DNA of 64,000 nt. It comes from a candidate division BRC1 bacterium HGW-BRC1-1. Lineage in GTDB: Bacteria > Sumerlaeota > Sumerlaeia > Sumerlaeales > Sumerlaeaceae. Shown piece by piece: positions 1 through 64,000 of this stretch. The DNA lies in contig PHCB01000006.1 of assembly GCA_002842095.1 (NCBI GenBank), positions 270,044 through 334,043 of the forward strand. Reading direction: 5' to 3'. Within the stretch, counting starts at the first letter, position 1. The number at the start of each line of letters is the position of its first letter. The notes beneath the pieces were generated by a model. The model was not told the DNA's origin. It made no database searches and saw only the letters and a list, made by a program, of their open reading frames with translations. Made by a program: the position numbers and the translations under genes.

Positions 1-31
1 CGGGGGATTCTTTTTGGGGGGGAGGTTATGT

Positions 32-250
32 GGATAATGGCTTGCGGATTGCGCGATAGATGCACCGCTTGCACACCGCTTGCACACCGGTTGCACACCG
101 GGGTTGCCATCAGCCAGCAAGTGGGCAAGTGGGAGGCGGTAGAATCGGGTGCCCGGGCGAGGCCGTGGGTGCCACCTACCACAGGAATGGGCGGTCACAA
201 TTCGACATTCCAACGCACCACGAGTCTGTAATCATTTGAATCGAAAATGC
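32..250. repeat. Truncated copy (A) of a dispersed MITE-like repeat
   Basis: This stretch matches the interior and most of the right end of the elements at 7035-7394 and 51149-51532: an array of 11-base TTGCACACCGG units (three full units here, five in the others), then a block with AGCAAGTGGGCAAGTGGGAG, then CATTTGAATCGAAAATGC near the right end. The left part of the element and the terminal GCTCTA are missing, so this copy has lost both ends. No believable protein is encoded. Confidence 0.8.
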
Positions 251-499
251 GCCAGGGGGCGGGGCGCCTTCTCGTTCCGCCACCCCTCCGGAGCGGAACA
301 TAACTAACACCTGACCCGGGGTTCCGGTCGCTGCGCTCCCTCCACACCTTGCTTCTTGCCGCGCCCCCTCCGGGAGCAAAAGGGCCAGGCAGGCTACTCG
401 CCTGAGCCACCTCTGATCGCCGAGGATAAGCATGAGATTACGCATGGGGGATCGGTCGTTACGAGGAACTGATCAGGCCACAACGGCCGATGCAACCGT
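251..499. other. Intergenic region without a recognised gene
   Basis: Between the truncated repeat and the DoxX-like gene there is GC-rich sequence in which I see no gene with a ribosome binding site and no RNA family I recognise. It contains short runs such as CCCTCCGGAG and CCCTCCGGGAG that are partly self-complementary. It may be another degenerate repeat. Confidence 0.4.
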
Positions 500-871
500 T
501 CAACGTGCGGCGAAAATCGCCACGAAAAGAGACAGTAGGAAAAGCGCGAAAGCCGGAACGAATCTCTTCCATGGATCACGCACTTTCAGATGCATGCCGA
601 GCGCGCCAATCATGAGAAGCGTCATGCCCGCAGCTGCCGGCCTTGTTAAAGAAGGGATCCAAAGCCCGACGATCAAAAGTATGGCCAGGGTGACCTTGAG
701 AAATCCAATGACACCCATGAACCATGGAGGAAGGCCATAAGCGGCAAACTCCCCACGCATGTCCCGCGCCCCTCCACCGCGCCACGGCGTCGGTTTTTTC
801 GCCCGAAGCAACCACACATTGAGCAGTCCCAAAGCGATAATCACCTGACTTGCGCGTATTAACCATTCCAT
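500..871 (-). CDS. DoxX-like small membrane protein
   Basis: A 123-residue hydrophobic protein with about four membrane segments (near residues 5-22, 45-65, 70-88 and 98-118). Size, spacing of helices and the small-residue-rich third helix resemble the DoxX/DoxX-like family of inner-membrane proteins, whose roles are loosely tied to redox and sulfur-compound metabolism. The start was chosen at the internal ATG at 871 because AGGAG lies a few bases before it; the frame is open further upstream but that part looks non-coding. The next gene on the same strand, a heparinase-like enzyme, begins far upstream (3384) and ends about 200 bases before this start, so co-transcription is uncertain. The family assignment is by overall look, not by an invariant motif. 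Confidence 0.7.
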   Translation of the reverse strand: MEWLIRASQVIIALGLLNVWLLRAKKPTPWRGGGARDMRGEFAAYGLPPWFMGVIGFLKVTLAILLIVGLWIPSLTRPAAAGMTLLMIGALGMHLKVRDPWKRFVPAFALFLLSLFVAIFAAR

Positions 872-1077
872 AAGAAGTCTCCTTTCCTGAAAAGGACGAG
901 CGTGTTGCTCCGTCACGCTGGCGTCAACTGACCCTGCGGGCCCAGCACACCACCGTTGACAACGCATTTACAGGAGATATCGGGGACATTTATGCAAAGG
1001 AATTCCCCTGGTTCCTGGGATATGAACCAGAGGCGCACAGTCCGCCTTTGTGACTAAGTTTTAGGCTTTTAATCGGG

Positions 1078-3384
1078 TCACTGTTCTTCGAGCTTGATCC
1101 CCGGAACCGCCAGATCGAACACCACGCGCTGAGTCTTCCCGTCGTGGGTGAACTCTGCGGCCACCGCTTTGCCGCCCTGCACGCTGCCCGCTCGCACACC
1201 TGTCAGCGTGCTGCTGGTTCCGGCGGCGTGGATATCCATCACGGTGACCATCACGTTGGGGGCCGCCTTCGATGCGCCCGTTAGTTGCGCCTGCAGGTGC
1301 CACTCGGGGGTGGGCTGGCGCTTCTTCGGATCGTCGGGCTGAATTGTGTACTTGTCCGTCTGCGTGAGGACCAGAGGTGTGGGCGCCACGAACCACCCGC
1401 TCAGCGCCGCCTTCTCGAACTCCAGCTCAAACCGTTGCGCCGCGCCATCAATCGTAAACGGCGCGCGCCCGTGGAACATCAGCTCCACCGTGGTGGCCGT
1501 GGTGGGCTGCACCTCGTCGAGCATCACAATGGTCTCGCCGTTCACAAACGCCACGTGTCGCCGCGCCCGCACCGCCTTGCCACCGTAGGACGGCGTGGCA
1601 TCGCCCACGGCCCAGGCAAACTTGCCGGTGCCGCCCTCGGCCACGATGGACGCCGTGGTGGCCATGCCGCGGTCCTGTCCGGCTCCCCCCACCAACACGC
1701 CGTTATGGGCGCGGGTGGTCCAGTACCACTCCTTGCAGAAGGGGCTTCCGTAAAAATCGCGGAAGCCGGTGTTGACCAGCAGCGGCGACCCGTACGCCCC
1801 CACCACGATGCAGTTCTGGTCCTGATGGGCGTGGCTCACGTTGCCCGCGGGGCTGGACCGCATGGTAAGTTGCACGTTGCGGGTGGGGTCGGTAAGGGCG
1901 CTGTTGAACACGGCCCATCCGGCATGATGAAACACCTTCAGCGCCGTCGCGGGGGTGGGTGCCACCGGCTCGGGTGTGGGTCGGAAAGCACGCAGATAAC
2001 CGATGGGACCGGCCGCGCCGCCCGGACTAACCTGCTCGGCGAACCATTGCCATTCGGGCTTGTTCAGCGCGGAAGCGTAATACGCCACCACGCGCCCGCG
2101 AGCCACGGACGGCTTGTTCTCGCTGAAATCGCCGAAGCCATTTATCGCGCTTCCCGGCGGGGCGGCGTACAGGGGGAAGTCGCCCACGTTGGCGTAATAC
2201 GGTTTGGCGGTCGTGTCGACGCCCAGCACGCCGCGCATCTGCTCGTGCCACGTGAGGGCGAACTCGTTGTAGCTGGCGAAGTAGTGCAGACCCTCGGCCC
2301 AGCCGCCCTCGTTATCGCCCCAGATGGGGTACCAGCCGTAGTAAACCGTGATGGCCCAGTCGAGCCACTCCGGGGCCTCGGGGATTTCGTCGTAGAAGAT
2401 GCTCGCGCTCTCGCCGATGAAATGCCAGATGCGGCCGGCGTGGCTGTCGAAGGGCTTCTGCATGTATTGGGTGCCTTGCAGATGCTTGAACATTTCGCCA
2501 ATGCGAACGCGCATCATGGCGCGCACCCGGGCGGCCTCGGCGTCGGTCAGCAGCGGGCGGATCCAGCTATAGGTGCGCGACCCGGCATAGACGATCGGCA
2601 TGGTCTGCTCGTCGTTCACCTTCACGGACGTGGGGCCGTAGGGGTCCCAGGAGGTCCAGGCCATGAGCCACTTCTTCGCGGCCAGGCCGTAGCGCTCGTC
2701 GCCCGACACCAGATAGGCGAAGGCCAGCGCCTGCACCTGCACCTGGGCCTTGCTGATCTGGCCGTAGTAGAGCGACCAATCGGGCATGTTCCATTCGTCA
2801 TTTGTCCATGGCTTGGGCTCGGCCATGAGCGGCGCGGTGAGAGCTTCGTCGGCTTGGGCACTGAGCTGTGCCCATGCCTTGGGCAGCGTTTCGCGCGAGG
2901 CGCGGAGCGCAGCGAGATTCTCGGGGCGGATGTAGGCCCGCGGGTGCGCGGCGGGAATGGCGGCGGCCACGGCATCGCGGCTGGGACGCGCAAAGCGGGG
3001 CGCGGCGGCCGGCACCGTAAAGCTGCGCGTCTGGCTCCAGCCGGATTTGGTCCTGGCGGTGTGGAAACGGTACCGCCAGTAGTAGGTGCCGGGATTGAGC
3101 GACGCCGGGTGGGCATAAAGTGTGTAAGGCGTGACCGCCTGCACGGCGGTGGTTTTGAAATCTGATGAGGTGGAAACCTGCAGCAGGTATTCCACAGCGC
3201 CCTTCTCGGGCACCCACGCAAACGGCGGCGGGTTGATAGCAACCGGCGAAGCATCCGGCGGCAAATACCCCACCCCCTCCGCGTGAGGCGCAGCGTTGGA
3301 GACGGAAAGAGGCGCGGCCAGAGCCGAACCACAAACAGAAATAACTAAAACTGCCGCAAGGAGAAGGGAACCGTAAGTCTTCAT
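1078..3384 (-). CDS. Exported heparinase II/III-like polysaccharide lyase (DUF4962-type N-terminus)
   Basis: A 768-residue secreted protein. Residues 1-23 form a Sec signal peptide ending ALA. Residues about 25-130 look like a fibronectin-type/DUF4962 beta domain (PPPFAWVP, YYWRYRF). The middle, about 140-460, is a Trp/Tyr-rich alpha-helical toroid typical of PL8/PL15/PL17/PL21 lyases, with RIWHFIGES and WAEGLHYFASYNEF. The C-terminal half is the beta-sandwich heparinase II/III domain, with the characteristic HAHQDQN stretch around residue 515-521. Such enzymes cleave uronate-containing polysaccharides (heparin, alginate, ulvan-like) by beta-elimination. The exact substrate cannot be read from sequence. 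The following gene upstream is an exported phosphatase with its own start. No clear Shine-Dalgarno is visible before the ATG. Confidence 0.85.
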   Translation of the reverse strand: MKTYGSLLLAAVLVISVCGSALAAPLSVSNAAPHAEGVGYLPPDASPVAINPPPFAWVPEKGAVEYLLQVSTSSDFKTTAVQAVTPYTLYAHPASLNPGTYYWRYRFHTARTKSGWSQTRSFTVPAAAPRFARPSRDAVAAAIPAAHPRAYIRPENLAALRASRETLPKAWAQLSAQADEALTAPLMAEPKPWTNDEWNMPDWSLYYGQISKAQVQVQALAFAYLVSGDERYGLAAKKWLMAWTSWDPYGPTSVKVNDEQTMPIVYAGSRTYSWIRPLLTDAEAARVRAMMRVRIGEMFKHLQGTQYMQKPFDSHAGRIWHFIGESASIFYDEIPEAPEWLDWAITVYYGWYPIWGDNEGGWAEGLHYFASYNEFALTWHEQMRGVLGVDTTAKPYYANVGDFPLYAAPPGSAINGFGDFSENKPSVARGRVVAYYASALNKPEWQWFAEQVSPGGAAGPIGYLRAFRPTPEPVAPTPATALKVFHHAGWAVFNSALTDPTRNVQLTMRSSPAGNVSHAHQDQNCIVVGAYGSPLLVNTGFRDFYGSPFCKEWYWTTRAHNGVLVGGAGQDRGMATTASIVAEGGTGKFAWAVGDATPSYGGKAVRARRHVAFVNGETIVMLDEVQPTTATTVELMFHGRAPFTIDGAAQRFELEFEKAALSGWFVAPTPLVLTQTDKYTIQPDDPKKRQPTPEWHLQAQLTGASKAAPNVMVTVMDIHAAGTSSTLTGVRAGSVQGGKAVAAEFTHDGKTQRVVFDLAVPGIKLEEQ

Positions 3385-3480
3385 GGTAAGCAGGCTGTTG
3401 ATGGCCCCTCTTTATTACAAGGCCAAAACAAGACGTCCGCGAATGCACACAAATGCACGCGAATTTGAAGTTCTCACTTT

Positions 3481-3580
3481 TGGCTTTTCTTTGTGTCTTC
3501 GTGACTTTGTGTCAAAGCTTTGGCTTCTGCTTTTCTTTGCGGTCTTTGCGGTCTTTGCGCCTCTGCGTCTAAGTTTTTCC
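3481..3580. repeat. CTTTGCG/CTTCGTG simple-sequence repeat, copy 1
   Basis: An intergenic block of loosely repeated words (CTTTGTGTCTTCGTG, GTCAAAGCTTTGGCTTCTG, CTTTGCGGTCTTTGCG). Related blocks lie at 7801-7880, 15476-15593 and 18836-18885. All four lie immediately beyond the stop codon of a minus-strand gene. A preceding piece at 3439-3464 has the GCGAATG..CACAAATGCACGCGAAT word also seen near 5461-5483, 6920 and 7735. Confidence 0.7.
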
Positions 3581-3585
3581 GCGTC

Positions 3586-5394
3586 TCACTTCAACTCTGC
3601 CGCGTCGATGCGTTGGCCGGTTTGGCTGTAGGCGGCCACGCTCACGCGGTTGCCGTCGATGGTGAAGTAGGCGTAATGCGGCTGGGTGCTGTGGGCTTTC
3701 AGGCTGCCGCTCCAGGGGAGATGCAGTTCCTTGTCGTACCACGGTGCGCCCGCGCCACCTGATGTCACCTGCCAGATCCTGTGGGCGAACTTGGCGGGCG
3801 TACCATCGAGCTTGTGCTTGGGGCCCACGGGCGTTTCATCGGTCACTTCCAGACGCGAATAGGCGTGTTCGTCGCCGGTGATGAACGCGACGCTCTTGGG
3901 TGACGCGGCGATGATCTCCCACATGGTGTTGCGGTTGCCGACGATGTCGATGTCGGCGGCGTCCACCCTGCCATCGCGGTTGGTGTCGCCGCCCTTGTAC
4001 CACATACAGTCGCTGGTGTGGCCGCCGTTGGGGAAGGGCGGCTCCTGGGCCACAAAGAAGAGATGCTTGATGGCGGGGTCAGCGTCGGCCGCGGCAACAC
4101 CATCGCGCAGCCATTTCATCTGGTTGGCCATGATATAGCCCTCGAGATTACCGCCCACCTTGTGGGGGTCGGCGCTGTACCAGTAGTTATTGTTCAGCAT
4201 GAAAACGCGCACCGAACCGTGATCGAACGAGTAGACGTTCTCGGAATAAGTGGGGGTGCCGGGGCCTTCGTCGGCCGGGCCGTTGGTGGGGTTGACGAAC
4301 ATCTCGGCAAACAGAGACTCGGCGTTGGTGTCGCCCAGCTTGTCGATGTTCAGCGAGCGCGTGGTGCCGGGCACGTTGAAGCTGTCGAGCAGCGCCTCGT
4401 GGTTGCCCATACTTTCGTAGATGGGAATGCGCGCCGCCACGGGGCCCATGGCAGTGCGGAAAGCATTTATCTGGCGGCGGAAATCCCTGGCGCTGGTGGT
4501 GTAACCGTTGATGAGATCGCCACCGAAAACGACGAAGTCGGCGCCGCGATAATACAGGTCGCTGCCCAGCGCGTAGAGAGCGCGATATTCCACGCCGCCA
4601 AACTGGATCTCGCCGCCGCCGAGGCCTTCACGGCTGTCGACCATGGCCGCGAAATGGATCGGCTTGTCGCCGCCCGAGGTGGTGAAGCTGTAGGGGCGCA
4701 CGAGGGTGCCGCCGGCGGTGACACGATACTCCACGGCAGACGCTGGCTTGAGGCCGGTCAACTGGATGACGTGGTCGGTGGTTTCGCCGTCACCGGAGAA
4801 GGTGCGCCCGTCGGCCTGCACGCTGGATGTGGTGGCGCGGTCGGTCTCGAAGGAGATAAACGCCGAGTCGGCGGTGACAACGTCGACCGTGGGGCCGCTC
4901 AACACGTTGACGGTGTCGCCCAGCGTGGCGGGGTCGAAGTAGACGCGGCCATCCATGAAGCGGCTGCTTTGGAGCTTGGGCAAATAAACCTCGACGCGCC
5001 AGACGATACGCGGCTCGAAGGGTGTGTTGGGCGACTTGGCCACCATGCTATGGATATCAACCTCGATGCTGTGGGTGGTTGCGAGGTCGGTGATGGAACC
5101 CTTTTCGCGGTGGAGGTCGCGGTAGCGGGCGTAGTCGAGTTCCTCGTTCAGCTTGTTAATGCCAATGTAAACAACGGGCGGCGGCACGGGTTCGCTGGTG
5201 ATGAAGTTGAGTTCAAGCACGCCGGGCCGCACGATGCGCACAGTGGGAGCCTCATCCACAAGGGGGTAGGTGCGCTCGGTGCGGGTTGCACCCTCGGGAA
5301 GAACAATGGGCATTCCCTGCCGGGGAGCGGCAAACAGGGCGGCAGGGGCAAGGAGCAGCCCCGTCATCAGCGTGGTTAATAAATAATTTCTCAT
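3586..5394 (-). CDS. Exported metallophosphatase (purple acid phosphatase-like) with an EF-hand-type loop
   Basis: A 602-residue secreted calcineurin-like phosphoesterase. A signal peptide covers residues 1-22 (cleavage after LFAA). A fibronectin-like domain (about 150-240, with GLKPASAVEYRVTAGG) precedes the metallophosphatase fold. The metal-binding motifs are visible in order: VDSREG (D), FVVFGGDLING (GGDL), MGNHE, and FITGDEHAYSRLE, equivalent to the GHxHxYxR end of the family. Family members hydrolyse phosphate monoesters or diesters in the periplasm or outside the cell. Around residue 470 lies DTNRDGRVDAADIDI, a calcium-binding EF-hand/dockerin-like loop inserted before the last motif. 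I chose the ATG at 5394 because the signal peptide starts there; an in-frame ATG six codons earlier is possible. Neither has a strong ribosome binding site. Confidence 0.85.
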   Translation of the reverse strand: MRNYLLTTLMTGLLLAPAALFAAPRQGMPIVLPEGATRTERTYPLVDEAPTVRIVRPGVLELNFITSEPVPPPVVYIGINKLNEELDYARYRDLHREKGSITDLATTHSIEVDIHSMVAKSPNTPFEPRIVWRVEVYLPKLQSSRFMDGRVYFDPATLGDTVNVLSGPTVDVVTADSAFISFETDRATTSSVQADGRTFSGDGETTDHVIQLTGLKPASAVEYRVTAGGTLVRPYSFTTSGGDKPIHFAAMVDSREGLGGGEIQFGGVEYRALYALGSDLYYRGADFVVFGGDLINGYTTSARDFRRQINAFRTAMGPVAARIPIYESMGNHEALLDSFNVPGTTRSLNIDKLGDTNAESLFAEMFVNPTNGPADEGPGTPTYSENVYSFDHGSVRVFMLNNNYWYSADPHKVGGNLEGYIMANQMKWLRDGVAAADADPAIKHLFFVAQEPPFPNGGHTSDCMWYKGGDTNRDGRVDAADIDIVGNRNTMWEIIAASPKSVAFITGDEHAYSRLEVTDETPVGPKHKLDGTPAKFAHRIWQVTSGGAGAPWYDKELHLPWSGSLKAHSTQPHYAYFTIDGNRVSVAAYSQTGQRIDAAELK

Positions 5395-5618
5395 AGTGGG
5401 TCGATCATCCATGAGAAAAAAATAGATGGGAAGAAAAAACGCGAAGCGGAAGGACCACTAATGGGCGCGAATGAACGCGAATGTTATTAATTTAATAGTT
5501 AATCGGTTTGTTTCTTTCCAGTCATTCCTTTGTGCCAAAGGATTTGCTTTTCGGTCATCATTACAGACTGGTGCATATTTGGGATGAAAACCTAATTGGT
5601 CATCGAAAGCAGGAAGCG

Positions 5619-6215
5619 ATGCGTGCAGAAGTTAAGAAGCGTGTTCTCATTTGCCTTGGTGTGGGATTGGTGCTGGAAGCAGTGTTGGGGTTGTTCGCGT
5701 GGGCGGTGCTTTCCAGGGGCGATCCTCCGCTGGATCCCATTGAAGCCCTGGCGATGCTTACACAGCTCCCAGCCTGGTTGATTTTGCGGGTGGTGGCTAG
5801 CTGGTTCGACCCACGGTCGGCGCTCGTAGCGAGCTTTGTGCTCCAGAGCTTATTTTATGCAGCATTGTGTTACGCCGCACTGCATCTGCTGGCCCGTGGG
5901 AAGCGGAAGCAAATTATCTGGGCTCTTGTGTCCCTTGGGTTGGGAATGACGCTTGAAGCAATTCTGCTAATCCCCATGATGGGCTTCAATGATCATAATG
6001 TTAATTATTTATTGGCAGTGTTGATGGGGCTTACCCAGTTTCCATCGGTGTGGATTTTTCGGGGGTTATTGTTCGGACTCGTACGTTTGTTCCCGTGGGT
6101 ATCGTTTTCTGTGCTTTCTTGGGCACCGCTGTTGGTGCTTCAGGGCTTATTCTTCGCCGCATTGTGCTACGCAGTAATAGCCCTGTTGGCCCGCAGGCGC
6201 AGAAAAAAAACATAA
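5619..6215 (+). CDS. Multi-pass membrane protein with internal duplication (paralogue 1)
   Basis: A 198-residue very hydrophobic protein I do not recognise. It consists of two similar halves of about 100 residues. Each half has a helix with GLG(M/L)xLEA, a stretch with LTQ.P, and a closing helix with VLQ(S/G)LF(Y/F)AALCYA followed by LLAR and a basic end. This gives about eight membrane segments. The ATG at 5619 was chosen because AGGAAG lies just before it and because the paralogue at 6333 starts with the same residues (MRA); the upstream in-frame extension looks unrelated. It is followed by a close paralogue and by a broken third copy. Base composition is visibly more AT-rich than the neighbouring enzymes, so acquisition from elsewhere is possible. 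Confidence 0.75.
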   Translation: MRAEVKKRVLICLGVGLVLEAVLGLFAWAVLSRGDPPLDPIEALAMLTQLPAWLILRVVASWFDPRSALVASFVLQSLFYAALCYAALHLLARGKRKQIIWALVSLGLGMTLEAILLIPMMGFNDHNVNYLLAVLMGLTQFPSVWIFRGLLFGLVRLFPWVSFSVLSWAPLLVLQGLFFAALCYAVIALLARRRRKKT

Positions 6216-6332
6216 GCGAATGAACGCAAATAGAACAGCTCCCACTCCAATCTCAATCTATTGTCGTCTTAACATGATATCTTGTATCAAACGCATCGCG
6301 AAACAATCCATCCTCATTACCGGGAGAAAAAA

Positions 6333-6917
6333 ATGCGTGCAGGAGTAATGAAACGGCTCCTCATCTCCCTTGGTGTGGGAGTGGTGCTGGAAGCATTGCT
6401 GCTGCCCTTCGCGTGGACGGTGCTTTTCGGTGCTGATCGTTCGATGCGTGCCATCGACGCTCTGGCGATTCTTACACAGTTACCGGTTGGGTGGATATTG
6501 AAGCTGGGGGGAGTTTCGATAAATGAATGGTTGGGACTCGTAGTCCTCTTTGCGCTGCAGAGCTTATTTTATGCCGCATTGTGTTACGCCGTATTGCATC
6601 TGCTGGCCCGCGGGAAGCGGAACACAATTATCCGGGTTCTTGTGGCCATCGGGTTCGGAATGGCGCTTGAAGCAATGTTGATCGGTCCGGTGATCGGCAT
6701 GGACCCTAATAAGACCTATTTATCCTACTATATCTACGCAGGCTTGTTGACGCTTTCACAGCTTCCATGGTTGTGGATTTTGGAGTGGCAAGGCGGACAC
6801 TGGGATTGGTCGATGTGGGTACCGCTGTATGTGCTTCAGAGCTTATTTTTTGCAACATTGTGCTACCCTGTAATCTACCTGCTGGCCCGCTGGTGGCGGA
6901 AGAATGACTTCCGCTGA
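6333..6917 (+). CDS. Multi-pass membrane protein with internal duplication (paralogue 2)
   Basis: A 194-residue membrane protein clearly related to the product of 5619-6215. It shares MRAxVxKR at the start, LEA in the first helix, ILTQLP, LQSLFYAALCYAVLHLLARGKR in parts, and the same two-half structure (second half ends LQSLFFATLCYPVIYLLAR). The ATG at 6333 follows GGGAGAAAAAA, a reasonable ribosome binding site, and agrees with the paralogue. Function unknown; no enzymatic motif or charged residue pattern typical of a transporter family is evident. The two copies are 117 bases apart, so they may form one transcript or be independent duplicates. Confidence 0.75.
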   Translation: MRAGVMKRLLISLGVGVVLEALLLPFAWTVLFGADRSMRAIDALAILTQLPVGWILKLGGVSINEWLGLVVLFALQSLFYAALCYAVLHLLARGKRNTIIRVLVAIGFGMALEAMLIGPVIGMDPNKTYLSYYIYAGLLTLSQLPWLWILEWQGGHWDWSMWVPLYVLQSLFFATLCYPVIYLLARWWRKNDFR

Positions 6918-7034
6918 TGGGCGCGAATTCACGCGAATATACTTATTTTGTTAATAGAAGCATTGGGCTTGTCTGGCAATTTCTTCATGCCAAAGGGTTT
7001 GTTTTTCGGGTCGCTATTATGTATGGCTGATAAT

Positions 7035-7394
7035 TAGAGCGAATTTGACGTAAGTGTTGACAGATCCTGCAATCTCGAAATAGTTGGAGTATTGGCTCAG
7101 GCTCGGCTGAGCGTGCAGGGCAAACCGGAGGCCGCGTGGAAGCCCGAGGCAGACCGCTGGATAGATAATGGCTTGCCGATTGCGTGCCAGTTGCACCGCT
7201 TGCACACCGCTTGCACACCGGTTGCACACCGGTTGCACACCGGTTGCACACCGCCAGCAAGTGGGCAAGTGGGAGGCGGTAGCATCAAGCACCCGGGCAA
7301 GGCCGTGATGGCCGCCGACATCAGAGATGGGCGGTCACAATTCGACATCCCAACGCACCAAGAGTCTGTAATCATTTGAATCGAAAATGCTCTA
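7035..7394. mobile_element. MITE-like element, complete copy (B), 360 bp
   Basis: A non-coding element bounded by TAGAGC at 7035 and GCTCTA ending at 7394. The left end (TAGAGCGAATTTGA) and the reverse complement of the right end (TAGAGCATTTTCGATTCAAA) form an imperfect terminal inverted repeat, and both ends carry TA, as expected for insertion at a TA target by an IS630/Tc1-mariner-type transposase. Inside is an array of five 11-base TTGCACACCGG/C units. A second full copy is at 51149-51532 and a truncated one at 32-250. No transposase is encoded. It lies just before a decayed third membrane-protein gene. Confidence 0.75.
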
Positions 7395-7443
7395 ATGATA
7401 AAATACTAATGATCAGCGGAAGAACGAAGAGAGGTCTGCAGAC

Positions 7444-7740
7444 ATAACAAAACGAGTTCTGCTGTCGACTGATATCGGAGTAGTGCTTGAAGCAGTGCTG
7501 CTGCTCTTCGCGTGGACAGTTCTATCCAATGGTGATCCCCCACTGGATCCCATTGAAGCCCTGGCGATGTGGACACAGTTCCCAGCGGGGTTGGTTTTGT
7601 GGGGGGCGGGAAACTGGCTCGGCCCACGGTCAGCGCTCGTAGCGCTCTTTGTGCTTCAGAGCTTGTTTCTTGCGGTGGTGTGCTATGCCGTAATGCACCT
7701 TCTGGCCCGCAAGCAGCGAAAGAAAGTCATCCTCGAATGA
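7444..7740 (+). pseudogene. Decayed third paralogue of the duplicated membrane protein
   Basis: The reading frame 7444-7740 encodes 98 residues matching one half-unit of the proteins at 5619 and 6333: a KRVLL start, VVLEAVLL, DPPLDPIEALAM, VLQSLF, CYAVMHLLAR. The codon where the paralogues have ATG is ATA here, although a GAGAGG-like ribosome binding site remains in front. The second half of the protein is absent. Translation could begin at the in-frame GTG at 7483, giving 85 residues, but this would cut the first helix. The MITE-like element ends 50 bases upstream and may have displaced the original promoter. I read it as a pseudogene remnant; a functional single-unit protein remains possible. 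Confidence 0.6.
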
Positions 7741-7800
7741 ACACAAATGCACACCAATAAAAACCCATTATAAAATCAAGTTAACGCATTCTCAACAGTT

Positions 7801-7880
7801 TCTCTTTGTGCCTTCGTGTCTTTGTGTCAAAGCTCTTCGCTTCTGCTTTTTTTTGCGAACTTTGTGTCCAAGCTTTTCCC
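7801..7880. repeat. CTTTGCG/CTTCGTG simple-sequence repeat, copy 2
   Basis: The same kind of sequence as at 3481-3580 (CTTTGTGCCTTCGTGTCTTT, GTCAAAGCTCTTCGCTTCTG), ending a few bases beyond the stop codon of the cobA-hemD gene. Confidence 0.7.
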
Positions 7881-7885
7881 GGCCC

Positions 7886-9442
7886 TCAGCTCGCCGTGTC
7901 GTCCACCCTCGCGGGGCGGTTTTTTCGGTAGTGGGAGATGATCTCCTCGGCCAGGCCGGCGGCGGTGTGGCGTGAGGCTTCGATGGTTACGGGCAGACCG
8001 GCGTCGCGGATTGCCGCGCTGGTCGTCGGGCCGATGGACGCGATATGGACATCCGCAAAGAGGCGCGGCAGGTCCTTTGCCTTCACCGTTTCGGCAAACC
8101 GCTCGAAGGTGGAGGGCGACGTGAACGTGACCAGATGCAGCCGACCCTGCGTGAGCGCGTGGCGCAGACGGGCGATGCCGTCGCGGTCGCCCTCGGTGTC
8201 GTAGAGCGGCAGCACATGCACCTCGGCGCCGCGGGCCGCGAGGTCTTTTTCAAGCTGGTCCCGCGCCACCGAAGCGCGCGGGATGAGCACCCGCGACCCT
8301 TTTTCCACGGCCATGGCCGCGGCCAGTTTCTCCTGCACGAAACCCTTCGGCACGGCGTCGGCGCGCACCCCGTGGGCCCGAAGCGCTTCCGCCGTCTTGT
8401 CGCCCACGGCGGCCACCTTCACGCCCGCCAGGGCGCGGGTGTCGAGGCCCGACGCGTCGAGCTGTTTGAACAGCACCTCCACGGCGTTGGCGCTGGTGAG
8501 GGCGATCCACTGATAGCTTCCGATGTTCTGCAACTCGCGCCGCCTGTCGGGCGTCAGCGCGCGCGGACGCGTGGCGATGGTGGGCATCACCGGCACGTCG
8601 GCCCCGGCATGGGCGAGGCATTGCATCAGTTCGCAGCTTTGGGCCAGCGGTCGCGTAACAGCGGCGCGCACACCGAACAGAGGGCGCTTCTCGGCCCATT
8701 TGACAAGTCCGCGCAGCGCGACCACGGGGCCCACCACGGTGACCGCCGGCGGCAGGAAGTTCATGCGCGTGGCATCCTGCGCCAGTTCGCCCAGCGTGCT
8801 GACCAGCGTCTCCTGCTCGGGCATCGTACCCCAGCGGATCATGGCCGCCGGGGTGTCGGGGCTTTTGCCATGTTTGATCAGTTGCGCCACGATCTCGCGC
8901 ACGTTGCGCACGCTCATGAGAAATACGATGGTCCCGTCGCTGCGCCCCAGCGATTCCCACTCGATCTCGGGGGTGTCGTCGGAGTCGCGGTCGTGTCCGG
9001 CCACCACGTGGAATGCGAGGTTCACATCGCGGTGTGTGAGCGGAATGCCCGCATAGGCCGGCACGGCCAGGGCCGAGCTGATGCCCGGCACCACCTCAAA
9101 AGGAATGCCATGCTCCGCCAGCAAGATTGCTTCCTCGCCACCGCGACCGAAGATAAACGGGTCGCCACCCTTGAGCCGCACCACGATTTTCCCGGCCCGG
9201 GCGCGGTCCAGCAGCGTGGTGTTGGTCTCCTCCTGGGTCATGCTGTGGTCGCCCGGTCGCTTGCCCGCAAAGATCAGTTCCGCACCCTCGGGTGCGTGGC
9301 AAAGCAGGGCCTCGTTGGCCAGGTTGTCATACAAAACAACGTCGGCGAAGGAGAGGCACTCCGCGCCACGCACGGTGATCAAACCCACGTCGCCGGGGCC
9401 GGCGCCCACCAGATAAACTTTCCCACCTCTGCGCTTTGCCAT
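7886..9442 (-). CDS. cobA-hemD: Fused uroporphyrinogen-III C-methyltransferase / uroporphyrinogen-III synthase
   Basis: A 518-residue two-domain enzyme of tetrapyrrole synthesis. Residues 1-250 are the SAM-dependent methyltransferase that adds two methyl groups to uroporphyrinogen III on the way to precorrin-2 (sirohaem and cobalamin branch). Visible signatures are [16 protein letters not shown] at the start, [16 protein letters not shown], and [15 protein letters not shown]. Residues 255-500 are uroporphyrinogen-III synthase, which closes the hydroxymethylbilane ring; [25 protein letters not shown] and [11 protein letters not shown] are typical. Such fusions are common in Gram-positives and several candidate phyla. 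No other haem genes are adjacent, so the gene stands alone between a repeat and a deacetylase. Confidence 0.95.
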
Positions 9443-9552
9443 GGCTCTCCGTCCGGGATTAAATGGTGATGCGAGCTATGGGAGATAAGACAACGGCGCG
9501 CCGCAAGAGTCGAGAAAGAATTCGAAGTGATGCCCGCTCGGGGCTGGCTAAA

Positions 9553-10731
9553 TCAGTAGAGTCCCCACTCGTTCACGCCGGAGGAAACAAACTCCAGCCA
9601 CACGGCGTCGGCGTTCACGCTGCCGTCGGAGGCCGGGGCCAGACTCACGCGGGCCGCCTGGGCCGTGGTGAACTGCACCTCGCCCAGCAGATTGTAGACG
9701 TCGCCGTTGATGCGCTGGTTCACGAGATACGAGGTGCTGCCGCCAGCGTGATTGACGGTGTATGTGGCCGCCGACGACCGGGCCGGAACCGACGACCAGC
9801 GCGCATGGACGCGATAAACTCCCGGGCGGGGAACAAACGCAGACCACTCCGCAGGAGCGCCCGCCCCGGCAACATGAATGCGACCGGACCCACCCGCCTG
9901 TGAACTTCCGGCGATGACGGGCCACTGGGTTTCGTCAGCGTAAAAATGCACGTCGGAGTCGTCCATCACCCAGCCGGGGCCGGGAGCGGTTTGGAAGGCG
10001 GTGAACCCCAGATCATCTTTGAACCGGTCAAAGGTTACGGTATCCACCTGCTTGCGCTGGAGTTCCAGGTCGGGGGTGTCGTGGGTGTTGATGCCGCCAC
10101 CCACCACGAAGCCGCCCGTATAGCCGGCCGTGGCGCATTCCTCGAGGGTAATGGCGTTGTAGTCGCCGTAAGAATAAGCGATGAATTTGCAGTTCTTTCC
10201 GGGCATGTTGCTGTTGAGGGCCGCGCGCGAATTGACGACCTCCGCCCGCTGCTGGGTGCGGGTGAGGGTCGAAAGGTGGGGGTGGGTCACGGTGTGCGAC
10301 TCGCTGATGATCGCGCCGCTTTGTTCCATCTGGTTAATCTGCGCCCAACTGCAATAGTGCAATCCCGCGGTTTGGCCCACGGAAGCGCTGATGGTGAAAT
10401 TGACAATCTTCAGCCCCCGCGCCTGCAGGATGGGCCACATACTCGTGTAGACCAGAATATAGTTGTCGTCCACTGTGAGCAGCACCGGCCGCATGGGCAG
10501 CGGGGCGTTGTCGTTCTTCCACGCCATGAACTCGTCGGGCGTGATGGCTTTGTAGTCGTTCGCCACCAGAAAATCCATGTCGCGCGTGAAGTTGGCCTCC
10601 ACATAACCGAGGTTCGGGTGGGCATGATACAGAAGCACAGGCATCTGGGCCTGAGCAGAAGAAGCCATAGCGAGACCGAGCAATACCGCTGAAAAACGAC
10701 AGAGAGCCTTGAAAGAAAAATGGCTGTTCAC
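9553..10731 (-). CDS. Exported polysaccharide deacetylase with C-terminal golvesin-like domain (paralogue 1)
   Basis: A 392-residue secreted protein. The signal peptide (residues 1-29) ends with SAQAQ. Residues about 30-230 are a NodB/carbohydrate esterase 4 domain: MPVLLYHAH, the metal-binding Asp pair in LLTVDDNY (usually TFDD), SHTVTHPHLS (the H-x3-H metal ligands) and YSYGDYN (motif 3). These enzymes remove N- or O-acetyl groups from chitin-like, peptidoglycan or exopolysaccharide chains. Residues about 255-385 form a beta-rich domain like the golvesin C-terminal/xanthan-lyase-type module (VHFYADE, YRVHARW, NADAVWLEF). It shares the overall layout and the end (S.GV..W.LY) with the protein at 36584-37777. 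The first codon is GTG with no good ribosome binding site nearby, so the true start could differ. Confidence 0.85.
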   Translation of the reverse strand: MNSHFSFKALCRFSAVLLGLAMASSAQAQMPVLLYHAHPNLGYVEANFTRDMDFLVANDYKAITPDEFMAWKNDNAPLPMRPVLLTVDDNYILVYTSMWPILQARGLKIVNFTISASVGQTAGLHYCSWAQINQMEQSGAIISESHTVTHPHLSTLTRTQQRAEVVNSRAALNSNMPGKNCKFIAYSYGDYNAITLEECATAGYTGGFVVGGGINTHDTPDLELQRKQVDTVTFDRFKDDLGFTAFQTAPGPGWVMDDSDVHFYADETQWPVIAGSSQAGGSGRIHVAGAGAPAEWSAFVPRPGVYRVHARWSSVPARSSAATYTVNHAGGSTSYLVNQRINGDVYNLLGEVQFTTAQAARVSLAPASDGSVNADAVWLEFVSSGVNEWGLY

Positions 10732-11096
10732 AGGGAGGGGTGGAACTCCTGGGATTATTTTTTGAGGAAAATAACAGACTCGGACACCTAAGTCCTCCCA
10801 AAGGCACTACCCAGCCCACCCATTAAAGCAAGCATAAGCCGACCGCAGGGGTCATATGACGCAGACATTCCTGTCTGCGCCCCCCTCCCCCATTCTTTAC
10901 GCTTGCCCTTGGTCATTCAAGTGGACTTGCATGATGTGCGTTCGGCGACTCGTGGGTTCGCGGCTGAGGTTGCGCTTGCCTTTTGCAGGCAAACGACAAT
11001 CATTCCTGTTGGTATCCTTGCCATTTTACAGCCAACCTCGGTGGGGAACGATCAGCTTCCGACATCCAGACCAAATTGACCAAAGGGAATACGGCA
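10732..11096. other. Divergent intergenic region between two exported-protein genes
   Basis: About 365 bases separating divergent genes. It must hold the promoters of both, but I cannot assign -35/-10 boxes with confidence. A perfect 8-bp hairpin, CGCAGACA-TTCC-TGTCTGCG, sits at 10860-10879 and resembles short palindromes that are often scattered in intergenic DNA. A smaller TTGCCT..AGGCAA stem lies near 10976-10992. No gene is evident. Confidence 0.5.
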
Positions 11097-12575
11097 TTGA
11101 AACGCATCCAACTTTTTGCGACCGTTCTTGCGGCCTGCCTGACTGCACCACTGTTTGCTCAACAGACGACTGAAATCATCGTGGAATCTTTTCCCGATGG
11201 GAAGAACGCCACGGGTTTCAGCAAAACTAACGGCAATTGGAATGAGAGCGTAAACAAGAGCATGGCTGCGGGTCTCACCGCTTCCAAATCTGTATACAAA
11301 ACCCTCGAGATGCCCGGCTCCGCCATGTTCAAGGCGGACGTGCCCGAAGATGGCAAGTACGACGTGTTTGTAACCTACCCCTCCTCTGGCAATGCAAGCG
11401 GCGTGATTTATACCATCACCCATGCCGCCGGAAAAACCGTGGTGAACCAGGACCAGTATGGGACGGGGAATGACCCGGCAACACCCGCCAACACATGGAT
11501 CTCGCTGGGGACTTATGATTTCAAAAAAGACGTACCGGCCTCCGTCGAAATCACGGATCCCAATACTAAAATCGCCCCCGACTCCAACGAGCCCAACCAA
11601 CGGATTTATGCCGACGCCATCAAGCTGACACCCAACGCCGGCACTCCCATGGTGGCGGCTGTGTCCACGGTCAGCGGTTCTGTGGCCGCTGCATCTGCTC
11701 CCGCCGCTGTAGCCATTTCAGGAACCGCTTCTGTTCCCGGAGCACCCGCCCTTGCTTCGGCAACCACAGCGACCGCAGAAGGCCTGCCGGGCTTGAGCGC
11801 CGCCGCCCCGGGTAAAGATTTGCCGAGCCTGAGCGCTGCATCTCCCGCCCAAAACCTGCCCGGCTTGAGCGCCGCCTCCCCGGCTCAGAACCTGCCGGGT
11901 CTCGCCGCCGCCGCAGTACCCCAAACGGCCACCGCAACCACTGTTGCCGACGCAGCACCGGCCGCACCCGCGACTGCGCTGCCCGGACTTTCCGCAGCCT
12001 CCTCGGCTCCCTCCAGCGAATTGCCCGGCCTGAACGCCGCAGCTCCCTCGGCAGGAGTTCCCGCCCTCACGGCGCTGCCCACAAGCCCGGCCCCCACGCC
12101 CGACGCAGGCCCGCCCTCACTGCCGCTGCTCAACGCGCCGAAACCGGTCACCATGCCTACAGCCTCAACCCCGGCTCCCGCCCCCCCGATGATCGCGGCG
12201 GTTCCGGTGCCCACACCCGTTCTGGGCGTGGAAGGCGCGGCTGACATCGGCTGGTCCTATGACATTGGTGCCGCACAGGCTGTGGCGGAAAAGAAGGACA
12301 GCAAAATTTTTGTATTCCTCACGGCCCCCAACAACAGAATGGGCATCAAATACGAAACGGAATTTTTCACAAATCCCGCCGTGCGTGCCCAGATGGACCG
12401 CTTCGTTCCGTTGCGGCTGAACTTCCCCACCAACTCCCACTATGCATATAAACTGGGAGCCATGGGTGGCGGCAAAATCGCCGTCATCGACCGCTCCGAA
12501 ACGGTGCTATTGAACATCGACCAGATTCCTGCATCGCCCGAGGAATTGGTGAAAATGCTCGAAGGCGTGAAGTAA
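11097..12575 (+). CDS. Exported golvesin-like / Pro-Ala linker / thioredoxin-like protein
   Basis: A 492-residue protein of unknown function. I place the start at TTG 11097, where a signal peptide begins (KRIQLFATVLAACLTAPLFAQ within the first 22 residues) and AAAGGGA lies about ten bases upstream; the frame is open earlier but reads as non-coding. Residues about 25-165 resemble the golvesin C-terminal-like beta module (VESFPDG..ATGFSKTNGNW, YDVFVTYPSSGNASGVIYTI, YADAIKL). Residues about 180-370 are low complexity, rich in Ala, Pro and Ser, with repeats of LPGLSAAS. The last 120 residues look like a thioredoxin fold (AVAEKKDSKIFVFLTAP, FVPLRLNF, IAVID), but the CxxC pair is missing (APNNRMG instead). 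A binding or structural role outside the membrane is more likely than oxidoreductase activity. Confidence 0.8.
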   Translation: MKRIQLFATVLAACLTAPLFAQQTTEIIVESFPDGKNATGFSKTNGNWNESVNKSMAAGLTASKSVYKTLEMPGSAMFKADVPEDGKYDVFVTYPSSGNASGVIYTITHAAGKTVVNQDQYGTGNDPATPANTWISLGTYDFKKDVPASVEITDPNTKIAPDSNEPNQRIYADAIKLTPNAGTPMVAAVSTVSGSVAAASAPAAVAISGTASVPGAPALASATTATAEGLPGLSAAAPGKDLPSLSAASPAQNLPGLSAASPAQNLPGLAAAAVPQTATATTVADAAPAAPATALPGLSAASSAPSSELPGLNAAAPSAGVPALTALPTSPAPTPDAGPPSLPLLNAPKPVTMPTASTPAPAPPMIAAVPVPTPVLGVEGAADIGWSYDIGAAQAVAEKKDSKIFVFLTAPNNRMGIKYETEFFTNPAVRAQMDRFVPLRLNFPTNSHYAYKLGAMGGGKIAVIDRSETVLLNIDQIPASPEELVKMLEGVK

Positions 12576-12667
12576 CCCGGCGGGGGGCCGGCTCGACGCC
12601 AGTCCCCACGTCACACCGCCAGCAGAATTGGTGAACAACCACCGCGTCGCGTGGCTAAAGCACGGAT

Positions 12668-13624
12668 ATGCCCAGGCCAGCCTCCGCGAAACATCCCAAA
12701 CGTGCTCCATCCGCCGCCAAGGTGGAGGAACTGCGCGGTTTCCTTGACGACCTGATGCTGCGCTACCATCGCCCCGAGTTCCTCGGGACGGACCCTCTGG
12801 CGATGGTTCACGCGCTGCCGCCGGGCCTTGACCGCGAAGTGGGCGCGTTACTGGCGGCGCTGCTTGCTTATGGTAACGTGAAGCAAATCCAACGCAGCCT
12901 GAACATCCTTTTCACCGCAATGGACGGAAGGCCCGGTCGCTTCGTTTCGCAATTCAATCATCACCACGCAGCCGCGGCCCTCGACGGATTCAAGCACCGT
13001 TTCACCACCGCCGACGACGTGCTGGCCCTCTGCCACCTGCTGCACGAGGCCCTTGCCGGCGCCGATTCGCTGGAACCGTTTTTCCTGCGCGGATGCCGCT
13101 TCGACGACGAAACCGACCTGGCCCTCGCGGCCGGGCGCTTCGTGGAGAATCTCTGCGCGCAGGATTTCGGCGCGCATCTCGATCGCGAAACCGTCATCAC
13201 GCGCACATCCTTCAAGCACCTGCTGCCCCGCGCCGATCACGGCAGCGCCGCCAAGCGCGTGCATCTGTGGCTGCGCTGGATGGTGCGCCCGGCGGATGGC
13301 GTGGATCTGGGCCTGTGGCGCACCGTGCCCGCCTCGCACCTGCTGGTGCCCGTGGACACCCACCTCCTGCGCCTCGGGCGGCACCTGGGATTCACCCGCC
13401 TCACAACCCACTCGCTGGCCGCATCGCGCGAAATTACCGCCGCCCTGCGCCGCGTGCATCCCACCGACCCGACGCGATACGACTTCGCTCTGTGCCGGCT
13501 GGGGATCCTGCAAGCCTGCCCCACGGCCAGCAGGATGGAGGCCTGCCTGCAATGCGAACTGCGTCTCGCCTGCACCACCCATCGCCGCCTTGCCCGCAAG
13601 CCGCGCCACCCTCTCTCCAGCTAA
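12668..13624 (+). CDS. TIGR02757/DUF2400 family protein
   Basis: A 318-residue protein matching the TIGR02757 (DUF2400) family in length and motifs: an N-terminal LDDLMLRYHRPEFLGTDPL, GALLAALLAYGNVKQIQRSL, a central LPRADHGSAAKRVHLWLRWM, LVPVDTHLLRLGRHLGFT and a C-terminal cysteine cluster (C.LGIL..C...C..C.L...C). The family fold is like HhH-GPD base-excision glycosylases with a cysteine cluster at the end, but its substrate is not established. It lies 92 bases after the golvesin/thioredoxin-like gene and 119 bases before rpsA, on the same strand. Confidence 0.9.
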   Translation: MPRPASAKHPKRAPSAAKVEELRGFLDDLMLRYHRPEFLGTDPLAMVHALPPGLDREVGALLAALLAYGNVKQIQRSLNILFTAMDGRPGRFVSQFNHHHAAAALDGFKHRFTTADDVLALCHLLHEALAGADSLEPFFLRGCRFDDETDLALAAGRFVENLCAQDFGAHLDRETVITRTSFKHLLPRADHGSAAKRVHLWLRWMVRPADGVDLGLWRTVPASHLLVPVDTHLLRLGRHLGFTRLTTHSLAASREITAALRRVHPTDPTRYDFALCRLGILQACPTASRMEACLQCELRLACTTHRRLARKPRHPLSS

Positions 13625-13743
13625 TTTCTCGCCAAACTCATGTTGGGGCTTGCGCATAACCTGCGCGGGCTTTTGTGTTTCTGGCTGTAAAGAATTTTTG
13701 AGGAGAATCTCTCCTCAACCGACAGACAGGACAACCCCGACCC

Positions 13744-15462
13744 ATGAGCCAGAACCCTCCTAACACGCCCGCAGGTATGGACGACGAAGAAGATTTTGAA
13801 GCGCTGTTGCAAGATCACCTTCCCCAGGCCGCACCCAAGCACAAAGGCGAGCTGGTGGATGCCAACGTGACCGGAATTTTCGATGACGTTGTGATGGTGA
13901 GCTTCGGTTCGAAAGACGAGGCACCCATCGCCATCGAAGAATTTATGGATGCCGGCAAACAACTGACCGTGCAGGTGGGCGACAGCGTGCGCGTGCTTCT
14001 GGCGGGATGGACCGACGACGGCGAGCCGGAGATGAGCTACAAGAAAGCCCGCGCCGCCGGTGCAGGCACCATGCTACGCGAAGCCCACGACGCCGGAGTG
14101 CCCGTGCGCGGCATCGTGACGAAGGCTGTATCTGGTGGCGTGATTGTGGACGTCGGCATGCCCGCGTTCATGCCCGGCAGCCAGGCCGATGTGGTGCGCC
14201 TGCCCGACCTGTCGGTTCTGATTGGTCGCGAAATTGAAGCCTACGTGCTGGAATATGACGAGGGCCGCAACCGCGCGCTGCTGTCGCGCCGCAAACTGCT
14301 GGCCGAGCGCAACGAGGCCGCCCGTGGTGGGTTTCTCGAAAAGCTTCTGCCCGGCGACACCGTAAAGGGAACCGTGCGCGACGTGCTGGACTTCGGCGTT
14401 TTCGTAGCCCTCGGCCCCGTGGATGCCATGATTCCCCGCAGTGAGTTGACCTACGACCGCGGCATGCACCCCACCGAAGTGGTAAAGGTGGGCGAGGCCA
14501 TCGAAGCGAAGATTCTCGAGATCAACACCGAAACGGGCAAGATCACGCTGTCGCGCAAGCGGCTGGGCGAAGACCCGTGGGACAAGATTGACGAGCATTA
14601 CCCCGTCGGCAGCACCGTGACCGGCAAGGTCACCGGCGTGCAGAGCTTCGGCGCTTTCGTTCAACTGCGCGAAGGAATCACGGGACTCATCCACGCGGCG
14701 AACATCAGTTGGGACAGCGCCAAGAAATCCGCCGCCGACAAATTTGTCGTGGGCGATTCGGTCTCCTGCCAGATCGTGGACATCGACAAGGAGAAGAAGC
14801 GCCTGGGCCTGAGCCTCAAGCATCTCTCGCGCGACCCCTGGCTCGATACCACCACGCGTTTCCCTGTCGGCTCGCGCCAAAAGGGCAAAGTGAAAGAGAT
14901 CCGCGATTTCGGCGCCATCGTCCAACTCGACGAGAACACCGACGGTCTGCTGCACATCGGCGACCTGAGCTGGACCACACGCCCCAAGCACCCGAGCGAG
15001 TTCGTATCCGACGGGCAGGAAGTGGAAGTGGTGGTGCTGGCGCTGGACGCCGGCAAGCGCCGCATCAGCCTCGGCATGAAGCAAATGACCGGCTCACCCT
15101 TCGAGCAATTCGTCTCGTCGCATCCGGTCGGCTCGGTGACCACGGGCAAGATCAGCCGCCTCGAGCGCTTCGGCGCATTCGTGGAACTGGCGCCGGGCTT
15201 GGAAGGCCTCATCCACATCAGCGAGCTTGACGATCAGCGCGTTGATACCCCCGAGCGCGTTGTGCACGTGGGCGAAGAGGTGAACGTGAAGGTGCTGGAA
15301 CTGAACGCCGCGAAGGGCCGCATCGGCCTGTCGCGCAAGGGCGCCCTCGCCGACCAGGAACGCGAGAACATCAAAGCCTACACCAGCAAAAGCGACGCAA
15401 AGCCCACCGGTCTCTCCCTCGGCGATGCCCTGAAAGCCGCCATGAAAAACAAGCCGGAGTAA
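13744..15462 (+). CDS. rpsA: 30S ribosomal protein S1, six S1 domains
   Basis: A 572-residue protein built from six S1 (OB-fold) RNA-binding repeats at roughly residues 35-105, 118-188, 203-275, 290-362, 375-450 and 462-532. Repeats three to six carry the typical G.V..I..FGAFV.L..G..GLIH signature; the first two are more divergent, as in other S1 proteins where they bind the ribosome through S2. S1 helps structured mRNAs onto the 30S subunit. The length is near that of the E. coli protein (557). The gene ends at a strong hairpin terminator shared with the convergent ferritin gene. Confidence 0.95.
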   Translation: MSQNPPNTPAGMDDEEDFEALLQDHLPQAAPKHKGELVDANVTGIFDDVVMVSFGSKDEAPIAIEEFMDAGKQLTVQVGDSVRVLLAGWTDDGEPEMSYKKARAAGAGTMLREAHDAGVPVRGIVTKAVSGGVIVDVGMPAFMPGSQADVVRLPDLSVLIGREIEAYVLEYDEGRNRALLSRRKLLAERNEAARGGFLEKLLPGDTVKGTVRDVLDFGVFVALGPVDAMIPRSELTYDRGMHPTEVVKVGEAIEAKILEINTETGKITLSRKRLGEDPWDKIDEHYPVGSTVTGKVTGVQSFGAFVQLREGITGLIHAANISWDSAKKSAADKFVVGDSVSCQIVDIDKEKKRLGLSLKHLSRDPWLDTTTRFPVGSRQKGKVKEIRDFGAIVQLDENTDGLLHIGDLSWTTRPKHPSEFVSDGQEVEVVVLALDAGKRRISLGMKQMTGSPFEQFVSSHPVGSVTTGKISRLERFGAFVELAPGLEGLIHISELDDQRVDTPERVVHVGEEVNVKVLELNAAKGRIGLSRKGALADQERENIKAYTSKSDAKPTGLSLGDALKAAMKNKPE

Positions 15463-15475
15463 GGGTTAAATACTC

Positions 15476-15593
15476 CGACACAAAGTCACGAAGACACAAA
15501 GAAAAGCAAAAGCCGCAAAGGTCTCGCGACCCTTGCGGCTTTTCTTTTAATCTATGTTTTTAGCTTTTCTTTGCGTCTTTGCGTCAAAGTTTT
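15476..15593. repeat. CTTTGCG/CTTCGTG simple-sequence repeat, copy 3, with inverted halves
   Basis: The same family as 3481-3580 but present twice in opposite orientation: the left half reads ACAAAGTCACGAAGACACAA and the right half CTTTTCTTTGCGTCTTTGCG. The terminator at 15507-15548 sits between the halves. Confidence 0.7.
15507..15548. terminator. Bidirectional hairpin terminator between rpsA and ferritin
   Basis: AAAAGCCGCAAAGG, loop TCTCGCGA, then CCCTTGCGGCTTTTCTTTT: an 11-bp stem with one mismatch, flanked by A residues on the left and T residues on the right. It can terminate rpsA on the plus strand and the convergent ferritin gene on the minus strand. Confidence 0.85.
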
Positions 15594-15597
15594 ACAA

Positions 15598-16092
15598 TTA
15601 CTCTCCGCGGCTGCCGAAGTAGCGGTCCACTTCCATCTTGGCCACCATGTCGTCGCCGACCACCTTCAGGCTGCCAACGGCCTTGCGGGCCACCATTTCC
15701 TCTTCCACCTGCTCGGTGAGGAACCATTGCAGTTGCACGGCCAGCGCGTGGGCCTTCTCGCTCATGGCCAGCTCATACAGCTTCTCGATGCTTGCGCTCA
15801 CCATTCTCTCGTGAGCCAGGGCACCTTCGAAAGTTTCCAGCAGACTTCCGTATTCGGCCTTGGGTGCAGGGATGGCCGCCATCGTTACGGGGGCGTCGTA
15901 CTCTGCGAGGTAACGGTACAGCTTCATGGCGTGCTCGACTTCTTCCTTGCTCTGGGCGCGGAACCAGCGGGCGCTTCCACGGAAGTGGGCATTGTCGCAC
16001 CAGGCGGCCATGCCCAGATAAACGTATGCCGAGGAGAGCTCGAGGTTGATCTGCTTGTTCATTGCTTCAATCATCGCGGGACTAAGCTTCAT
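15598..16092 (-). CDS. ftn: Ferritin (non-haem iron storage)
   Basis: A 164-residue four-helix ferritin. The ferroxidase ligands are recognisable: E17 and Y24 region in LELSSAYVYLGMAAWC, the E..H pair in SKEEVEHAMKLYRYL, E in ETFEGALAHE, and QLQWFLTEQVEEE in the last long helix. It oxidises Fe(II) and stores it as a ferric mineral in a 24-subunit cytoplasmic shell. Length matches bacterial FtnA. A ribosome binding site (AAAGGA) precedes the ATG. The gene stands alone between accD and rpsA. Confidence 0.95.
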   Translation of the reverse strand: MKLSPAMIEAMNKQINLELSSAYVYLGMAAWCDNAHFRGSARWFRAQSKEEVEHAMKLYRYLAEYDAPVTMAAIPAPKAEYGSLLETFEGALAHERMVSASIEKLYELAMSEKAHALAVQLQWFLTEQVEEEMVARKAVGSLKVVGDDMVAKMEVDRYFGSRGE

Positions 16093-16164
16093 GTTGGGTT
16101 TTCCTTTATGGATGTGTGTCGTCTGATGCTATTGGTGCAGTAAACTTATGACCGATGCGGTCCG

Positions 16165-17121
16165 TCAGGACGCCTCGTCAGCGGTGGCAGGTTCTATGGC
16201 CTCCACGACCTCGTCCACGGGCGTGGCGGCTTCCGAACCGATTTCCTCCGGTGCCTCGGGGAAACGATCTCCCTTGCGACCGGTGAAATAAAACAGCATG
16301 ATAGAGAGATTCTTTTTCATCTCACCACGCTCGGTGATCAGGTCGAGGAAACCGTGCTCCAGCACGAAATCGCTCTTCTGAAAGCCCTTGGGTAAAATCT
16401 GGTTGATGGTCTGCTGAATGACGCGGGGCCCGGCGAACCCGATGAGCGCCTCCGGTTCGGCCAGAATGATATCGCCAAGGCTGGCATAGCTTGCCATCAC
16501 GCCCGCCGTGCTGGGGTTGGTCAACACGCTGAAATAAGGCAGTTTCTTCGCCGCCAGTAACGTGAGCGCACCACTGGTCTTGGCCATCTGCATGAGCGAG
16601 AGGATGCCCTCCTGCATGCGTGCGCCACCCGATGCGCTGACGATGATAACCGGCAGGCCGTTGTCGGCCGCATGTTCGATGAGCCGCGTGATCCGCTCGC
16701 CCACCACGGCACCCATGCTGCCGCCCACGAACTCGAACACCATCACGGCCAGCGCCACGGGGTGACCATCCAACTGGCCGGTACCCGTGATGACGCCTTC
16801 GTCGAAACCGCTTTTTTTCTGCGCAGCCTTCAGGCGCGAGCCATAATCTTTCGAGTCGACAAACTTCAGCGCATCGGTGGGTTGCACCTCGGTGAACATC
16901 TCCTCGAAGGTGCCATCGTCGATCAGCAATTCCACCCGCTCGCGCGCCCCCAGCTTGTGGTGGAAACCGCACTTGGGACAGACGTTGAGATTTTCCTCGA
17001 AATCCCGGGTGACGATGGGGGCGAAACATTTTTCGCACTTAGTCCACAGACCCTCGGGGATACGGTCGCGCATCACTGCCGGTTTGAGCGTCGTGTACTT
17101 GTCTTTTTTAAACCAGGGCAT
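16165..17121 (-). CDS. accD: Acetyl-CoA carboxylase carboxyltransferase subunit beta
   Basis: A 318-residue AccD subunit, which with AccA transfers CO2 from carboxybiotin to acetyl-CoA to make malonyl-CoA for fatty acid synthesis. The start is set at MPWFKK, typical of the family, 19 codons inside the longer open frame. A zinc ribbon follows (C..C at CEKC and C..C at CPKCG, residues about 27-49), then the crotonase-like domain with VITGTGQLDGHPVALAVM, SASGGARMQEG and PTSxGV-like NPSTAGVMAS. The last 30 or so residues are an acidic, variable tail. accA is not in the window. Confidence 0.95.
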   Translation of the reverse strand: MPWFKKDKYTTLKPAVMRDRIPEGLWTKCEKCFAPIVTRDFEENLNVCPKCGFHHKLGARERVELLIDDGTFEEMFTEVQPTDALKFVDSKDYGSRLKAAQKKSGFDEGVITGTGQLDGHPVALAVMVFEFVGGSMGAVVGERITRLIEHAADNGLPVIIVSASGGARMQEGILSLMQMAKTSGALTLLAAKKLPYFSVLTNPSTAGVMASYASLGDIILAEPEALIGFAGPRVIQQTINQILPKGFQKSDFVLEHGFLDLITERGEMKKNLSIMLFYFTGRKGDRFPEAPEEIGSEAATPVDEVVEAIEPATADEAS

Positions 17122-17294
17122 CCGCAGAACCTCGCTGAAATGGCGACCCGGCACCGGCTTCGGCGCGCAAAGTCTCAATGATCGTACCCCTGAACGGATG
17201 AATCAATCACGCCCACGAAACCCCTCGCACAAAAGTTGCACGGGAATGAGAATGCCCCCCGCCTGACGCGGTAATACCGCAATGCCCCACCCGT

Positions 17295-17381
17295 GCCGGA
17301 GTGGCGGAATTGGCAGACGCACTAGATTCAGGTTCTAGCGGTCGCAAGGCTGTGCAGGTTCAAGTCCTGTCTCCGGCACCA
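17295..17381 (+). tRNA. tRNA-Leu (anticodon CAG)
   Basis: An 87-base tRNA ending in an encoded CCA. The acceptor stem pairs GCCGGAG with CTCCGGC; D-arm GGCGGAATTGGCAGACGC; anticodon stem CTAGA / TCTAG around the loop TTCAGGT, giving anticodon CAG; a long variable arm (class II) as required for leucine; T-arm with GGTTCAAGTCC. The gene is followed by a low-GC region and a gene of lower GC on the other strand. Confidence 0.95.
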
Positions 17382-17495
17382 ACTCTTTTTCAATCCATCC
17401 TTCTGCTTTCCCAACGAATGCAGCGTTGATAAAAGTCGAATTCCCCAACGGTTAATAATGTGTATTTCTATGCTTGGTTCAGGGAAACCTGATAG

Positions 17496-17512
17496 CCGGA
17501 CACTTCGTCCGG
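17496..17512 (+). other. Small perfect hairpin downstream of tRNA-Leu
   Basis: CCGGAC, loop ACTTC, GTCCGG. It has no T-run behind it, so it is not a terminator by itself. It may be part of the tRNA trailer or an unrelated palindrome. Confidence 0.4.
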
Positions 17513-17560
17513 TGCCTCTGGTCGGCTTGATAGGGTTACGCCCGCCAGACGTCAGTTTAA

Positions 17561-17599
17561 GGCTTTCGATACGTTGTATCGGAAGCCCTTTCTTTTTCG
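17561..17599 (+). terminator. Hairpin terminator downstream of tRNA-Leu
   Basis: GGCTTTCGATAC, loop GTT, GTATCGGAAGCC, one mismatch in a 12-bp stem, followed by CTTTCTTTTTC. It reads as an intrinsic terminator on the plus strand about 180 bases beyond the tRNA. It also lies just past the stop codon of the minus-strand gene at 17619. Confidence 0.7.
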
Positions 17600-17618
17600 A
17601 ATTCACGGCGAAGGTTTA

Positions 17619-18566
17619 TCAGGGGACTTTGTGCCGGGAAAATGCAAGTCCATCGATTCTGCAGAATCTCTTAAGTATCAACAGCTTCTCGAGCGTGATG
17701 AATCCAGCCCATTCCTTTTTGGCTCTGCTCCATTCATCAGGATAGGAATCGTCCCAAGACCAAGTAGGAGTCCATGAACCATCCGGATTCTGCGTGGTGA
17801 TCTCATAGTCAAGGTTCATGGCTACGGCCTGCTCAAACCCTTGTATAAATGTAGAGTCGGGAGTATCAGCCACTTGTAGTGGTCTCAGACTGTACCCTTT
17901 CCAATCTTCCGGGTCGCAGGCAACAGTACCTCCGATGAGCTCGCGCAGTCGGCCTTCCACCTGCTGTCGAAAACCAACCGGAAGAGATGCCGTCCGAATC
18001 AGGCGCAAACAACACATCAGTTCGTGCATTTCAATCTTCTCGAGACTCAGGATTTCCGTCAGAACACGATTCGACACGAGGGTTATCATTTTCTCTGGCA
18101 CATGCTGTTGGCTGTCAAACAGGTAGCCAAGAATCTCCGCCGTGGGATTGAGAGAGAACTCCTCAAGGCTCTCCATGCGTTCAGCCTGATACCACCAAGG
18201 TGCGCTGGGGCTCTTCGCAGCTTGTACCGGAATAATCCTCCAGCTTTGATGGACCTCATCAAATGTGTTAAGAAAAAACTCCACTCCGCTGGACACCAAT
18301 GGGTGGTCCGCGGTGACACCGATCTCTCTGAACAAATGAAATGCGATTGTCGTGCATAGCGCAGAACTTTCGGGTGCCCTCAGATCGGGCTCAAGAGCGC
18401 GACCAAAGCCGCCGTCTGCATTCTGATAATTGGCCAGGGCTTCAAGTACCACTTCCGGATCCACACTGCTGAACGCGTAGTCATATCGTGCATTCTCCAG
18501 TGAACGTCCTTGAGAACGCAGGAATCGCACGGAAGCTTCGTAGGCATCTTTGGTAAGCATTTCCAT
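17619..18566 (-). CDS. Squalene-cyclase-like alpha-toroid protein of unknown function
   Basis: A 315-residue, probably cytoplasmic protein with no signal peptide. Two QW-type motifs are visible, NYQNADGGFG near residue 41-50 and TTQNPDGSW near residue 263-271. These are hallmarks of the prenyltransferase/squalene-oxidase repeat (alpha-alpha toroid) superfamily. The catalytic DxDD of squalene-hopene cyclases is not seen, so a cyclase role is unsupported. The ATG at 18566 was chosen because AGGAGAAG precedes it closely; the frame continues upstream without coding character. Its base composition is lower in GC than the flanking genes and it sits beside a tRNA gene, which suggests acquisition by transfer. 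Confidence 0.7.
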   Translation of the reverse strand: MEMLTKDAYEASVRFLRSQGRSLENARYDYAFSSVDPEVVLEALANYQNADGGFGRALEPDLRAPESSALCTTIAFHLFREIGVTADHPLVSSGVEFFLNTFDEVHQSWRIIPVQAAKSPSAPWWYQAERMESLEEFSLNPTAEILGYLFDSQQHVPEKMITLVSNRVLTEILSLEKIEMHELMCCLRLIRTASLPVGFRQQVEGRLRELIGGTVACDPEDWKGYSLRPLQVADTPDSTFIQGFEQAVAMNLDYEITTQNPDGSWTPTWSWDDSYPDEWSRAKKEWAGFITLEKLLILKRFCRIDGLAFSRHKVP

Positions 18567-18835
18567 TGTTTCTTCTCCTGCATTGCGTGCTAGGCAGCGG
18601 CGGCCGCTTGCGCCATTCACTGCATGGGTTGTTTGAGCTGTTCTTGTACCACACGGCTGAGGAACAACATCAGCCTTCATCTGCGCAGTCCTTGGCGTCG
18701 GCAGCAAGGCGGTGCAGGGTCCCAATTATGCTCTCTCACGTCATGACGCACTCCTGAATCACCCGCTTCCAGTCTCTTATTGGATCCAAAAACCCCGCTT
18801 TTGCATCCAGTTAAAGGTCTACTTGCTCCCAATCC

Positions 18836-18885
18836 TCTGCTTTTCTTTGCGCCCTTTGCATCTTTGCGTCAAAGTTTTGCTTTGG
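18836..18885. repeat. CTTTGCG simple-sequence repeat, copy 4
   Basis: CCTCTGCTTTTCTTTGCG..CATCTTTGCGTCAAAG, related to the three other blocks, placed immediately beyond the stop codon of the last gene of the seven-gene operon. Confidence 0.65.
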
Positions 18886-18893
18886 CTTGTCCC

Positions 18894-19742
18894 TTATCCC
18901 TCGTCACCCTCGCCGCCGCCCGGCGTGCCGTCGTTCACTTTGTCGCCTTTGAAATACTTCAGGCGCCAGACTGCCAGCACCGCCACGATCCCGATCATGC
19001 CCACCACGAACGGATATCCGTATTGCGGCTGGTTATAGTCCATAAGGTCATACACCCGCCCGATGAGCAGCGAGATGCGCGCCAGCACGATGCTGCCATA
19101 GGTGGCGCCAAACGTGATCATCACAAACCAGATGCCCACCGTTCCCAGCGCATTCGTCGCCTTGCTGCGCTCGCGTGAAAAGAAGAAGTACGTCAAAACG
19201 CTGATCACACCCACGACCAGAACCAGATGGTTCAACGTAGACGGCTGCGAGGCCTGCTGCCCAAGTGAAGGGAGAAGCGGCAACAGTTCGTAAGGCGCGT
19301 AATTAGAGCGCCCAAACAGCGGTACCATGGTGCCGGCAATCTGGTCGGCCAGGTTCGCCTCGGCGTAGCCCAGCAGGTTCAACCCCGCAAAGGCTCCCAC
19401 CACGAGCGCCATGGGCCAGCGACTGATCCAACTCACCTTGGGAATGAGCCGCGCCAGCACCAGCAAACCCAACACCAGCGCACCCCAACGCCACTGCATT
19501 TGCCAGCCGGCACCATCCCCCGCATTGATTTTATGAACACCGGTGAAGAGGTGCTGCACGAGGTTCGGAAAGATGGTATTGCGGAACGCCAGATAAAAAG
19601 TATAGCCCGCCGCCACACCCACATAAAGATGCTCGGCCGCTTTGTAAAAAGGGTTGTCGCGATACAGAAAACTATAAATGGCGAGCGTGAAAATGACCGT
19701 CAGCCACACTCCGGCCAGATCCACCAACCATGCGGTATCCAC
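18894..19742 (-). CDS. Operon gene 7: multi-pass membrane protein, unknown
   Basis: A 282-residue protein with about seven membrane helices and a Gly/Glu/Asp-rich C-terminal tail, not a family I can name. It starts at GTG (19742); the ribosome binding site AGGAGGT is formed by the last codons (Arg-Arg-stop) of the preceding gene, which is strong evidence that the two are translated together. The N-terminal helix lies at about residues 8-28 and is followed by FYKAAEHLYVGVAAGYTFY. The helix pattern with conserved-looking polar residues in the membrane (EHLYVG, ATYGSIVLAR) suggests a channel or scaffold rather than an enzyme. It is the last gene of the operon that begins at 25631. Confidence 0.8.
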   Translation of the reverse strand: MDTAWLVDLAGVWLTVIFTLAIYSFLYRDNPFYKAAEHLYVGVAAGYTFYLAFRNTIFPNLVQHLFTGVHKINAGDGAGWQMQWRWGALVLGLLVLARLIPKVSWISRWPMALVVGAFAGLNLLGYAEANLADQIAGTMVPLFGRSNYAPYELLPLLPSLGQQASQPSTLNHLVLVVGVISVLTYFFFSRERSKATNALGTVGIWFVMITFGATYGSIVLARISLLIGRVYDLMDYNQPQYGYPFVVGMIGIVAVLAVWRLKYFKGDKVNDGTPGGGEGDEG

Positions 19743-19748
19743 GGTGCG

Positions 19749-20621
19749 CTACCTCCTCGCCATCATGCGCAGCGAAAACTGCGCGAGATTGCCCAGCAGG
19801 ACCAGCAGCACTATGAGCACGTGAATGGCGCTCTGCACATTCATACCCTTGGTGGCACGACCAGGGGTGTTGGCCATTTTTTCATATTCCGCCGCGCCGG
19901 CCAGTCCGCCCAGAAACCCCTGCAGGTTGCCAGACTGATAATACGGATAAAGCTGTGGTGAAATAACCGCCGTAACACCGGCAACCATGGTCACACGGTA
20001 GCGGCTCTGGGCCTGCTGCACATATTCCACAGCCCCGGGATCGCCCACGCCAATGGTTATGAGCAGCTTAACATCATTGTAATTATCCCAACCCTGCATG
20101 ATGGGCAGGCTCGCCGTGGGGCGTCCGCTGTAATCGGTGGGGAAAGTCCGCTTAAAGGAAGCGCCAAGACTGGCAATGGCCACGCGGTCGCCAGCCTTGA
20201 AGCCGAGGTTAACGTAATCCACACCGCGCTCGCGTTTGATGCCTTCCTCAGCCAGTTCAGCAACTACAATGTTAAAACCTTTTTCGATGGTGGGGGGTCC
20301 ATCCGCCCACAAACTGCTGCAAACCACGCGGGCACCGCGCCGCATGAGATCGCGCAAAATACACAAATGCTGCGGCCAAAGTTCCGCCGCCGAGCTGGGG
20401 CCATAATCGATGGAGAAATGCACCACATCACCCGGCTGCACCGAGTTGATGGTTTTATACATCCCCTCCGCCTGGGGTGACGGCTGGATGGGCAGATTGA
20501 AGTCCAGCATCATGAAGATGACCGTCAGAATGGCCACGGCGGAGAAAATCCAACGGCGATCGAGAGCGACAAACATCGTCAGAAATTTTTGCATTCGGGA
20601 TGTGGGTTCTTGATTTATCAT
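19749..20621 (-). CDS. Operon gene 6: two-helix anchored protein with alpha/beta domain, unknown
   Basis: A 290-residue protein anchored by helices at about residues 24-41 and 265-283. The 220 residues between them form an alpha/beta domain with strand-like segments GDVVHFSIDYGP, GARVVCSSLW, VDYVNLGF, DRVAIASLG, VKLLITIGVGDPGAVEYVQQAQSRYRVTMVAGVTAVISPQ. The topology would place this domain outside the cytoplasm if the first helix is an uncleaved signal anchor. I do not recognise the family. The arrangement, a soluble domain between two terminal helices, parallels the DUF6754-like protein two genes earlier. Only one base separates its start from the stop of operon gene 5. Confidence 0.8.
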   Translation of the reverse strand: MINQEPTSRMQKFLTMFVALDRRWIFSAVAILTVIFMMLDFNLPIQPSPQAEGMYKTINSVQPGDVVHFSIDYGPSSAAELWPQHLCILRDLMRRGARVVCSSLWADGPPTIEKGFNIVVAELAEEGIKRERGVDYVNLGFKAGDRVAIASLGASFKRTFPTDYSGRPTASLPIMQGWDNYNDVKLLITIGVGDPGAVEYVQQAQSRYRVTMVAGVTAVISPQLYPYYQSGNLQGFLGGLAGAAEYEKMANTPGRATKGMNVQSAIHVLIVLLVLLGNLAQFSLRMMARR

Positions 20622-20622
20622 G

Positions 20623-21381
20623 TCATCCCTTAAGGTACGGCCTTTCGATGCCGAAGATCACACGCAGGCCCGTCGCGATCATGCCAATAGCCGCGCCCAT
20701 CTGAATGGCACGTTGTCCCGCCGCATTGGGCCAGGTCATCAGCCAGTCCTGGATCCACACCAGTGGCCGCCAGATTGTCCCGTCGCTCAGGTCCACCTGC
20801 AACAACCCGCCCACGGGCACGCGCCCGATCATCACCAGCACCGCGGCCACCAGCAGCAGCGTGGCGTGGAGGTTCTTCGCCCGGAAAGCGCGAAAGGCCG
20901 CCGACGCCACATAGAATGCCAGCAACGAATACATGGTGGCCGACAACGGGGTATAAATACGTGTAAAAGCGAAATTAAAAATATTGGTGGCGGCGCGTGC
21001 TTGAGCCTCGCCACTGGCAGCCACAGCCGCAGCCACCGCCGCCGGAGCCGCACCCGAGGCTTCCAGCGCGGTAAGCGCCGAAAGCGCTTCTTCAGCGCGC
21101 ATGTCCAGGTGCCACTGGAATCCCCCCACCGACATCATGAAGACCATACCAAACAGCAGGATGGCCTTGTACGGCCAGTCAGTTTTTCGTTCCACCACGG
21201 CCTTAAGGTTAATCTTGGCCAGGTTCAGCACGCCGAGGATAATGGCGAATGCGAGCGTGATGACGCCCCACTGGACTAATTCGTCGGCCACGGCGGAAAC
21301 CCATGGTGTAACCACGAAAAATTTAAGGATCATAAAGATGCCGACGAAGGCCGTGATGAAGATAGGGACGCGGGTTTTCAT
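20623..21381 (-). CDS. Operon gene 5: multi-pass membrane protein, unknown
   Basis: A 252-residue membrane protein with helices at about residues 5-27, 36-55, 70-90, 148-172, 177-195 and 222-243. A long Ala-rich hydrophilic segment (about 95-140) lies between the third and fourth helix, probably on one side of the membrane. No known motif. It lies 46 bases after the DUF6754-like gene and one base before operon gene 6, which places it within the operon. Confidence 0.8.
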   Translation of the reverse strand: MKTRVPIFITAFVGIFMILKFFVVTPWVSAVADELVQWGVITLAFAIILGVLNLAKINLKAVVERKTDWPYKAILLFGMVFMMSVGGFQWHLDMRAEEALSALTALEASGAAPAAVAAAVAASGEAQARAATNIFNFAFTRIYTPLSATMYSLLAFYVASAAFRAFRAKNLHATLLLVAAVLVMIGRVPVGGLLQVDLSDGTIWRPLVWIQDWLMTWPNAAGQRAIQMGAAIGMIATGLRVIFGIERPYLKG

Positions 21382-21427
21382 GCCTTACGCCGGGCCTTTT
21401 CACCGCTCAGGGCGAGGGAATGATGCA

Positions 21428-22444
21428 TCACAGTATCTCCTTCAACAGGCGCACAAATTCTTCGAGATGCAGCGACCACTCGCTGCCCGCCGGCAACGAC
21501 GCAGAGATGGTAATCGCCACCACGCCAATCAGCATGACCGGCATGATAACCAGTTTCAGCCAGTCGGCGGCCTTCACGCTGGCCAGCACAGGCGGCTCTT
21601 TGCTCAGGTAGGCGCTGGCGGCGTAGAACTCCTCGCCGATAAGCGTGTAATCGCACGCCGCCACGAAGAAGGGCAACTGGCTCACGTTGGCTGTGCCCGC
21701 CACCTGAATGGCACCGCTCACAAACCCGGTCTCGGCCAGGATGAGCGACTCGCTGTAAAAGCAGCCCTGATAGATGCACGACGCCGGGCGCTCGCGCAGC
21801 ATGATGCCGTTCACCCCCGCCGTGAAAGCGAACTGTTCGTCGCTGAGATAACGCATATTATTCGGGATGTAGTTTTCAGGACGCCCCGCAGCCAGCGAGG
21901 CCGCCTTCACGACTTCCTCGCAGATCGTCAGCACCACCGAACGGCGCGTTGCCACGATGACCGGCGTGTCGTATTCCGCAGCGATATACGCCACATGGGC
22001 AAGGATGTTGATGCCCGCCAGAGTCTGGATGTCATCGATGTCATTAATGCCGGGAATGAACAGAACCGGTCGGCCCATTTCCGTGGCGCGACCAATGGCC
22101 TCTTCGATGGCGTTAATGCCCGGCAGGCGTCGCAGTTCCACCTCGCCGCCCTTGCGGACCCGGCGATTCAGAACGAAAAAGAAGATGACGAAAAAGATGA
22201 GGAGCACGAAAACCGGCAACTTCACGACGTTGAAATCTTCGAGCAACCGGTAGGCGCTGCCAACCGTAGCCGACGTGATCCCGTCACTCAGTTGGAGATC
22301 GGGAAGCACTTCGCCGAGCCTGCTCGCCAGAACCCGCGTGGTTTCATCCGCAGCGAACGCGGGTGTCGCACCCGCAAATATTGCCGCGCCAGCCAGAGCC
22401 AGACGCGCGGCACGCGATTGGAGGAATGTCAGGGCGCGATTCAT
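21428..22444 (-). CDS. Operon gene 4: DUF6754-like membrane protein
   Basis: A 338-residue protein with a cleavable signal peptide (residues 1-31, ending AFA), a membrane helix at about 74-92 and another at about 297-317. Between the helices lies an alpha/beta domain with LPGINAIEEAIGRATEMGRP, FIPGINDIDDIQTLAGI, DTPVIVATRR, AETGFVSGAIQVAGTANVSQ and PFFVAACDYTLIGEEFYAASAYL. I believe this is the DUF6754 family, from memory of its Gly-rich GRP.LF.PG segment, but cannot verify it. Function unknown. Its ATG overlaps the stop of operon gene 3 by four bases (ATGA), a sign of translational coupling. Confidence 0.75.
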   Translation of the reverse strand: MNRALTFLQSRAARLALAGAAIFAGATPAFAADETTRVLASRLGEVLPDLQLSDGITSATVGSAYRLLEDFNVVKLPVFVLLIFFVIFFFVLNRRVRKGGEVELRRLPGINAIEEAIGRATEMGRPVLFIPGINDIDDIQTLAGINILAHVAYIAAEYDTPVIVATRRSVVLTICEEVVKAASLAAGRPENYIPNNMRYLSDEQFAFTAGVNGIMLRERPASCIYQGCFYSESLILAETGFVSGAIQVAGTANVSQLPFFVAACDYTLIGEEFYAASAYLSKEPPVLASVKAADWLKLVIMPVMLIGVVAITISASLPAGSEWSLHLEEFVRLLKEIL

Positions 22445-23559
22445 TCTTCGATCAACTCCACGTTTGCCCGGGGCAGCGTGTGCTGCGTTCCACCGGGAAG
22501 TTCCACTGTCATAACGCGTACCACCGCACCGCTTTCGATGGTCACCGGATCGCTGGGCAAATCCGTGATGCGGGCGATCTGCCCGAAGTGCGGCTGGCGG
22601 ATGATGCGCACCCGCGCGCCGATGGCCGTGGCCGTTCCCTGGACCGGTTGGGCCGACGAAGCCGGCACATCACTGCTCACGATAATCTCGGGACGGATAA
22701 CACCCGCGCGGATTTGCGTCGCGCCGTTGATGCTCGCGGTGCGCCCGTCAAGTTTTCCAAGCAGTTCGAAAGTGCGTGCCGCCATGGTCAGATCGCCGAA
22801 GCCTTCCGTCATGATGAGCGACGTGCCGATGTTCTCGCCGCCCGTGATGGCAATGCCGAGATCGTAACCAAGAATCGCGCCGAGATCGCTATCGTCGAAA
22901 CTGCCCACGACCAGCCCCACCGCGCCCACTTCTTCGCAGCGGCGATAAGCCGCGAGATCCGCGCAGCGGCCACCCACAACCACCATGCCCGCGCACGACT
23001 CGTCAATTTCCTCGGCCCGCAATTTGTGGTCGGGATCGCGCGCAATCACACGAATGATGCCCTGCTTTTCGCCACCCACACCGATGATCCCCTGAATGAA
23101 GGTTCCCACGGTGGAGATGTCGACACCCTCCGCCTCAATGACCTCGGTCACCTCGCCGCTGATATAGGCGAACACTTCCAGCGGCTGCGGCGGTTCGCGG
23201 AGCAACACCTGCCCCGTCACCTTCGAAATCGTTTCAAGCATGCAATCACATGGCGCCGACACATGGCTGCGGAACAGACCAAACAGCCCGACGTTCTCGG
23301 CAATCGTATCACCGCGCGAAACCTTATGCCCGACCTGCACCTTCATGCGATCGGCAACATCGGCGGGCTCGATTCCCAGATGATGCGCGACATTCACAAG
23401 TTGCACGTTACCCGGCAGTTCGGTGCGCGCCACAACCTGCTTCGCGTCCACCTTATCGCCGAGGGCCACCTTCACCTCGCCCCGTATTGGCAGCAGACGC
23501 CGTTTCACCACCAGCGTGCGCTCGGAAACCACCAGACCCGGCGTATAAGCATGCGCCAT
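22441..23559 (-). CDS. Operon gene 3: hybrid-barrel plus KOW-like protein, unknown
   Basis: A 372-residue soluble protein. The first 130 residues contain two turns typical of lipoyl/barrel-sandwich folds, VALGDKVDAKQVVARTELPG and VGHKVSRGDTIAEN, reminiscent of the RnfC N-terminus or RNA polymerase hybrid domains. The middle (about 165-300) is alpha/beta with CAGMVVVGGRCADLAAYRRC, EEVGAVGLVVGSFDDSDL and GYDLGIAITGGENIGTSLI. The C-terminal 60 residues (GARVRIIRQPHFGQIARI, LPRANVELIEE) look like a KOW/SH3-like barrel. No lipoylation lysine or enzyme motif is clear. Its ATG overlaps the stop of the MutL-like gene by one base (TGATG). Confidence 0.75.
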   Translation of the reverse strand: MAHAYTPGLVVSERTLVVKRRLLPIRGEVKVALGDKVDAKQVVARTELPGNVQLVNVAHHLGIEPADVADRMKVQVGHKVSRGDTIAENVGLFGLFRSHVSAPCDCMLETISKVTGQVLLREPPQPLEVFAYISGEVTEVIEAEGVDISTVGTFIQGIIGVGGEKQGIIRVIARDPDHKLRAEEIDESCAGMVVVGGRCADLAAYRRCEEVGAVGLVVGSFDDSDLGAILGYDLGIAITGGENIGTSLIMTEGFGDLTMAARTFELLGKLDGRTASINGATQIRAGVIRPEIIVSSDVPASSAQPVQGTATAIGARVRIIRQPHFGQIARITDLPSDPVTIESGAVVRVMTVELPGGTQHTLPRANVELIEE

Positions 23560-25341
23560 CAGTGGCCCTCCCCGCCCGCGGCAACGCCCGCGTGCGCCGG
23601 ATGCGATGCTTCATAATCGGTGAGCGAACGGGACCAATCAGCCAGACGCATGCGCCGCATATGGGGATCGTCGTCGAATTGCAACGGACGCCCACGGCCA
23701 TCGAAAATGATGCCAACTTTGCCGCCCGTCAGTGTGGCCTCGCGGGGCTTGCCCGGGCCTTCGCCCACATCGAGACCGCGAGCCGGCCGCAGCGTCACTT
23801 GTGCAGTTTCACCCTCGGCCAACGGGAAACATTTTATCTCGCCGCCCATCAACTTCACCTCCAGCGAAGTGCCGTCGGGCTTTTTCAAAACCGCCGTCAA
23901 TAGTTCTGCGCCTCTGCGCGTCTTTCCTGCCGGAGCAATCACTGGACCCAGCGGCACAAGGCAGTCGCGCCAGAACACTTCCATGGCGGCCTCCGGAGCG
24001 CGCTCGCTCAACACACCGAGATGCGGCATCATGAAGATGCTGTCCACGGCAAGCTGCGTGACGCCCGTCGGTTGGAACGCGTCCACCATCATCAGCGCCG
24101 CCTGCTCGCGCCGGGGCGCGTGGCTCAGTACGCCGCCGCTGCCGATGATCAGGTCGAGATCCATCATGTTCACCAGCGTGTCGCCGCTGCCGCTCTGGGC
24201 AAACGCATCGGCCACGGTGCGGCGTCGCTGCACGCCCTTCAGGCTCGTGGCGAATTGCGCATGTTGCTCCAGCGCCAGACGCAACGCCTCGCGGCACAAC
24301 GCCTGCTCGATGATCAAATCTTCCAGCAAATGCGGGATCGTGGTCGGGCGGATGATCTTGTTCTTGATCCGGTTGCGCACATCATCCGCCGACAGCTCCG
24401 TCGTCAGCCAACGCTCCACATTGGGGAACCCGGCACTCGTCAGCACGTTGCCCACGCTGTAGCTCATGCCCAGGTTTGCGCTCACGGTGCGGTTGAACTG
24501 CCCGGCAAACACGCTGAAAACGTCCGTTGTGGACGATTTGCACCAGCTTGCCCACCGCGCCCGGCGTGGGCATGATGGGGATGTGGGTCATCGCCTTCAA
24601 CTTATCGTAGCCCGGCGCCTGCTGCATCACGTGCTCCATGAAAAGGTCGTGAATCGCATCACGGGCGGGGCCGAGATTTTCCGACTCCAGCACCGGCCGC
24701 ACGTTCGCTACTTCGTGAATGCTGACACAATCCTTCAGAATGGCGCGCACTTCATCCGCCGCCGCGTGATTGCCGGCGTACACCAGCGGCAACTTGTAAC
24801 CCACCCCAAGGCGCGCCGTGGGACGCGCCGCGCCCACCAGTTCGGCCATTTTCGCCACATGCGAAATCGTGCCGCCGTCGATGCCGCCCGACAGTAGGAT
24901 CATGTCCGGGCGCAACTGCCGGATACGCTGGATCTGCTGATACGGCAACCGGCGGTCGTTGCTGCAAATCGTGTCCATCACGATGGCGCCGGCCCCCAGC
25001 GCGGCACGCTCGGCGCTCTCCGCCGTCATGCTCTTCACCACGCCCATCACCAGCATCTGCAAGCCGCCGCCCGCGCTGGATGTGCTCACATAAATATCCA
25101 CGCCATCATTGCCCGAGGCCGGATGGATCAAATCGTTCTTTTCATCCAGAAGACGACGCCCCGTGACCTCTTCCAACTCGCGCACAGCATTGCGCACACC
25201 CACGGTCACGTCGTCAAACGGCGCTTCCACGGTGGTCGGTGCTTCGCCACGCGCAACCAAGCGATAGCCGTCGTCGGTGCGGCCTATCAGGATCGCCTTC
25301 GTCGTGGTGCTGCCGCAGTCGGTGGCCAGGATAAAATTCAG
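23559..25341 (-). pseudogene. Operon gene 2: MutL-like ASKHA ATPase, split by frameshift
   Basis: The product belongs to the MutL family (named for a glutamate-mutase chaperone/reactivase) of ASKHA ATPases. The first part (25341 to about 24545) has the phosphate-1 motif DCGSTTTK, ILLSGGIDGGTISH and PIMPTPGAVGKLVQ; the second part (about 24540 to 23559), in another frame, has STTDVFSVFAGQFNRTVSAN, IIGSGGVLSHAP and a long C-terminal domain. The junction is near 24525-24550. Family members usually read DIGGATTDVFSV here, so a piece before TTD seems to be missing as well as the frame lost. The start appears to be CTG at 25341 in a CTGA overlap with the previous stop, since no ATG, GTG or TTG lies in front of the phosphate-1 motif. 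No glutamate mutase genes are nearby. Sequencing error is the main alternative to a real mutation. Confidence 0.75.
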
Positions 25342-25631
25342 CTCGGTGATGGCGCCTCTCCCCCCGCCTCGATCTTGTCGAGCAACACGCCCAGCGTTTC
25401 ACGATGTTCCAACGCCTCGGCGAACATATCCCAACTTTTCGGTTCGATGAAAAGCGACACCATGGGGCCCAAACCATGCATAAGCTGGCTCGCCACAAAG
25501 TTCAACGGTCTCATGCTTTCAAGAAACATGACGGCCGGCGCAGCCAGCTCCCGCTTACATATAGCCGAAGCTATATCGGTAAGCAGCGCATCCTGCTGCG
25601 GCGTGAGATTATGGCTTTGCGCGTTTCCCAT
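25338..25631 (-). CDS. Operon gene 1: small helical protein preceding the MutL-like gene
   Basis: A 97-residue protein, mostly helical by appearance, with no signal peptide or membrane helix (LTPQQDALLTDIASAICKRE, PAVMFLESMRPLNFVASQ, WDMFAEALEHRETLGVLLDK). I do not recognise the family. Its position as the first gene, overlapping the MutL-like gene by four bases, suggests it works with the ATPase, for example as a partner or regulator. The mention of a hydrophobic face (VASQLMHGLGPMVSLFI) hints at membrane or protein contact. It is a hypothetical protein. Confidence 0.75.
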   Translation of the reverse strand: MGNAQSHNLTPQQDALLTDIASAICKRELAAPAVMFLESMRPLNFVASQLMHGLGPMVSLFIEPKSWDMFAEALEHRETLGVLLDKIEAGGEAPSPS

Positions 25632-25744
25632 GAATGACTCAGATCATTGGAAACTTCAACGCCACTATTTCAACCATTTAACGCACTCTTCAGTTCACAC
25701 AGTCCAAACTCGCCCCACAGCGCCCTTCCCCCCCGCTCTCACTG

Positions 25745-25807
25745 GTCCATAGTGTCCATAGTGTCCATAGTGTCCATAGTGTCCATATCGTCCATTTCGT
25801 CCATCAC
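25745..25807. repeat. Tandem 9-bp repeat GTCCATAGT, seven units
   Basis: Four exact GTCCATAGT units followed by GTCCATATC, GTCCATTTC and GTCCATCAC. It lies between the copA stop and the start of the seven-gene operon, i.e. in the operon's upstream region. A five-unit relative is at 31369-31413. Unit number may vary between strains. Confidence 0.85.
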
Positions 25808-25828
25808 ACCACCCATCCCCTCCCGCGC

Positions 25829-28135
25829 TTACCCGCCCCGCTTGAACCGCTTCAGCCTCAGACTGTTCGCCACCACCGACACGCTCGACAACGACATCGC
25901 CGCGCTGGCCACGATGGGCGACAGCGTCCATCCCGTCCACGGATACAGCACCCCCGCTGCCAGCGGAATCGCCGCCACGTTGTAAGCAAACGCCCAGAAC
26001 AGATTCTGCCGAATGGTGCGGAACGTCGCACGGGCCAGCGCCACCGCATCCGTCACGGCGCGCACGTCACCGCGCACCACCGTGATGTCGGCGCTTTCCA
26101 TCGCCACGTCGGTGCCCGTCCCCATGGCCACGCCCAGATCTGCCTGCACCAGCGCGGGAGCATCGTTGATGCCGTCGCCCACCATCGCCACAACTTCGCC
26201 ACTCTCCTGCAAGCGCCGCACCTCGGTGGATTTCCCATCGGGCAGCACCTCGGACAACACCTGATCAATCCCCACCAGCTTGCCCACGGCCTCCGCCACT
26301 GCGCGGTTGTCGCCGGTGATCATCGCGACCTTCAGCCCCATTGCCCTCAGCGACGCCACCGCCTCCTCAGCCTCGGCTTTGATCGGATCAGCCACCGCCA
26401 TAACCGCCACAAGCCGACCGTCCACCGCCACAAGCAACGGCGCGCGCGCATGAGACGCCAAACGGTTCATCTCGGCCCGCGCCTCGGCGCTCACCTCCAC
26501 GCCGCGCAACTCCATCAGACGCTCCGCCCCCACCAGCACGTCGTGCCCATCCACCCGCGCGGCGATGCCGTGGCCCGCCACCGCTTCAAACATCTCCACC
26601 CCCGGCGGTTCCAGCCCGCGCTCGCGCGCCGCGCCGATAACCGCCTGCGCCAGCGGATGCTCGCTCCCCTCCTCCGCCGCCGCCGCCAGCCGCAGAACCT
26701 CGCTCTGGTCGGCCCCGTCCAGCGTCATTACATCGGTCAGCGTCGGTGTGCCCTGCGTGAGGGTGCCCGTCTTATCGAACACCACCATCGTCAACTTGTG
26801 GGCCCGCTCAAGCACCTCGCCGTTACGAATCAAAATGCCCAACTCGGCCCCGCGCCCCGTGCCCACCATAATCGCCGTCGGAGTCGCCAACCCCAGTGCG
26901 CAGGGGCACGCGATAATCAGCACCGCCACCGCGCTCATCATGGCTCGCGAAAACTGTTCACCCTCGGGTCCCACCACCATCCACACGGCAAACGTCAGCA
27001 GCGCGATGGCCAGCACGACCCAAGTGAAGTAGCCGCTCACGCTGTCGGCCAGGCGCGCGATGGGCGCCTTGCTGCCCTGCGCCTCCTGCACCATGCGCAC
27101 GATCTGCCCCAGCGCACTGTCGCGCCCGATGCGTGTGGCCTTGAACCGGAATGCCCCGGCGGTGTTCATCGTGCCTCCGAAAACCTCGTCGCCCACGGCC
27201 TTCGCCACCGGCAGACTTTCGCCCGTTAACATGCTCTCGTCCACCGACGAATGGCCCTCGGTCAGGGTTCCGTCCACGGGGATACGATCACCGGGCCGGA
27301 TCACAATCACATCACCCGCCACCACCTGCTGCACGGGCAGTTGCATCTCCACGCCGCCGTCGCGCACCACAGCCGCCGTGGGCGGTTGCAGGTCCATCAG
27401 CTTGCGGATGGCCTCGCCGGTGCGTCCCCGCGCCCGCGCCTCCAGCATCCGCCCCAACAAAATCAGTGTAACAATCGCCGCCGCCGCCTCGAAGTAAACA
27501 TGCACCATGCCCGGAGAGTGCACACCGGCCAGATGCGGCGCGAAAACGACCAGCGTGGAATACCCCCAGGCCACCCCCGTGCCCAGCGCCACAAGCGTGT
27601 TCATGTCCGCCGAACCGTGAGCCATGGACCGCGCGGCAGCCCGGAAAAACCGTCCCCCCGCGAAAAACACCACCGGCGTCGCCAACAGAAACTGCACCAA
27701 ATTTGCACCGGGGAAATCCAGCACCGGAATTTTCCCGTGCGACATCGCCAGCACCATCAGCGGAATCGTCAGCACGGCGGCAAAAATCACGCGCCGTTTC
27801 AGAACTTCGTATTCCTCGCGGGCACTATCGGCCTCTGCCGTGGTCTCACCCAGCGAGCCGGACTCGTTTTCCACCCTGGTGGCTTCGTAACCCGCATCAT
27901 GAACAGCGGCGGTCAACGCACTGGTTGAGGTTACCGCGGAATCATAAACCACGGTAGCCCGAGAGGTTGCGAAGTTCACCTCGGCCGTTGCGACACCCGG
28001 AGTTTTTTTGAGCGCACGCTCCACCCGACTCACACACGACGCGCACGTCATGCCCTGAACCGCGAGTTCAGTCCGCTCAGAGACAACGCCATCTGTGCCC
28101 GATGCAGCGTCCGGTTTTTGTTCAATGGGAGACAT
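25829..28135 (-). CDS. copA: Copper-exporting P1B-type ATPase
   Basis: A 768-residue heavy-metal P-type ATPase. An N-terminal metal-binding domain (HMA) shows [15 protein letters not shown] at about residues 33-47. Membrane segments follow, with the copper-type CPC motif in the sixth helix ([19 protein letters not shown]), the phosphorylation site [11 protein letters not shown], the [12 protein letters not shown] loop and the hinge [16 protein letters not shown]. The CPC and single HMA domain indicate Cu(I) or Ag(I) export from the cytoplasm. No copper chaperone or CsoR/CueR-like regulator is adjacent. The next upstream gene is a TPR protein about 70 bases away. Confidence 0.95.
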
Positions 28136-28204
28136 AAGCTAAGCAGGACGCAGAAATCGGGCCAGAACGCCCTGTACGCACTAAAACACAGCGCAAATGT
28201 TTGG

Positions 28205-28522
28205 TTAAAGGGCCAGCTTTTCGGCTTCGGCCGTCGCTTCCAATCCTGTCATCGAGTCGCCCATCATGTCGGCGGCGCGGCGTGCCTCTTCATACGAAGC
28301 TGCGGCTTCCTTCGGCACACCGGTTTGAACATAAGCCCGGGCCAGCCACAGCCAGGCCTCGGCATACTGCGGGTTCAACTCGATGCAGCGGCGAAAAATC
28401 GGCACCGCCTGCATGTGATGCCCCGCCTCCATGTAAGCGCGCCCGAGGCGGAATTGCGCCAGTTCGTCCATTCCGTCGGCTTTGACGGACTTGCGAAGGT
28501 GGTCGAAGTTTGCTGAGGTCAC
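28205..28522 (-). CDS. Small TPR-repeat protein
   Basis: A 105-residue protein with about two and a half tetratricopeptide repeats: ELAQFRLGRAYMEAGHHMQA, AVPIFRRCIELNPQYAEA and LWLARAYVQTGVPKEAAASY. It probably acts as a protein-protein adaptor in the cytoplasm (no signal peptide). Its start lies two bases after the stop of the 614-residue membrane protein gene, so the two are likely co-transcribed and may work together. Confidence 0.85.
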   Translation of the reverse strand: MTSANFDHLRKSVKADGMDELAQFRLGRAYMEAGHHMQAVPIFRRCIELNPQYAEAWLWLARAYVQTGVPKEAAASYEEARRAADMMGDSMTGLEATAEAEKLAL

Positions 28523-28524
28523 GT

Positions 28525-30369
28525 TTACTTTCCTTCGTAGCCCGCAGCTTGAAGGATCTGACGGGCCCTATCCTGAAATGGTGCCACTCCCGCCGAAAGA
28601 TACTGCATCTCATCGGGACCGGGCTGAATTTGTTTGGCTTGTTTGTACGTTGCGAGTTGCGGCGTCCATACAAAATCACGCGCAAAGAAAAAGCGTGTCA
28701 TCAACCAACGACCATTTTCCAACGCCAGCGGGGTTATATATTCTTCCTGTTTGCCATCGGGCCCGTCTACGCGGATGCGGGCCGCTCCCCATCCCTGGGG
28801 AACCGTGCGATAGCCCGGGCGACCCACCGAGTCGGGCATGTTGCGAGCCAGACCCTGCAGCGCCACCATTCGCATCTTCGCCGGATCAGTGTACACCTCG
28901 GCCGGCGTCAGCAGCGCCGCGATCCACTCGGCGTTGGCTTCGAACCACATGACGTCGTCCGTTGCCATCACCGTGCGCAACTCCGCCGGGGCCGAGAGGT
29001 CACCCTCGCGAACCTTTTTCATAAATGAGTCATAACGCTTCCACAAGTCATCCACCGACTGTGGCGGCAGCGCCAGCGGCTGAATGACCGGCGGTGGTGT
29101 ACCCATGGGCACCATCGCAGGATCGAGGTAATTCATTGGCGCGGGAGTGGCGGGAAGCGCTGAAAGAATTGCGGCCGTCGTGGTGGCCGGATCGACCATC
29201 GCCGCAGGTGTTACAATCGGTGTGGGAATCGGAGTCGGCACAGGCGTGGGGGTTGGTTGCTGGGACAAATCCACCAGCGTTCCGGGGGCTGCATTATCCA
29301 CCAGCGGATTCCCCGTCGCCGCCGCCCCGGCAGCACTCAGAAGTCCTGCGCCCGAGCGGTTTTCCGGATCCTCGCCCAGCATCGGGTCGAAGGGCACATA
29401 CTCAATACCCAGGGTCTGACACAACTGCTTCAACTGCACCTCATACGCCTGAGCCCCACCGCCATACCAGGCGGTGTCCTCGGCCGTCATGTAATTCGGA
29501 TCGCTCTCTTTGATGGGCCGTATTGAATCCATCATCACGGTACGCATGCCCAGCCAATTGCGAACCTTCCAGTTGGCCCCCTCGCGGGTCAGATGCACAA
29601 CCTGGCCGGAATCCATCTTTACCAGCGCATCATTGCCCGACGTTTTAGCTTCCGTAACATTACCCACAATGGGCTTGACCATGGCCGTGAGCGCCAGGCC
29701 CTTGCGCGCATGGGGCTGGTTGACAACCGTGGTCAATCCGGCCACATCGCCCCTGGCCAGCAGTCGCATAATAATCTCATACTGATCGTTAAACCACTGC
29801 AGATCCTTGTGGGAGGCGGTCGTGAGGATTTTCCCCATCCCCTCCTCCTCATTGGCGTTGCGCAGCTTGGTCAGTTGGGCATTGTAATAATTAACCGCCG
29901 CTTCCGGAGAAGCCATCGCCTCGGGCGGATCAGGCATATTCATGCTCCACGTGCCCTCGTATCCGCGATAGTAACCATGACTCTCCCGGAAACGATGACC
30001 CTCCGTGCGCTGCAAGTAAAACATAGGCAGCAGCCCGACTATGGCAAAAATCCAGATCAGCGGGACCTTGGACGTTTCCACATCGAAGGATTTCATGATG
30101 ACGAAAAACGCCGTAGCCGCGCCCACCGCCACGGCGATGAAGAAACCCGTGTTCATCAGCGGTTGCGAGGTATTGTCGGCAAATTTCAGCACCAGACCAT
30201 ACAGCCCACCGGCTACCGCGGCAACCAGAAAGCCCGACAGGAAATTGCTCGCCACAGGCATGTTGGCCCTGGCCAGACGTGAAACAATGGTGAAGAGCAC
30301 CCCCAGCAACAGCGTGGCCGCCACGAGAAATGCGGCGCTGATGACCAAGGTAACGAGCATGGGCGTCAC
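28525..30369 (-). CDS. Membrane protein with Pro-rich linker, unknown
   Basis: A 614-residue protein I do not recognise. It begins with four membrane helices (about residues 5-30, 42-62, 72-92 and 104-120). Then come a helical domain (about 150-330, with EAAVNYYNAQLTKLRNA), a linker with PTPTPVPTPIPTPIVTP around residue 375-400, and a second domain (about 440-610). The second half of each soluble domain contains similar-looking segments with DLQWFNDQYEIIMRLLARGD and DVMWFEANAEWIAALLTPAE, so the two domains may be related by duplication. The helix-rich N-terminus suggests a plasma-membrane anchor with the domains on one side. It is followed two bases later by a TPR protein gene. Confidence 0.8.
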   Translation of the reverse strand: MTPMLVTLVISAAFLVAATLLLGVLFTIVSRLARANMPVASNFLSGFLVAAVAGGLYGLVLKFADNTSQPLMNTGFFIAVAVGAATAFFVIMKSFDVETSKVPLIWIFAIVGLLPMFYLQRTEGHRFRESHGYYRGYEGTWSMNMPDPPEAMASPEAAVNYYNAQLTKLRNANEEEGMGKILTTASHKDLQWFNDQYEIIMRLLARGDVAGLTTVVNQPHARKGLALTAMVKPIVGNVTEAKTSGNDALVKMDSGQVVHLTREGANWKVRNWLGMRTVMMDSIRPIKESDPNYMTAEDTAWYGGGAQAYEVQLKQLCQTLGIEYVPFDPMLGEDPENRSGAGLLSAAGAAATGNPLVDNAAPGTLVDLSQQPTPTPVPTPIPTPIVTPAAMVDPATTTAAILSALPATPAPMNYLDPAMVPMGTPPPVIQPLALPPQSVDDLWKRYDSFMKKVREGDLSAPAELRTVMATDDVMWFEANAEWIAALLTPAEVYTDPAKMRMVALQGLARNMPDSVGRPGYRTVPQGWGAARIRVDGPDGKQEEYITPLALENGRWLMTRFFFARDFVWTPQLATYKQAKQIQPGPDEMQYLSAGVAPFQDRARQILQAAGYEGK

Positions 30370-30517
30370 GAAGCGGCCCCTCCTGAGGTCAAAGGCATTG
30401 GTGGAATGCTAAACGCAACCGAGCATCCGCAAACATGACACTCACACCTGTCCGCCAATGCAACGCCGAACCGGCGGCAACCGGCGAAAAAATCGGCGGG
30501 AGACATCACCACCCCCG

Positions 30518-31255
30518 TCAGGGGTGAACGATAATGGGTGTACGCCCCGCCTTGGCGTAGCGAAACATCAACTCGCCAATATCCCAATCCACATGAATGC
30601 AACCGTGGCTTGGCTCCACCAAACTGCCGACATGAATGGCGCAGGCCTGGGTGAAGAACACGGCGTAGGGCATGTCCGTATCGAACTTATTCGACACATA
30701 ATCCTCCACCTTTTTCACCGTGTTGAAACGCCCCGTCGGGGTGGGGTCGGAGCGCGTCCCGCCAAGAGCACGGAAGGTGTACGGGCCAAACTGTCCACGC
30801 TGCGCGCTCAACCAGATTTCGATGGGGGTGGAACTCGACAACTGCCCGTCGGGGGCCGTGTCGCGCACCTGCACGTTGGCGTAGCGCGGATAATAATAGC
30901 CGTATAAATCCTCAGGACGCATGTGGTCCGTGTTCAGATTCTCGGGAGGCTGCCAGCTACGCGTACGACGCCCCGCCGTGTAGCGCTGGGGCGTATATAT
31001 TTGTTCGGTGGAGGTCATGGCCTGCGTAGACTGGCCACGCAACCACGAAAAGGCACCCGACTGCGCAGGCTGCTGAACCGCCGGAGCTGGCTGTACACGC
31101 GTCGGTGCGGGTGCCGTGGGGACCGCTACGGTAGCACCGGCGTTGTTATAGTAGTCTTCGTAACTCCCATAAAATCCTTGCGCCTGAACAGCCACGACCG
31201 ATGCGGCCAGGGTCAGGCCCAGAGCCACCCTAAAAGATAATTGTGTAAGATTCAA
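30518..31255 (-). CDS. Exported L,D-transpeptidase (YkuD family)
   Basis: A 245-residue protein with a signal peptide (residues 1-25). The N-terminal half is a Pro/Ala/Gln-rich region. The C-terminal domain, about residues 125-245, carries the YkuD catalytic motif: HVGSLVEPSHGCIHVDW, with the active-site Cys in SHGCIH (usually SHGC.R). Such enzymes make 3-3 peptide cross-links in peptidoglycan or attach lipoproteins to it, using LDT-type Cys chemistry that resists most penicillins. The gene is divergent from purF, with a 9-bp repeat block between them. Confidence 0.9.
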   Translation of the reverse strand: MNLTQLSFRVALGLTLAASVVAVQAQGFYGSYEDYYNNAGATVAVPTAPAPTRVQPAPAVQQPAQSGAFSWLRGQSTQAMTSTEQIYTPQRYTAGRRTRSWQPPENLNTDHMRPEDLYGYYYPRYANVQVRDTAPDGQLSSSTPIEIWLSAQRGQFGPYTFRALGGTRSDPTPTGRFNTVKKVEDYVSNKFDTDMPYAVFFTQACAIHVGSLVEPSHGCIHVDWDIGELMFRYAKAGRTPIIVHP

Positions 31256-31368
31256 AGCTGCCGCCTCCGATGAAATAGGTCCATTATCCGTCCAGATTAC
31301 CCGCCCACCGCAGGATTAATCGCAAAGTATGCTCTTGAAATCTTTCTCCCCCCTTCACCCACAACCCC

Positions 31369-31413
31369 GTCCATATCGTCCATAAAGTCTATCTCGTCCA
31401 TATCGTCCATCCC
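31369..31413. repeat. Tandem 9-bp repeat related to GTCCATAGT, five units
   Basis: Units GTCCATATC, GTCCATAAA, GTCTATCTC, GTCCATATC, GTCCATCCC lie in the divergent intergenic region between the L,D-transpeptidase and purF. They are of the same family as the array at 25745-25807. Confidence 0.8.
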
Positions 31414-31500
31414 ACCTCCCCCGTGTCCCTCTAAAAATATTCCACCCAAAATCCCCCGAACACCCAATTCAAACCCCTCGCCGGGGGTAACTCATCAGTC

Positions 31501-32967
31501 GTGAACACTGAACCGTTTGTCTCCGACGATCATGCCCCGTTTCTCAATGAATCCCTCCGCGAGGAATGCGGCATTGTGGCCGTCATCGGTCACCCCGAAG
31601 CTGCCAAGCTCGCCTACCTGGGTCTGTATGCCCTTCAACACCGCGGACAGGAAAGCGCCGGTATTGTTACCAGCGACGGCGAGCGCCTGCACTGCTACAA
31701 GGCCAACGGTCTCGTGGCCGATGTCTTCAATCAGGAGAACCTCAAATTGCTGCCCGGCAACAGTGCCATCGGCCACGTGCGCTATTCCACCACCGGCAGC
31801 AGCGTGGAGGCCAACGTGCAGCCCCTTCTCGCCAATTATCGCGGCGGAGCCCTGGCCCTGGCCCACAACGGTAACCTGACCAACGCCGACGAACTGCGCG
31901 TCGAGTTGGAAGAGCGCGGCGCGATCTTCCAAACGACCACCGACACAGAAATTATCGTTCACCTGATCGCCCAGATGGGCACGCGCGATTTCGACGAGGC
32001 GCTGCGCCTGTCGCTCATGCGCCTCAAGGGCGCTTACAGCCTTGTGATGCAGCGCGAAAACCGTGTGGTGGCCGTGAAAGACCCCCGTGGGTTTCGCCCC
32101 CTGTGCCTGGGTCGCCTGAGCCAGGGCGGCTATGTGGTCGCCAGTGAAAGCTGCGCCATGGACATCATGAACGCCGAGTACCTACGTGAACTCGCCCCGG
32201 GCGAAATGCTCGTCATCGAAAACGGAACGGTTGTTTCCTCCAAGCCTTTCCCCCCCACCGAACAGGCCTTCTGCGTGTTCGAGTACATCTATTTTTCACG
32301 CCCCGATTCCATGGCCGTCTATCGTTCCATCAGCGAACTGCGCCACGCGCTGGGCGAGCAACTGGCCATCGAGCACCCCGCAGAGGCCGACGTGGTCATC
32401 GCCGTGCCCGACTCCAGCACCCCCGCCGCCATTGGTTACGCCAAGGCCGCCGGCATCCCTTACGACATCGGCCTCGTGCGCTCCCACTACGTGGGCCGCA
32501 CCTTCATCGAACCCGACCAGGCCATTCGCGATTTCGGGGCGCGCATCAAGTACAACCCCGTGCGCAGCGTGCTGCAGGGCAAGAGCGTTGTTGTGGTCGA
32601 CGATTCCATCGTGCGCGGCACCACCAGCGCAAAAATCGTGAACCTGATCCGGGCTGCAGGCGCGCGCGAAATCCATTTCCGCATCACCGCGCCGCCGTGG
32701 CGCAACCCCTGCTACTTCGGCGTGGACACCCCCGAGGTGGACAAACTTGTGGCTGCGCGGGTCGAATCCGTTGAAGAAATCCGAAAGTTCATCAACGCCG
32801 ACACCCTCGGGTTTATCAGCGTCGAGGGTCTCATCAAGGTAATGCCCCGCACGCAGCAATACTGCATGGCATGCTTTACGGGCCACTATCCCGAGGGACA
32901 ACGCCCGCACAACGCCTACACCAAAGAAATCCTTGAAAACCCCGCCGCACGCGCCACGACGGAGTAA
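31501..32967 (+). CDS. purF: Amidophosphoribosyltransferase
   Basis: A 488-residue PurF, catalysing PRPP plus glutamine to phosphoribosylamine, the first step of purine synthesis. The start is GTG at 31501. The catalytic Cys is residue 23 in EECGIVAVIGH, so a 22-residue propeptide would be removed, as in the Bacillus-type enzyme. The glutaminase domain shows LQHRGQESAGI and AHNGNLTNADELR; the phosphoribosyltransferase part shows VVVVDDSIVRGTTS (PRPP loop). Cysteines in CVFEYIYF, NPCYFG and CMACFTGHYP match the positions of the 4Fe-4S ligands of the Bacillus enzyme. Confidence 0.95.
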   Translation: MNTEPFVSDDHAPFLNESLREECGIVAVIGHPEAAKLAYLGLYALQHRGQESAGIVTSDGERLHCYKANGLVADVFNQENLKLLPGNSAIGHVRYSTTGSSVEANVQPLLANYRGGALALAHNGNLTNADELRVELEERGAIFQTTTDTEIIVHLIAQMGTRDFDEALRLSLMRLKGAYSLVMQRENRVVAVKDPRGFRPLCLGRLSQGGYVVASESCAMDIMNAEYLRELAPGEMLVIENGTVVSSKPFPPTEQAFCVFEYIYFSRPDSMAVYRSISELRHALGEQLAIEHPAEADVVIAVPDSSTPAAIGYAKAAGIPYDIGLVRSHYVGRTFIEPDQAIRDFGARIKYNPVRSVLQGKSVVVVDDSIVRGTTSAKIVNLIRAAGAREIHFRITAPPWRNPCYFGVDTPEVDKLVAARVESVEEIRKFINADTLGFISVEGLIKVMPRTQQYCMACFTGHYPEGQRPHNAYTKEILENPAARATTE

Positions 32968-33020
32968 TTAAAGCAGCTCCAAAGCCACAAAAAATCACGC
33001 CCCCGCAAAGGACCTGACCC

Positions 33021-34361
33021 ATGGATTCCACGCTCGATCTCCTCGATCTTCTGCGCACCGAGCGCACCCAACTTCTCGAGGAAACAGGCTCCGATGCGAA
33101 CATAGGCGAGGCCCTCGAAAAAATCCTCGCGCAACATCCCACTGCTTCACCGGAACGCGACGCCGCATTTGAGGCGCTGTATCTTTCCGTGGATCCCATC
33201 GTCGCAGCCGCAGATGCTGATGTCTCCCGCGAGCCGAACGACCTCGACGCCATACTTGCAGCCGCCCCGGCGAACCTGCCCGCCTTGGGTGCCGTCGCCA
33301 CCGGCGATAATCTCGCCGATCGCATGCTCGGCGCGTGGCAGGGCCGCATCGCGGGCTGCATCCTCGGCAAGCCCGTGGAGGGTTTTTCCAAAGAAGAAAT
33401 CGACCAGGTTCTTGCCTCCGTGGGGGAAACCACCATCACGGACTTCGTCCCCGAACCCACCGTCATTCCGCGCTGGGCCGAACTCAAAGACGACGTAAAG
33501 ATGGGCTGCCTCCGGGGCAACATTCGCCGCGCGGAATTCGACGACGACATCAACTACACTGTGCTTTCGCTGCTCGTGATGGAATCGAAGGGCCGCGACT
33601 TCACGCCCGTCGACGTCATGTGGGCCTGGCTCAAACTGCTTCCCGCCGGCCAGACCTACACCGCCGAGCGCGTCGCCTATCGCAACTTCCTGAACAACGT
33701 GCTGCCCCCCGAAAGCGCATGCGTGCGCAACCCCTATCGCGAATGGATCGGCGCACAGATTCGCACCGATTTCTTCGGCTACGCCAACCCGGGCAATCCC
33801 CGCGCGGCCGCCGCCATGGCGTGGCGCGACGCCTGCATCTCCCATCGCAAAAACGGCATTTACGGCGCCATGTTCAGCGCCGCCGCCAACGCCGCCGCCT
33901 TCGCGTCGACAGACATTGAGCAGGCCGTACGCGAGGGCATCGCGGTGCTACCCGAACAGTCGCGCCTCGCCATTGCGCTGAACGAAGTCATCGCGTGGTG
34001 GAAGGAAGACGGCACCGACTGGCCACGTTGCCACGCGCGAATTCTGAAACGCCACGACGGCATGAGCTGGGTGCACACCATCAACAACGCCGCCATCACG
34101 GTGATGGCGTTGCTGTTCGGTGGAGGCGATCTCGGACGCACGATTTCCATCGCTGTCCATGCGGGTCTCGATACCGACTGCAACGGCGCCACGGCGGGCT
34201 CGATTGTGGGTGCGCTGCGAGGGGCCAGGGCGCTGCCGGCCAAGTGGATCGCACCCTTCAATGACACCGTCGAATGTTCCCTCGCGAGCTACGGCACCAA
34301 CAAAATCACCGACCTTGCGACCCGCAGCGTGAAGATCGCCCGTCAGGGCGGCGCGGCCTAA
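33021..34361 (+). CDS. ADP-ribosylglycohydrolase family protein
   Basis: A 446-residue protein with an extra 95-residue N-terminus followed by the ADP-ribosyl-glycohydrolase (DraG/ARH) fold. Metal-binding signatures are visible: [22 protein letters not shown] (the Asp-rich N-terminal motif, usually TDDT), and [18 protein letters not shown] (the C-terminal DTD). The family removes ADP-ribose from proteins or nucleic acids, or acts on related ribosyl compounds. The DDDINYT variant is typical of a subgroup of unknown substrate. The gene follows purF by 53 bases. Confidence 0.9.
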
Positions 34362-34404
34362 CACGCTCGGGAATGCTTCAGGCAATCCAGAGGTTAAAGA
34401 AACC

Positions 34405-34911
34405 ATGACCAATCCTCCAGAGAATCGAAAGCCTACCGGACCCGCCCCTCATGGTGCGAGCGACGCCGTGACCGTCCGCGTCAGCGTGGAGCCAGTGGCA
34501 ACCGATCTGCCGCTACCTGCCCGCATGACACCCGGAGCTGCCGCCGCTGATCTGCGCGCCGCGCTGGAGGCACCCGTCACCATCGCACCCGGCGCCTTCA
34601 CGATGGTTTCCACCGGACTGCGCCTCGAAATCCCCCTCGGATACGAAGGCCAGGTGCGCCCCCGCAGCGGCCTTGCCGCGCGCCACGGTGTGACACTGCT
34701 CAATTCCCCCGGCACCATCGATTCCGACTACCGGGGCGTCGTGCAGGTCATCCTCATCAACCACGGCAGCGAACCCTTCGAAATAAACCACGGCGACCGC
34801 ATCGCCCAATTGGTCGTGGCCCCCGTCAGCGCCGTAACCTTCGAACCCGCCGACAACCTCGACCCCACCGAACGCTCAGAAGGCGGTTTCGGCCACACCG
34901 GCGTGAAATAA
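34405..34911 (+). CDS. dut: dUTP diphosphatase
   Basis: A 168-residue trimeric dUTPase that hydrolyses dUTP to dUMP and keeps uracil out of DNA. Motifs 1-5 are seen: [46 protein letters not shown] and [10 protein letters not shown] (the P-loop-like C-terminal arm). The first 30 residues are a variable Pro-rich extension. An alternative shorter start would be possible inside this extension, but ATG 34405 has a plausible context. It is a stand-alone housekeeping gene, 44 bases after the glycohydrolase. Confidence 0.95.
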
Positions 34912-34919
34912 ATCCCCCC

Positions 34920-35201
34920 TCACAGCAACTCCATCTGCTCTTCCACCAAATCAAAAAGCGGACTCTCCCCCAGTTCCTTCGCGACCCCGCGCAGAATGTT
35001 TTCCACCGGATCCCGCCCCGCCGATACCGCCACCACGGCCAGCACCGCGCTGCGCCAGATATCCTGATCATCCACTTCGGCCACGGCGACGTTATGGTCT
35101 TTCCGCATGCGCGCAAGCAGCGGCTTCACCACGCCGCGCTTCTCCTTCAACGACGCCGCCTCATGCAGCCGCAACCGAACGCGCAGTAATCCGATAACCA
35201 T
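34920..35201 (-). CDS. DUF503 family protein
   Basis: A 93-residue protein that fits the DUF503 family in size and motifs: SLKEKRGVVKPLLARMR near the N-terminus and NVAVAEVDDQDIWRSAVLA. Members have a ferredoxin-like fold and an unproven role, sometimes lying near rbfA/truB ribosome-associated genes; that context is not present here. AGGAG precedes the ATG. The gene is convergent with dut, with only eight bases between the stops. Confidence 0.9.
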   Translation of the reverse strand: MVIGLLRVRLRLHEAASLKEKRGVVKPLLARMRKDHNVAVAEVDDQDIWRSAVLAVVAVSAGRDPVENILRGVAKELGESPLFDLVEEQMELL

Positions 35202-35315
35202 GTCACCACTCCTATGCCAGATTTTTTCGGTCTTGTGTTTGAAAATTTCATCACTTAAGCAGAAAACTGGAGTGCCATACTAGGCACTAATTTTTACGAT
35301 GAGGAGACTTTTCCA

Positions 35316-35948
35316 ATGTTAACCCAGAAAGTGGGGGCGATAGCCCTGACCCTACTGGCCCTTTGTTTTGGAGCCAATGTCGCTTGTGCAGCCGAGACCA
35401 CCGACACAGTGGCAAAATCAACCATTGAAAACCTTCAAGCCGCTTTCGACGGCGAAAGCAACGCAGCCGCCAAGTACGAAGCCTACGCCAAGAAAGCAGA
35501 CGCGGAGGGACACAAAGGTGTCGGCTCGCTTTTCCGGGCGGCGTCTTACGCTGAAAAGGTTCATGCAGACAACCATGCCGTCGTTATCAAAAAGATGGGT
35601 GCCGAGCCCAAGGCCGATGTGAAAGTGCCCGAACCCAAAAGCACCAAGGAAAATCTGGCCGATGCACTGAAGGGCGAAAGCTACGAGCGCGACACCATGT
35701 ACCCGGAGTTTATCGCCAAGGCTCGGACCGACCGCAACCGCGACGCGATCCGGACGTTTAATTTTGCCAAATCGGCTGAGGCTGAACATGCAAAACTTTA
35801 TAAAGCCGCTCTGGACAATCTGGACGATTGGAAAGATGCGCGCGACTTCTACGTTTGCAGCGTTTGCGGTAACACCGTGCTGAAGATCGATTTCGACAAG
35901 TGCCCCGTGTGTTTCGAACCGAAAAGTGCTTATAAAGAGATTAAGTAA
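35316..35948 (+). CDS. rbr: Exported rubrerythrin
   Basis: A 210-residue rubrerythrin preceded by a signal peptide (residues 1-25, ALCFGANVACAAE), so it is probably periplasmic; most rubrerythrins are cytoplasmic. The diiron four-helix domain contains the E..xH ligands in FDGESNAAAKYEAYAK, SYAEKVHADNHA, ALKGESYERDTMYPEF and SAEAEHAKLYKAAL. The C-terminal rubredoxin-like domain has two CxxC pairs (CSVCG and CPVCF). It reduces hydrogen peroxide to water in anaerobic or microaerobic cells. GAGGAG precedes the ATG. A DUF2231 membrane protein follows after a hairpin. Confidence 0.9.
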   Translation: MLTQKVGAIALTLLALCFGANVACAAETTDTVAKSTIENLQAAFDGESNAAAKYEAYAKKADAEGHKGVGSLFRAASYAEKVHADNHAVVIKKMGAEPKADVKVPEPKSTKENLADALKGESYERDTMYPEFIAKARTDRNRDAIRTFNFAKSAEAEHAKLYKAALDNLDDWKDARDFYVCSVCGNTVLKIDFDKCPVCFEPKSAYKEIK

Positions 35949-35962
35949 AAAACCGACCAAGG

Positions 35963-35998
35963 GGTGCTGCGTGGTCATCGCGCTGCGCAGCATCTTTT
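35963..35998 (+). terminator. Hairpin terminator after rubrerythrin
   Basis: GGTGCTGCG, loop, CGCAGCATC followed by TTTT. It lies fifteen bases beyond the rubrerythrin stop and 26 bases before the next gene. It could end the transcript or attenuate it. Confidence 0.7.
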
Positions 35999-36023
35999 GG
36001 CCAAATTCTAAAGGAGCCTCTTC

Positions 36024-36548
36024 ATGCCACCCCTTCCACCCTGGGATAGTCTCCATCCGTTGATCATCCACTTTCCCATAGCACTGCTTTTGGTTGCTCC
36101 CGTTTTAGTCCTGCTATCGCTGGTAGCCGGCAGCCATGCGCGTGGCCTCGCCATAGGCGCCGTTGTATTGATGCTCCTTGGCAGCGCTGGCGCTGTGGTG
36201 GCAGTTTCCACCGGCGAGGCTGCCGCAGAAATGGCAGAAAGAACCGAACAATCCGCCCCGGTGCTGCATGAGCATGAAGAAGGCGGCGAGTTTGTACGAA
36301 GCTACTTCCTCGTGATGTCAGTAATCTATCTGCTGATGGTTGCCATCCCCTGGTTCTTGCACGCGCGAAAAGGAATCGTTACGCGCAAGATGATCGTGGT
36401 GGTCGGAACGCTGGTCTTTTTAGCAGCGTACGGCTATGGCATGCTGAAGGTGGTGGACACAGGACATCTGGGCGGACGTCTCGTTCACGAATACGGTATT
36501 CGTGCCATGCTACCGCCCTCTGGTGACGCACCCTCAACGGACGACTGA
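36024..36548 (+). CDS. DUF2231 family membrane protein
   Basis: A 174-residue membrane protein with four helices and the N-terminal signature LHPLIIHFPIALLL of the DUF2231 family. The His residue in that helix and the second in the H-rich loop (HEHEEGGE) may bind a metal or haem; the family has been suggested to be related to cytochrome-like or redox membrane proteins, but the role is not established. Strong ribosome binding site AAAGGAG before the ATG. It lies downstream of the exported rubrerythrin. Confidence 0.9.
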   Translation: MPPLPPWDSLHPLIIHFPIALLLVAPVLVLLSLVAGSHARGLAIGAVVLMLLGSAGAVVAVSTGEAAAEMAERTEQSAPVLHEHEEGGEFVRSYFLVMSVIYLLMVAIPWFLHARKGIVTRKMIVVVGTLVFLAAYGYGMLKVVDTGHLGGRLVHEYGIRAMLPPSGDAPSTDD

Positions 36549-36583
36549 GTGGTAAAATCACCCGGCCTGTTTAACCCACGCGG

Positions 36584-37777
36584 TCAGTAAAGCTCCCAAG
36601 ACTCAACGCCGGCCGCCAGCGATTCCCACTGCACGGAATCGGCCACGACAACACCGTTGGCGTCGTTGGTCAGCGTCACGTCAACCCGCACACCTGCATC
36701 CAACTGGTAATCTCCCAACGACATCCACGTGCCGCCCGATGCCTGCTGGTTCACACGAACCACGGTTGCGCCCGCCTTGTGACGGACCGTATACGGAGCG
36801 TTGGTGGCGCGATCCGCCCCATCCGCCCATTTCGCCTTCACGCGATACATCCCGGCCTGCGCCGGGGTGAACGTCCACGTGGCGCTGCGGTCGCCCGTGC
36901 CTGCTGCCGTCTGGCGATATCCCGCCCCCTGGAAACCGCTGCCAGCGGCAGACGACGTCCACGATGAACCCAACCCCGCATCCACAGCATTCAAAAAGGT
37001 GGGAGTCAGCGTCGTGGTCCCGTCGGTGTTGGGGTTGACACCGTGACGGCGCAGTTCCAACGGAGGTGTCGCCCGGGTGTTAACACCGGCTATTGTTGTA
37101 ACCGCCAGATCGTAACCGGCGGCTGTTGTCGCCGTCATCACTGCGGCGTTATAATCGCCATAAGGATACGCCAGATAGCGGCACGTTTTGCCGGGAATAT
37201 TTGCCTGGATGGCCGCGCGACTGTTCACCAATTCGTTCTGCAATTGCGTGGGGGTCAGCGTAGGCATATGCAAATGCATCACCGTGTGGCTCTCGGTGAG
37301 CATTACTCCCGACGCCTCCATCTGGCGAATCTCCGCCCAGTCGGCGTGGTCGTAACTCGTCATCACGCCCACATAATTTGTATGCGCAAAGTTCACACCC
37401 TTGAATCCGGCGGCCTGCAAGGTGGGCCAGCCCACGGTGTAAATGGTGAGATAGTTATCGTCGAAGGTCAGCATGATGGGCTTGGCGGGCATCGCCGGCA
37501 ATCCCGTGGCCTGCCAGCTCTTCAGATGATCCAACGTCACCGTCTGATAACCATGAGTTTTCAGATAATCAATCTGCGCGACAAAACTCGCCGGATTGTA
37601 ATTTGCTCCAGCCGACGGATCAAGGCCGTGATACATCAGAATGACGACACCGCCACCCGTGCGGCTACCGAACGCAGAGTCGGAATCATCCACTGTAACC
37701 GTTTGTGCAAAAGCCGGGACAACCAGGCAAACAGACACAGCCACCGCAGCGGCTCGCAAAAAACGAAAAAATATCAC
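36584..37777 (-). CDS. Exported polysaccharide deacetylase with C-terminal golvesin-like domain (paralogue 2)
   Basis: A 397-residue relative of the protein at 9553-10731. I place the start at GTG 37777, where a signal peptide begins (FFRFLRAAAVAVSVCLVV, ending AFAQ); the longer open frame adds an unlikely N-terminus. The NodB domain shows VVILMYHGLDP, MLTFDDNY, SHTVMHLHMPTL and AYPYGDYN, all intact. The C-terminal 130 residues are the golvesin-type module (GMYRVKAKWADG, VVADSVQWES) and end like the paralogue. Deacetylation of acetylated polysaccharide outside the cell is expected. Its stop is 35 bases from the convergent DUF2231 gene. Confidence 0.85.
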   Translation of the reverse strand: MIFFRFLRAAAVAVSVCLVVPAFAQTVTVDDSDSAFGSRTGGGVVILMYHGLDPSAGANYNPASFVAQIDYLKTHGYQTVTLDHLKSWQATGLPAMPAKPIMLTFDDNYLTIYTVGWPTLQAAGFKGVNFAHTNYVGVMTSYDHADWAEIRQMEASGVMLTESHTVMHLHMPTLTPTQLQNELVNSRAAIQANIPGKTCRYLAYPYGDYNAAVMTATTAAGYDLAVTTIAGVNTRATPPLELRRHGVNPNTDGTTTLTPTFLNAVDAGLGSSWTSSAAGSGFQGAGYRQTAAGTGDRSATWTFTPAQAGMYRVKAKWADGADRATNAPYTVRHKAGATVVRVNQQASGGTWMSLGDYQLDAGVRVDVTLTNDANGVVVADSVQWESLAAGVESWELY

Positions 37778-37896
37778 AGCGCGGCAAAAACCTCCAAAAG
37801 ACGATTGAATTTTAACAGAACACTTTGGATTGAAATTAAGTCTTGCCACAAAATCCAGACTCAACTTCCTCCCTGCTCCGCTTTACCCCAGAACTT

Positions 37897-39375
37897 CTAA
37901 CGCCTTGCCCCCGACCCGACGTTCAAAGTCGCCTCGGCCACGCCACCGGCCTTGACCATCACCTCCACACGACCCGTCGCGTTACCGTCGCCATCCAACA
38001 GCGTCACCGCCGTGGGACCCGGCGATATGCGCGCGGCCGCAAAGAACCCGGTGCCATCGGTCATCACCGTCTGCTGACCCACGCGCACCCGGGCACCATC
38101 CAGCCGCTTGCCATTGCTGGTCGCTATCCCCTTCACGATTCCCTCCCGGGGCCGCGTCAGCCAGGGCATATCGGGCGGTTGAGCCAGTCCGGGGTACAGA
38201 TTCTTCTTTAACGCATCAAAAAACGCCGTGTCGGGCACAGCCCCCGAGCCCTTGCGGGTTTCTGCATAACAATAGTGCGCGATGCCCGTGATGCCCGGCA
38301 TACGCCGTGTGTCGCGCGACTGCGCCAGGATTCCATCCAGCGTGTTTAGTTGCTCGCCATCCACGCCGTTCAGCGCGAAGCGCCCCGTGGACTGGGCCGT
38401 CTGGCCCAGAAAGCGCGCCCAGTCGCGATGCCACTTCGCCTGCGCCGGGACCGATTCGCGCTTGTAGTTCATGGGCATCAAAATATCCAGCCATCCGCCC
38501 GCGGCAATGCGGGGCCAGTCTTGAAACACCTGCTTATACGGGTCCGTGCGCTCGAAACTATCCGAGGGCGACCCATAAACAATCAGCGCGGCAGAGACCT
38601 TCACCTGCGGCCGCCACGCGCGCACATGGGCATACACCTTGCGCGCCATGAACTCCACCTGCTGGCGCCGGAACTCGCCCCACTGCGGGTCCGCCGGGGC
38701 TGGCTTTCCCTTGCGACCATACAGCTTGTTGAAGCGCTCCACCGCCACGGGGTTGTAGCCCCACACATTGCCCGGCGTGTTGGAATCGGGATAACGGAAA
38801 TAGTCGAAATGGATACCGTCCACATCGTAACGCGACAAAATATCGCGCACAACTTCGAGGTTGTAGTCGATCACCTCGGGCACGCCCGGGTCGAGCATCT
38901 GACGACCCCGGTTGTCGGGGAACGAATCCTCCAGCTTACCATCCACCGTGCGGCTCAACCATTCGGGATGGCGCTGCACCACATGGGCCGAGCTCTTCCA
39001 AAGCTCATCACCGGGCATTTTTGCACGGTACGTAACCAGCCACGCGTGAACCTCGATGCGGTGGCCCAGCGCGGGATTGCGGGCCTGCCGAAGGAGGTAC
39101 GCCAACGGATCAAACCCCGACTTCACAGCCGGGTTTTTCGGTTCCACTTTGGAATCATAATAGGCGTCGCACGCTTTGCGCACCTGCACGAACACGGCGT
39201 TCAGATTCGCCCGCCGGGCCGACGCCAGCATGGTGTCCACCTCCTGCGGCGAGCGCAGGCCGTCGTGGAAAACATCCACCCACAAGGCGCGATATTCCGC
39301 AGACGCAGCATTAGCGGAAGAAACAGGCGCGGCCCAAAAAGCCAGCGCGGTCAGCAATAATAACAATCGAGTCAT
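37897..39375 (-). CDS. Exported glycoside hydrolase family 10-like (GHL10) protein
   Basis: A 492-residue secreted protein. The signal peptide spans residues 1-24 (LALT..APVSSANAASA). A TIM-barrel domain (residues about 28-370) matches the GHL10/DUF187 family: YRALWVDVFHDG, ANLNAVFVQVRKACDAYY, VHAWLVTYR and YDVDGIHFDYFRYP. Its substrate is unknown, though the family is linked to peptidoglycan- or glycan-cleaving activities. A C-terminal beta domain (about 395-490, TNGKRLDGARVRVGQQTV) looks like a carboxypeptidase-regulatory/Ig-like module. The start was placed at the ATG where the signal peptide begins. No good ribosome binding site is apparent. Confidence 0.9.
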   Translation of the reverse strand: MTRLLLLLTALAFWAAPVSSANAASAEYRALWVDVFHDGLRSPQEVDTMLASARRANLNAVFVQVRKACDAYYDSKVEPKNPAVKSGFDPLAYLLRQARNPALGHRIEVHAWLVTYRAKMPGDELWKSSAHVVQRHPEWLSRTVDGKLEDSFPDNRGRQMLDPGVPEVIDYNLEVVRDILSRYDVDGIHFDYFRYPDSNTPGNVWGYNPVAVERFNKLYGRKGKPAPADPQWGEFRRQQVEFMARKVYAHVRAWRPQVKVSAALIVYGSPSDSFERTDPYKQVFQDWPRIAAGGWLDILMPMNYKRESVPAQAKWHRDWARFLGQTAQSTGRFALNGVDGEQLNTLDGILAQSRDTRRMPGITGIAHYCYAETRKGSGAVPDTAFFDALKKNLYPGLAQPPDMPWLTRPREGIVKGIATSNGKRLDGARVRVGQQTVMTDGTGFFAAARISPGPTAVTLLDGDGNATGRVEVMVKAGGVAEATLNVGSGARR

Positions 39376-39459
39376 GGTCAGCACCGGGAACAAGGAAATG
39401 ATCAACCCGTCCACTCTGGCAAAAAGCACCTCCGACGCAACCCCAAACCGCGAGAAGCA

Positions 39460-39492
39460 ATAAACCGCAGATAACGCAGATTACACAGATGA
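39460..39492. repeat. ACCGCAGATAACGCAGATTACACAG simple repeat
   Basis: A short block of repeated CGCAGAT-like words beside the promoter region of the GHL10-like gene. Such words are often scattered between genes in bacteria of this type. Confidence 0.5.
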
Positions 39493-39525
39493 TTTTTTCA
39501 AGGCATGGAAAGGCCGCCGCAGCGC

Positions 39526-40038
39526 TTACTTGGCTCCGTTGCCTTTTTCGCCCTCTACTTCGGCGGGGGCTTCTATCCATTTTACCACCCAGCCTTCGGG
39601 CACGGAGTGCAAACCGTTTTCCTTGTCCCGCACATCAAAAACCTTGCCGCCATCGGGATGATGCCAAACATCCACCACCCGGCCACGGGTGAGGCACTTG
39701 CCCTTGAACACGACTTCCTTGCCGACTTCGCGTTTCATGATATACTCGATGCACTGCTCGGCGGCGTTCTTATCGTACTTGCTGTGGTAGTACGTCTGCA
39801 TCGCCTTCAGGCTGGCTTCCTCGTCGAGGTTCAGGCAAAAATACTGTTTACCGTGCAGCGAACACATACGCCCCAGGATATCATCCACTTCAATCGTGCC
39901 GCCCCCTTCGCGGCTGGCCGTTTCTTCCGTCAACTGACGAATGGCTTCCTGCGCAAGGGTTGTGGCTCCCGTCTTTTTGATCACGTAATACTTGTCGTAA
40001 TATAAACTCTCGTTGATGTCGGGACGTGTTCTTTTCAT
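39526..40038 (-). CDS. Hypothetical protein with no recognised domain
   Basis: A 170-residue protein with no signal peptide or membrane helix. It is not similar to a family I know. It contains a helical N-terminal half (ESLYYDKYYVIKK, TLAQEAIRQLTEET) and a C-terminal part with strands and aromatic residues (VVDVWHHPDGGKVFDVRDKENG, PEGWVVKWIEAPAE), perhaps a small ligand- or nucleic-acid-binding fold. AGGAGA stands nine bases before the ATG, so the gene is real. Neighbours are the GHL10-like enzyme and jag, neither of which suggests a role. Confidence 0.75.
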   Translation of the reverse strand: MKRTRPDINESLYYDKYYVIKKTGATTLAQEAIRQLTEETASREGGGTIEVDDILGRMCSLHGKQYFCLNLDEEASLKAMQTYYHSKYDKNAAEQCIEYIMKREVGKEVVFKGKCLTRGRVVDVWHHPDGGKVFDVRDKENGLHSVPEGWVVKWIEAPAEVEGEKGNGAK

Positions 40039-40189
40039 GGGTTTGCGCTCTCCTGCGGGGTTTCGGGATTTATCAATTTGGGTGGTAGTGTTTCAGGCCG
40101 CCCACCTCCAGCCTCAGCCCATTGAGTCCTGACGGGCGCGCCGATTCCAGCAGAATCGACGCAACCACGATTTTTTCAGTCAGGCTTAA

Positions 40190-41173
40190 TCAGTCGTTCG
40201 TTGGTTCGCGGTCCGGAGCCGGGTTGACTGGTGGGGTACTATCCGGAGTTGCCGGTCGCGCCGGTTGACCACCGCCCGCCTGACCCTGTCGTGCGGGATT
40301 ATTGGGCTGTCCACCGCGCCGTGGTCCGCCGCGTCCCCGCTCGCCTCCGCGACCCCGTTCACCGCCACGGCCGCGTCCGCCTCCGCCCCGTTCACGATCT
40401 CCCGAGGGTGGTCCGCCCCGGCGGCCACTGTCACCGCCGCGCCGCTCGCCGCGCTCTCCCCGGTTCGCGCCACCACCGGTGGTGCCTTCGCGAATCTCAC
40501 GGGGGGAAGGTCGCCCGCGGAAAACGTTGGGCGGTGGGCCCTCACCTTCGGCCGGCGTGATGACAATGTGACGGCTCTCGTTCTCGCCCCGGCTGATACT
40601 GTGAATGCCCCGCACCTCTTTCACGATCATGTGTATCGCCTTGCGCTCGCTTGCCGACATCGGCTCCAGCGCAGCCTCGCGCCCCGTGCGCACCACCCGT
40701 CGCGCGGTGTTCCGGGCCAGTTCTTCCAGCTTCGCCAGCCGTTTCTCGCGATAATCCTCGCTGTCCACGAGGATCGGCGCCAGTTCCCGCGTCGAGCGGG
40801 TCGTCATGCGGTTGATCAAATATTGCAGAGAGTCGAGATTCTGACCCATTTTTCCGATAATCAGCGACCCATCGTCCTCGGCGATAATGTTCAGCGTCAG
40901 CCCCCGCTTGCGGTGCAAACTCTCCACGCGGGCTTGGACCCCCATCAGTTCCAGAATGCGCACCAGATGTGCCTTCGCTTGGGCCAGCAAGGCCTCCTCC
41001 TGCACGCGAAAACGCAAAGTCACCCCGGGCAGCGGCTCCGCCCCCGGCAGAAGATCATCCAGAGCGTGGTTGAGTTCCGTCACCTCCACAACATCCTCGC
41101 GAAGGCCCAGTTGCTCCATGCCTTCCTTGTAGGCTTCCTCGTACGTGTTGCCGGAAATGGTAATTTCGATCAT
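40190..41173 (-). CDS. jag: Jag/KhpB RNA-binding protein with RGG-rich C-terminal tail
   Basis: A 327-residue RNA-binding protein of the Jag (SpoIIIJ-associated) family. Residues 1-50 are the Jag-N domain (YEEAYKEGMEQLGLREDVVEV). The KH domain follows at about 80-150 (IIAEDDGSLIIGKMGQNLDSLQ) and R3H at about 150-215 (LEPMSASERKAIHMIVKEV, RHIVITPA). KhpB acts with KhpA on RNA and cell division in other bacteria. The final 110 residues are dominated by Arg, Gly and Pro with repeats RGGERGRGG, resembling eukaryotic RGG boxes and absent from most homologues. yidC and rnpA, the usual neighbours, are not adjacent. Confidence 0.9.
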   Translation of the reverse strand: MIEITISGNTYEEAYKEGMEQLGLREDVVEVTELNHALDDLLPGAEPLPGVTLRFRVQEEALLAQAKAHLVRILELMGVQARVESLHRKRGLTLNIIAEDDGSLIIGKMGQNLDSLQYLINRMTTRSTRELAPILVDSEDYREKRLAKLEELARNTARRVVRTGREAALEPMSASERKAIHMIVKEVRGIHSISRGENESRHIVITPAEGEGPPPNVFRGRPSPREIREGTTGGGANRGERGERRGGDSGRRGGPPSGDRERGGGGRGRGGERGRGGERGRGGPRRGGQPNNPARQGQAGGGQPARPATPDSTPPVNPAPDREPTND

Positions 41174-41401
41174 CGTGTAGGTTATCCTGTGATCCGCTTG
41201 TGAGAATCCCTTGATGTTATAATAGGTCTACCGCAACCCGCCCAAGGGATTGAGCTTTTTTTGCCAAAGGGTTAAACCAGAATGGAAATATGGGTGTTTG
41301 TGTCAAAGGTTCTGACCCATCAACGGTTGACAACCCCCGCCCCCCGGTGCGCAGTCGCTGCGGTTTGGCCATAGTTCAATGGTTTTGAAAGGCTTTTTAC
41401 G

Positions 41402-42328
41402 ATGACAGTCCTGGTAGTGGGCAGCCTCGCCCTCGATAATGTGCGCACACCCTTCGGAGAAGTGGAGAGCGCCCTCGGCGGAAGTTGCTCCTATGCGTCG
41501 GTGTCTGCCTCGCACTTCGCCCCCACGGCTATCGTGGGCGTGGTTGGCGGCGATTTTCCGGCCGGTCATCTTGACCTCTTTCGTTCGCGCAAAATCGACA
41601 CCAGCGGCGTGGAAGTGGTTCCCGACGGCAAAACATTCCGGTGGCGCGGCTACTACGAGTACGACATGTCCCAGGCCCACACCCTCGAAACCCAGCTCAA
41701 TGCCTTCGCCACCTTCGAGCCGAAAATCCCCGAGAAGCTCCGCGAGGCGGACTTCGTGATGCTGGGCAACATCGATCCCGAACTGCAACTGGAGGTGCTG
41801 CGCCAGGTGCGCCGCCCCCGTCTCACGCTCCTCGACACCATGAATTACTGGATCGAAGGCAAGCGCGCGGAACTGATGAAGGTCATCGAACACTGCGACA
41901 TCGTGCTACTCAACGACGCCGAGGCCCGTATGCTCTGCGACACCGTGAACCTGCAGGTGGCCGCCCGCCAGCTTCTCACCATGGGCGTCAAGCGCGTCAT
42001 TATAAAGAAGGGCGAACACGGCTGCCTCATGTTCTCAGCCAACACTTTCTTCGCCGCACCAGCCTTCCCCCTCGAATTGGTGAAAGACCCCACCGGCGCG
42101 GGCGATACCTTTGCCGGTGGCTTCATCGGATACCTCGCCGCAGCACCCCGCCTCACCGAGGCGGTGTATCGTCAAGCCGTGGTGGTTGGAACCGCCATGG
42201 CCGGCTTTACGGTCGAGGATTTCTCATTGCAGCGGCTCTCGGCCCTTACGCCCGGCGAAATCAGCGGACGCTGCGACAAGTTGCTCAAGCACACAAAATT
42301 CAACCCTGTGCGCCTCAACAAGGCCTGA
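41402..42328 (+). CDS. PfkB-family carbohydrate kinase
   Basis: A 308-residue ribokinase-like sugar kinase. The N-terminus has VVGSLALDNVRTPFG and the GG of LGGSCSYAS; the C-terminal signature is DPTGAGDTFAGGFIGYLA with the anion hole GAGD and catalytic Asp. Sugar type (ribose, fructose, adenosine, 2-keto-gluconate) cannot be told from motifs alone. It lies next to a GH20 hexosaminidase on the opposite strand; phosphorylation of a released sugar or of an activated nucleoside are both possible. A ribosome binding site (AAAGG) precedes the ATG. Confidence 0.9.
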   Translation: MTVLVVGSLALDNVRTPFGEVESALGGSCSYASVSASHFAPTAIVGVVGGDFPAGHLDLFRSRKIDTSGVEVVPDGKTFRWRGYYEYDMSQAHTLETQLNAFATFEPKIPEKLREADFVMLGNIDPELQLEVLRQVRRPRLTLLDTMNYWIEGKRAELMKVIEHCDIVLLNDAEARMLCDTVNLQVAARQLLTMGVKRVIIKKGEHGCLMFSANTFFAAPAFPLELVKDPTGAGDTFAGGFIGYLAAAPRLTEAVYRQAVVVGTAMAGFTVEDFSLQRLSALTPGEISGRCDKLLKHTKFNPVRLNKA

Positions 42329-42347
42329 CCCTCACCATCGCGGCGGT

Positions 42348-44825
42348 TTACCAATCCATGCTCGTCCAGGGGGCGAGGGGTGCGTTGCCAAGCAGTCGCA
42401 CGGGTCCCCAAGCCTTCCCCGTCGGGGCAGACTTAAACCAGTCGCGGGCCAGCTTGGTGCTGCGGGTGGTCTTCCATTCCTTGTCGCCCGTGATGGTTTC
42501 CTTGGTTCCGTCCTGATAGAGAATGTCGATGGTACAGATCGCCACGCCGGCCCCGAAACCATTCTTCACGCTCATCGACACGACGTTGTCGCCCTCTTTG
42601 AAACCAGGCGACGCCACCCATTCAGCAGCAACCGTGTTGAACGTAGCCGTACCGGAGCGACCACCCGGTTTTTCACCCTGCACAAAGAGCGTGCAGCGGT
42701 CGTCGGCCCAGGCGTGGATATCCACCTTCGCCACGGGCTTCTTCACCTTCACCAAACGGCTGAAATAGGTCACAGCTTCCGAAGTCGTAGTGAACGGATC
42801 CGCGTCGTCGGGATGCCACATGAACATCCCCCTCGGACTTGGTGCGCGCTGAAGATTGCCCGCCTCCAATTGCACGAGATAATTTTGCAGTTCTGCCGTC
42901 TGCCGCTGCAGGCGCTCAAGATTGTCCTCCAGCATGGGGTACTTGTTGCGATTCAGCCAGAGGCGAACGTACTCATTGGTCAGATCGAGATGCCTGTCGC
43001 GCAGAGAAGTCAGCAGCCGACGAATCTCCGTCCGCCTGGCCGCCGACAAATCGCCGCTTTTCTTTTTACCCAGTATCTTCGTGATGCGAGCCAACCCGAG
43101 GTCGCGGTCGGCCATGTACAGATATCGTTTTGCAGCGTGATCGAGTGAATCGAGGTGGTCCGCTTCGCGCCGCACAGTTTTGCGCGCCTTGGCAATCTCC
43201 TTGCGCACGGCCTCCATGTCGGTCTTCAGCGTCGTCATGCGGTCCAGCCAGACTTTGTTATGTTCGTGGATTTTCAAACTGGCGTGATAGGACGATTGGG
43301 CCTTCATGCCGTCGGGCAGAATCTGGGTGCCCAGCGTTGTTTCCACGTCGACCAATGACGGAGAATCCACACCGTATTGCACCGCCACATAGGGGCGCAT
43401 GAATTCGTCCATGGTGGGCGAAATTTTCTGCCAGGCCGCCGCCGCACTGTAGGCGTAGCCGGTCATATTGTTCTCACGGAGATTCTCAGAGGCATTATCG
43501 CCCCAGCTTGAGGTGATGGCGCCCATGGCACCCTGCTCTTTGCCCGTGTTGGTGAACGAATACACGTTGTTGAATCCCGCGCGGTAGGCCGGATAAAACG
43601 CCGCCCAACTCCAGATACCGGGGCTGACCATGAAATTTTTCACTCCCGCCGCCTTAATCTTCGCGGTCGATTCATGCGTGCCCGAGTAGCCCCAATCGAT
43701 GATGATGGCATTCTGCGGCAGTTCCTTAAATGCCTCCGGCTTGGCGATGAGCATGTCGCCATACATGAGTGTCTGAAGGTGGTGCTTCTCGCGCAGGTAG
43801 TCGGCCATCTCCCTGAAGTAGCGCGCCTCCACCACGGCCCGCCCTTCCTTCTTCACCAGTTCCGCACTCTGCCCCTCGCCGATTTCGTAGGCTTCGTCGC
43901 CGCCAATGTGAAAGAACGGTCCGGGCGTTAATTCTGCGATTTCGCTGATGAGGCGCTTCACAAAGGCGCGTGCATTCTTGTTAGCCGGTGCGAAACTCCA
44001 GGGGCGCGCCGCCGGATCGGTAATCTCGGCAAATGGGCGGATGTCCGAAATGGACAGCATGCGGTCCTGATGACCGAGCGTTTCGAAAATGGGGACCAGC
44101 GTGATGTGGTGCAGCCGCGCCTCAGTAACCATCTGCGTAAACTCTTCTTTGGTCAGGCGGCCCCGGCCCTCGCCGATCGCCGGGTTGGCATCGAACTCGA
44201 ACATGTCCTCGATGTACGGCTGATACATGTTCACCTTGTATTGCGCCAGGTTGGCGAGGATCCGTTTGAAATCTGCGATGGTGGAAATCTGCCCGCGACT
44301 GATGTCGTCGGAAATGCCGCGCCATTCCAGTGCCGGCCAGTCGCGAATTTCCATCCGCGCGAGCCCCTCGGGGCCGGCCCCGCGCATGAGCTGACGCAGC
44401 GTTTGCACACCGTAGTAACGCCCCTGCGCCGTGGGCGCGGATATCTCAATGCGCCCTTCGCGCACACTCAGGCGATAACCTTGCGTTGCGAACAACGGCG
44501 GCGCGTCGGCCTCCGCAGGCACTTCCCGCAATGCAATGACGTTGCCCGTTGTCTGGCCCGCATCCGCTTGCAGCGGTGCGGTGGTCAGCTTCGCCTTGAG
44601 GGTGGCCCGTGCCTCCTGCCGCAGTTCCCGCGCCGCAAGAAAATCATCGGCGTTATCCGCGGCAAACTGCACCACCCACTCACTGGTGATGGAAGTGAAG
44701 CCCTCGGTGGCTGTGGTTTCCGCCGGTTCCGGCGTAAGCAGCAGCGGTTGCGCCGCCTCGGCGCAGGATAGACCACCACCCACTGCAACCAGACCCATAA
44801 GAGAGCAAACCGCAATCCACTTCAT
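42348..44825 (-). CDS. Exported beta-N-acetylhexosaminidase (glycoside hydrolase family 20)
   Basis: An 825-residue enzyme with a signal peptide (residues 1-25). The GH20b N-terminal domain spans about 30-140, and the GH20 TIM barrel about 150-480. The catalytic motif FHIGGDEAYEIG carries the Asp-Glu pair that polarises the substrate acetamido group and acts as general acid. A helical domain (about 530-680) and a C-terminal beta domain (about 700-825, with HAWADDRCTLFVQG) follow. The enzyme removes terminal GlcNAc/GalNAc from chitin fragments or glycans. The ATG at 44825 follows GAGGTG closely and starts the signal peptide, so I prefer it over the upstream in-frame start. Confidence 0.9.
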   Translation of the reverse strand: MKWIAVCSLMGLVAVGGGLSCAEAAQPLLLTPEPAETTATEGFTSITSEWVVQFAADNADDFLAARELRQEARATLKAKLTTAPLQADAGQTTGNVIALREVPAEADAPPLFATQGYRLSVREGRIEISAPTAQGRYYGVQTLRQLMRGAGPEGLARMEIRDWPALEWRGISDDISRGQISTIADFKRILANLAQYKVNMYQPYIEDMFEFDANPAIGEGRGRLTKEEFTQMVTEARLHHITLVPIFETLGHQDRMLSISDIRPFAEITDPAARPWSFAPANKNARAFVKRLISEIAELTPGPFFHIGGDEAYEIGEGQSAELVKKEGRAVVEARYFREMADYLREKHHLQTLMYGDMLIAKPEAFKELPQNAIIIDWGYSGTHESTAKIKAAGVKNFMVSPGIWSWAAFYPAYRAGFNNVYSFTNTGKEQGAMGAITSSWGDNASENLRENNMTGYAYSAAAAWQKISPTMDEFMRPYVAVQYGVDSPSLVDVETTLGTQILPDGMKAQSSYHASLKIHEHNKVWLDRMTTLKTDMEAVRKEIAKARKTVRREADHLDSLDHAAKRYLYMADRDLGLARITKILGKKKSGDLSAARRTEIRRLLTSLRDRHLDLTNEYVRLWLNRNKYPMLEDNLERLQRQTAELQNYLVQLEAGNLQRAPSPRGMFMWHPDDADPFTTTSEAVTYFSRLVKVKKPVAKVDIHAWADDRCTLFVQGEKPGGRSGTATFNTVAAEWVASPGFKEGDNVVSMSVKNGFGAGVAICTIDILYQDGTKETITGDKEWKTTRSTKLARDWFKSAPTGKAWGPVRLLGNAPLAPWTSMDW

Positions 44826-45206
44826 AACGCACCTCGGCAAAAGGGAATGTTCGCAAACCATCGGAATTTAATACGCAGTTGCAAGAAGGAAGGCGTCCAA
44901 AGAACTTTCGCGTTGACGCACGGCATCCCGACACTCTCAATCAGGTGATGTAACCATGAGTTGAGTCCCAGCACGCCATTTCCCCGCGGGGAGCGGGTTT
45001 GCATCGGGTGCCAGCGATGGTTCAACGGATGATGAGTCGCCGGAAGAATCTCCGGTTAAGCCGACAGCGGCGCACCGTGCGATCCCATCACCCGACGACG
45101 CCCGCAATGCAACCCGAAGCCCGGCCCCTTGAACGGACGGACGAAATAAACGCGCTGCAATCCCGCAGGCGCCTCATGCAGATTCACGGAGTGGCAAACG
45201 ACAACG
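44826..45206. other. Long intergenic region upstream of corA
   Basis: Between the divergent hexosaminidase and corA are about 380 bases. I see no supported gene. A perfect 6-bp stem CCGGA-AGAAT-TCCGG occurs near 45041-45056, and the region is otherwise GC-rich. Because corA genes are often controlled by a magnesium riboswitch, a structured leader is possible, but the M-box consensus is not recognisable to me. Confidence 0.4.
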
Positions 45207-46124
45207 ATGCGCAAATTCTATGCCTTTCAAGAACAACAACTCGTAGAAACCCAGGACGTAAACGCACCCATCCAGATCGTGGTCAACCCCGACGAAGCGG
45301 AGCGGCGTCTACTCATAGAAACCTTTAATGTGGACGAGCACACGCTCTCATCCGCCGTGGACCCCGATGAACTGGCGCGCCTCGAATTCGAACCCGAACA
45401 CATTGCCATCATCGCCAAGCGTCCCCGCAATTATTCTGGGGGCACCCAGTTGCTCTTCAAGGTCGACTCCACGGGTATGTTTCTCTTCAAAGAGCGCCTC
45501 GTTATCGTCCTCAACGAAGACATTCCCCTCTTCGACAAAAAGCACTTCCGCCGCGTGACACGTGTGCAGGAAGTTATGCTGAAGGTCGTCTATCGGTCCA
45601 TCCTGCACTTCCTCGAACATCTCAAGGTCATCAACATGATCACCGACGAGGTGGAAACGAAGATCAACACGGCCATGGAAAACCGCCACCTGATCAACAT
45701 GTTCGAGCTGGAAAAAAGCATGACGTACTACCTCAATGCGATCCACTCAAACGCCCTGCTCATCGATAAAATCAAATCCAACGCCACCCGACTGGGTCTG
45801 ACCGAAGACGAGATTGAGGTGGTCGACGACATGATCGTCGACAACAGCCAGTGCTTCAAACAGGCCGAGATCTACTCGAACATCATCGCCAGCATGATGG
45901 ACGCCCGCGCCTCCATTGTGAGCAACAACCTGAACGTGCTCATGAAAACGCTCACCATCATCACCCTCGGCATCATGATGCCCACGTTCATCGTGAGCGC
46001 CTTCTCCATGAACGTCAAATATCCCTTCAATACGCAGGGATTAACACCGTTTTTTGTCATCCTCGCGCTGGCCCTCTGCACGGTGGCCGCGTTCATCTAC
46101 TTCATCAGAAAACAAAAGTGGTGA
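45207..46124 (+). CDS. corA: CorA-family divalent cation transporter
   Basis: A 305-residue CorA-type protein: a cytoplasmic alpha/beta N-terminal domain, a long stalk of helices (about 155-245), then two closing membrane helices (about 248-268 and 280-300). The selectivity loop normally reads YGMN; here it is FSMNVKYPF at about residues 271-279, so Gly is replaced by Ser while Met-Asn are kept. The family forms pentameric Mg2+ (or Co2+/Ni2+) channels. Whether the G-to-S change alters selectivity cannot be read from sequence. The ATG at 45207 has no clear ribosome binding site; the upstream frame is closed. Confidence 0.85.
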   Translation: MRKFYAFQEQQLVETQDVNAPIQIVVNPDEAERRLLIETFNVDEHTLSSAVDPDELARLEFEPEHIAIIAKRPRNYSGGTQLLFKVDSTGMFLFKERLVIVLNEDIPLFDKKHFRRVTRVQEVMLKVVYRSILHFLEHLKVINMITDEVETKINTAMENRHLINMFELEKSMTYYLNAIHSNALLIDKIKSNATRLGLTEDEIEVVDDMIVDNSQCFKQAEIYSNIIASMMDARASIVSNNLNVLMKTLTIITLGIMMPTFIVSAFSMNVKYPFNTQGLTPFFVILALALCTVAAFIYFIRKQKW

Positions 46125-46299
46125 GGTAATTCCCCCGCCTTAAAGGATGAAAGGTGCACCCGCCGTGTGAAAACGCCTGAAACGGAAAAACCTCCTTCTT
46201 ACGGGTTACCCCCTCATGCTTTACTTGACTTGACGAATTCTGAGAGTCTGATCTTTGAGGGGAGGATATTAATTATCTCGGGGAGAGAACTGCGCGAAC

Positions 46300-46776
46300 A
46301 TGACAACAGACGAACTTGATCAGGCACTGGCGGCCTTTGACGAGGCTCGCACGACGAAGTTGGACCAACTGCGCGAGATGACTACGGCGCGCGGTAAATT
46401 CCGGCAGGAATTCATGCAGGCTTGCCATCGCGAATGGGTCAAAGCGGCGGAAGACGTTGGCCGCCGGGCCGGCAATCATAATCATCGCGTGGAGGTGCAG
46501 CTCAATCAGGAGCCCCATCAGGAGATGATGTTGATCCGGTTGATACCCAACCTCAAAGATATGGGGCCGTCCATCTATCGCGACTTTGTGTTCCAGGTGA
46601 AAGTGTTCCCCAACGAGGCGATGCTGCGTGTATGCGTGGTGACCGTGACACCGGATCAGCCGGAGTACCTCGGGGCACCCGAGACGTATAAGATGGAAGA
46701 CATGAATGCCGATAATTTCAAGAAGGTGCTGTCGCGCCATCTGGCGTTTATTATAAAGTCGGCAACCCCGAAATAG
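46300..46776 (+). CDS. Hypothetical protein with a helical start
   Basis: A 158-residue cytoplasmic protein with no match I recognise. It begins with a helix ([38 protein letters not shown]) and continues with a beta-rich part ([51 protein letters not shown]). The helix-strand pattern is compatible with a small coil-plus-barrel domain. GGGAGAG precedes the ATG at 46300. It lies 68 bases before uvrB on the same strand, so co-transcription is possible, without telling its function. Confidence 0.75.
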
Positions 46777-46843
46777 GGGACGCGGCTTTCGAAGCTTTTG
46801 CATTCTCCCGCAAAAAGCCCTCCCGTCCGCTGTATGTTATCCT

Positions 46844-48855
<2,012 letters not shown>

Positions 48856-48859
<4 letters not shown>

Positions 48860-49812
48860 TAGGTGGGGCGTGTGGCGTTGTAAGCGGGCGAGGCTAACAT
48901 CTTTTCAATGTTGACCATGGTGGTCAGCGTGACCGTTTCGATGCGCGACCCGGGCGGGAGTTTGTCCAGCGGGATCACGCCGGCGTAGACCGTCACGGTG
49001 AGGTAGGTCGACACGGGAAGCCGCAACGCACCACCGGCCGGAGGAGCGTCCGCGTCCCAGGTGTTGATCCAACCAGAAGCAAACGGAATGACCGCGAGTC
49101 GTTCACTATAACACAACACGCCGAAAGAGAGCACATTAAACGCCACCGGTCCGGTTGACGAAGTAACGGGGTCGCCCGGCGCTACGCCCTCATCCAGCAG
49201 GGTGCGCACCAGCACGTTCTCTTCGCCATCAAAGTTCGTCACCCCATAAGTTGCGCGCTGGTATGGTGCAGTTGAAGTACCCACCGGTGGCTGGAAACGG
49301 AAAGTAAGATCCGAGAGGACATAGGCGGGGTCTTCCAGCACCATTTCATCGCCGGGGTCCGACCAGCCCACCAGCCGCTTGCGCTCAACAATACCGGGAT
49401 TTGTATCAGACAATTGCACATGCCGGTTATGGCTGGCCGCCACCCAGTCGCCATCGGCGTCCACGCCGGTGAATTCCGACTCGTCAATGGCACCATCGCC
49501 GTCGTCATCAATCAGATTACCGGTAAGGATGGGCGTCGAAGAAGTGATCCCCGTGCTGAAAAGCGGCGTTCCGCCCGTGGGCGCGCTATCCGTGGCCGTG
49601 ATCAGATCACGCGACAACTGATCCAGTGCGTGGCGCGCATTAGCCAGTGCTTCCATGCGAACACGGGCGAGGTCGTTGGCACGCATGATTTGGACGAAAG
49701 CCATCGCTGTTCCGGATAAAAAAACGCCAGCTATGGCCATGGCCACCAGAACTTCCACCAGCGACATACCACGTCGCCGCGAGCGAAGGTTAATTACCGA
49801 AGCGGAGTTCAT
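48856..49812 (-). CDS. Prepilin-type protein, PilW/PulJ-like
   Basis: A 318-residue pseudopilin with a class III leader: RRRG followed by [17 protein letters not shown], with the conserved Glu at +5, to be cut by a PilD-type peptidase. The hydrophobic helix is followed by a long beta-rich domain with Asp-rich loops ([18 protein letters not shown]) that resemble calcium sites. It fits a minor pseudopilin (PilW/GspJ type). The ATG at 49812 was chosen because AGGAGGT stands five bases before it; it overlaps the preceding gene by 23 bases, consistent with coupled translation. Confidence 0.85.
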
Positions 49813-50275
49813 ACACGACCTCCTGACTGCTGCGGTAGCTGTTGGCATAACGCACAATAACCCGTGGCACGCCGGCCTCGCCGCGCGGATCGCCGGTCGG
49901 GACGCTGGAATACATCACCGTGTTGCCGATGAACGAATAGGCAAGGTTGGGGTTCTGCGGGAAGGGGACGGGCGTCGTCTCGGTGGTGCGCATCGAGATG
50001 GTCCGCATCAGCGTGCCCGACGAATAAGCATCGTCATCGCGCCGGATCTCCTCTGCCTTCATCTGGGCCAGCAGCGTGGCCTCGGTGAGAAAAGCCGCAT
50101 CGCTGGAGGCCTTCAACGCGTTTGGAATGAGAAAAATGATTGCCACCACTCCGCCCAAAAGGATGGCCAGACTCACCAGCACTTCGATGAGCGAATAGCC
50201 CCGGCGCTGGTGGCGAAGCGAAGCAGATATGATCGGTCGGCATCTCATGGCAATGGCGGCGAGGGATCCCTTCAC
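49790..50275 (-). CDS. Prepilin-type protein, PilV/GspI-like
   Basis: A 161-residue minor pseudopilin. The leader ends RRG, followed by YSLIEVLVSLAILLGGVVAII with Glu at +5. The remainder is small, as in GspI/PilV. The GTG start at 50275 overlaps the stop of the previous gene by four bases (GTGA); an ATG nine codons further in is an alternative. It is the middle of three consecutive minor pilin genes that read 50877 to 48856. Confidence 0.85.
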   Translation of the reverse strand: MKGSLAAIAMRCRPIISASLRHQRRGYSLIEVLVSLAILLGGVVAIIFLIPNALKASSDAAFLTEATLLAQMKAEEIRRDDDAYSSGTLMRTISMRTTETTPVPFPQNPNLAYSFIGNTVMYSSVPTGDPRGEAGVPRVIVRYANSYRSSQEVVYELRFGN

Positions 50276-50877
50276 TTGCGTTCGTTCGGAAAAATTTTCG
50301 ATTTCGCCGTGGGCGAGTACAACTTCACGGTGGTGTACTTCGAATCATCAACGGGGTCGGATGCCGCATCAAGCAGATGGACGGACGCGTAATCCGATGT
50401 GCCATCCGCTTTGAAGACTACAGCCACGTGGCCATTGGCGGCAGTAAGGGTGTTGGTGGTGCCCACGACGATATCCGTCAATTGCACACCCTCGGGTAAA
50501 GGCTGCGGCGTGGTGACCCGGGGAGTGACCCGGCGATAATAGGTGGGGCCAAAGGGAGCATCGGACGATGGGCCTGGTTGCGTGTAATTAGCCAGCACCT
50601 CATCAATCCACACCGAGGGCGAGTCGGCCCCCGTGAGCGGGTCGCGGAACTGGAAAACGACCGTGTACCATTTATTGGCGGAAATAGCCTGAGATCGTGC
50701 TGTCATCAAGACGCTGTTGACCATGGAAGCGGCAGCAGTGATGCGGCGGTCGCGGGCATACCCCGCGTAAATGCCAACGGACGTAGCGGACAGGATGCCC
50801 ACAATGGCCACCACCGCGAGCAATTCCAAAAGGGAAAAGCCACGTCGGGCCCGCAGAATCGTCATTTTAGCCGCCAT
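50272..50877 (-). CDS. Prepilin-type protein, GspH/FimT-like
   Basis: A 201-residue pseudopilin with the leader RARRG and helix FSLLELLAVVAIVGILSAT. The C-terminal domain (MVNSVLMTARSQAISANKW) resembles GspH/FimT. It heads the minor pilin set. ATG 50877 has GGATTGAAG just before it; a start at 50865 is also possible. Confidence 0.85.
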   Translation of the reverse strand: MAAKMTILRARRGFSLLELLAVVAIVGILSATSVGIYAGYARDRRITAAASMVNSVLMTARSQAISANKWYTVVFQFRDPLTGADSPSVWIDEVLANYTQPGPSSDAPFGPTYYRRVTPRVTTPQPLPEGVQLTDIVVGTTNTLTAANGHVAVVFKADGTSDYASVHLLDAASDPVDDSKYTTVKLYSPTAKSKIFPNERK

Positions 50878-51078
50878 CTTCAATCCATTCACCCCTGCAG
50901 GTATATGCCGGTGGGCGCGTTGCGTCAACCCGCCCACGCCCCTAAATGCACGTGAAGTGGGATAAAATCAGTAAATCAGAAACTCATTGGGCCACCCTCA
51001 CGCACGAATGCAACGTTGTAGTGGCAGAAAACGTCCGACTTTTTTTATGCTGAGAGCTGTGAGCGACCCCAACGAAAA

Positions 51079-51112
51079 AGCAGAGCGACCAGATTTCTCT
51101 GACCGCTCTGCT
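51079..51112 (-). terminator. Hairpin terminator for the GspG-like gene (minus strand)
   Basis: Read on the minus strand: AGCAGAGCGGTCAGA, loop, TCTGGTCGCTCTGCT followed by TTTTTCG. The stem is strong with two mismatches. The MITE-like element at 51149-51532 lies between this terminator and the gene's stop codon. Confidence 0.7.
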
Positions 51113-51148
51113 CAATAGCACGAGGGCCTGAAGCCCGGAAACTTCGAT

Positions 51149-51532
51149 TAGAGCAGTTTTGACGTAAGTGTTAACATATCCTGCAATCTCGAAATAGTTG
51201 GAGCCTTGGGTTCAGGGCGACTGTGCATGCAGGGCAAACTGGAGGCCGGGTGGAGGCCTGAGGCAGACCTTGCGCAGATAATGGCTTGCCGATTGCGCGC
51301 CAATTGCACCGCTTGCACACCGCTTGCACACCGGTTGCACGCCGGTTGCACGCCGGTTGCATGCCGCCAGCAAGTGTGCAAGAGGGAGGCGGTAGCATCA
51401 GGCACCCATGCGCTGCCGTGATGGCCACCGACATCAGGGACCGTGATGGCCACCGACATCAGGGATGGGTGGTCACAATTCGACATCCCAACGCACCACG
51501 AGTCTGTAATCATTTGAATCGAAAATGCTCTA
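51149..51532. mobile_element. MITE-like element, complete copy (C), 384 bp
   Basis: Same family as 7035-7394, about 85-90 percent alike by eye. Left end TAGAGCAGTTTTGA, right end GAAAATGCTCTA, TA at both ends. It contains five 11-base TTGCACACCGG-type units and a 25-bp tandem duplication at 51416-51465 that accounts for most of its extra length. The right-end CTCTA provides the stop codon (TAG on the minus strand, 51530-51532) of the neighbouring pseudopilin gene. No transposase inside. Confidence 0.8.
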
Positions 51533-52147
51533 GACCGAAAGACCGCCCGGCCCAAAACGGAATATGTCGCCAAAACTGATGGTGCCATTGGACGAATCGT
51601 AAGGCATCATCCTGGGACGCTTGGAATTGTCATAGGATGAATTCTGATCGGGTCCAAAGGAGTATAGTATCCAAGCCGATTGCCTGTCAAAAAATGCTCC
51701 CCGCACCCCCGGAGGGGAACCATCGGGATCCATCGCTGCTGCGAAATCGAGCAGTATACCGTAGCGTTCCAGATAGTTGTAATAACGGTAATATCCCTGA
51801 TCGCCCCAAGCCGCCCTGGATTTAAAGGGATCCAGCAGGATGGAAGTTATATATGAAATCGGTGTGGTCAGGTGGCTCTGCGCATGTAGTTCGCGGGCGC
51901 CATCAGTAGCGTGGCCGTAACTTGCGGCAATATATTCCGGTGGATACTTATTGTTATTATCAACCGCATAGGACTCCAGAGCGGTGGCCATGGTACGCAT
52001 GTCAGCACGAGTCCGCGAAACCTTGGAGCGAGTCTGTGCTTCGAGAAAGTTGGGAACAGCGATGGCCGCCAGAATAGCGATAATGGCAACCACGATGAGC
52101 AATTCAATGAGCGTGAATGCTTTTAATCCGAATCGATGAGAGAACAT
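51530..52147 (-). CDS. Prepilin-type protein, GspG-like
   Basis: A 205-residue major-type pseudopilin. The prepilin leader has KA-F start after AFTLIELLIVVAIIAILAA with Glu at +5, followed by VPNFLEAQTRSKVSRTRADM typical of GspG/PilE-type and DUF1559-like pilins. C-terminal part YYNYLERYGILLD and FSFGPDQNSS. A good ribosome binding site (TTGGAGGA) precedes the ATG. Its stop codon is made by the end of the adjacent MITE copy, so the last residues may have been changed by insertion. Confidence 0.85.
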   Translation of the reverse strand: MFSHRFGLKAFTLIELLIVVAIIAILAAIAVPNFLEAQTRSKVSRTRADMRTMATALESYAVDNNNKYPPEYIAASYGHATDGARELHAQSHLTTPISYITSILLDPFKSRAAWGDQGYYRYYNYLERYGILLDFAAAMDPDGSPPGVRGAFFDRQSAWILYSFGPDQNSSYDNSKRPRMMPYDSSNGTISFGDIFRFGPGGLSV

Positions 52148-52170
52148 CGGGGCGTTCCTCCAATTGTTTT

Positions 52171-52195
52171 ATGGGCAAATTTACATTTGACCCAT
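52171..52195. promoter_or_regulatory. Palindrome upstream of the GspG-like gene
   Basis: ATGGGCAAATTTAC and TTTGACCCAT form a near-perfect inverted repeat (ATGGGxCAAAT type) about 24 bases before the ATG on the minus strand, between the start and any promoter. It may be an operator or a 5' leader hairpin. Confidence 0.45.
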
Positions 52196-52424
52196 AAATT
52201 TACGACTCGTCCTTGCAATAAGAGAGGGAGTCAATACAGAAATTACAGTGATTAATAATTCCACGAAAGAAAAGTATTTTGTCCCTGAAATGCCAAGTGA
52301 CCCTCAGGTTATTCCCGTATTCAGGGGCGCAGTTGCGCCGCCACAGGGTGGGTGAACACGGCAAGGTCGTGCGGCCCGGTGCACAGGCGGAATCTGCGAA
52401 ATGGTGACGCCCGTTACCGGACCG
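52196..52424. other. Intergenic region upstream of the GspG-like gene
   Basis: About 230 bases beyond the palindrome, AT-rich near the gene and holding its presumed promoter; a TTGACT occurs on the minus strand near 52230-52240 but no convincing -10 at the right distance is apparent. The rest contains no gene. Confidence 0.4.
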
Positions 52425-53834
52425 TCACATGTCCTCCAGGGCCATGCCCTTCGTCTCTTTCACCATCGTGAGCACGAAGATTCCCGACAACACCGCGGCA
52501 GCCGCATAGATTCCGTAGGCGAAGCCCAGGCCGAGGCCGTGCAGCATGAGCGGGAACGTCATGGTGATGGCAAAGTTCGCAATCCACTGCACTGCCGCTC
52601 CGATGGCCAATGCCAGGGCGCGGATCCGGTTGTTGAACATCTCACCGAGCATCACCCACACCACCGGACCCCACGAGACGCCGAAGGAGAACACGAACAT
52701 GTTGGCGGCCACGAGGGCCACGATGCCCACCGTCCGCGTGAGTTGCAGGTTGCCGTCGGCGCCGACCGGAGCGCCCGAGAACAGGAAACTCATCAGGCCG
52801 AGCGTGATGGCCATGCCCACCGAACCGGCCAGGAGCAGAGGGCGGCGTCCCACGCGGTCCACGAACATGATCGCCACCACTGTGGATCCGACGTTCACCG
52901 TGCCGGTGATGATGTTGATGAGAAGCGAGTTCTGCTCGCTGAGGCCCACCGCGCTCCAGAGCACCGCGCCGTAGTAAAAGATCACGTTGATGCCCACGAA
53001 CTGCTGGAAAGCCGATAGGAGCATGCCGACCACCACGATCCGCTGGGGCAGCCCGTTGGGGCCCAACAGGTCGCTCAGCCGCGGCTTGTGGTCGCTGTCC
53101 ACGGTGCGACGGATCTCCCGCAAACGCATGGGGACGTCCGGCTCGCCTACCCTCTCCAGCACGATCGCCGCCTCTTCATCCCGCCCCTGCTGCACGAGAA
53201 AACGCGGGCTTTCCGGGATGAGCAGGGCGCCGATGCCATACAACAGGGCGGGCACTGCCTCAACCCCGTACATCCAGCGCCATGCGCTTACACTGAGCCA
53301 TAATTCATTGGTCACTCCCCCGGCAATATAAGCCAGCAGGTAGTTGCTGACGAATGCCATGAAGATGCCGATCACGATCGCCATCTGTTGGAGCGTTCCC
53401 AGCCTTCCCCGGAGGCGGGCGGGCGAAACCTCTGCAATGTAGGCCGGGGCGATGACGCTTGCCGCACCAACCGCCAGACCACCGACGAGCCGGAAGAAGA
53501 CGAAAGTCTCAGTGTTCATGGCTGCCGCGCATCCCAGCGCGCTGATCACGAATAAGACGCTGGTCAGCACCATCACGGGCTTACGCCCGAAGCGGTTGGC
53601 CAGCCGCCCCGCAAAAAGGGCGCCCACCGCGCAACCGAGAAGCACCGACGCAACCGAGAATCCCGTGCCAGCAGCCCCCGTGCCGAAGGCCTTACCCAGC
53701 GCATCCACAGTGCCGTTGATGACCGAGCTGTCGAAACCGAACAGGAAGCCACCAGCAGCCGCGGCACATGAGATCAGGATGACAAATGGAAGGGTTGCGT
53801 GAATCTGCTGAGGAGATGCTGGCTGCCTGCTCAT
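52425..53834 (-). CDS. Sugar porter (MFS) transporter
   Basis: A 469-residue major-facilitator protein with twelve membrane helices. Signatures of the sugar porter family: GGFLFGFDSSVINGT, GRLANRFGRKPVM, SPARLRGRLGTLQQ, PESPRFLVQQGRDEEA after the sixth helix, DRVGRRPLLLAGS. It is probably a proton-coupled uptake system for a hexose or pentose. The ATG at 53834 (MSRQP) was chosen over an upstream in-frame start because CGGAG precedes it at a usual spacing. A beta-lactamase-like gene follows upstream with its own start. Confidence 0.92.
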   Translation of the reverse strand: MSRQPASPQQIHATLPFVILISCAAAAGGFLFGFDSSVINGTVDALGKAFGTGAAGTGFSVASVLLGCAVGALFAGRLANRFGRKPVMVLTSVLFVISALGCAAAMNTETFVFFRLVGGLAVGAASVIAPAYIAEVSPARLRGRLGTLQQMAIVIGIFMAFVSNYLLAYIAGGVTNELWLSVSAWRWMYGVEAVPALLYGIGALLIPESPRFLVQQGRDEEAAIVLERVGEPDVPMRLREIRRTVDSDHKPRLSDLLGPNGLPQRIVVVGMLLSAFQQFVGINVIFYYGAVLWSAVGLSEQNSLLINIITGTVNVGSTVVAIMFVDRVGRRPLLLAGSVGMAITLGLMSFLFSGAPVGADGNLQLTRTVGIVALVAANMFVFSFGVSWGPVVWVMLGEMFNNRIRALALAIGAAVQWIANFAITMTFPLMLHGLGLGFAYGIYAAAAVLSGIFVLTMVKETKGMALEDM

Positions 53835-53952
53835 GGGGCGGACTCCGAAATGAAATGGTGGCCGGTGATGATTCACCTGATGCGCTGCGGTTAACAGGAC
53901 GAGGTGAAACAGGCAACAATCAATCCGCGCCCTTCCCTTGCCCGAGCTGCCT

Positions 53953-54981
53953 TTATAACACTGCCAGAATGTCTCGCGTAATTTTGTGGGTTTGGGTTCC
54001 GGTGCGGTTAGCCATGGCCAAAACAGCCACGCCGGCTACCGGCAGGCGCCGCACGCAGGAGTTGAACCCCGTCGTGTTGCCGGTGTGATATACTATCTCG
54101 CGCCCATCGGAGACTTTTTCCAACCGCCACCCCAGGCCATAAGGGAGCGCCCGCCCCTGGTTGTCGCGAGCATATGCAAAGGCTTCCTTCCAATCGGCCC
54201 GCGGCAACAGCGTCTCTTCGTAGATCGAAGCATCCCAAAGGGCGTAGTCGGGAGCGGTGGTGTAAATGCCCCCATCGCCCAGCACCGCGCTGGTTAAACC
54301 CTGATCCGCATCCTGCCACCGCCCGTCACGGAACGCGCACCCATAAGCGCGCTTTTGCACCGGCGGCCCGCCCGCCACATAAGCCAGCGTGTTGTGCATG
54401 GCCAGCGGATCAAAAATCGCCTCTTTCAAAAATGAGGGGAACGAGCACCCCGAGGCTCGCTCCACCACATTGGCCAGCAGAGCATAGCCGGTGTTGCTGT
54501 AATAAAACTTTTCCCCGGCGGAAAAACGAGTGCGGTTCTCACCCGCCATCAACTCCAGTACATCTGCATCCGTGAGTTGGGTGCTGCGCCCCGCGGGAAT
54601 AATGTCTTCGTAGGGCCACACACCGGAGGTGTGCGTGAGCAGGTGGCGCAACGTCATGGTGGCGGCCCATGGGGGCAGTTGCGGCAGATGGCGCTTTACG
54701 CTGTCTTCCAGGCTCAACCGTCCCCGCCGCCGCAAAATCAAAACAGCCGCGGCGGTGAATTGCTTGCTCACCGAAGCAAGCCGGAAAGCCGTGTCGGCCT
54801 CGATGGCCGGTGCACCCGACGCAGGCAACCCCGCAAGTCCGCAACAGACCAGCGCCGAGATCTGTCCGCGCCGAAACACGGCCACGCAAAGCCCGGGCTC
54901 GTCGTTGTTGGCGGACATGTGACGCTGCATCGCCTGCGCAAGCAGTGCCTCATCGTGACTCATGGGAAAAAGTTCGCTCAT
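53953..54981 (-). CDS. Class C beta-lactamase-like serine hydrolase
   Basis: A 342-residue serine hydrolase of the beta-lactamase/AmpC-related penicillin-binding superfamily. The nucleophile motif SxxK is in RLASVSKQFTAA (residues about 70-81), YxN in FYYSNTGYA, and the third motif HTG in YHTGNTTG. There is no clear signal peptide, so it may be cytoplasmic or exported by another route. Substrates of this subgroup (peptides, esters, beta-lactams) vary, and no specific resistance claim can be made. It stands alone with a 40-base gap to the histidine kinase gene. Confidence 0.88.
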   Translation of the reverse strand: MSELFPMSHDEALLAQAMQRHMSANNDEPGLCVAVFRRGQISALVCCGLAGLPASGAPAIEADTAFRLASVSKQFTAAAVLILRRRGRLSLEDSVKRHLPQLPPWAATMTLRHLLTHTSGVWPYEDIIPAGRSTQLTDADVLELMAGENRTRFSAGEKFYYSNTGYALLANVVERASGCSFPSFLKEAIFDPLAMHNTLAYVAGGPPVQKRAYGCAFRDGRWQDADQGLTSAVLGDGGIYTTAPDYALWDASIYEETLLPRADWKEAFAYARDNQGRALPYGLGWRLEKVSDGREIVYHTGNTTGFNSCVRRLPVAGVAVLAMANRTGTQTHKITRDILAVL

Positions 54982-55020
54982 ATATGTAGTCCGACACTAA
55001 ACGACCCGAATCGTCTGACG

Positions 55021-56829
55021 CTATCCTTCCCCAGCGGTGTTCGTTTTTTCAACCGCCTCAACGGAGGAGGCTTCCGGCGCCAATGGCAGATCAAGGTGAA
55101 AGCGCGTCAGGCTTCCCGGAGCGCTCTCCAGGGTGAGCGACCCGTTATGCTCGCGGGCAATGCCGTGGCTGATGGACAGGCCCAACCCCGTCCCCTCGTT
55201 GCGTGGCTTGGTGGTAAAGAAAGGATCGAACACCCTCTCCCGAATCTGAGGCGACACTCCGGAACCGTTATCTTCCACCGTCGTCCGAAGGTATCGGGTC
55301 CCATTGAGAGTCACATTGAAAATCAGACTAATGCGCCGCCCGTTGGATTTATCAATGGGAGCATCCTTCAGTGCGTCGCGGGCATTGGTCAGCAGGTTCA
55401 ACAGGATTTGTTGAATCTGTTGCGGCCGGCACAAAACCGGTGGGAGATCAGACGGTTCCTCCACGCTCAGCACAATGTTGTCGTGGCGCATGATGGTGCG
55501 CACCAGTGGCAACGTTCGCGCAACGATGTCGCTCATGCACGCGGGCTGAAGGGGCGTTTCGGTGGTCTCCTGACGCGAGAATGCCAGCAGATTGCTCACA
55601 ATATCCGCAACCCGTTCGCTCTGGCGGACGATCTCACCCGCGCTTTCGTGTGCCTCGCCGCCCGCCCGGGGATCATCACGGATGAACTCGGCATAATTCA
55701 AGATGCCGGTAAGGGGATTGTTGATTTCGTGCGCCACTCCGGCCGCCAGTGTGCCGATGCTCTCCAGCTTCTGCTGCTGGCGCAGGTGAGCCTCCACCAT
55801 AATATCGCGAGTTACATCGCGCTTCACCGCCACATAGTTGACGATCTCTCCGCCTGCGTTGCGCACCGGCGTGATGGAGCCCTCCTCCTCGTAAACCGTA
55901 CCGTCTTTGCGGCGGTTGCACAAGTGACCTTTCCACACATTGCCGGCGGAAATGGTTTTCCACATCTCCGCGTAGAACTCCGGACCATGTCGATCGCTTT
56001 TTAAAATTCTGGGATTTTGGCTCAACGCCTCATCCCGGGAATAACCACTCACAGCTTCGAACGCGGGATTCACATATTCGATATTACCCTTGGCATCGGT
56101 GATGACGATCGCCTCGGTGGCCTGTTCGATGGCCGCCGAAAGGCGCATCCGATCCTCCTCCTTGCGGAGGCTCTCAGTAATGTCCGACACACGGGCCAGC
56201 AGAAGATGGCTATCCGCCAGATTAAGCCGCACGATAGCGAGTGAACCCCAGAATGCGTTGCCCCTGAAAGTCAGAAACTTGAATTCACGAGTCCAAGTCT
56301 CCCCTTCATCAATGCGACGATAGGCTTCCGTGGCCACTTCCTCGGGAACAGTCATTGTTGCCAGGCTATGGCCCGTGCGTCCTAGAATCTGGTCGCGATC
56401 GTCGCACTCGAAAAGATCCAGCGTGCGTTGATTGCAATCAATGATCTGTCGCGTGGCACCATCAATGACGCATAGCGCATCCATCGACCCGTTAAAAATT
56501 GCGTCCAGCATTTTCTGGCTGTTCACCAGCGCCTCGGCAGTTTGGTCCGTCTCCACCAACCGCCGAATCAATTTGTCGGCCTTGAGACGCTCCGTGTGAC
56601 CTTTCCACAGACGATAGAGCACCCAGAACAACAGCACCAATGAGATAAGATGAACCAAATCAATGAAAAAAGAACTGTGGAAGAAGTGGTCCGTCAGTGA
56701 GGTGCCGGGGTTTTCCGCGCCCGCAGCGGGAGACACACCCAACCACCCCAAAGCCAAAAAGGCCATCAGGCGGTAGCGTCGGGTTGCCAGCAAGGAGCCT
56801 AAACCACGGGTTGAGAAATGAAGTTTCAA
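55021..56829 (-). CDS. Membrane PAS sensor histidine kinase
   Basis: A 602-residue kinase if it starts at TTG 56829 (KLHFSTRG), where an N-terminal hydrophobic stretch with LMAFLALGWLGVSPAAGAEN looks like a signal sequence; an ATG at 56928 with an unlikely N-terminus is the alternative. A membrane helix is at about residues 70-90 (LVHLISLVLLFWVLYRLW). Two or three PAS domains follow (SMDALCVIDG, TEAIVITDAKGNIEYVNPAF with a PAC segment). The HisKA domain carries GVAHEINNPLTGILN and the ATPase domain shows ILLNLLTNARDAL, VEDNGSGVS and GTGLGLSI. It resembles NtrB-like kinases. No response regulator is adjacent, so it is an orphan. Confidence 0.9.
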   Translation of the reverse strand: MKLHFSTRGLGSLLATRRYRLMAFLALGWLGVSPAAGAENPGTSLTDHFFHSSFFIDLVHLISLVLLFWVLYRLWKGHTERLKADKLIRRLVETDQTAEALVNSQKMLDAIFNGSMDALCVIDGATRQIIDCNQRTLDLFECDDRDQILGRTGHSLATMTVPEEVATEAYRRIDEGETWTREFKFLTFRGNAFWGSLAIVRLNLADSHLLLARVSDITESLRKEEDRMRLSAAIEQATEAIVITDAKGNIEYVNPAFEAVSGYSRDEALSQNPRILKSDRHGPEFYAEMWKTISAGNVWKGHLCNRRKDGTVYEEEGSITPVRNAGGEIVNYVAVKRDVTRDIMVEAHLRQQQKLESIGTLAAGVAHEINNPLTGILNYAEFIRDDPRAGGEAHESAGEIVRQSERVADIVSNLLAFSRQETTETPLQPACMSDIVARTLPLVRTIMRHDNIVLSVEEPSDLPPVLCRPQQIQQILLNLLTNARDALKDAPIDKSNGRRISLIFNVTLNGTRYLRTTVEDNGSGVSPQIRERVFDPFFTTKPRNEGTGLGLSISHGIAREHNGSLTLESAPGSLTRFHLDLPLAPEASSVEAVEKTNTAGEG

Positions 56830-57115
56830 ATTTAGCAGGTAACCAAAATCCGACGAATTAGACTCATGCGCGAGAGGGGCATCGGGTGCGGTACAACACA
56901 AATAGCTAAGCGGATCATGCCATGACATTCAGAATGGTCAAGATTGATTGAACACTATAGAGAAGGTTTTGGAGAATTTTGCATGCCATGCGCAACGCGG
57001 CGTTCGCGGGGGAAGGGTTGGGGCGGGCCGAACCTCGCGTTTGCTTTTGCCGTGACATCCGCGCCCTTTATCGTTTTCTGCAATCACGTTCATCTCTCAT
57101 CGAAAGGTTTCACCC

Positions 57116-59902
57116 ATGAAGCTCTCCGTGTGCGTTGCCACCATCGTCCTCGTTTCGATTCTTGCCGGTTCCACTCATGCGGCAACCTCATCCTCCGAGG
57201 TAATGTCGGCGCGCAATTCTGACGCTGCCGCCATCACGCAGGGACGGATCGCCAACCCGCGCCACGCCGGCGACCCTCGCGCCGTGCGCGCCCTTAACCC
57301 AAACTTCGACACGTTCCCGGATTCATCCCTGGTGGACTTCTCCTATCTGCTGGATGCCCCCGCGGGCAAGCACGGTTGGGTTGAGCAGGGCCCAGACGGC
57401 CACTTCCGCACCGAGAAAAACGGCGAGCGGCTGCGCTTCTGGAGCATGACCGTGGCGGCGGATCACGTGGGGCAGATTGAAAAAGCGCGCATCGCCACGG
57501 TGCTCGATGTAATGGCCCGGGGCGGCTGCAACATGGTGCGCCTGCACGAGATGGACAACCGCGGCGGTGAGAAATACAACCTTGTGCGACGCAACATCAT
57601 CGACGAAGCGTACCCCAACAACAACCGCAGCACGGAGTTCGACGCCGAGTACCGCGATCGCGTGGACTACTGGGTGGCGCAGGCACAGGAGCGCGGCATG
57701 TATGTCTATCTCGTGCTGCGCGGCTACCGCACTTTCCGCGATGGCGACGGCCTGACCGACACCGACAAGATGGACCGCGCGGGGCGCACCTACGCCTTCT
57801 TCAACGAACGCCTCATCGAGTTGCAGAAGCAATACGCCGACGACTTTCTCTTTAACCATGTCAACCCCTACACGGGCATCCCCAACGGCCTGAACCCGGC
57901 GGTCTGCATGCTGGAGATCGAGAACGAAGACAGCCTGCTCTACAACCACGTTCCGTGGCGCGATCTGATGGAGCCCTACCGCACCGAATTCAAGACCATG
58001 TGGAATGACTGGCTGCGTCAAACTTACGGCGACACCGCCACCCTGCGCCGCGCCTGGACCAACGACGCCAATGTGTGTGCCCTCGGCAATAGCGAAAGCA
58101 TCGAAGAAGGAACCGTCGAGCTTCCCTCCATGAAAATGATGCCGCTGGAGAAGGCCATGGCCCGGCCCTGGGATGACCCTGACAATTCGCCCGTGCGCAA
58201 CCGCGACGGGGTGGCCTTTGCCCGCCAGGCTCAGCGAAAATATTTCGCCACCATGCGCGACCACCTCCGCGCCCGCGGAGCGAAGATGCCACTGAACGCC
58301 GTGGTGCACGGGAACTTCATCTCAGACACCTTCACCCCGGCCCGCGAGCTGGGTTCCGCCGCCGAGAACGCCTACATCGATCACCCCATCTTCGTGCCCG
58401 GTGCTCAATGGACCGGAAAAGCCTACTTCCAGAACGAGAACATCCTGAAGGAAACCGAATTGGCCGAGCACATGCTGGGCTACAAATGGGCCGGGGCCGG
58501 ATTGGTTTGCCGCGAATGGACCAACTGCTGGCCCAACGAATATCGCGTGGCCTCGTTCCCGCTCATGGCCGCCCACTCCAGCGTGCAGGATTTCGACCTT
58601 ATCAGCCACTTCGCCTACTACACGTGGGGGAACCCGGACCTGCTGCTCTCCTTCGCCCCCCAGGCAGACCCGACCCGATGGGGCCTGAACGGCTACGCTG
58701 CGGCGCTCTTTTTGAAAGGCGCCCTGCAGCCCGACGCAAAAGTGGTGCGCCTGGCTTACAACGACGCCGACCTCAACACGTGGGCCGACTACAGCACCCC
58801 GCTGCACAAACTGGGCGTGTACGGTCGCACGGAACTGTGGAACCCCGATGCGCCGGAGATGACCTCCGACACGAAGGACAGCGACGTCTTGATGACCATC
58901 ACATCCGGCCGCAGCGGCAAGGGCGCCTACAAGGGCGATAACCTCGTGCTGTTCGACCGCTGGTTTGCGGATCACGCAAAACTCCCCGCCGACCAACGCG
59001 GCCAAACTGTGATTGCAGCGTCTGGTTATGATCACAAATGGATGTGGGCCAAGGAAGGAATGACGAAGGACAACATCGAAAAGGCAGGTTACACGCCATT
59101 CTTGCTGCCTGACAGCAGCAAGATCATCGGCTTCCTGGACCCCAAAAGATCCAACCTTGTGCTGGGCAATGTGACCGAGGAAACGGCCGCTGAGGCAGCC
59201 ATCCTGCGCGCTGCAATCTTGCGTGATGAAGCCAAAGCCGACACCTTCACATCGACCACTGCCGTGGCATCCGACGGCGCGTTTCAGCGTGATCTGGCAG
59301 CAGGTACTTTGCGGGTTGCCACCCCCACCTGGGCATCCGTTGCGGGCGAGTTGAAGCCCGGAGAAACGTACGCCGCCGGAGCGTTGCAGGTGGAAACGTC
59401 CTCTCCCATAGCAGCCATAACCGCCGTTTCTCTGGACGGCAAACCACTGGCCGAGGCCCGCCGCTACGCCATCAAGATGGCCACCGTGGCGCGAAATCGC
59501 AGTCAGGACTTAAGACCCGTTCCTCCCGACGAAAAAGGCGGGGGCAAGTTTGTTCTCGCCTATGAAGGAGTGGCCCCGGTGCAAACCCTTGGCGTGCCCA
59601 GCGAAGCGCCCACCGTGGTGCATCTGGGCGGCCGCGAAATTGCTCGCGTGTACATGATGAACGGCACCTGGGAAGTGGTGGTGGATCGCGACAATAAATG
59701 GGCCGACGTAATGTGCGACACATCCAACGTGAAGATCGAGCTCGGGCACGCGGAAGTTGGTCGCGATGCCGACACGTCCGGTCAGGCCCCCATCACCAAG
59801 TTTTTCACCGAACACCCCCCGGAAGACTCCGGCCAGACGGGAACCACCTTCGTCTATCCCGGCTTCGCGAAATATGTGCGGGTGGGAGCGAAAGCCTGGT
59901 AA
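57116..59902 (+). CDS. Exported large TIM-barrel glycosidase (GH5/clan A-like)
   Basis: A 928-residue secreted protein with a signal peptide (residues 1-23, HAA). The first 450 residues form a TIM-barrel typical of clan GH-A: DVMARGGCNMVRLHEMDN (strand), ERGMYVYLVLRGY, and the putative acid/base in VCMLEIENEDSLL. The second half (about 480-680, KWAGAGLVCREWTNCWPNEY with a second conserved Glu) completes the barrel. The final 240 residues are beta-sandwich-like (VARVYMMNGTWEVVVDRDN). It acts on a plant or microbial polysaccharide; the exact GH family was not determined. It lies divergent from the histidine kinase gene. Confidence 0.85.
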   Translation: MKLSVCVATIVLVSILAGSTHAATSSSEVMSARNSDAAAITQGRIANPRHAGDPRAVRALNPNFDTFPDSSLVDFSYLLDAPAGKHGWVEQGPDGHFRTEKNGERLRFWSMTVAADHVGQIEKARIATVLDVMARGGCNMVRLHEMDNRGGEKYNLVRRNIIDEAYPNNNRSTEFDAEYRDRVDYWVAQAQERGMYVYLVLRGYRTFRDGDGLTDTDKMDRAGRTYAFFNERLIELQKQYADDFLFNHVNPYTGIPNGLNPAVCMLEIENEDSLLYNHVPWRDLMEPYRTEFKTMWNDWLRQTYGDTATLRRAWTNDANVCALGNSESIEEGTVELPSMKMMPLEKAMARPWDDPDNSPVRNRDGVAFARQAQRKYFATMRDHLRARGAKMPLNAVVHGNFISDTFTPARELGSAAENAYIDHPIFVPGAQWTGKAYFQNENILKETELAEHMLGYKWAGAGLVCREWTNCWPNEYRVASFPLMAAHSSVQDFDLISHFAYYTWGNPDLLLSFAPQADPTRWGLNGYAAALFLKGALQPDAKVVRLAYNDADLNTWADYSTPLHKLGVYGRTELWNPDAPEMTSDTKDSDVLMTITSGRSGKGAYKGDNLVLFDRWFADHAKLPADQRGQTVIAASGYDHKWMWAKEGMTKDNIEKAGYTPFLLPDSSKIIGFLDPKRSNLVLGNVTEETAAEAAILRAAILRDEAKADTFTSTTAVASDGAFQRDLAAGTLRVATPTWASVAGELKPGETYAAGALQVETSSPIAAITAVSLDGKPLAEARRYAIKMATVARNRSQDLRPVPPDEKGGGKFVLAYEGVAPVQTLGVPSEAPTVVHLGGREIARVYMMNGTWEVVVDRDNKWADVMCDTSNVKIELGHAEVGRDADTSGQAPITKFFTEHPPEDSGQTGTTFVYPGFAKYVRVGAKAW

Positions 59903-59936
59903 TGTAGGTGGGGGGCAGTCCAGCCCCCACCAACTG

Positions 59937-61106
59937 TTAATCCAAAGGAACGCCGGTGTCGTTGCCTGATTTTTCAGACAATTTGAAACTCTCCGGCGGA
60001 CCCGGCCGGCCAAAATAGTATCCTTGAGCGGCGTCGAAACCAGCCTCACGCACGGCTGCAACTTCGCCCTGGGTTTCCACTCCTTCAGCAATGGTGATAA
60101 TGCCCAGTTCGGAAGCAAACTTCACAAACATCTTCACCATCTGCCTCCGTGCACGAGCCGCAGTGTCCAGACTCCGCACCAGTGAAATATCAAATTTCAG
60201 AAAGTCCGGGGGAGACTCCGCCATTTCCATCAGACGCGCTTGTCCGGCACCAAAATCATCGTAGGCCACGAGGAAACCCTGCTCGCGGAATTCCTTGCAG
60301 AGGTCTCTCATGCGCGGCAGATCCGTCACGAGGGACTCCGGTATTTCCAACACGATGCGGGCCTGGGGATAAAGAGCCTGAATCTCCACAAGATCTTTCA
60401 TGAAAGGGTCGGGGTTCTTCAACTCCACCGGATGAGCGTTGATGAACACCATCGGTTCACCGAAAAATGTCAGACCCGTGCGCATCCCCTTCTCGCGTAG
60501 CAGACGACAGAACCGCTCCTCCATGCCCATCTTGGCCGCCACCCGAAGCAGGTCGGCGGGCATGGTGTAAAAATTCATGAGCGCTCCACGGCTGAGAATT
60601 TCCATCCCGATGGTGCTGCCATCATTCAGGTTTACGATTTTCTGAAAAAGAGGGATCACGGCTTCGAGACGCATCAACTCCAGAAATTCCTTCGACTCCA
60701 CGCTCAACGAACGAGGCAGCGCACCCACATCGCTACTCGTATTGTAAAGCTCGTTGGTATCAGCAGCAGAGCGCCAACCCAGCCGGAATTCGCAGGTGCT
60801 GAAGTGAATTATGTCGCCCCCCTTCAACGAGGTGGGCGCACCTATCCGGTTGAAATTGACGAACGTGCCGTTGCGACTGTTCAGGTCTTTGACCAGAAGG
60901 GCATTGTCGAAAAAGAACAGTTCGGCATGACGTCGAGAAACGTTCGTGCCGTCGAGATCAAGGTTCACCCCCCGTCCACGCCCTATAAGAAAGGGCGTCG
61001 TGTTGATGGGGATGCGGCGAAAGGAAGGGGACGAATCAACGTACCCTTCCAGATACCACTGAACATCTGTCGGCATGACTTTCAGAAAATCAGAACTTGT
61101 ATCCAC
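59937..61106 (-). CDS. FHA-EAL protein, likely c-di-GMP phosphodiesterase
   Basis: A 389-residue protein fusing a forkhead-associated domain (residues about 30-110, with GRGRGVNLDLDG, SRRHAEL, LNSRNGTFVN) that binds phosphothreonine, to an EAL domain (about 135-385). EAL motif is EILSRG in place of EALLR. Other catalytic residues are present: FINAHPVEL, LEIPESLV, AYDDFGAGQARL, DFLKFDISLV and IAEGVET. It probably cleaves c-di-GMP in the cytoplasm in response to a phosphorylated partner. No GGDEF protein is near. The gene ends close to the stop of the glycosidase (convergent). Confidence 0.88.
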   Translation of the reverse strand: MDTSSDFLKVMPTDVQWYLEGYVDSSPSFRRIPINTTPFLIGRGRGVNLDLDGTNVSRRHAELFFFDNALLVKDLNSRNGTFVNFNRIGAPTSLKGGDIIHFSTCEFRLGWRSAADTNELYNTSSDVGALPRSLSVESKEFLELMRLEAVIPLFQKIVNLNDGSTIGMEILSRGALMNFYTMPADLLRVAAKMGMEERFCRLLREKGMRTGLTFFGEPMVFINAHPVELKNPDPFMKDLVEIQALYPQARIVLEIPESLVTDLPRMRDLCKEFREQGFLVAYDDFGAGQARLMEMAESPPDFLKFDISLVRSLDTAARARRQMVKMFVKFASELGIITIAEGVETQGEVAAVREAGFDAAQGYYFGRPGPPESFKLSEKSGNDTGVPLD

Positions 61107-61157
61107 TCAAAACTCCCCCGAGGGGAAACCGTCCCCTCACCTAGGCTCATGGGTTGA

Positions 61158-61718
61158 TTAAACTTCCATTACGTCTTTTTCTTTGGCGGCCAGCGACTCA
61201 TCGATTTGCTTGATGAACTTGTCAGTAATCTCCTGCACCTTGTGGGTCGCGCGGGTCATTTCATCCTCGGCGATCTCGTGGGCTTTTTCAGTTTTCTTGA
61301 TTTCGTCATTCGCGTGGCGACGGATATTGCGCACCGAAATGCGTCCGTCCTCGGCCATCTTTTTCGCCATCTTCACCAGATCTTTGCGCCGTTCCTCGGT
61401 GAGGGGTGGGATTCCGAGACGGATAACCTTGCCGTCGTTGTTGGGCGTCAGGCCCACGTTGGCGGCCAGAATGGCCTTCTCAATGGCTGCCATCTGACTT
61501 TTGTCGAAGGGAGTGATGGCGATGGAACGCGCGTCGGGCGTGTTGATTTGCGCCACCTGCTTCAGCGGCAGCGTGGAGCCGTACGCCGTCACCGGAATGC
61601 TGTCCACCAGTGCGATGGAAGCCCGGCCCGTGCGCAGGCTGGCAAATTCATGTTCCACGGATTCAACCGCTTTTTGCATCTTCTCCTGCATTTCTTTCAT
61701 AACGCTGTTAATCGGCAT
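61158..61718 (-). CDS. frr: Ribosome recycling factor
   Basis: A 186-residue RRF, which with EF-G splits post-termination ribosomes. Typical segments: [58 protein letters not shown] and [16 protein letters not shown]. It begins inside the end of pyrH, overlapping it by 11 bases, the usual pyrH-frr pair. Confidence 0.97.
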
Positions 61719-62421
61719 GGTTGTCGTCTCCTACGTAGGTTCCCACTTTTTCGCCTTGCACCACCCGCCGGATATTACCGTGAGTGTGCAGGTCGAAGAC
61801 AATTACTGGAATTTTATTTTCCCTGCAAAGGGAAAGAGCCGTGGTGTCCATCACCCGCAAATTCTGCGCGATGGCGTCGGTGAAGGTTATTTCCTCATAA
61901 CGCTCGGCGATCGGGTCGAGGTGCGGATCGGCACTGTAAACACCGTCGACATTCGTCGCTTTCAAAATGGCCTGGGCGTCAATCTCCGCAGCGCGCAGGG
62001 CGGCGGCTGTGTCTGTGGTGAAGAACGGGTTGCCCGTGCCGCAGGCGAAAATAACCACGCGCCCTTTTTCCAGATGACGGATGGCCCGCCGACGAATGTA
62101 ACTCTCGGCCACTTCCTTGATGTCCAAAGCGCTGAGCACGCGGGTTTGCAGACCCGCGCTTTCGAAGGTGGCCTGAAGCGCCAGACTGTTGAGCATCGTG
62201 GCGAGCATGCCCATGTAATCGCCCACGGCCCGGTCGATATGCTTCTGATTGCCACCGCGGATATAGTTGCCTCCGCCAATAACCACGGCCAGTTCGATGC
62301 CGGTGGAATCAACCAGTTCGCGGATCTCTCCCGCCAGACTATGAACAAACTCAAAATCAATGCCGAATTCCTGCGAACCCTTGAGGGCCTCGCCGGAAAG
62401 CTTCAACAGTATGCGCTTCAT
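61708..62421 (-). CDS. pyrH: UMP kinase
   Basis: A 237-residue hexameric UMP kinase that phosphorylates UMP to UDP with ATP. Visible: [54 protein letters not shown] and VDGVYSADP. The start MKRILL was chosen rather than six codons upstream. It overlaps frr downstream. tsf, usually before pyrH, is not visible; a glycosyltransferase gene precedes it instead. Confidence 0.97.
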
Positions 62422-62435
62422 GCTATGACGCTGGT

Positions 62436-63949
62436 TCATGGCAGATATGATTCCTTGGCGGAAGTGGATAAATCAATGAAAGAAACCTGAGCACCGCGCG
62501 CCAAAATGCGGATGGCTCCGGCAGCGAGCAACCACAATCCGAGAAGGGGCACCAAACCCGAGGGACCTCGCAGGCCCGCCAGCCACTGTCCCGCATTGGG
62601 AGCCGTGTCGCCCAGCATGAACGAGGGCCAGATATGGCGGGAGAAAAGCCAGGTGTAGGTTTCGGAAAATGAGGGATGCAGCAACATGCCCAGCGTGGTG
62701 AACGCATTGAGATCGCGGGGCTGAGGATCAACCGCCACCACCACCAGATGCAGCGCCACGCCCATCAGGCCGAACACCACAAACGACCACCGGAACGCCT
62801 CGTTGCGCCAAAAGAAGGCCGCGGGCAATGCTGCAAAACAAACCGCCGGAGCGAGATGCCGGGCGCTGAAACTCCAGCCGCCCCACCACATATAATAAGC
62901 GCTGTTGAAGATAACATAGGCCGCAAAAATAGCGAGGCACATCGCCGCCCGCCCGCGCTGCCTGCCTCGGGCGGCGGCCAATGCAGCCACCACCGCTCCC
63001 AGCGAGAGAATCAAGAAGGGCGAATGGATCAACACGCCCCGATAGGGAAGCACCGTCACCAAAGCCGCAACAGCCAGTCGCGGATGCCCAAGCCCCATGA
63101 AACCCTCGGCCATCTGTTCGCGGAAAAGATCCATCCGTTCGAACTCATAGGGAATCGCGAATCGCCCGAAAATATGAAACGTGTACGCAAAAAACGGTGC
63201 CAGCACCAGCAGCCCCGCCACCACTGCAGGCCAGCTTTTCCACGCGAGGGCAGGCCGACCGGCCACCATGTAAAGAAACAGTAATCCCGCGGCAATAGCC
63301 GCTGTGTACTCGCACAACACCGCACCCCCCAGCGCGGCCCCGATGGCAAACCATCGTCCCGCACCCGGTTCGTCACCGGGTCGCGATTCATAAAACCACA
63401 AACCCGCCAGCAACCCCAACACCGCAGGCGCATACGACATGAACAACGTGCTGTAAGGCATGACCATGCTGCCCATCCACGTGAGACCCGCCGCGAGTGC
63501 GGCTCCCGCCAAACCCATCCCCCCCCCCACAGGAGGAACAGACGCATAAGCACCACCACCGCCAGCGCGGCACAAATCCCGATGGAGAAAAGCGTGATCA
63601 CATATCGGCGCGTCTCCATGGAGAATGGGCCAGCGCCCAGGCCGGCCTCCAGCCCACGCAGCGCCCCCGCCGCCGGCACACCCAGCAGCGACACGCCGAT
63701 GATTTTGTCCGAGTAAACACGACCGCCGAACTCCGCCACGTCGTTGGTTTCCAACGGTGCGCCGGGCGCGATCCATCGGTCCACCTGCACCGAGCCGTCT
63801 TCCACCAACGCCATCGTCAGCGCCAGACGCGAGTTCACATTCCATCCCGGCTCGCGATGGTGAAACCATCCCGCCGTGATGAAGATCATCAGCGCCAGCA
63901 CCACCTCGATGGCGCGCCCGCTGCGCGCGGAAGGCGTCACCGGCGTCAC
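62436..63949 (-). pseudogene. Membrane glycosyltransferase-like gene, split at a poly-G tract
   Basis: One gene in two frames. From the GTG at 63949 an N-terminal frame encodes a membrane protein (AIEVVLALMIFITAGWFHHREPG, then DGSVQVDRWIAPGAPLETNDVAEFGGRVYSDK). At ten consecutive G (63519-63528) the frame is lost; the continuing protein (GGGMGLAGAALAAG, PAVLGLLAGLWFYESRPG, on to [15 protein letters not shown]) lies in another frame and ends at 62436. Overall about 500 residues with ten or so membrane helices, like GT39-type or dolichol-phosphate-mannose-dependent transferases. Eleven G would restore the frame. It may be phase-variable or a sequencing error. The GTG start overlaps the stop of the gene further upstream. 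Confidence 0.7.
63519..63528 (-). repeat. Poly-G tract of ten (C on the plus strand)
   Basis: The run TGT-GGGGGGGGGG-ATGGG on the coding strand marks the point where the reading frame of the glycosyltransferase-like gene breaks. One more G or two fewer would join the halves in frame. Confidence 0.9.
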
Positions 63950-63999
63950 TCGCCCGGGTACACGAATTCCATCACCACTTCCGTGTCGGGATGCAGGCT
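63946..63999 (-). CDS. C-terminal end of an unidentified gene (partial)
   Basis: The minus-strand frame entering from the right end reads SLHPDTEVVMEFVYPGE and stops at 63946-63948. The TGA overlaps the GTG start of the glycosyltransferase-like gene by four bases (GTGA), the sign of one operon. Too short to identify. Confidence 0.6.
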   Translation of the reverse strand, partial: SLHPDTEVVMEFVYPGE

Positions 64000-64000
64000 C

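Follow-up and report, generated by a model that had tools for sequence, protein, structure and literature searches.

The window, the 64,000-nucleotide stretch of DNA analysed here, belongs to a Candidatus Sumerlaeota genome, its nearest named loci being those of Sumerlaeota/Sumerlaeaceae MAGs. Open reading frames and profile scans place seven co-directional genes, designated A-M-B-C-D-E-F, on the minus strand between positions 18894 and 25631:

25338..25631, minus strand: A, a 97-aa helical protein of no known family
23559..25350, minus strand: M, a MutL-family (PF13941) ASKHA ATPase of the long form
24532..24533, minus strand: deletion junction in M, a 47-base gap relative to six relatives
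22441..23559, minus strand: B, a 372-aa partner of M with weak barrel-sandwich and KOW-like matches
21428..22444, minus strand: C, a DUF6754 protein (PF20539)
20623..21381, minus strand: D, a 252-aa multi-transmembrane (TM) protein of no known family
19749..20621, minus strand: E, a predicted TM-Rossmann-TM protein whose domain is predicted to be extracytoplasmic
18894..19742, minus strand: F, a 282-aa multi-TM protein of no known family

M and B overlap by one base (TGATG) and B and C by four (ATGA), and gaps of 46 bases, 1 base and 6 bases separate C from D, D from E and E from F. A first-pass annotation had described such a packed, single-strand array, with CTGA as a third junction; the strand, the other two overlaps and the gaps of 1-46 bases stand, and CTGA falls away, since the putative start codon of M is an ATC. 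Two members match named families above cut-off, M with PF13941 (E 5e-80 and 3e-34 for its two pieces) and C with PF20539 (E 3e-104; 348 bits against a cut-off of 27), which bears out the MutL-family and DUF6754 identities proposed from the sequence. A, B, D, E and F match no Pfam or NCBIfam family above cut-off. Hydrophobic segments are found in C, D, E and F, the same four that had been called membrane proteins. Further out on the upstream side, past what looks like a heavy-metal P-type ATPase gene, a 614-aa predicted membrane protein (28525-30369) is encoded, also without a Pfam or NCBIfam match above cut-off.

M is not a single open frame. The two halves of the gene lie in different frames, and alignment shows that the window lacks, at 24533|24532, 47 bases that are present at the same site in six of six Sumerlaeaceae relatives. 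This loss breaks the reading frame, and the missing bases encode a region ending in most of DIGGATTD, the second ATP-binding motif, which is conserved in the relatives. The same alignment rejects a single-base indel as the cause; a programmed frameshift is rejected because the relatives have a single open frame with the 47 extra bases. The loss is either a real mutation or an assembly error, and in this assembly M, the only system-type MutL gene found in the genome, is probably inactive. In the relatives M is ∼600 aa long and both ATP motifs, DCGSTTTK and DIGGATTD, are conserved. The motifs of a Chloroflexi M (L030:13572-15329) are degenerate (DVGAANTR and DIGASAAT), so this lineage may no longer have ATPase activity.

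The start of M is also unusual. There is no ATG, GTG or TTG at this point, and an ATC at 25350-25348 aligns with the ATG of other families, in which ATG, and sometimes GTG or TTG, occupies the start region. ATC is found at this site, behind a GGGAG-like sequence, in all seven Sumerlaeaceae examined (the window and L031-L036), and five of the seven contain no usual start codon from the upstream stop to the first conserved motif. The simplest reading is that Sumerlaeaceae M genes use a conserved AUC start codon.

C consists of a signal-peptide-like N-terminus, a TM segment, a Rossmann-like domain and a second TM segment, and E, as had been suggested, follows a similar plan of TM segment, Rossmann-like domain and TM segment. 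Lysine and arginine are far more abundant after the first TM segment of C than before it (4.6 versus 0.9), which places the domain of C in the cytoplasm by prediction; the charge pattern of E is the opposite, so that its domain is predicted to lie outside. In many relatives of C an FN3 domain precedes the first TM segment, on the outside, and PDB profile searches with the C family recovered FN3 alone, in its N-terminal part. At L045, L144, L153, L161 and L186 the C protein is 909-966 aa long and begins with a long extension; the one at L045 measures ∼670 aa and has no Pfam match. Predicted models of C and E are both Rossmann/DHS-like with six strands, the best comparisons being Sir2 for C (Z 11.4) and MT0777 for E (Z 9.9), with CODH epsilon chains at Z about 9 for both, although values of 9-11 may reflect a common arrangement alone. 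Foldseek searches of the PDB with the two models returned nothing reliable, and sequence homology between C and E was rejected, hhalign finding nothing despite the likeness of the models. The likeness of C to Sir2 and other Rossmann/DHS-like proteins is one of general fold: C is membrane anchored, the Sir2 motifs GAGxS, QNxD and HG are absent from the window protein, and QNxD is present in none of 64 family members.

A few members of the B family weakly match the barrel-sandwich models RnfC_N, Biotin_lipoyl and NQRA_N. The window protein does not reach the Pfam cut-off for RnfC/NqrA (17.9 bits versus 25.6), and, in contrast to Rnf and Nqr systems, the other subunits of those complexes were not found beside B. 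PDB profile searches with B gave a weak KOW match and a lysozyme match that we judged spurious. D and F match no transporter family, Pfam family or solved structure, and the idea that the partners of M might be ordinary transporters drew no transporter family match. Profile scans detected no Fe-S, flavin or quinone-site family in any subunit. A defence system was rejected because no PADLOC-DB family matched any of eight pieces at E 0.01, and plasmid or phage carriage was likewise rejected for want of a match.

The cluster is conserved well beyond this genome. Those Sumerlaeaceae relatives that possess it keep A-M-B-C-D-E-F in synteny, and the cluster is found again in many other families, in most of which a homologue of A lies 5′ of M; the arrangement is far beyond chance. 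Six-frame profile searches of 123 loci define the layout elsewhere as H-A-M-B-(C-D-E-F)n, in which H, an eighth gene upstream of A, encodes a protein of ∼140 aa that has two TM segments, looks PH-like by eye and matches no named family above cut-off in the proteins scanned. The same searches revealed no H in Sumerlaeaceae loci, the window included. Among 389 genomes, each at least 90% complete, DUF6754 is present in 106 (27%) and B in 102, every one of them within the 106 and none among the 283 genomes without DUF6754. MutL is present in 112 genomes, including 102 of the 106; most of the ten genomes with MutL and no DUF6754 carry the short GlmL type. Fisher tests against DUF6754, with genomes counted without correction for kinship, give p = 7e-90 for B and 3e-76 for MutL. 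Of 40 Sumerlaeota genomes, 12 encode DUF6754, and MutL exceeds the cut-off in the same 12.

A single M-B pair often accompanies several paralogous CDEF cassettes, and the cassettes multiply without M-B. In the phylum that includes genome G048, DUF6754 occurs in 83 of 83 genomes at 2-6 copies each, mostly 3-6, and sampled members (G048, G062 and G137) have a single M and a single B; in this phylum the cassettes at tandem positions 1, 2 and 3 fall into largely separate paralogue groups. Several genomes also contain extra M-B fusions, each one frame of ∼1000 aa, that form a sister clade of M in the tree. The fusions at L209-L215 (for example L209:6295-9321) come on top of separate M and B genes wherever such genes were detected; the 123-locus search placed no CDEF beside them, and no recurrent neighbours were noticed. 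Stand-alone CDEF cassettes at L096, L108 and L109, all in one phylum, sit beside housekeeping genes, those at L108 and L109 near S-adenosylmethionine synthetase and that at L109 also near adenosylhomocysteinase and pantoate ligase.

M shares the PF13941 fold family and its ATP motifs with the GlmL/MutL accessory protein (NF040745, TIGR01319) and with OR-4 (NF040744), and an obvious question is whether it is simply GlmL. We rejected this identification. M forms a clade separate from GlmL, and intact M proteins score 228-241 and 162-183 bits against NCBI curated cut-offs of 475 (NF040745) and 204 bits (TIGR01319), which a control MutL encoded beside GlmE passes at 589 and 443 bits. Glutamate mutase E (GlmE, PF06368) was absent from all 19 genomes searched, 18 of them with DUF6754, and the same search located it in other genomes adjoining short canonical MutL genes. 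This agrees with the early remark that M has no mutase partner, and it speaks against the proviso that MutL-type genes in such clusters might always adjoin B12-dependent mutases. M further differs from GlmL in length, ∼600 aa with a C-terminal extension as opposed to ∼450-475 aa, and in company, since it always occurs with B and CDEF and, in the genomes tested, without glutamate mutase.

Neighbour scans with Pfam, mostly of one locus per family, yielded a single standout, the glycine cleavage P-protein, which accounts for 19 of 84 upstream proteins on the same strand. In 17 of 75 loci (10 of 62 families), glycine cleavage (gcv) genes precede the system on the same strand, often across gaps of <60 bases, as compared with a chance expectation of about half a locus, an estimate that takes the loci to total about 1.35 Mb and assumes genome sizes near 3 Mb; the other 58 loci have no glycine cleavage gene nearby. 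Lipoate ligase is on the same strand in 11 loci and downstream in nine of them, and it makes up 5 of 82 downstream proteins, a number much like those of common TonB-receptor domains. Linkage extends to M proteins of as little as 54% identity; the best tree needs six changes of linkage, but the linkage may have a single origin. Glycine cleavage is encoded in 99 of the 106 genomes with DUF6754 versus 197 of the 283 others, counts that carry no correction for kinship or genome size. In the genome of the window the P-protein gene is on another contig, so the linkage is a feature of other lineages and not of this one. The first-pass annotation had missed the links to glycine cleavage and lipoate ligase, as well as H, the repeated CDEF cassettes next to one M-B pair, and the deletion and conserved ATC of M.

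The strict co-occurrence and synteny of these genes are best explained if they encode one conserved machine, and they fit the original suggestion of an ATPase that acts on a membrane complex of the other proteins. Co-occurrence, synteny, fusions, copy numbers, ATP motifs and predicted folds are what the sequences show; beyond these we infer the topology, contacts, ATP hydrolysis, transport or coupling activity and glycine/one-carbon role of an ATP-switched membrane machine, a reading to which we assign a probability of roughly 0.35. M would be the ATP-driven switch: by way of B it would act on the Rossmann-like domain of C in the cytoplasm and so drive or gate a membrane module in which the domain of E lies outside. 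The M-B pair would form a shared energising or regulatory unit and CDEF an exchangeable membrane unit, and the activity would most likely be transport or another membrane-coupled step serving lipoyl-dependent glycine/one-carbon metabolism. In the genome studied here M would be inactive if the 47-base deletion is real. Counting against this mechanism are the failure of D and F to match transporters, the 58 of 75 loci that lack gcv genes, a linkage that may have originated once, CDEF cassettes beside unrelated housekeeping genes, M-B fusions with no CDEF alongside, the degenerate motifs of the Chloroflexi M and the broken M of the window.

Several of the same observations can be read differently. 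The FN3 domains and long N-terminal extensions of C, the tandem, diversified cassettes and the majority of loci without glycine cleavage genes nearby would suit a structural or surface envelope complex, involved in assembly or anchoring, with M serving as a switch much as PilM/FtsA-like ASKHA proteins do, in which case the gcv linkage would be inherited gene order only. That the linkage is retained down to 54% MutL identity, always on the same strand and often within 60 bases, argues otherwise, as does the fact that pilus, S-layer and secretion families are not recurrent among the leading neighbour families, and we consider an envelope structure credible but doubtful. It is also conceivable that M-B has the chaperone or reactivase role proposed for GlmL and serves to repair or load a cofactor enzyme such as a lipoyl enzyme, with CDEF as its membrane-bound client. 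Homology of M to GlmL and OR-4, the glycine cleavage and lipoate ligase neighbours, and the weak matches of a few B-family members to Biotin_lipoyl/RnfC_N models would be expected of such a system; set against them are CDEF proteins in which no cofactor-enzyme motif was recognised, cassettes that multiply independently of M-B, and the missing mutase in the 19 genomes searched, and this explanation strikes us as unlikely.

The RnfC_N/NQRA_N resemblance of the B family, weak as it is, recalls a further alternative, in which a membrane enzyme that conserves energy, or an ion pump, would deal with the products or electrons of glycine cleavage. The linkage to glycine cleavage and the models of C and E, whose Rossmann/DHS-like fold class has nucleotide-binding proteins among its members, are compatible with such an activity, but the lack of any Fe-S, flavin or quinone-site family in the subunits, and Z values of 9-11 that could stem from common arrangement, make a pump of this kind quite improbable. 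Returning to the ATP-switched machine, a possible analogy is provided by ECF-type transporters, in which one shared ATPase unit serves several membrane modules, much as one M-B pair may serve several CDEF cassettes; the M-B/CDEF system differs in having no ABC ATPase and no sequence relation that we found. Only tentatively do we propose a new class of energised membrane system in many uncultured bacterial lineages, in which an ASKHA ATPase and its adaptor B might directly drive interchangeable CDEF modules that have a Rossmann domain on either side of the membrane, coupling transport or ion flow to lipoyl-dependent glycine/one-carbon metabolism.

Our searches of the open-licence literature found no mention of DUF6754 and, in keeping with the initial assessment, no described system of this composition. 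The system is real and conserved, and the literature searched does not describe it. C clearly belongs to a family of no known function that can now be placed within a defined multi-gene system, and the gcv linkage, together with the way M, B and CDEF almost perfectly co-occur, makes the function of that system testable. If an ASKHA ATPase does power a membrane module of several subunits, this would be a novel means of energising a membrane. In the proteins scanned, A, B, D, E, F and H match no named family above cut-off, yet the system is widespread, occurring in about a quarter of the sampled genomes, and it is present even in a genome of ∼0.9 Mb (G299).

Follow-up and report, generated by a model that had tools for sequence, protein, structure and literature searches.

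A gene for a membrane glycosyltransferase-like protein of the GT-C type, located on the minus strand of the analyzed 64,000-nucleotide stretch of DNA (hereafter, the window), is divided between two reading frames at a run of ten G. The best explanation, which we hold tentatively and rank slightly ahead of an assembly error, is real, probably neutral, length instability of this G10 tract, not a selected surface switch.

The run, read directly from the sequence, consists of ten C on the plus strand at positions 63519–63528, corresponding to ten G on the minus strand, which is the coding one. The N-terminal part of the gene (63529–63949, minus strand), which is 51% identical over 127 amino acids to the orthologue L077, begins with GTG at 63949, and its frame reads on across the run and terminates at 63056. 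The C-terminal part (62436–63518, minus strand; 46% identity to L077 over 318 amino acids) lies in the other frame, which is open already ahead of the run and ends with the stop at 62436–62438. Both halves correspond to one 505-amino-acid open frame in L077, where their placements are adjacent and do not overlap, and hence the frame switches at the run or within a few codons of it. Thus, the frame break at ten G reported in the sequence-only reading is borne out, as the run at 63519–63528 joins two halves of one protein that are in different frames. Besides the run, there is no second stop or break in the reading frames across 62436–63949; being otherwise open, the gene is not an old pseudogene. 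A single run of at least ten G/C is by itself unsurprising, as 0.32 such runs are expected per 64 kb under the first-order Markov model, versus one observed. What stands above chance is the coincidence of the run with the frame break, together with the excess of very long tracts in this genome (see below).

The nature of the encoded protein was considered via the L077 orthologue, whose structure model (pLDDT 90.5, pTM 0.92) matches GT-C enzymes in all top rows of the fold comparison, with Z-scores of 20–22: ALG12 (Z 21.7) and ArnT (Z 20.8) come first, followed by OST and PMT. The earlier description of the gene as “membrane glycosyltransferase-like” therefore holds as far as the fold is concerned, and, by homology to L077, the split gene likely encodes a GT-C-fold protein of this kind. 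The intact orthologue shares its fold with the GT-C glycosyltransferases ALG12, ArnT, PMT, and PglB/OST, but the identity over the aligned rows is 8–14%. The match to the Pfam family PMT_2 (PF13231) scores 15.4 bits, below the gathering cut-off of 26.1, and attains an E-value of 0.01 or better in three out of 17 homologues; the match to the NCBIfam LA_3751/LA_3752 putative glycosyltransferase family is also below the cut-off. A PDB sequence search with the family profile yielded no match, whereas the fold comparison did find relatives. Two aspartates, D61 and D72 (L077 numbering), situated between helices 27–43 and 76–95, are nearly invariant and would be candidates for a catalytic acidic residue in the first extracytoplasmic loop, as in GT-C enzymes.

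The gene is matched in 34 of the 41 genomes searched, usually once per genome, with one match in its own genome. The relatives named here are Candidatus Sumerlaeota metagenome genomes, and the closest of those compared represent other genera of the same family, at about 46% protein identity. The homologue matches, e.g., L077, L078, and L081, have no internal stop, the sole exception being a paralogue in G025. The position of the run corresponds to a loop between helices whose length varies among the relatives; in the L077 model, no internal stretch other than this loop (residues 140–146) has a pLDDT below 50. In 16 relatives, G/C runs in the homologous loop reach a length of five at most, and the tract is not kept there; as these relatives come from other genera, the comparison speaks to old conservation only. 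The distance from the loop glycine to the next G[TS], counted by eye, is 16 residues in the short-loop members versus 18 here when read in frame; since the short-loop relatives are two residues shorter, which fits about five G, the tract has probably expanded, by approximately two codons. Loss of sequence at 63519–63528, of the kind seen in the PPK2 gene described below, is ruled out, as the length of the loop is within or above that of the relatives. Conserved family residues are retained in both halves of the split gene.

The GT-C-type gene is flanked by an OsmC-like gene and pyrH. The OsmC-like gene, assigned by OsmC-type models below the cut-off, is represented by its 3′ end (63946–64000, minus strand) and runs on past the window; its stop overlaps the start of the GT-C-type gene by four bases (GTGA). 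Directly downstream, in the longest reading of pyrH (UMP kinase; 61708–62439, minus strand), the ATG overlaps the GT-C-type gene's stop (ATGA, 62436–62439). The next gene in the same direction (61158–61718, minus strand) we take, from its translated sequence, to be frr, encoding the ribosome recycling factor. Two relatives, L077 and L079, have the same order, with the GT-C-type homologue just upstream of pyrH. The pyrH–frr pair is essential in well-studied bacteria, and an off state of the GT-C-type gene could lower its expression.

The whole genome (3.77 Mb in 34 contigs, apparently a metagenome assembly) contains 15 runs of at least ten G/C versus 18.8 expected under the first-order Markov model; five tracts are at least 14 bases long (14, 15, 19, 21, and 30), versus 1.6 expected already at a length of at least 12. 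Contigs C5, C11, and C22 (L068, L073, L075) terminate within G/C tracts of 19, 21, and 14, respectively, which suggests length heterogeneity or read failure there. A poly-G read-tail artefact is an unlikely cause of the C5 and C11 ends, whose 3′ ends are poly-C, that is, in the wrong orientation.

Every G/C run of at least eight bases was taken, and the coding frame on each side of it was called from codon usage; at runs of six, background false shifts, with gene borders counted, amounted to six out of 74. Among the runs of 8–9 that are coding on both sides, 23 out of 24 are in frame, the one apparent shift lying beside a contig end (an 8-base run beside the 15-base tract of a lipoprotein gene was counted with that tract), and this rules out a general homopolymer error at short runs. 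Five out of seven coding runs of at least ten are out of frame, and the remaining two, both of ten G/C, in the genes for an M16 peptidase and an AraC/solute-binding protein, are in frame. Frame breaks are thus far more frequent at the longer runs (5/7 vs. 1/24, Fisher p = 0.0007), and five broken out of seven is the expectation for random length modulo 3 (p = 0.57). Tract length in this assembly is essentially random relative to the frame, and surface genes are not singled out: among the coding tracts of at least ten in the genome, no concentration in surface genes is seen. Other tracts of this length are intergenic or in 23S rRNA. The run of ten C in 23S rRNA (C9:41501–41510; L072:4002–4011) equals in length that of the relatives; a T present in the C-rich block of three family relatives is absent here.

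The other frame-broken genes encode diverse proteins. A PMT_2-like membrane protein (a weak match) with a TPR-like C-terminus has a G12 at the frame break (C1:12837–12848; L063:3838–3849); an intact paralogue, 60% identical, is found at C8:379768–380502. In the lipoprotein gene (C1:50871–50885; L064) and the gene for an FHA protein (C8:54336–54365; L069), the frame changes across a 15-base tract in the proline-rich region and across 30 C in a proline-rich linker, respectively. The gene for a two-domain PPK2 is broken at a G10 (C2:178861–178870; L065:3862–3871); the portions flanking the run can each be aligned to 3czp, and about 64 conserved coding bases are missing at the run. As slippage does not remove 64 bases, the PPK2 gene reflects either assembly failure at the tract or a true deletion.

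The sister genome G003 presents a different picture: all 11 coding tracts of 10–11 are in frame, so that none out of 11 is broken versus five out of seven here (p = 0.002), and they lie in ordinary genes, such as GlgC-like, SpoIID, and T2SS K. Such tracts are, therefore, not inherently unstable in the family, making assembly error a near-equal contender. Runs of at least ten G/C number 23–27 in G003, G005, G012, and G037, versus none in G004, a single-contig genome of the same family.

Taking length instability as the cause, the G tract, located in a loop of this widely conserved GT-C gene that is variable and under low constraint, would have grown until it could slip, and the assembled sequence would have caught a length that is out of frame with the remainder of the gene. 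If slippage takes place at replication, the break would be reversible, and poly-G phase variation works by just this mechanism. We infer three of these elements, namely, that the tract has expanded, that G10 truly is the prevailing length in the population, and that the break is reversible. Since the breaks are random in frame and extend beyond surface genes, slippage or miscounts fit better than a surface switch. In favor of real slippage are the excess of very long tracts, the presence of one clean lesion only, and published controls: G10 templates were approximately 99% correct on Illumina with barcoded families, which may not be the platform of this assembly, and a natural G10 locus of B. 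breve contained 6.5% G9 within one culture (PMC9187656). Hence, a call of G10 may be correct, and tracts of this length do slip. Counted against instability are the possible drop in pyrH–frr expression in an off state, the G003 tracts, all in frame, and the approximately 64 bases missing from the PPK2 gene, which slippage alone does not explain. The last two observations agree with the reading in which the real tract keeps the frame and the assembly gives it a wrong length, as it does at further long G/C tracts. We consider such an error a serious possibility, and the caution in the sequence-only reading about sequencing or assembly error is upheld. The error would account for the breakage of most coding tracts of at least ten, non-surface genes included, for the gap located exactly at the G10 of PPK2, and for the three contigs stopping inside tracts of 14–21; it also conforms to the unbroken state of the split gene in the relatives, and to the warning that database records of G-tract length are not to be relied on and that a G tract can cause Illumina reads to fail beyond it (PMC9187656). 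The same Illumina control, subject to the reservation about the platform, speaks against it, as do the two other coding G/C10 tracts that are in frame and the tracts of 8–9, which almost always are.

Reversible slippage at the run as an on/off control of a surface-glycan enzyme, that is, the phase-variable surface-modification gene proposed earlier, seems unlikely to us. One part of this proposal stands: the intragenic G10, whose length sets the reading frame, falls into the slippage-prone range, as the phasome cut-off for such G/C tracts is nine or more (PMC5953494). The GT-C fold of the L077 orthologue model, the second membrane gene out of frame, PMT_2-like and with an intact paralogue, and the precedents in Neisseria, Campylobacter, and Bifidobacterium also are in favor of a switch. 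However, a dedicated, selected switch is disfavored, because the tract is absent from the loop of the 16 relatives, the gene is widespread in the phylum and usually single, which typical accessory contingency genes are not, and similar breaks affect the PPK2, FHA, and lipoprotein genes, cytoplasmic genes among them. The in-frame tracts in ordinary genes of G003 and the location of the gene just upstream of the essential pyrH–frr pair are further arguments against it. Decidedly unlikely, too, is a lineage with unusually unstable G/C tracts, e.g., due to weak mismatch repair, that switches at least two GT-C-type membrane glycosyltransferases. A recent fixed loss of function in the lineage, which we regard as quite improbable, would be consistent with the clean single lesion and with the seven out of 41 genomes (some of them incomplete or distant) that have no match to the gene, so that its loss may be tolerated; however, the gene is present in most relatives, and, with conserved family residues intact in both halves, any loss would have to be very recent. 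Hardly credible is programmed recoding, in which a complete protein is made from the G10 gene because the ribosome shifts frame, or transcription slips, at the G run: the downstream frame is indeed −1 and the run offers G-GGG-GGG, but the relatives compared have neither a run nor a frame break at the site, all being read in one frame, and the frame changes by −1 in three of the five genes with a break but by +1 in the other two, which indicates no common recoding signal.

Comparison with known systems shows both likeness and difference. The pilus genes bbr_0113 and bbr_1889 of Bifidobacterium breve, also a GC-rich bacterium, contain intragenic tracts of G10–G11 and are split in the reference sequence, and slippage restores their frame (PMC9187656); however, in B. 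breve, mixtures of lengths have been quantified and linked to a surface structure, whereas here we have a single assembled length in a widely conserved membrane enzyme. Similarly, the surface-glycan contingency genes of Neisseria and Campylobacter carry a G tract of at least nine inside a glycan-related gene, but their tracts recur across strains and in many surface genes (PMC5953494, PMC539331), whereas the tract considered here is unique among the genomes compared and cytoplasmic genes are similarly broken.

If the lengths are miscounts, genes of this assembly that contain a G/C tract of at least ten should all be checked before any of them is called a pseudogene or a switch. If real, phase variation here would be a fresh case of a well-known mechanism. 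We found no papers on phase variation in Sumerlaeota in the open-access literature, and, to our knowledge, such switching would be the first known in this uncultured phylum. Tract lengths that are both real and mixed would mean that, in an environmental phylum without cultured members, glycan enzymes are subject to poly-G slippage.
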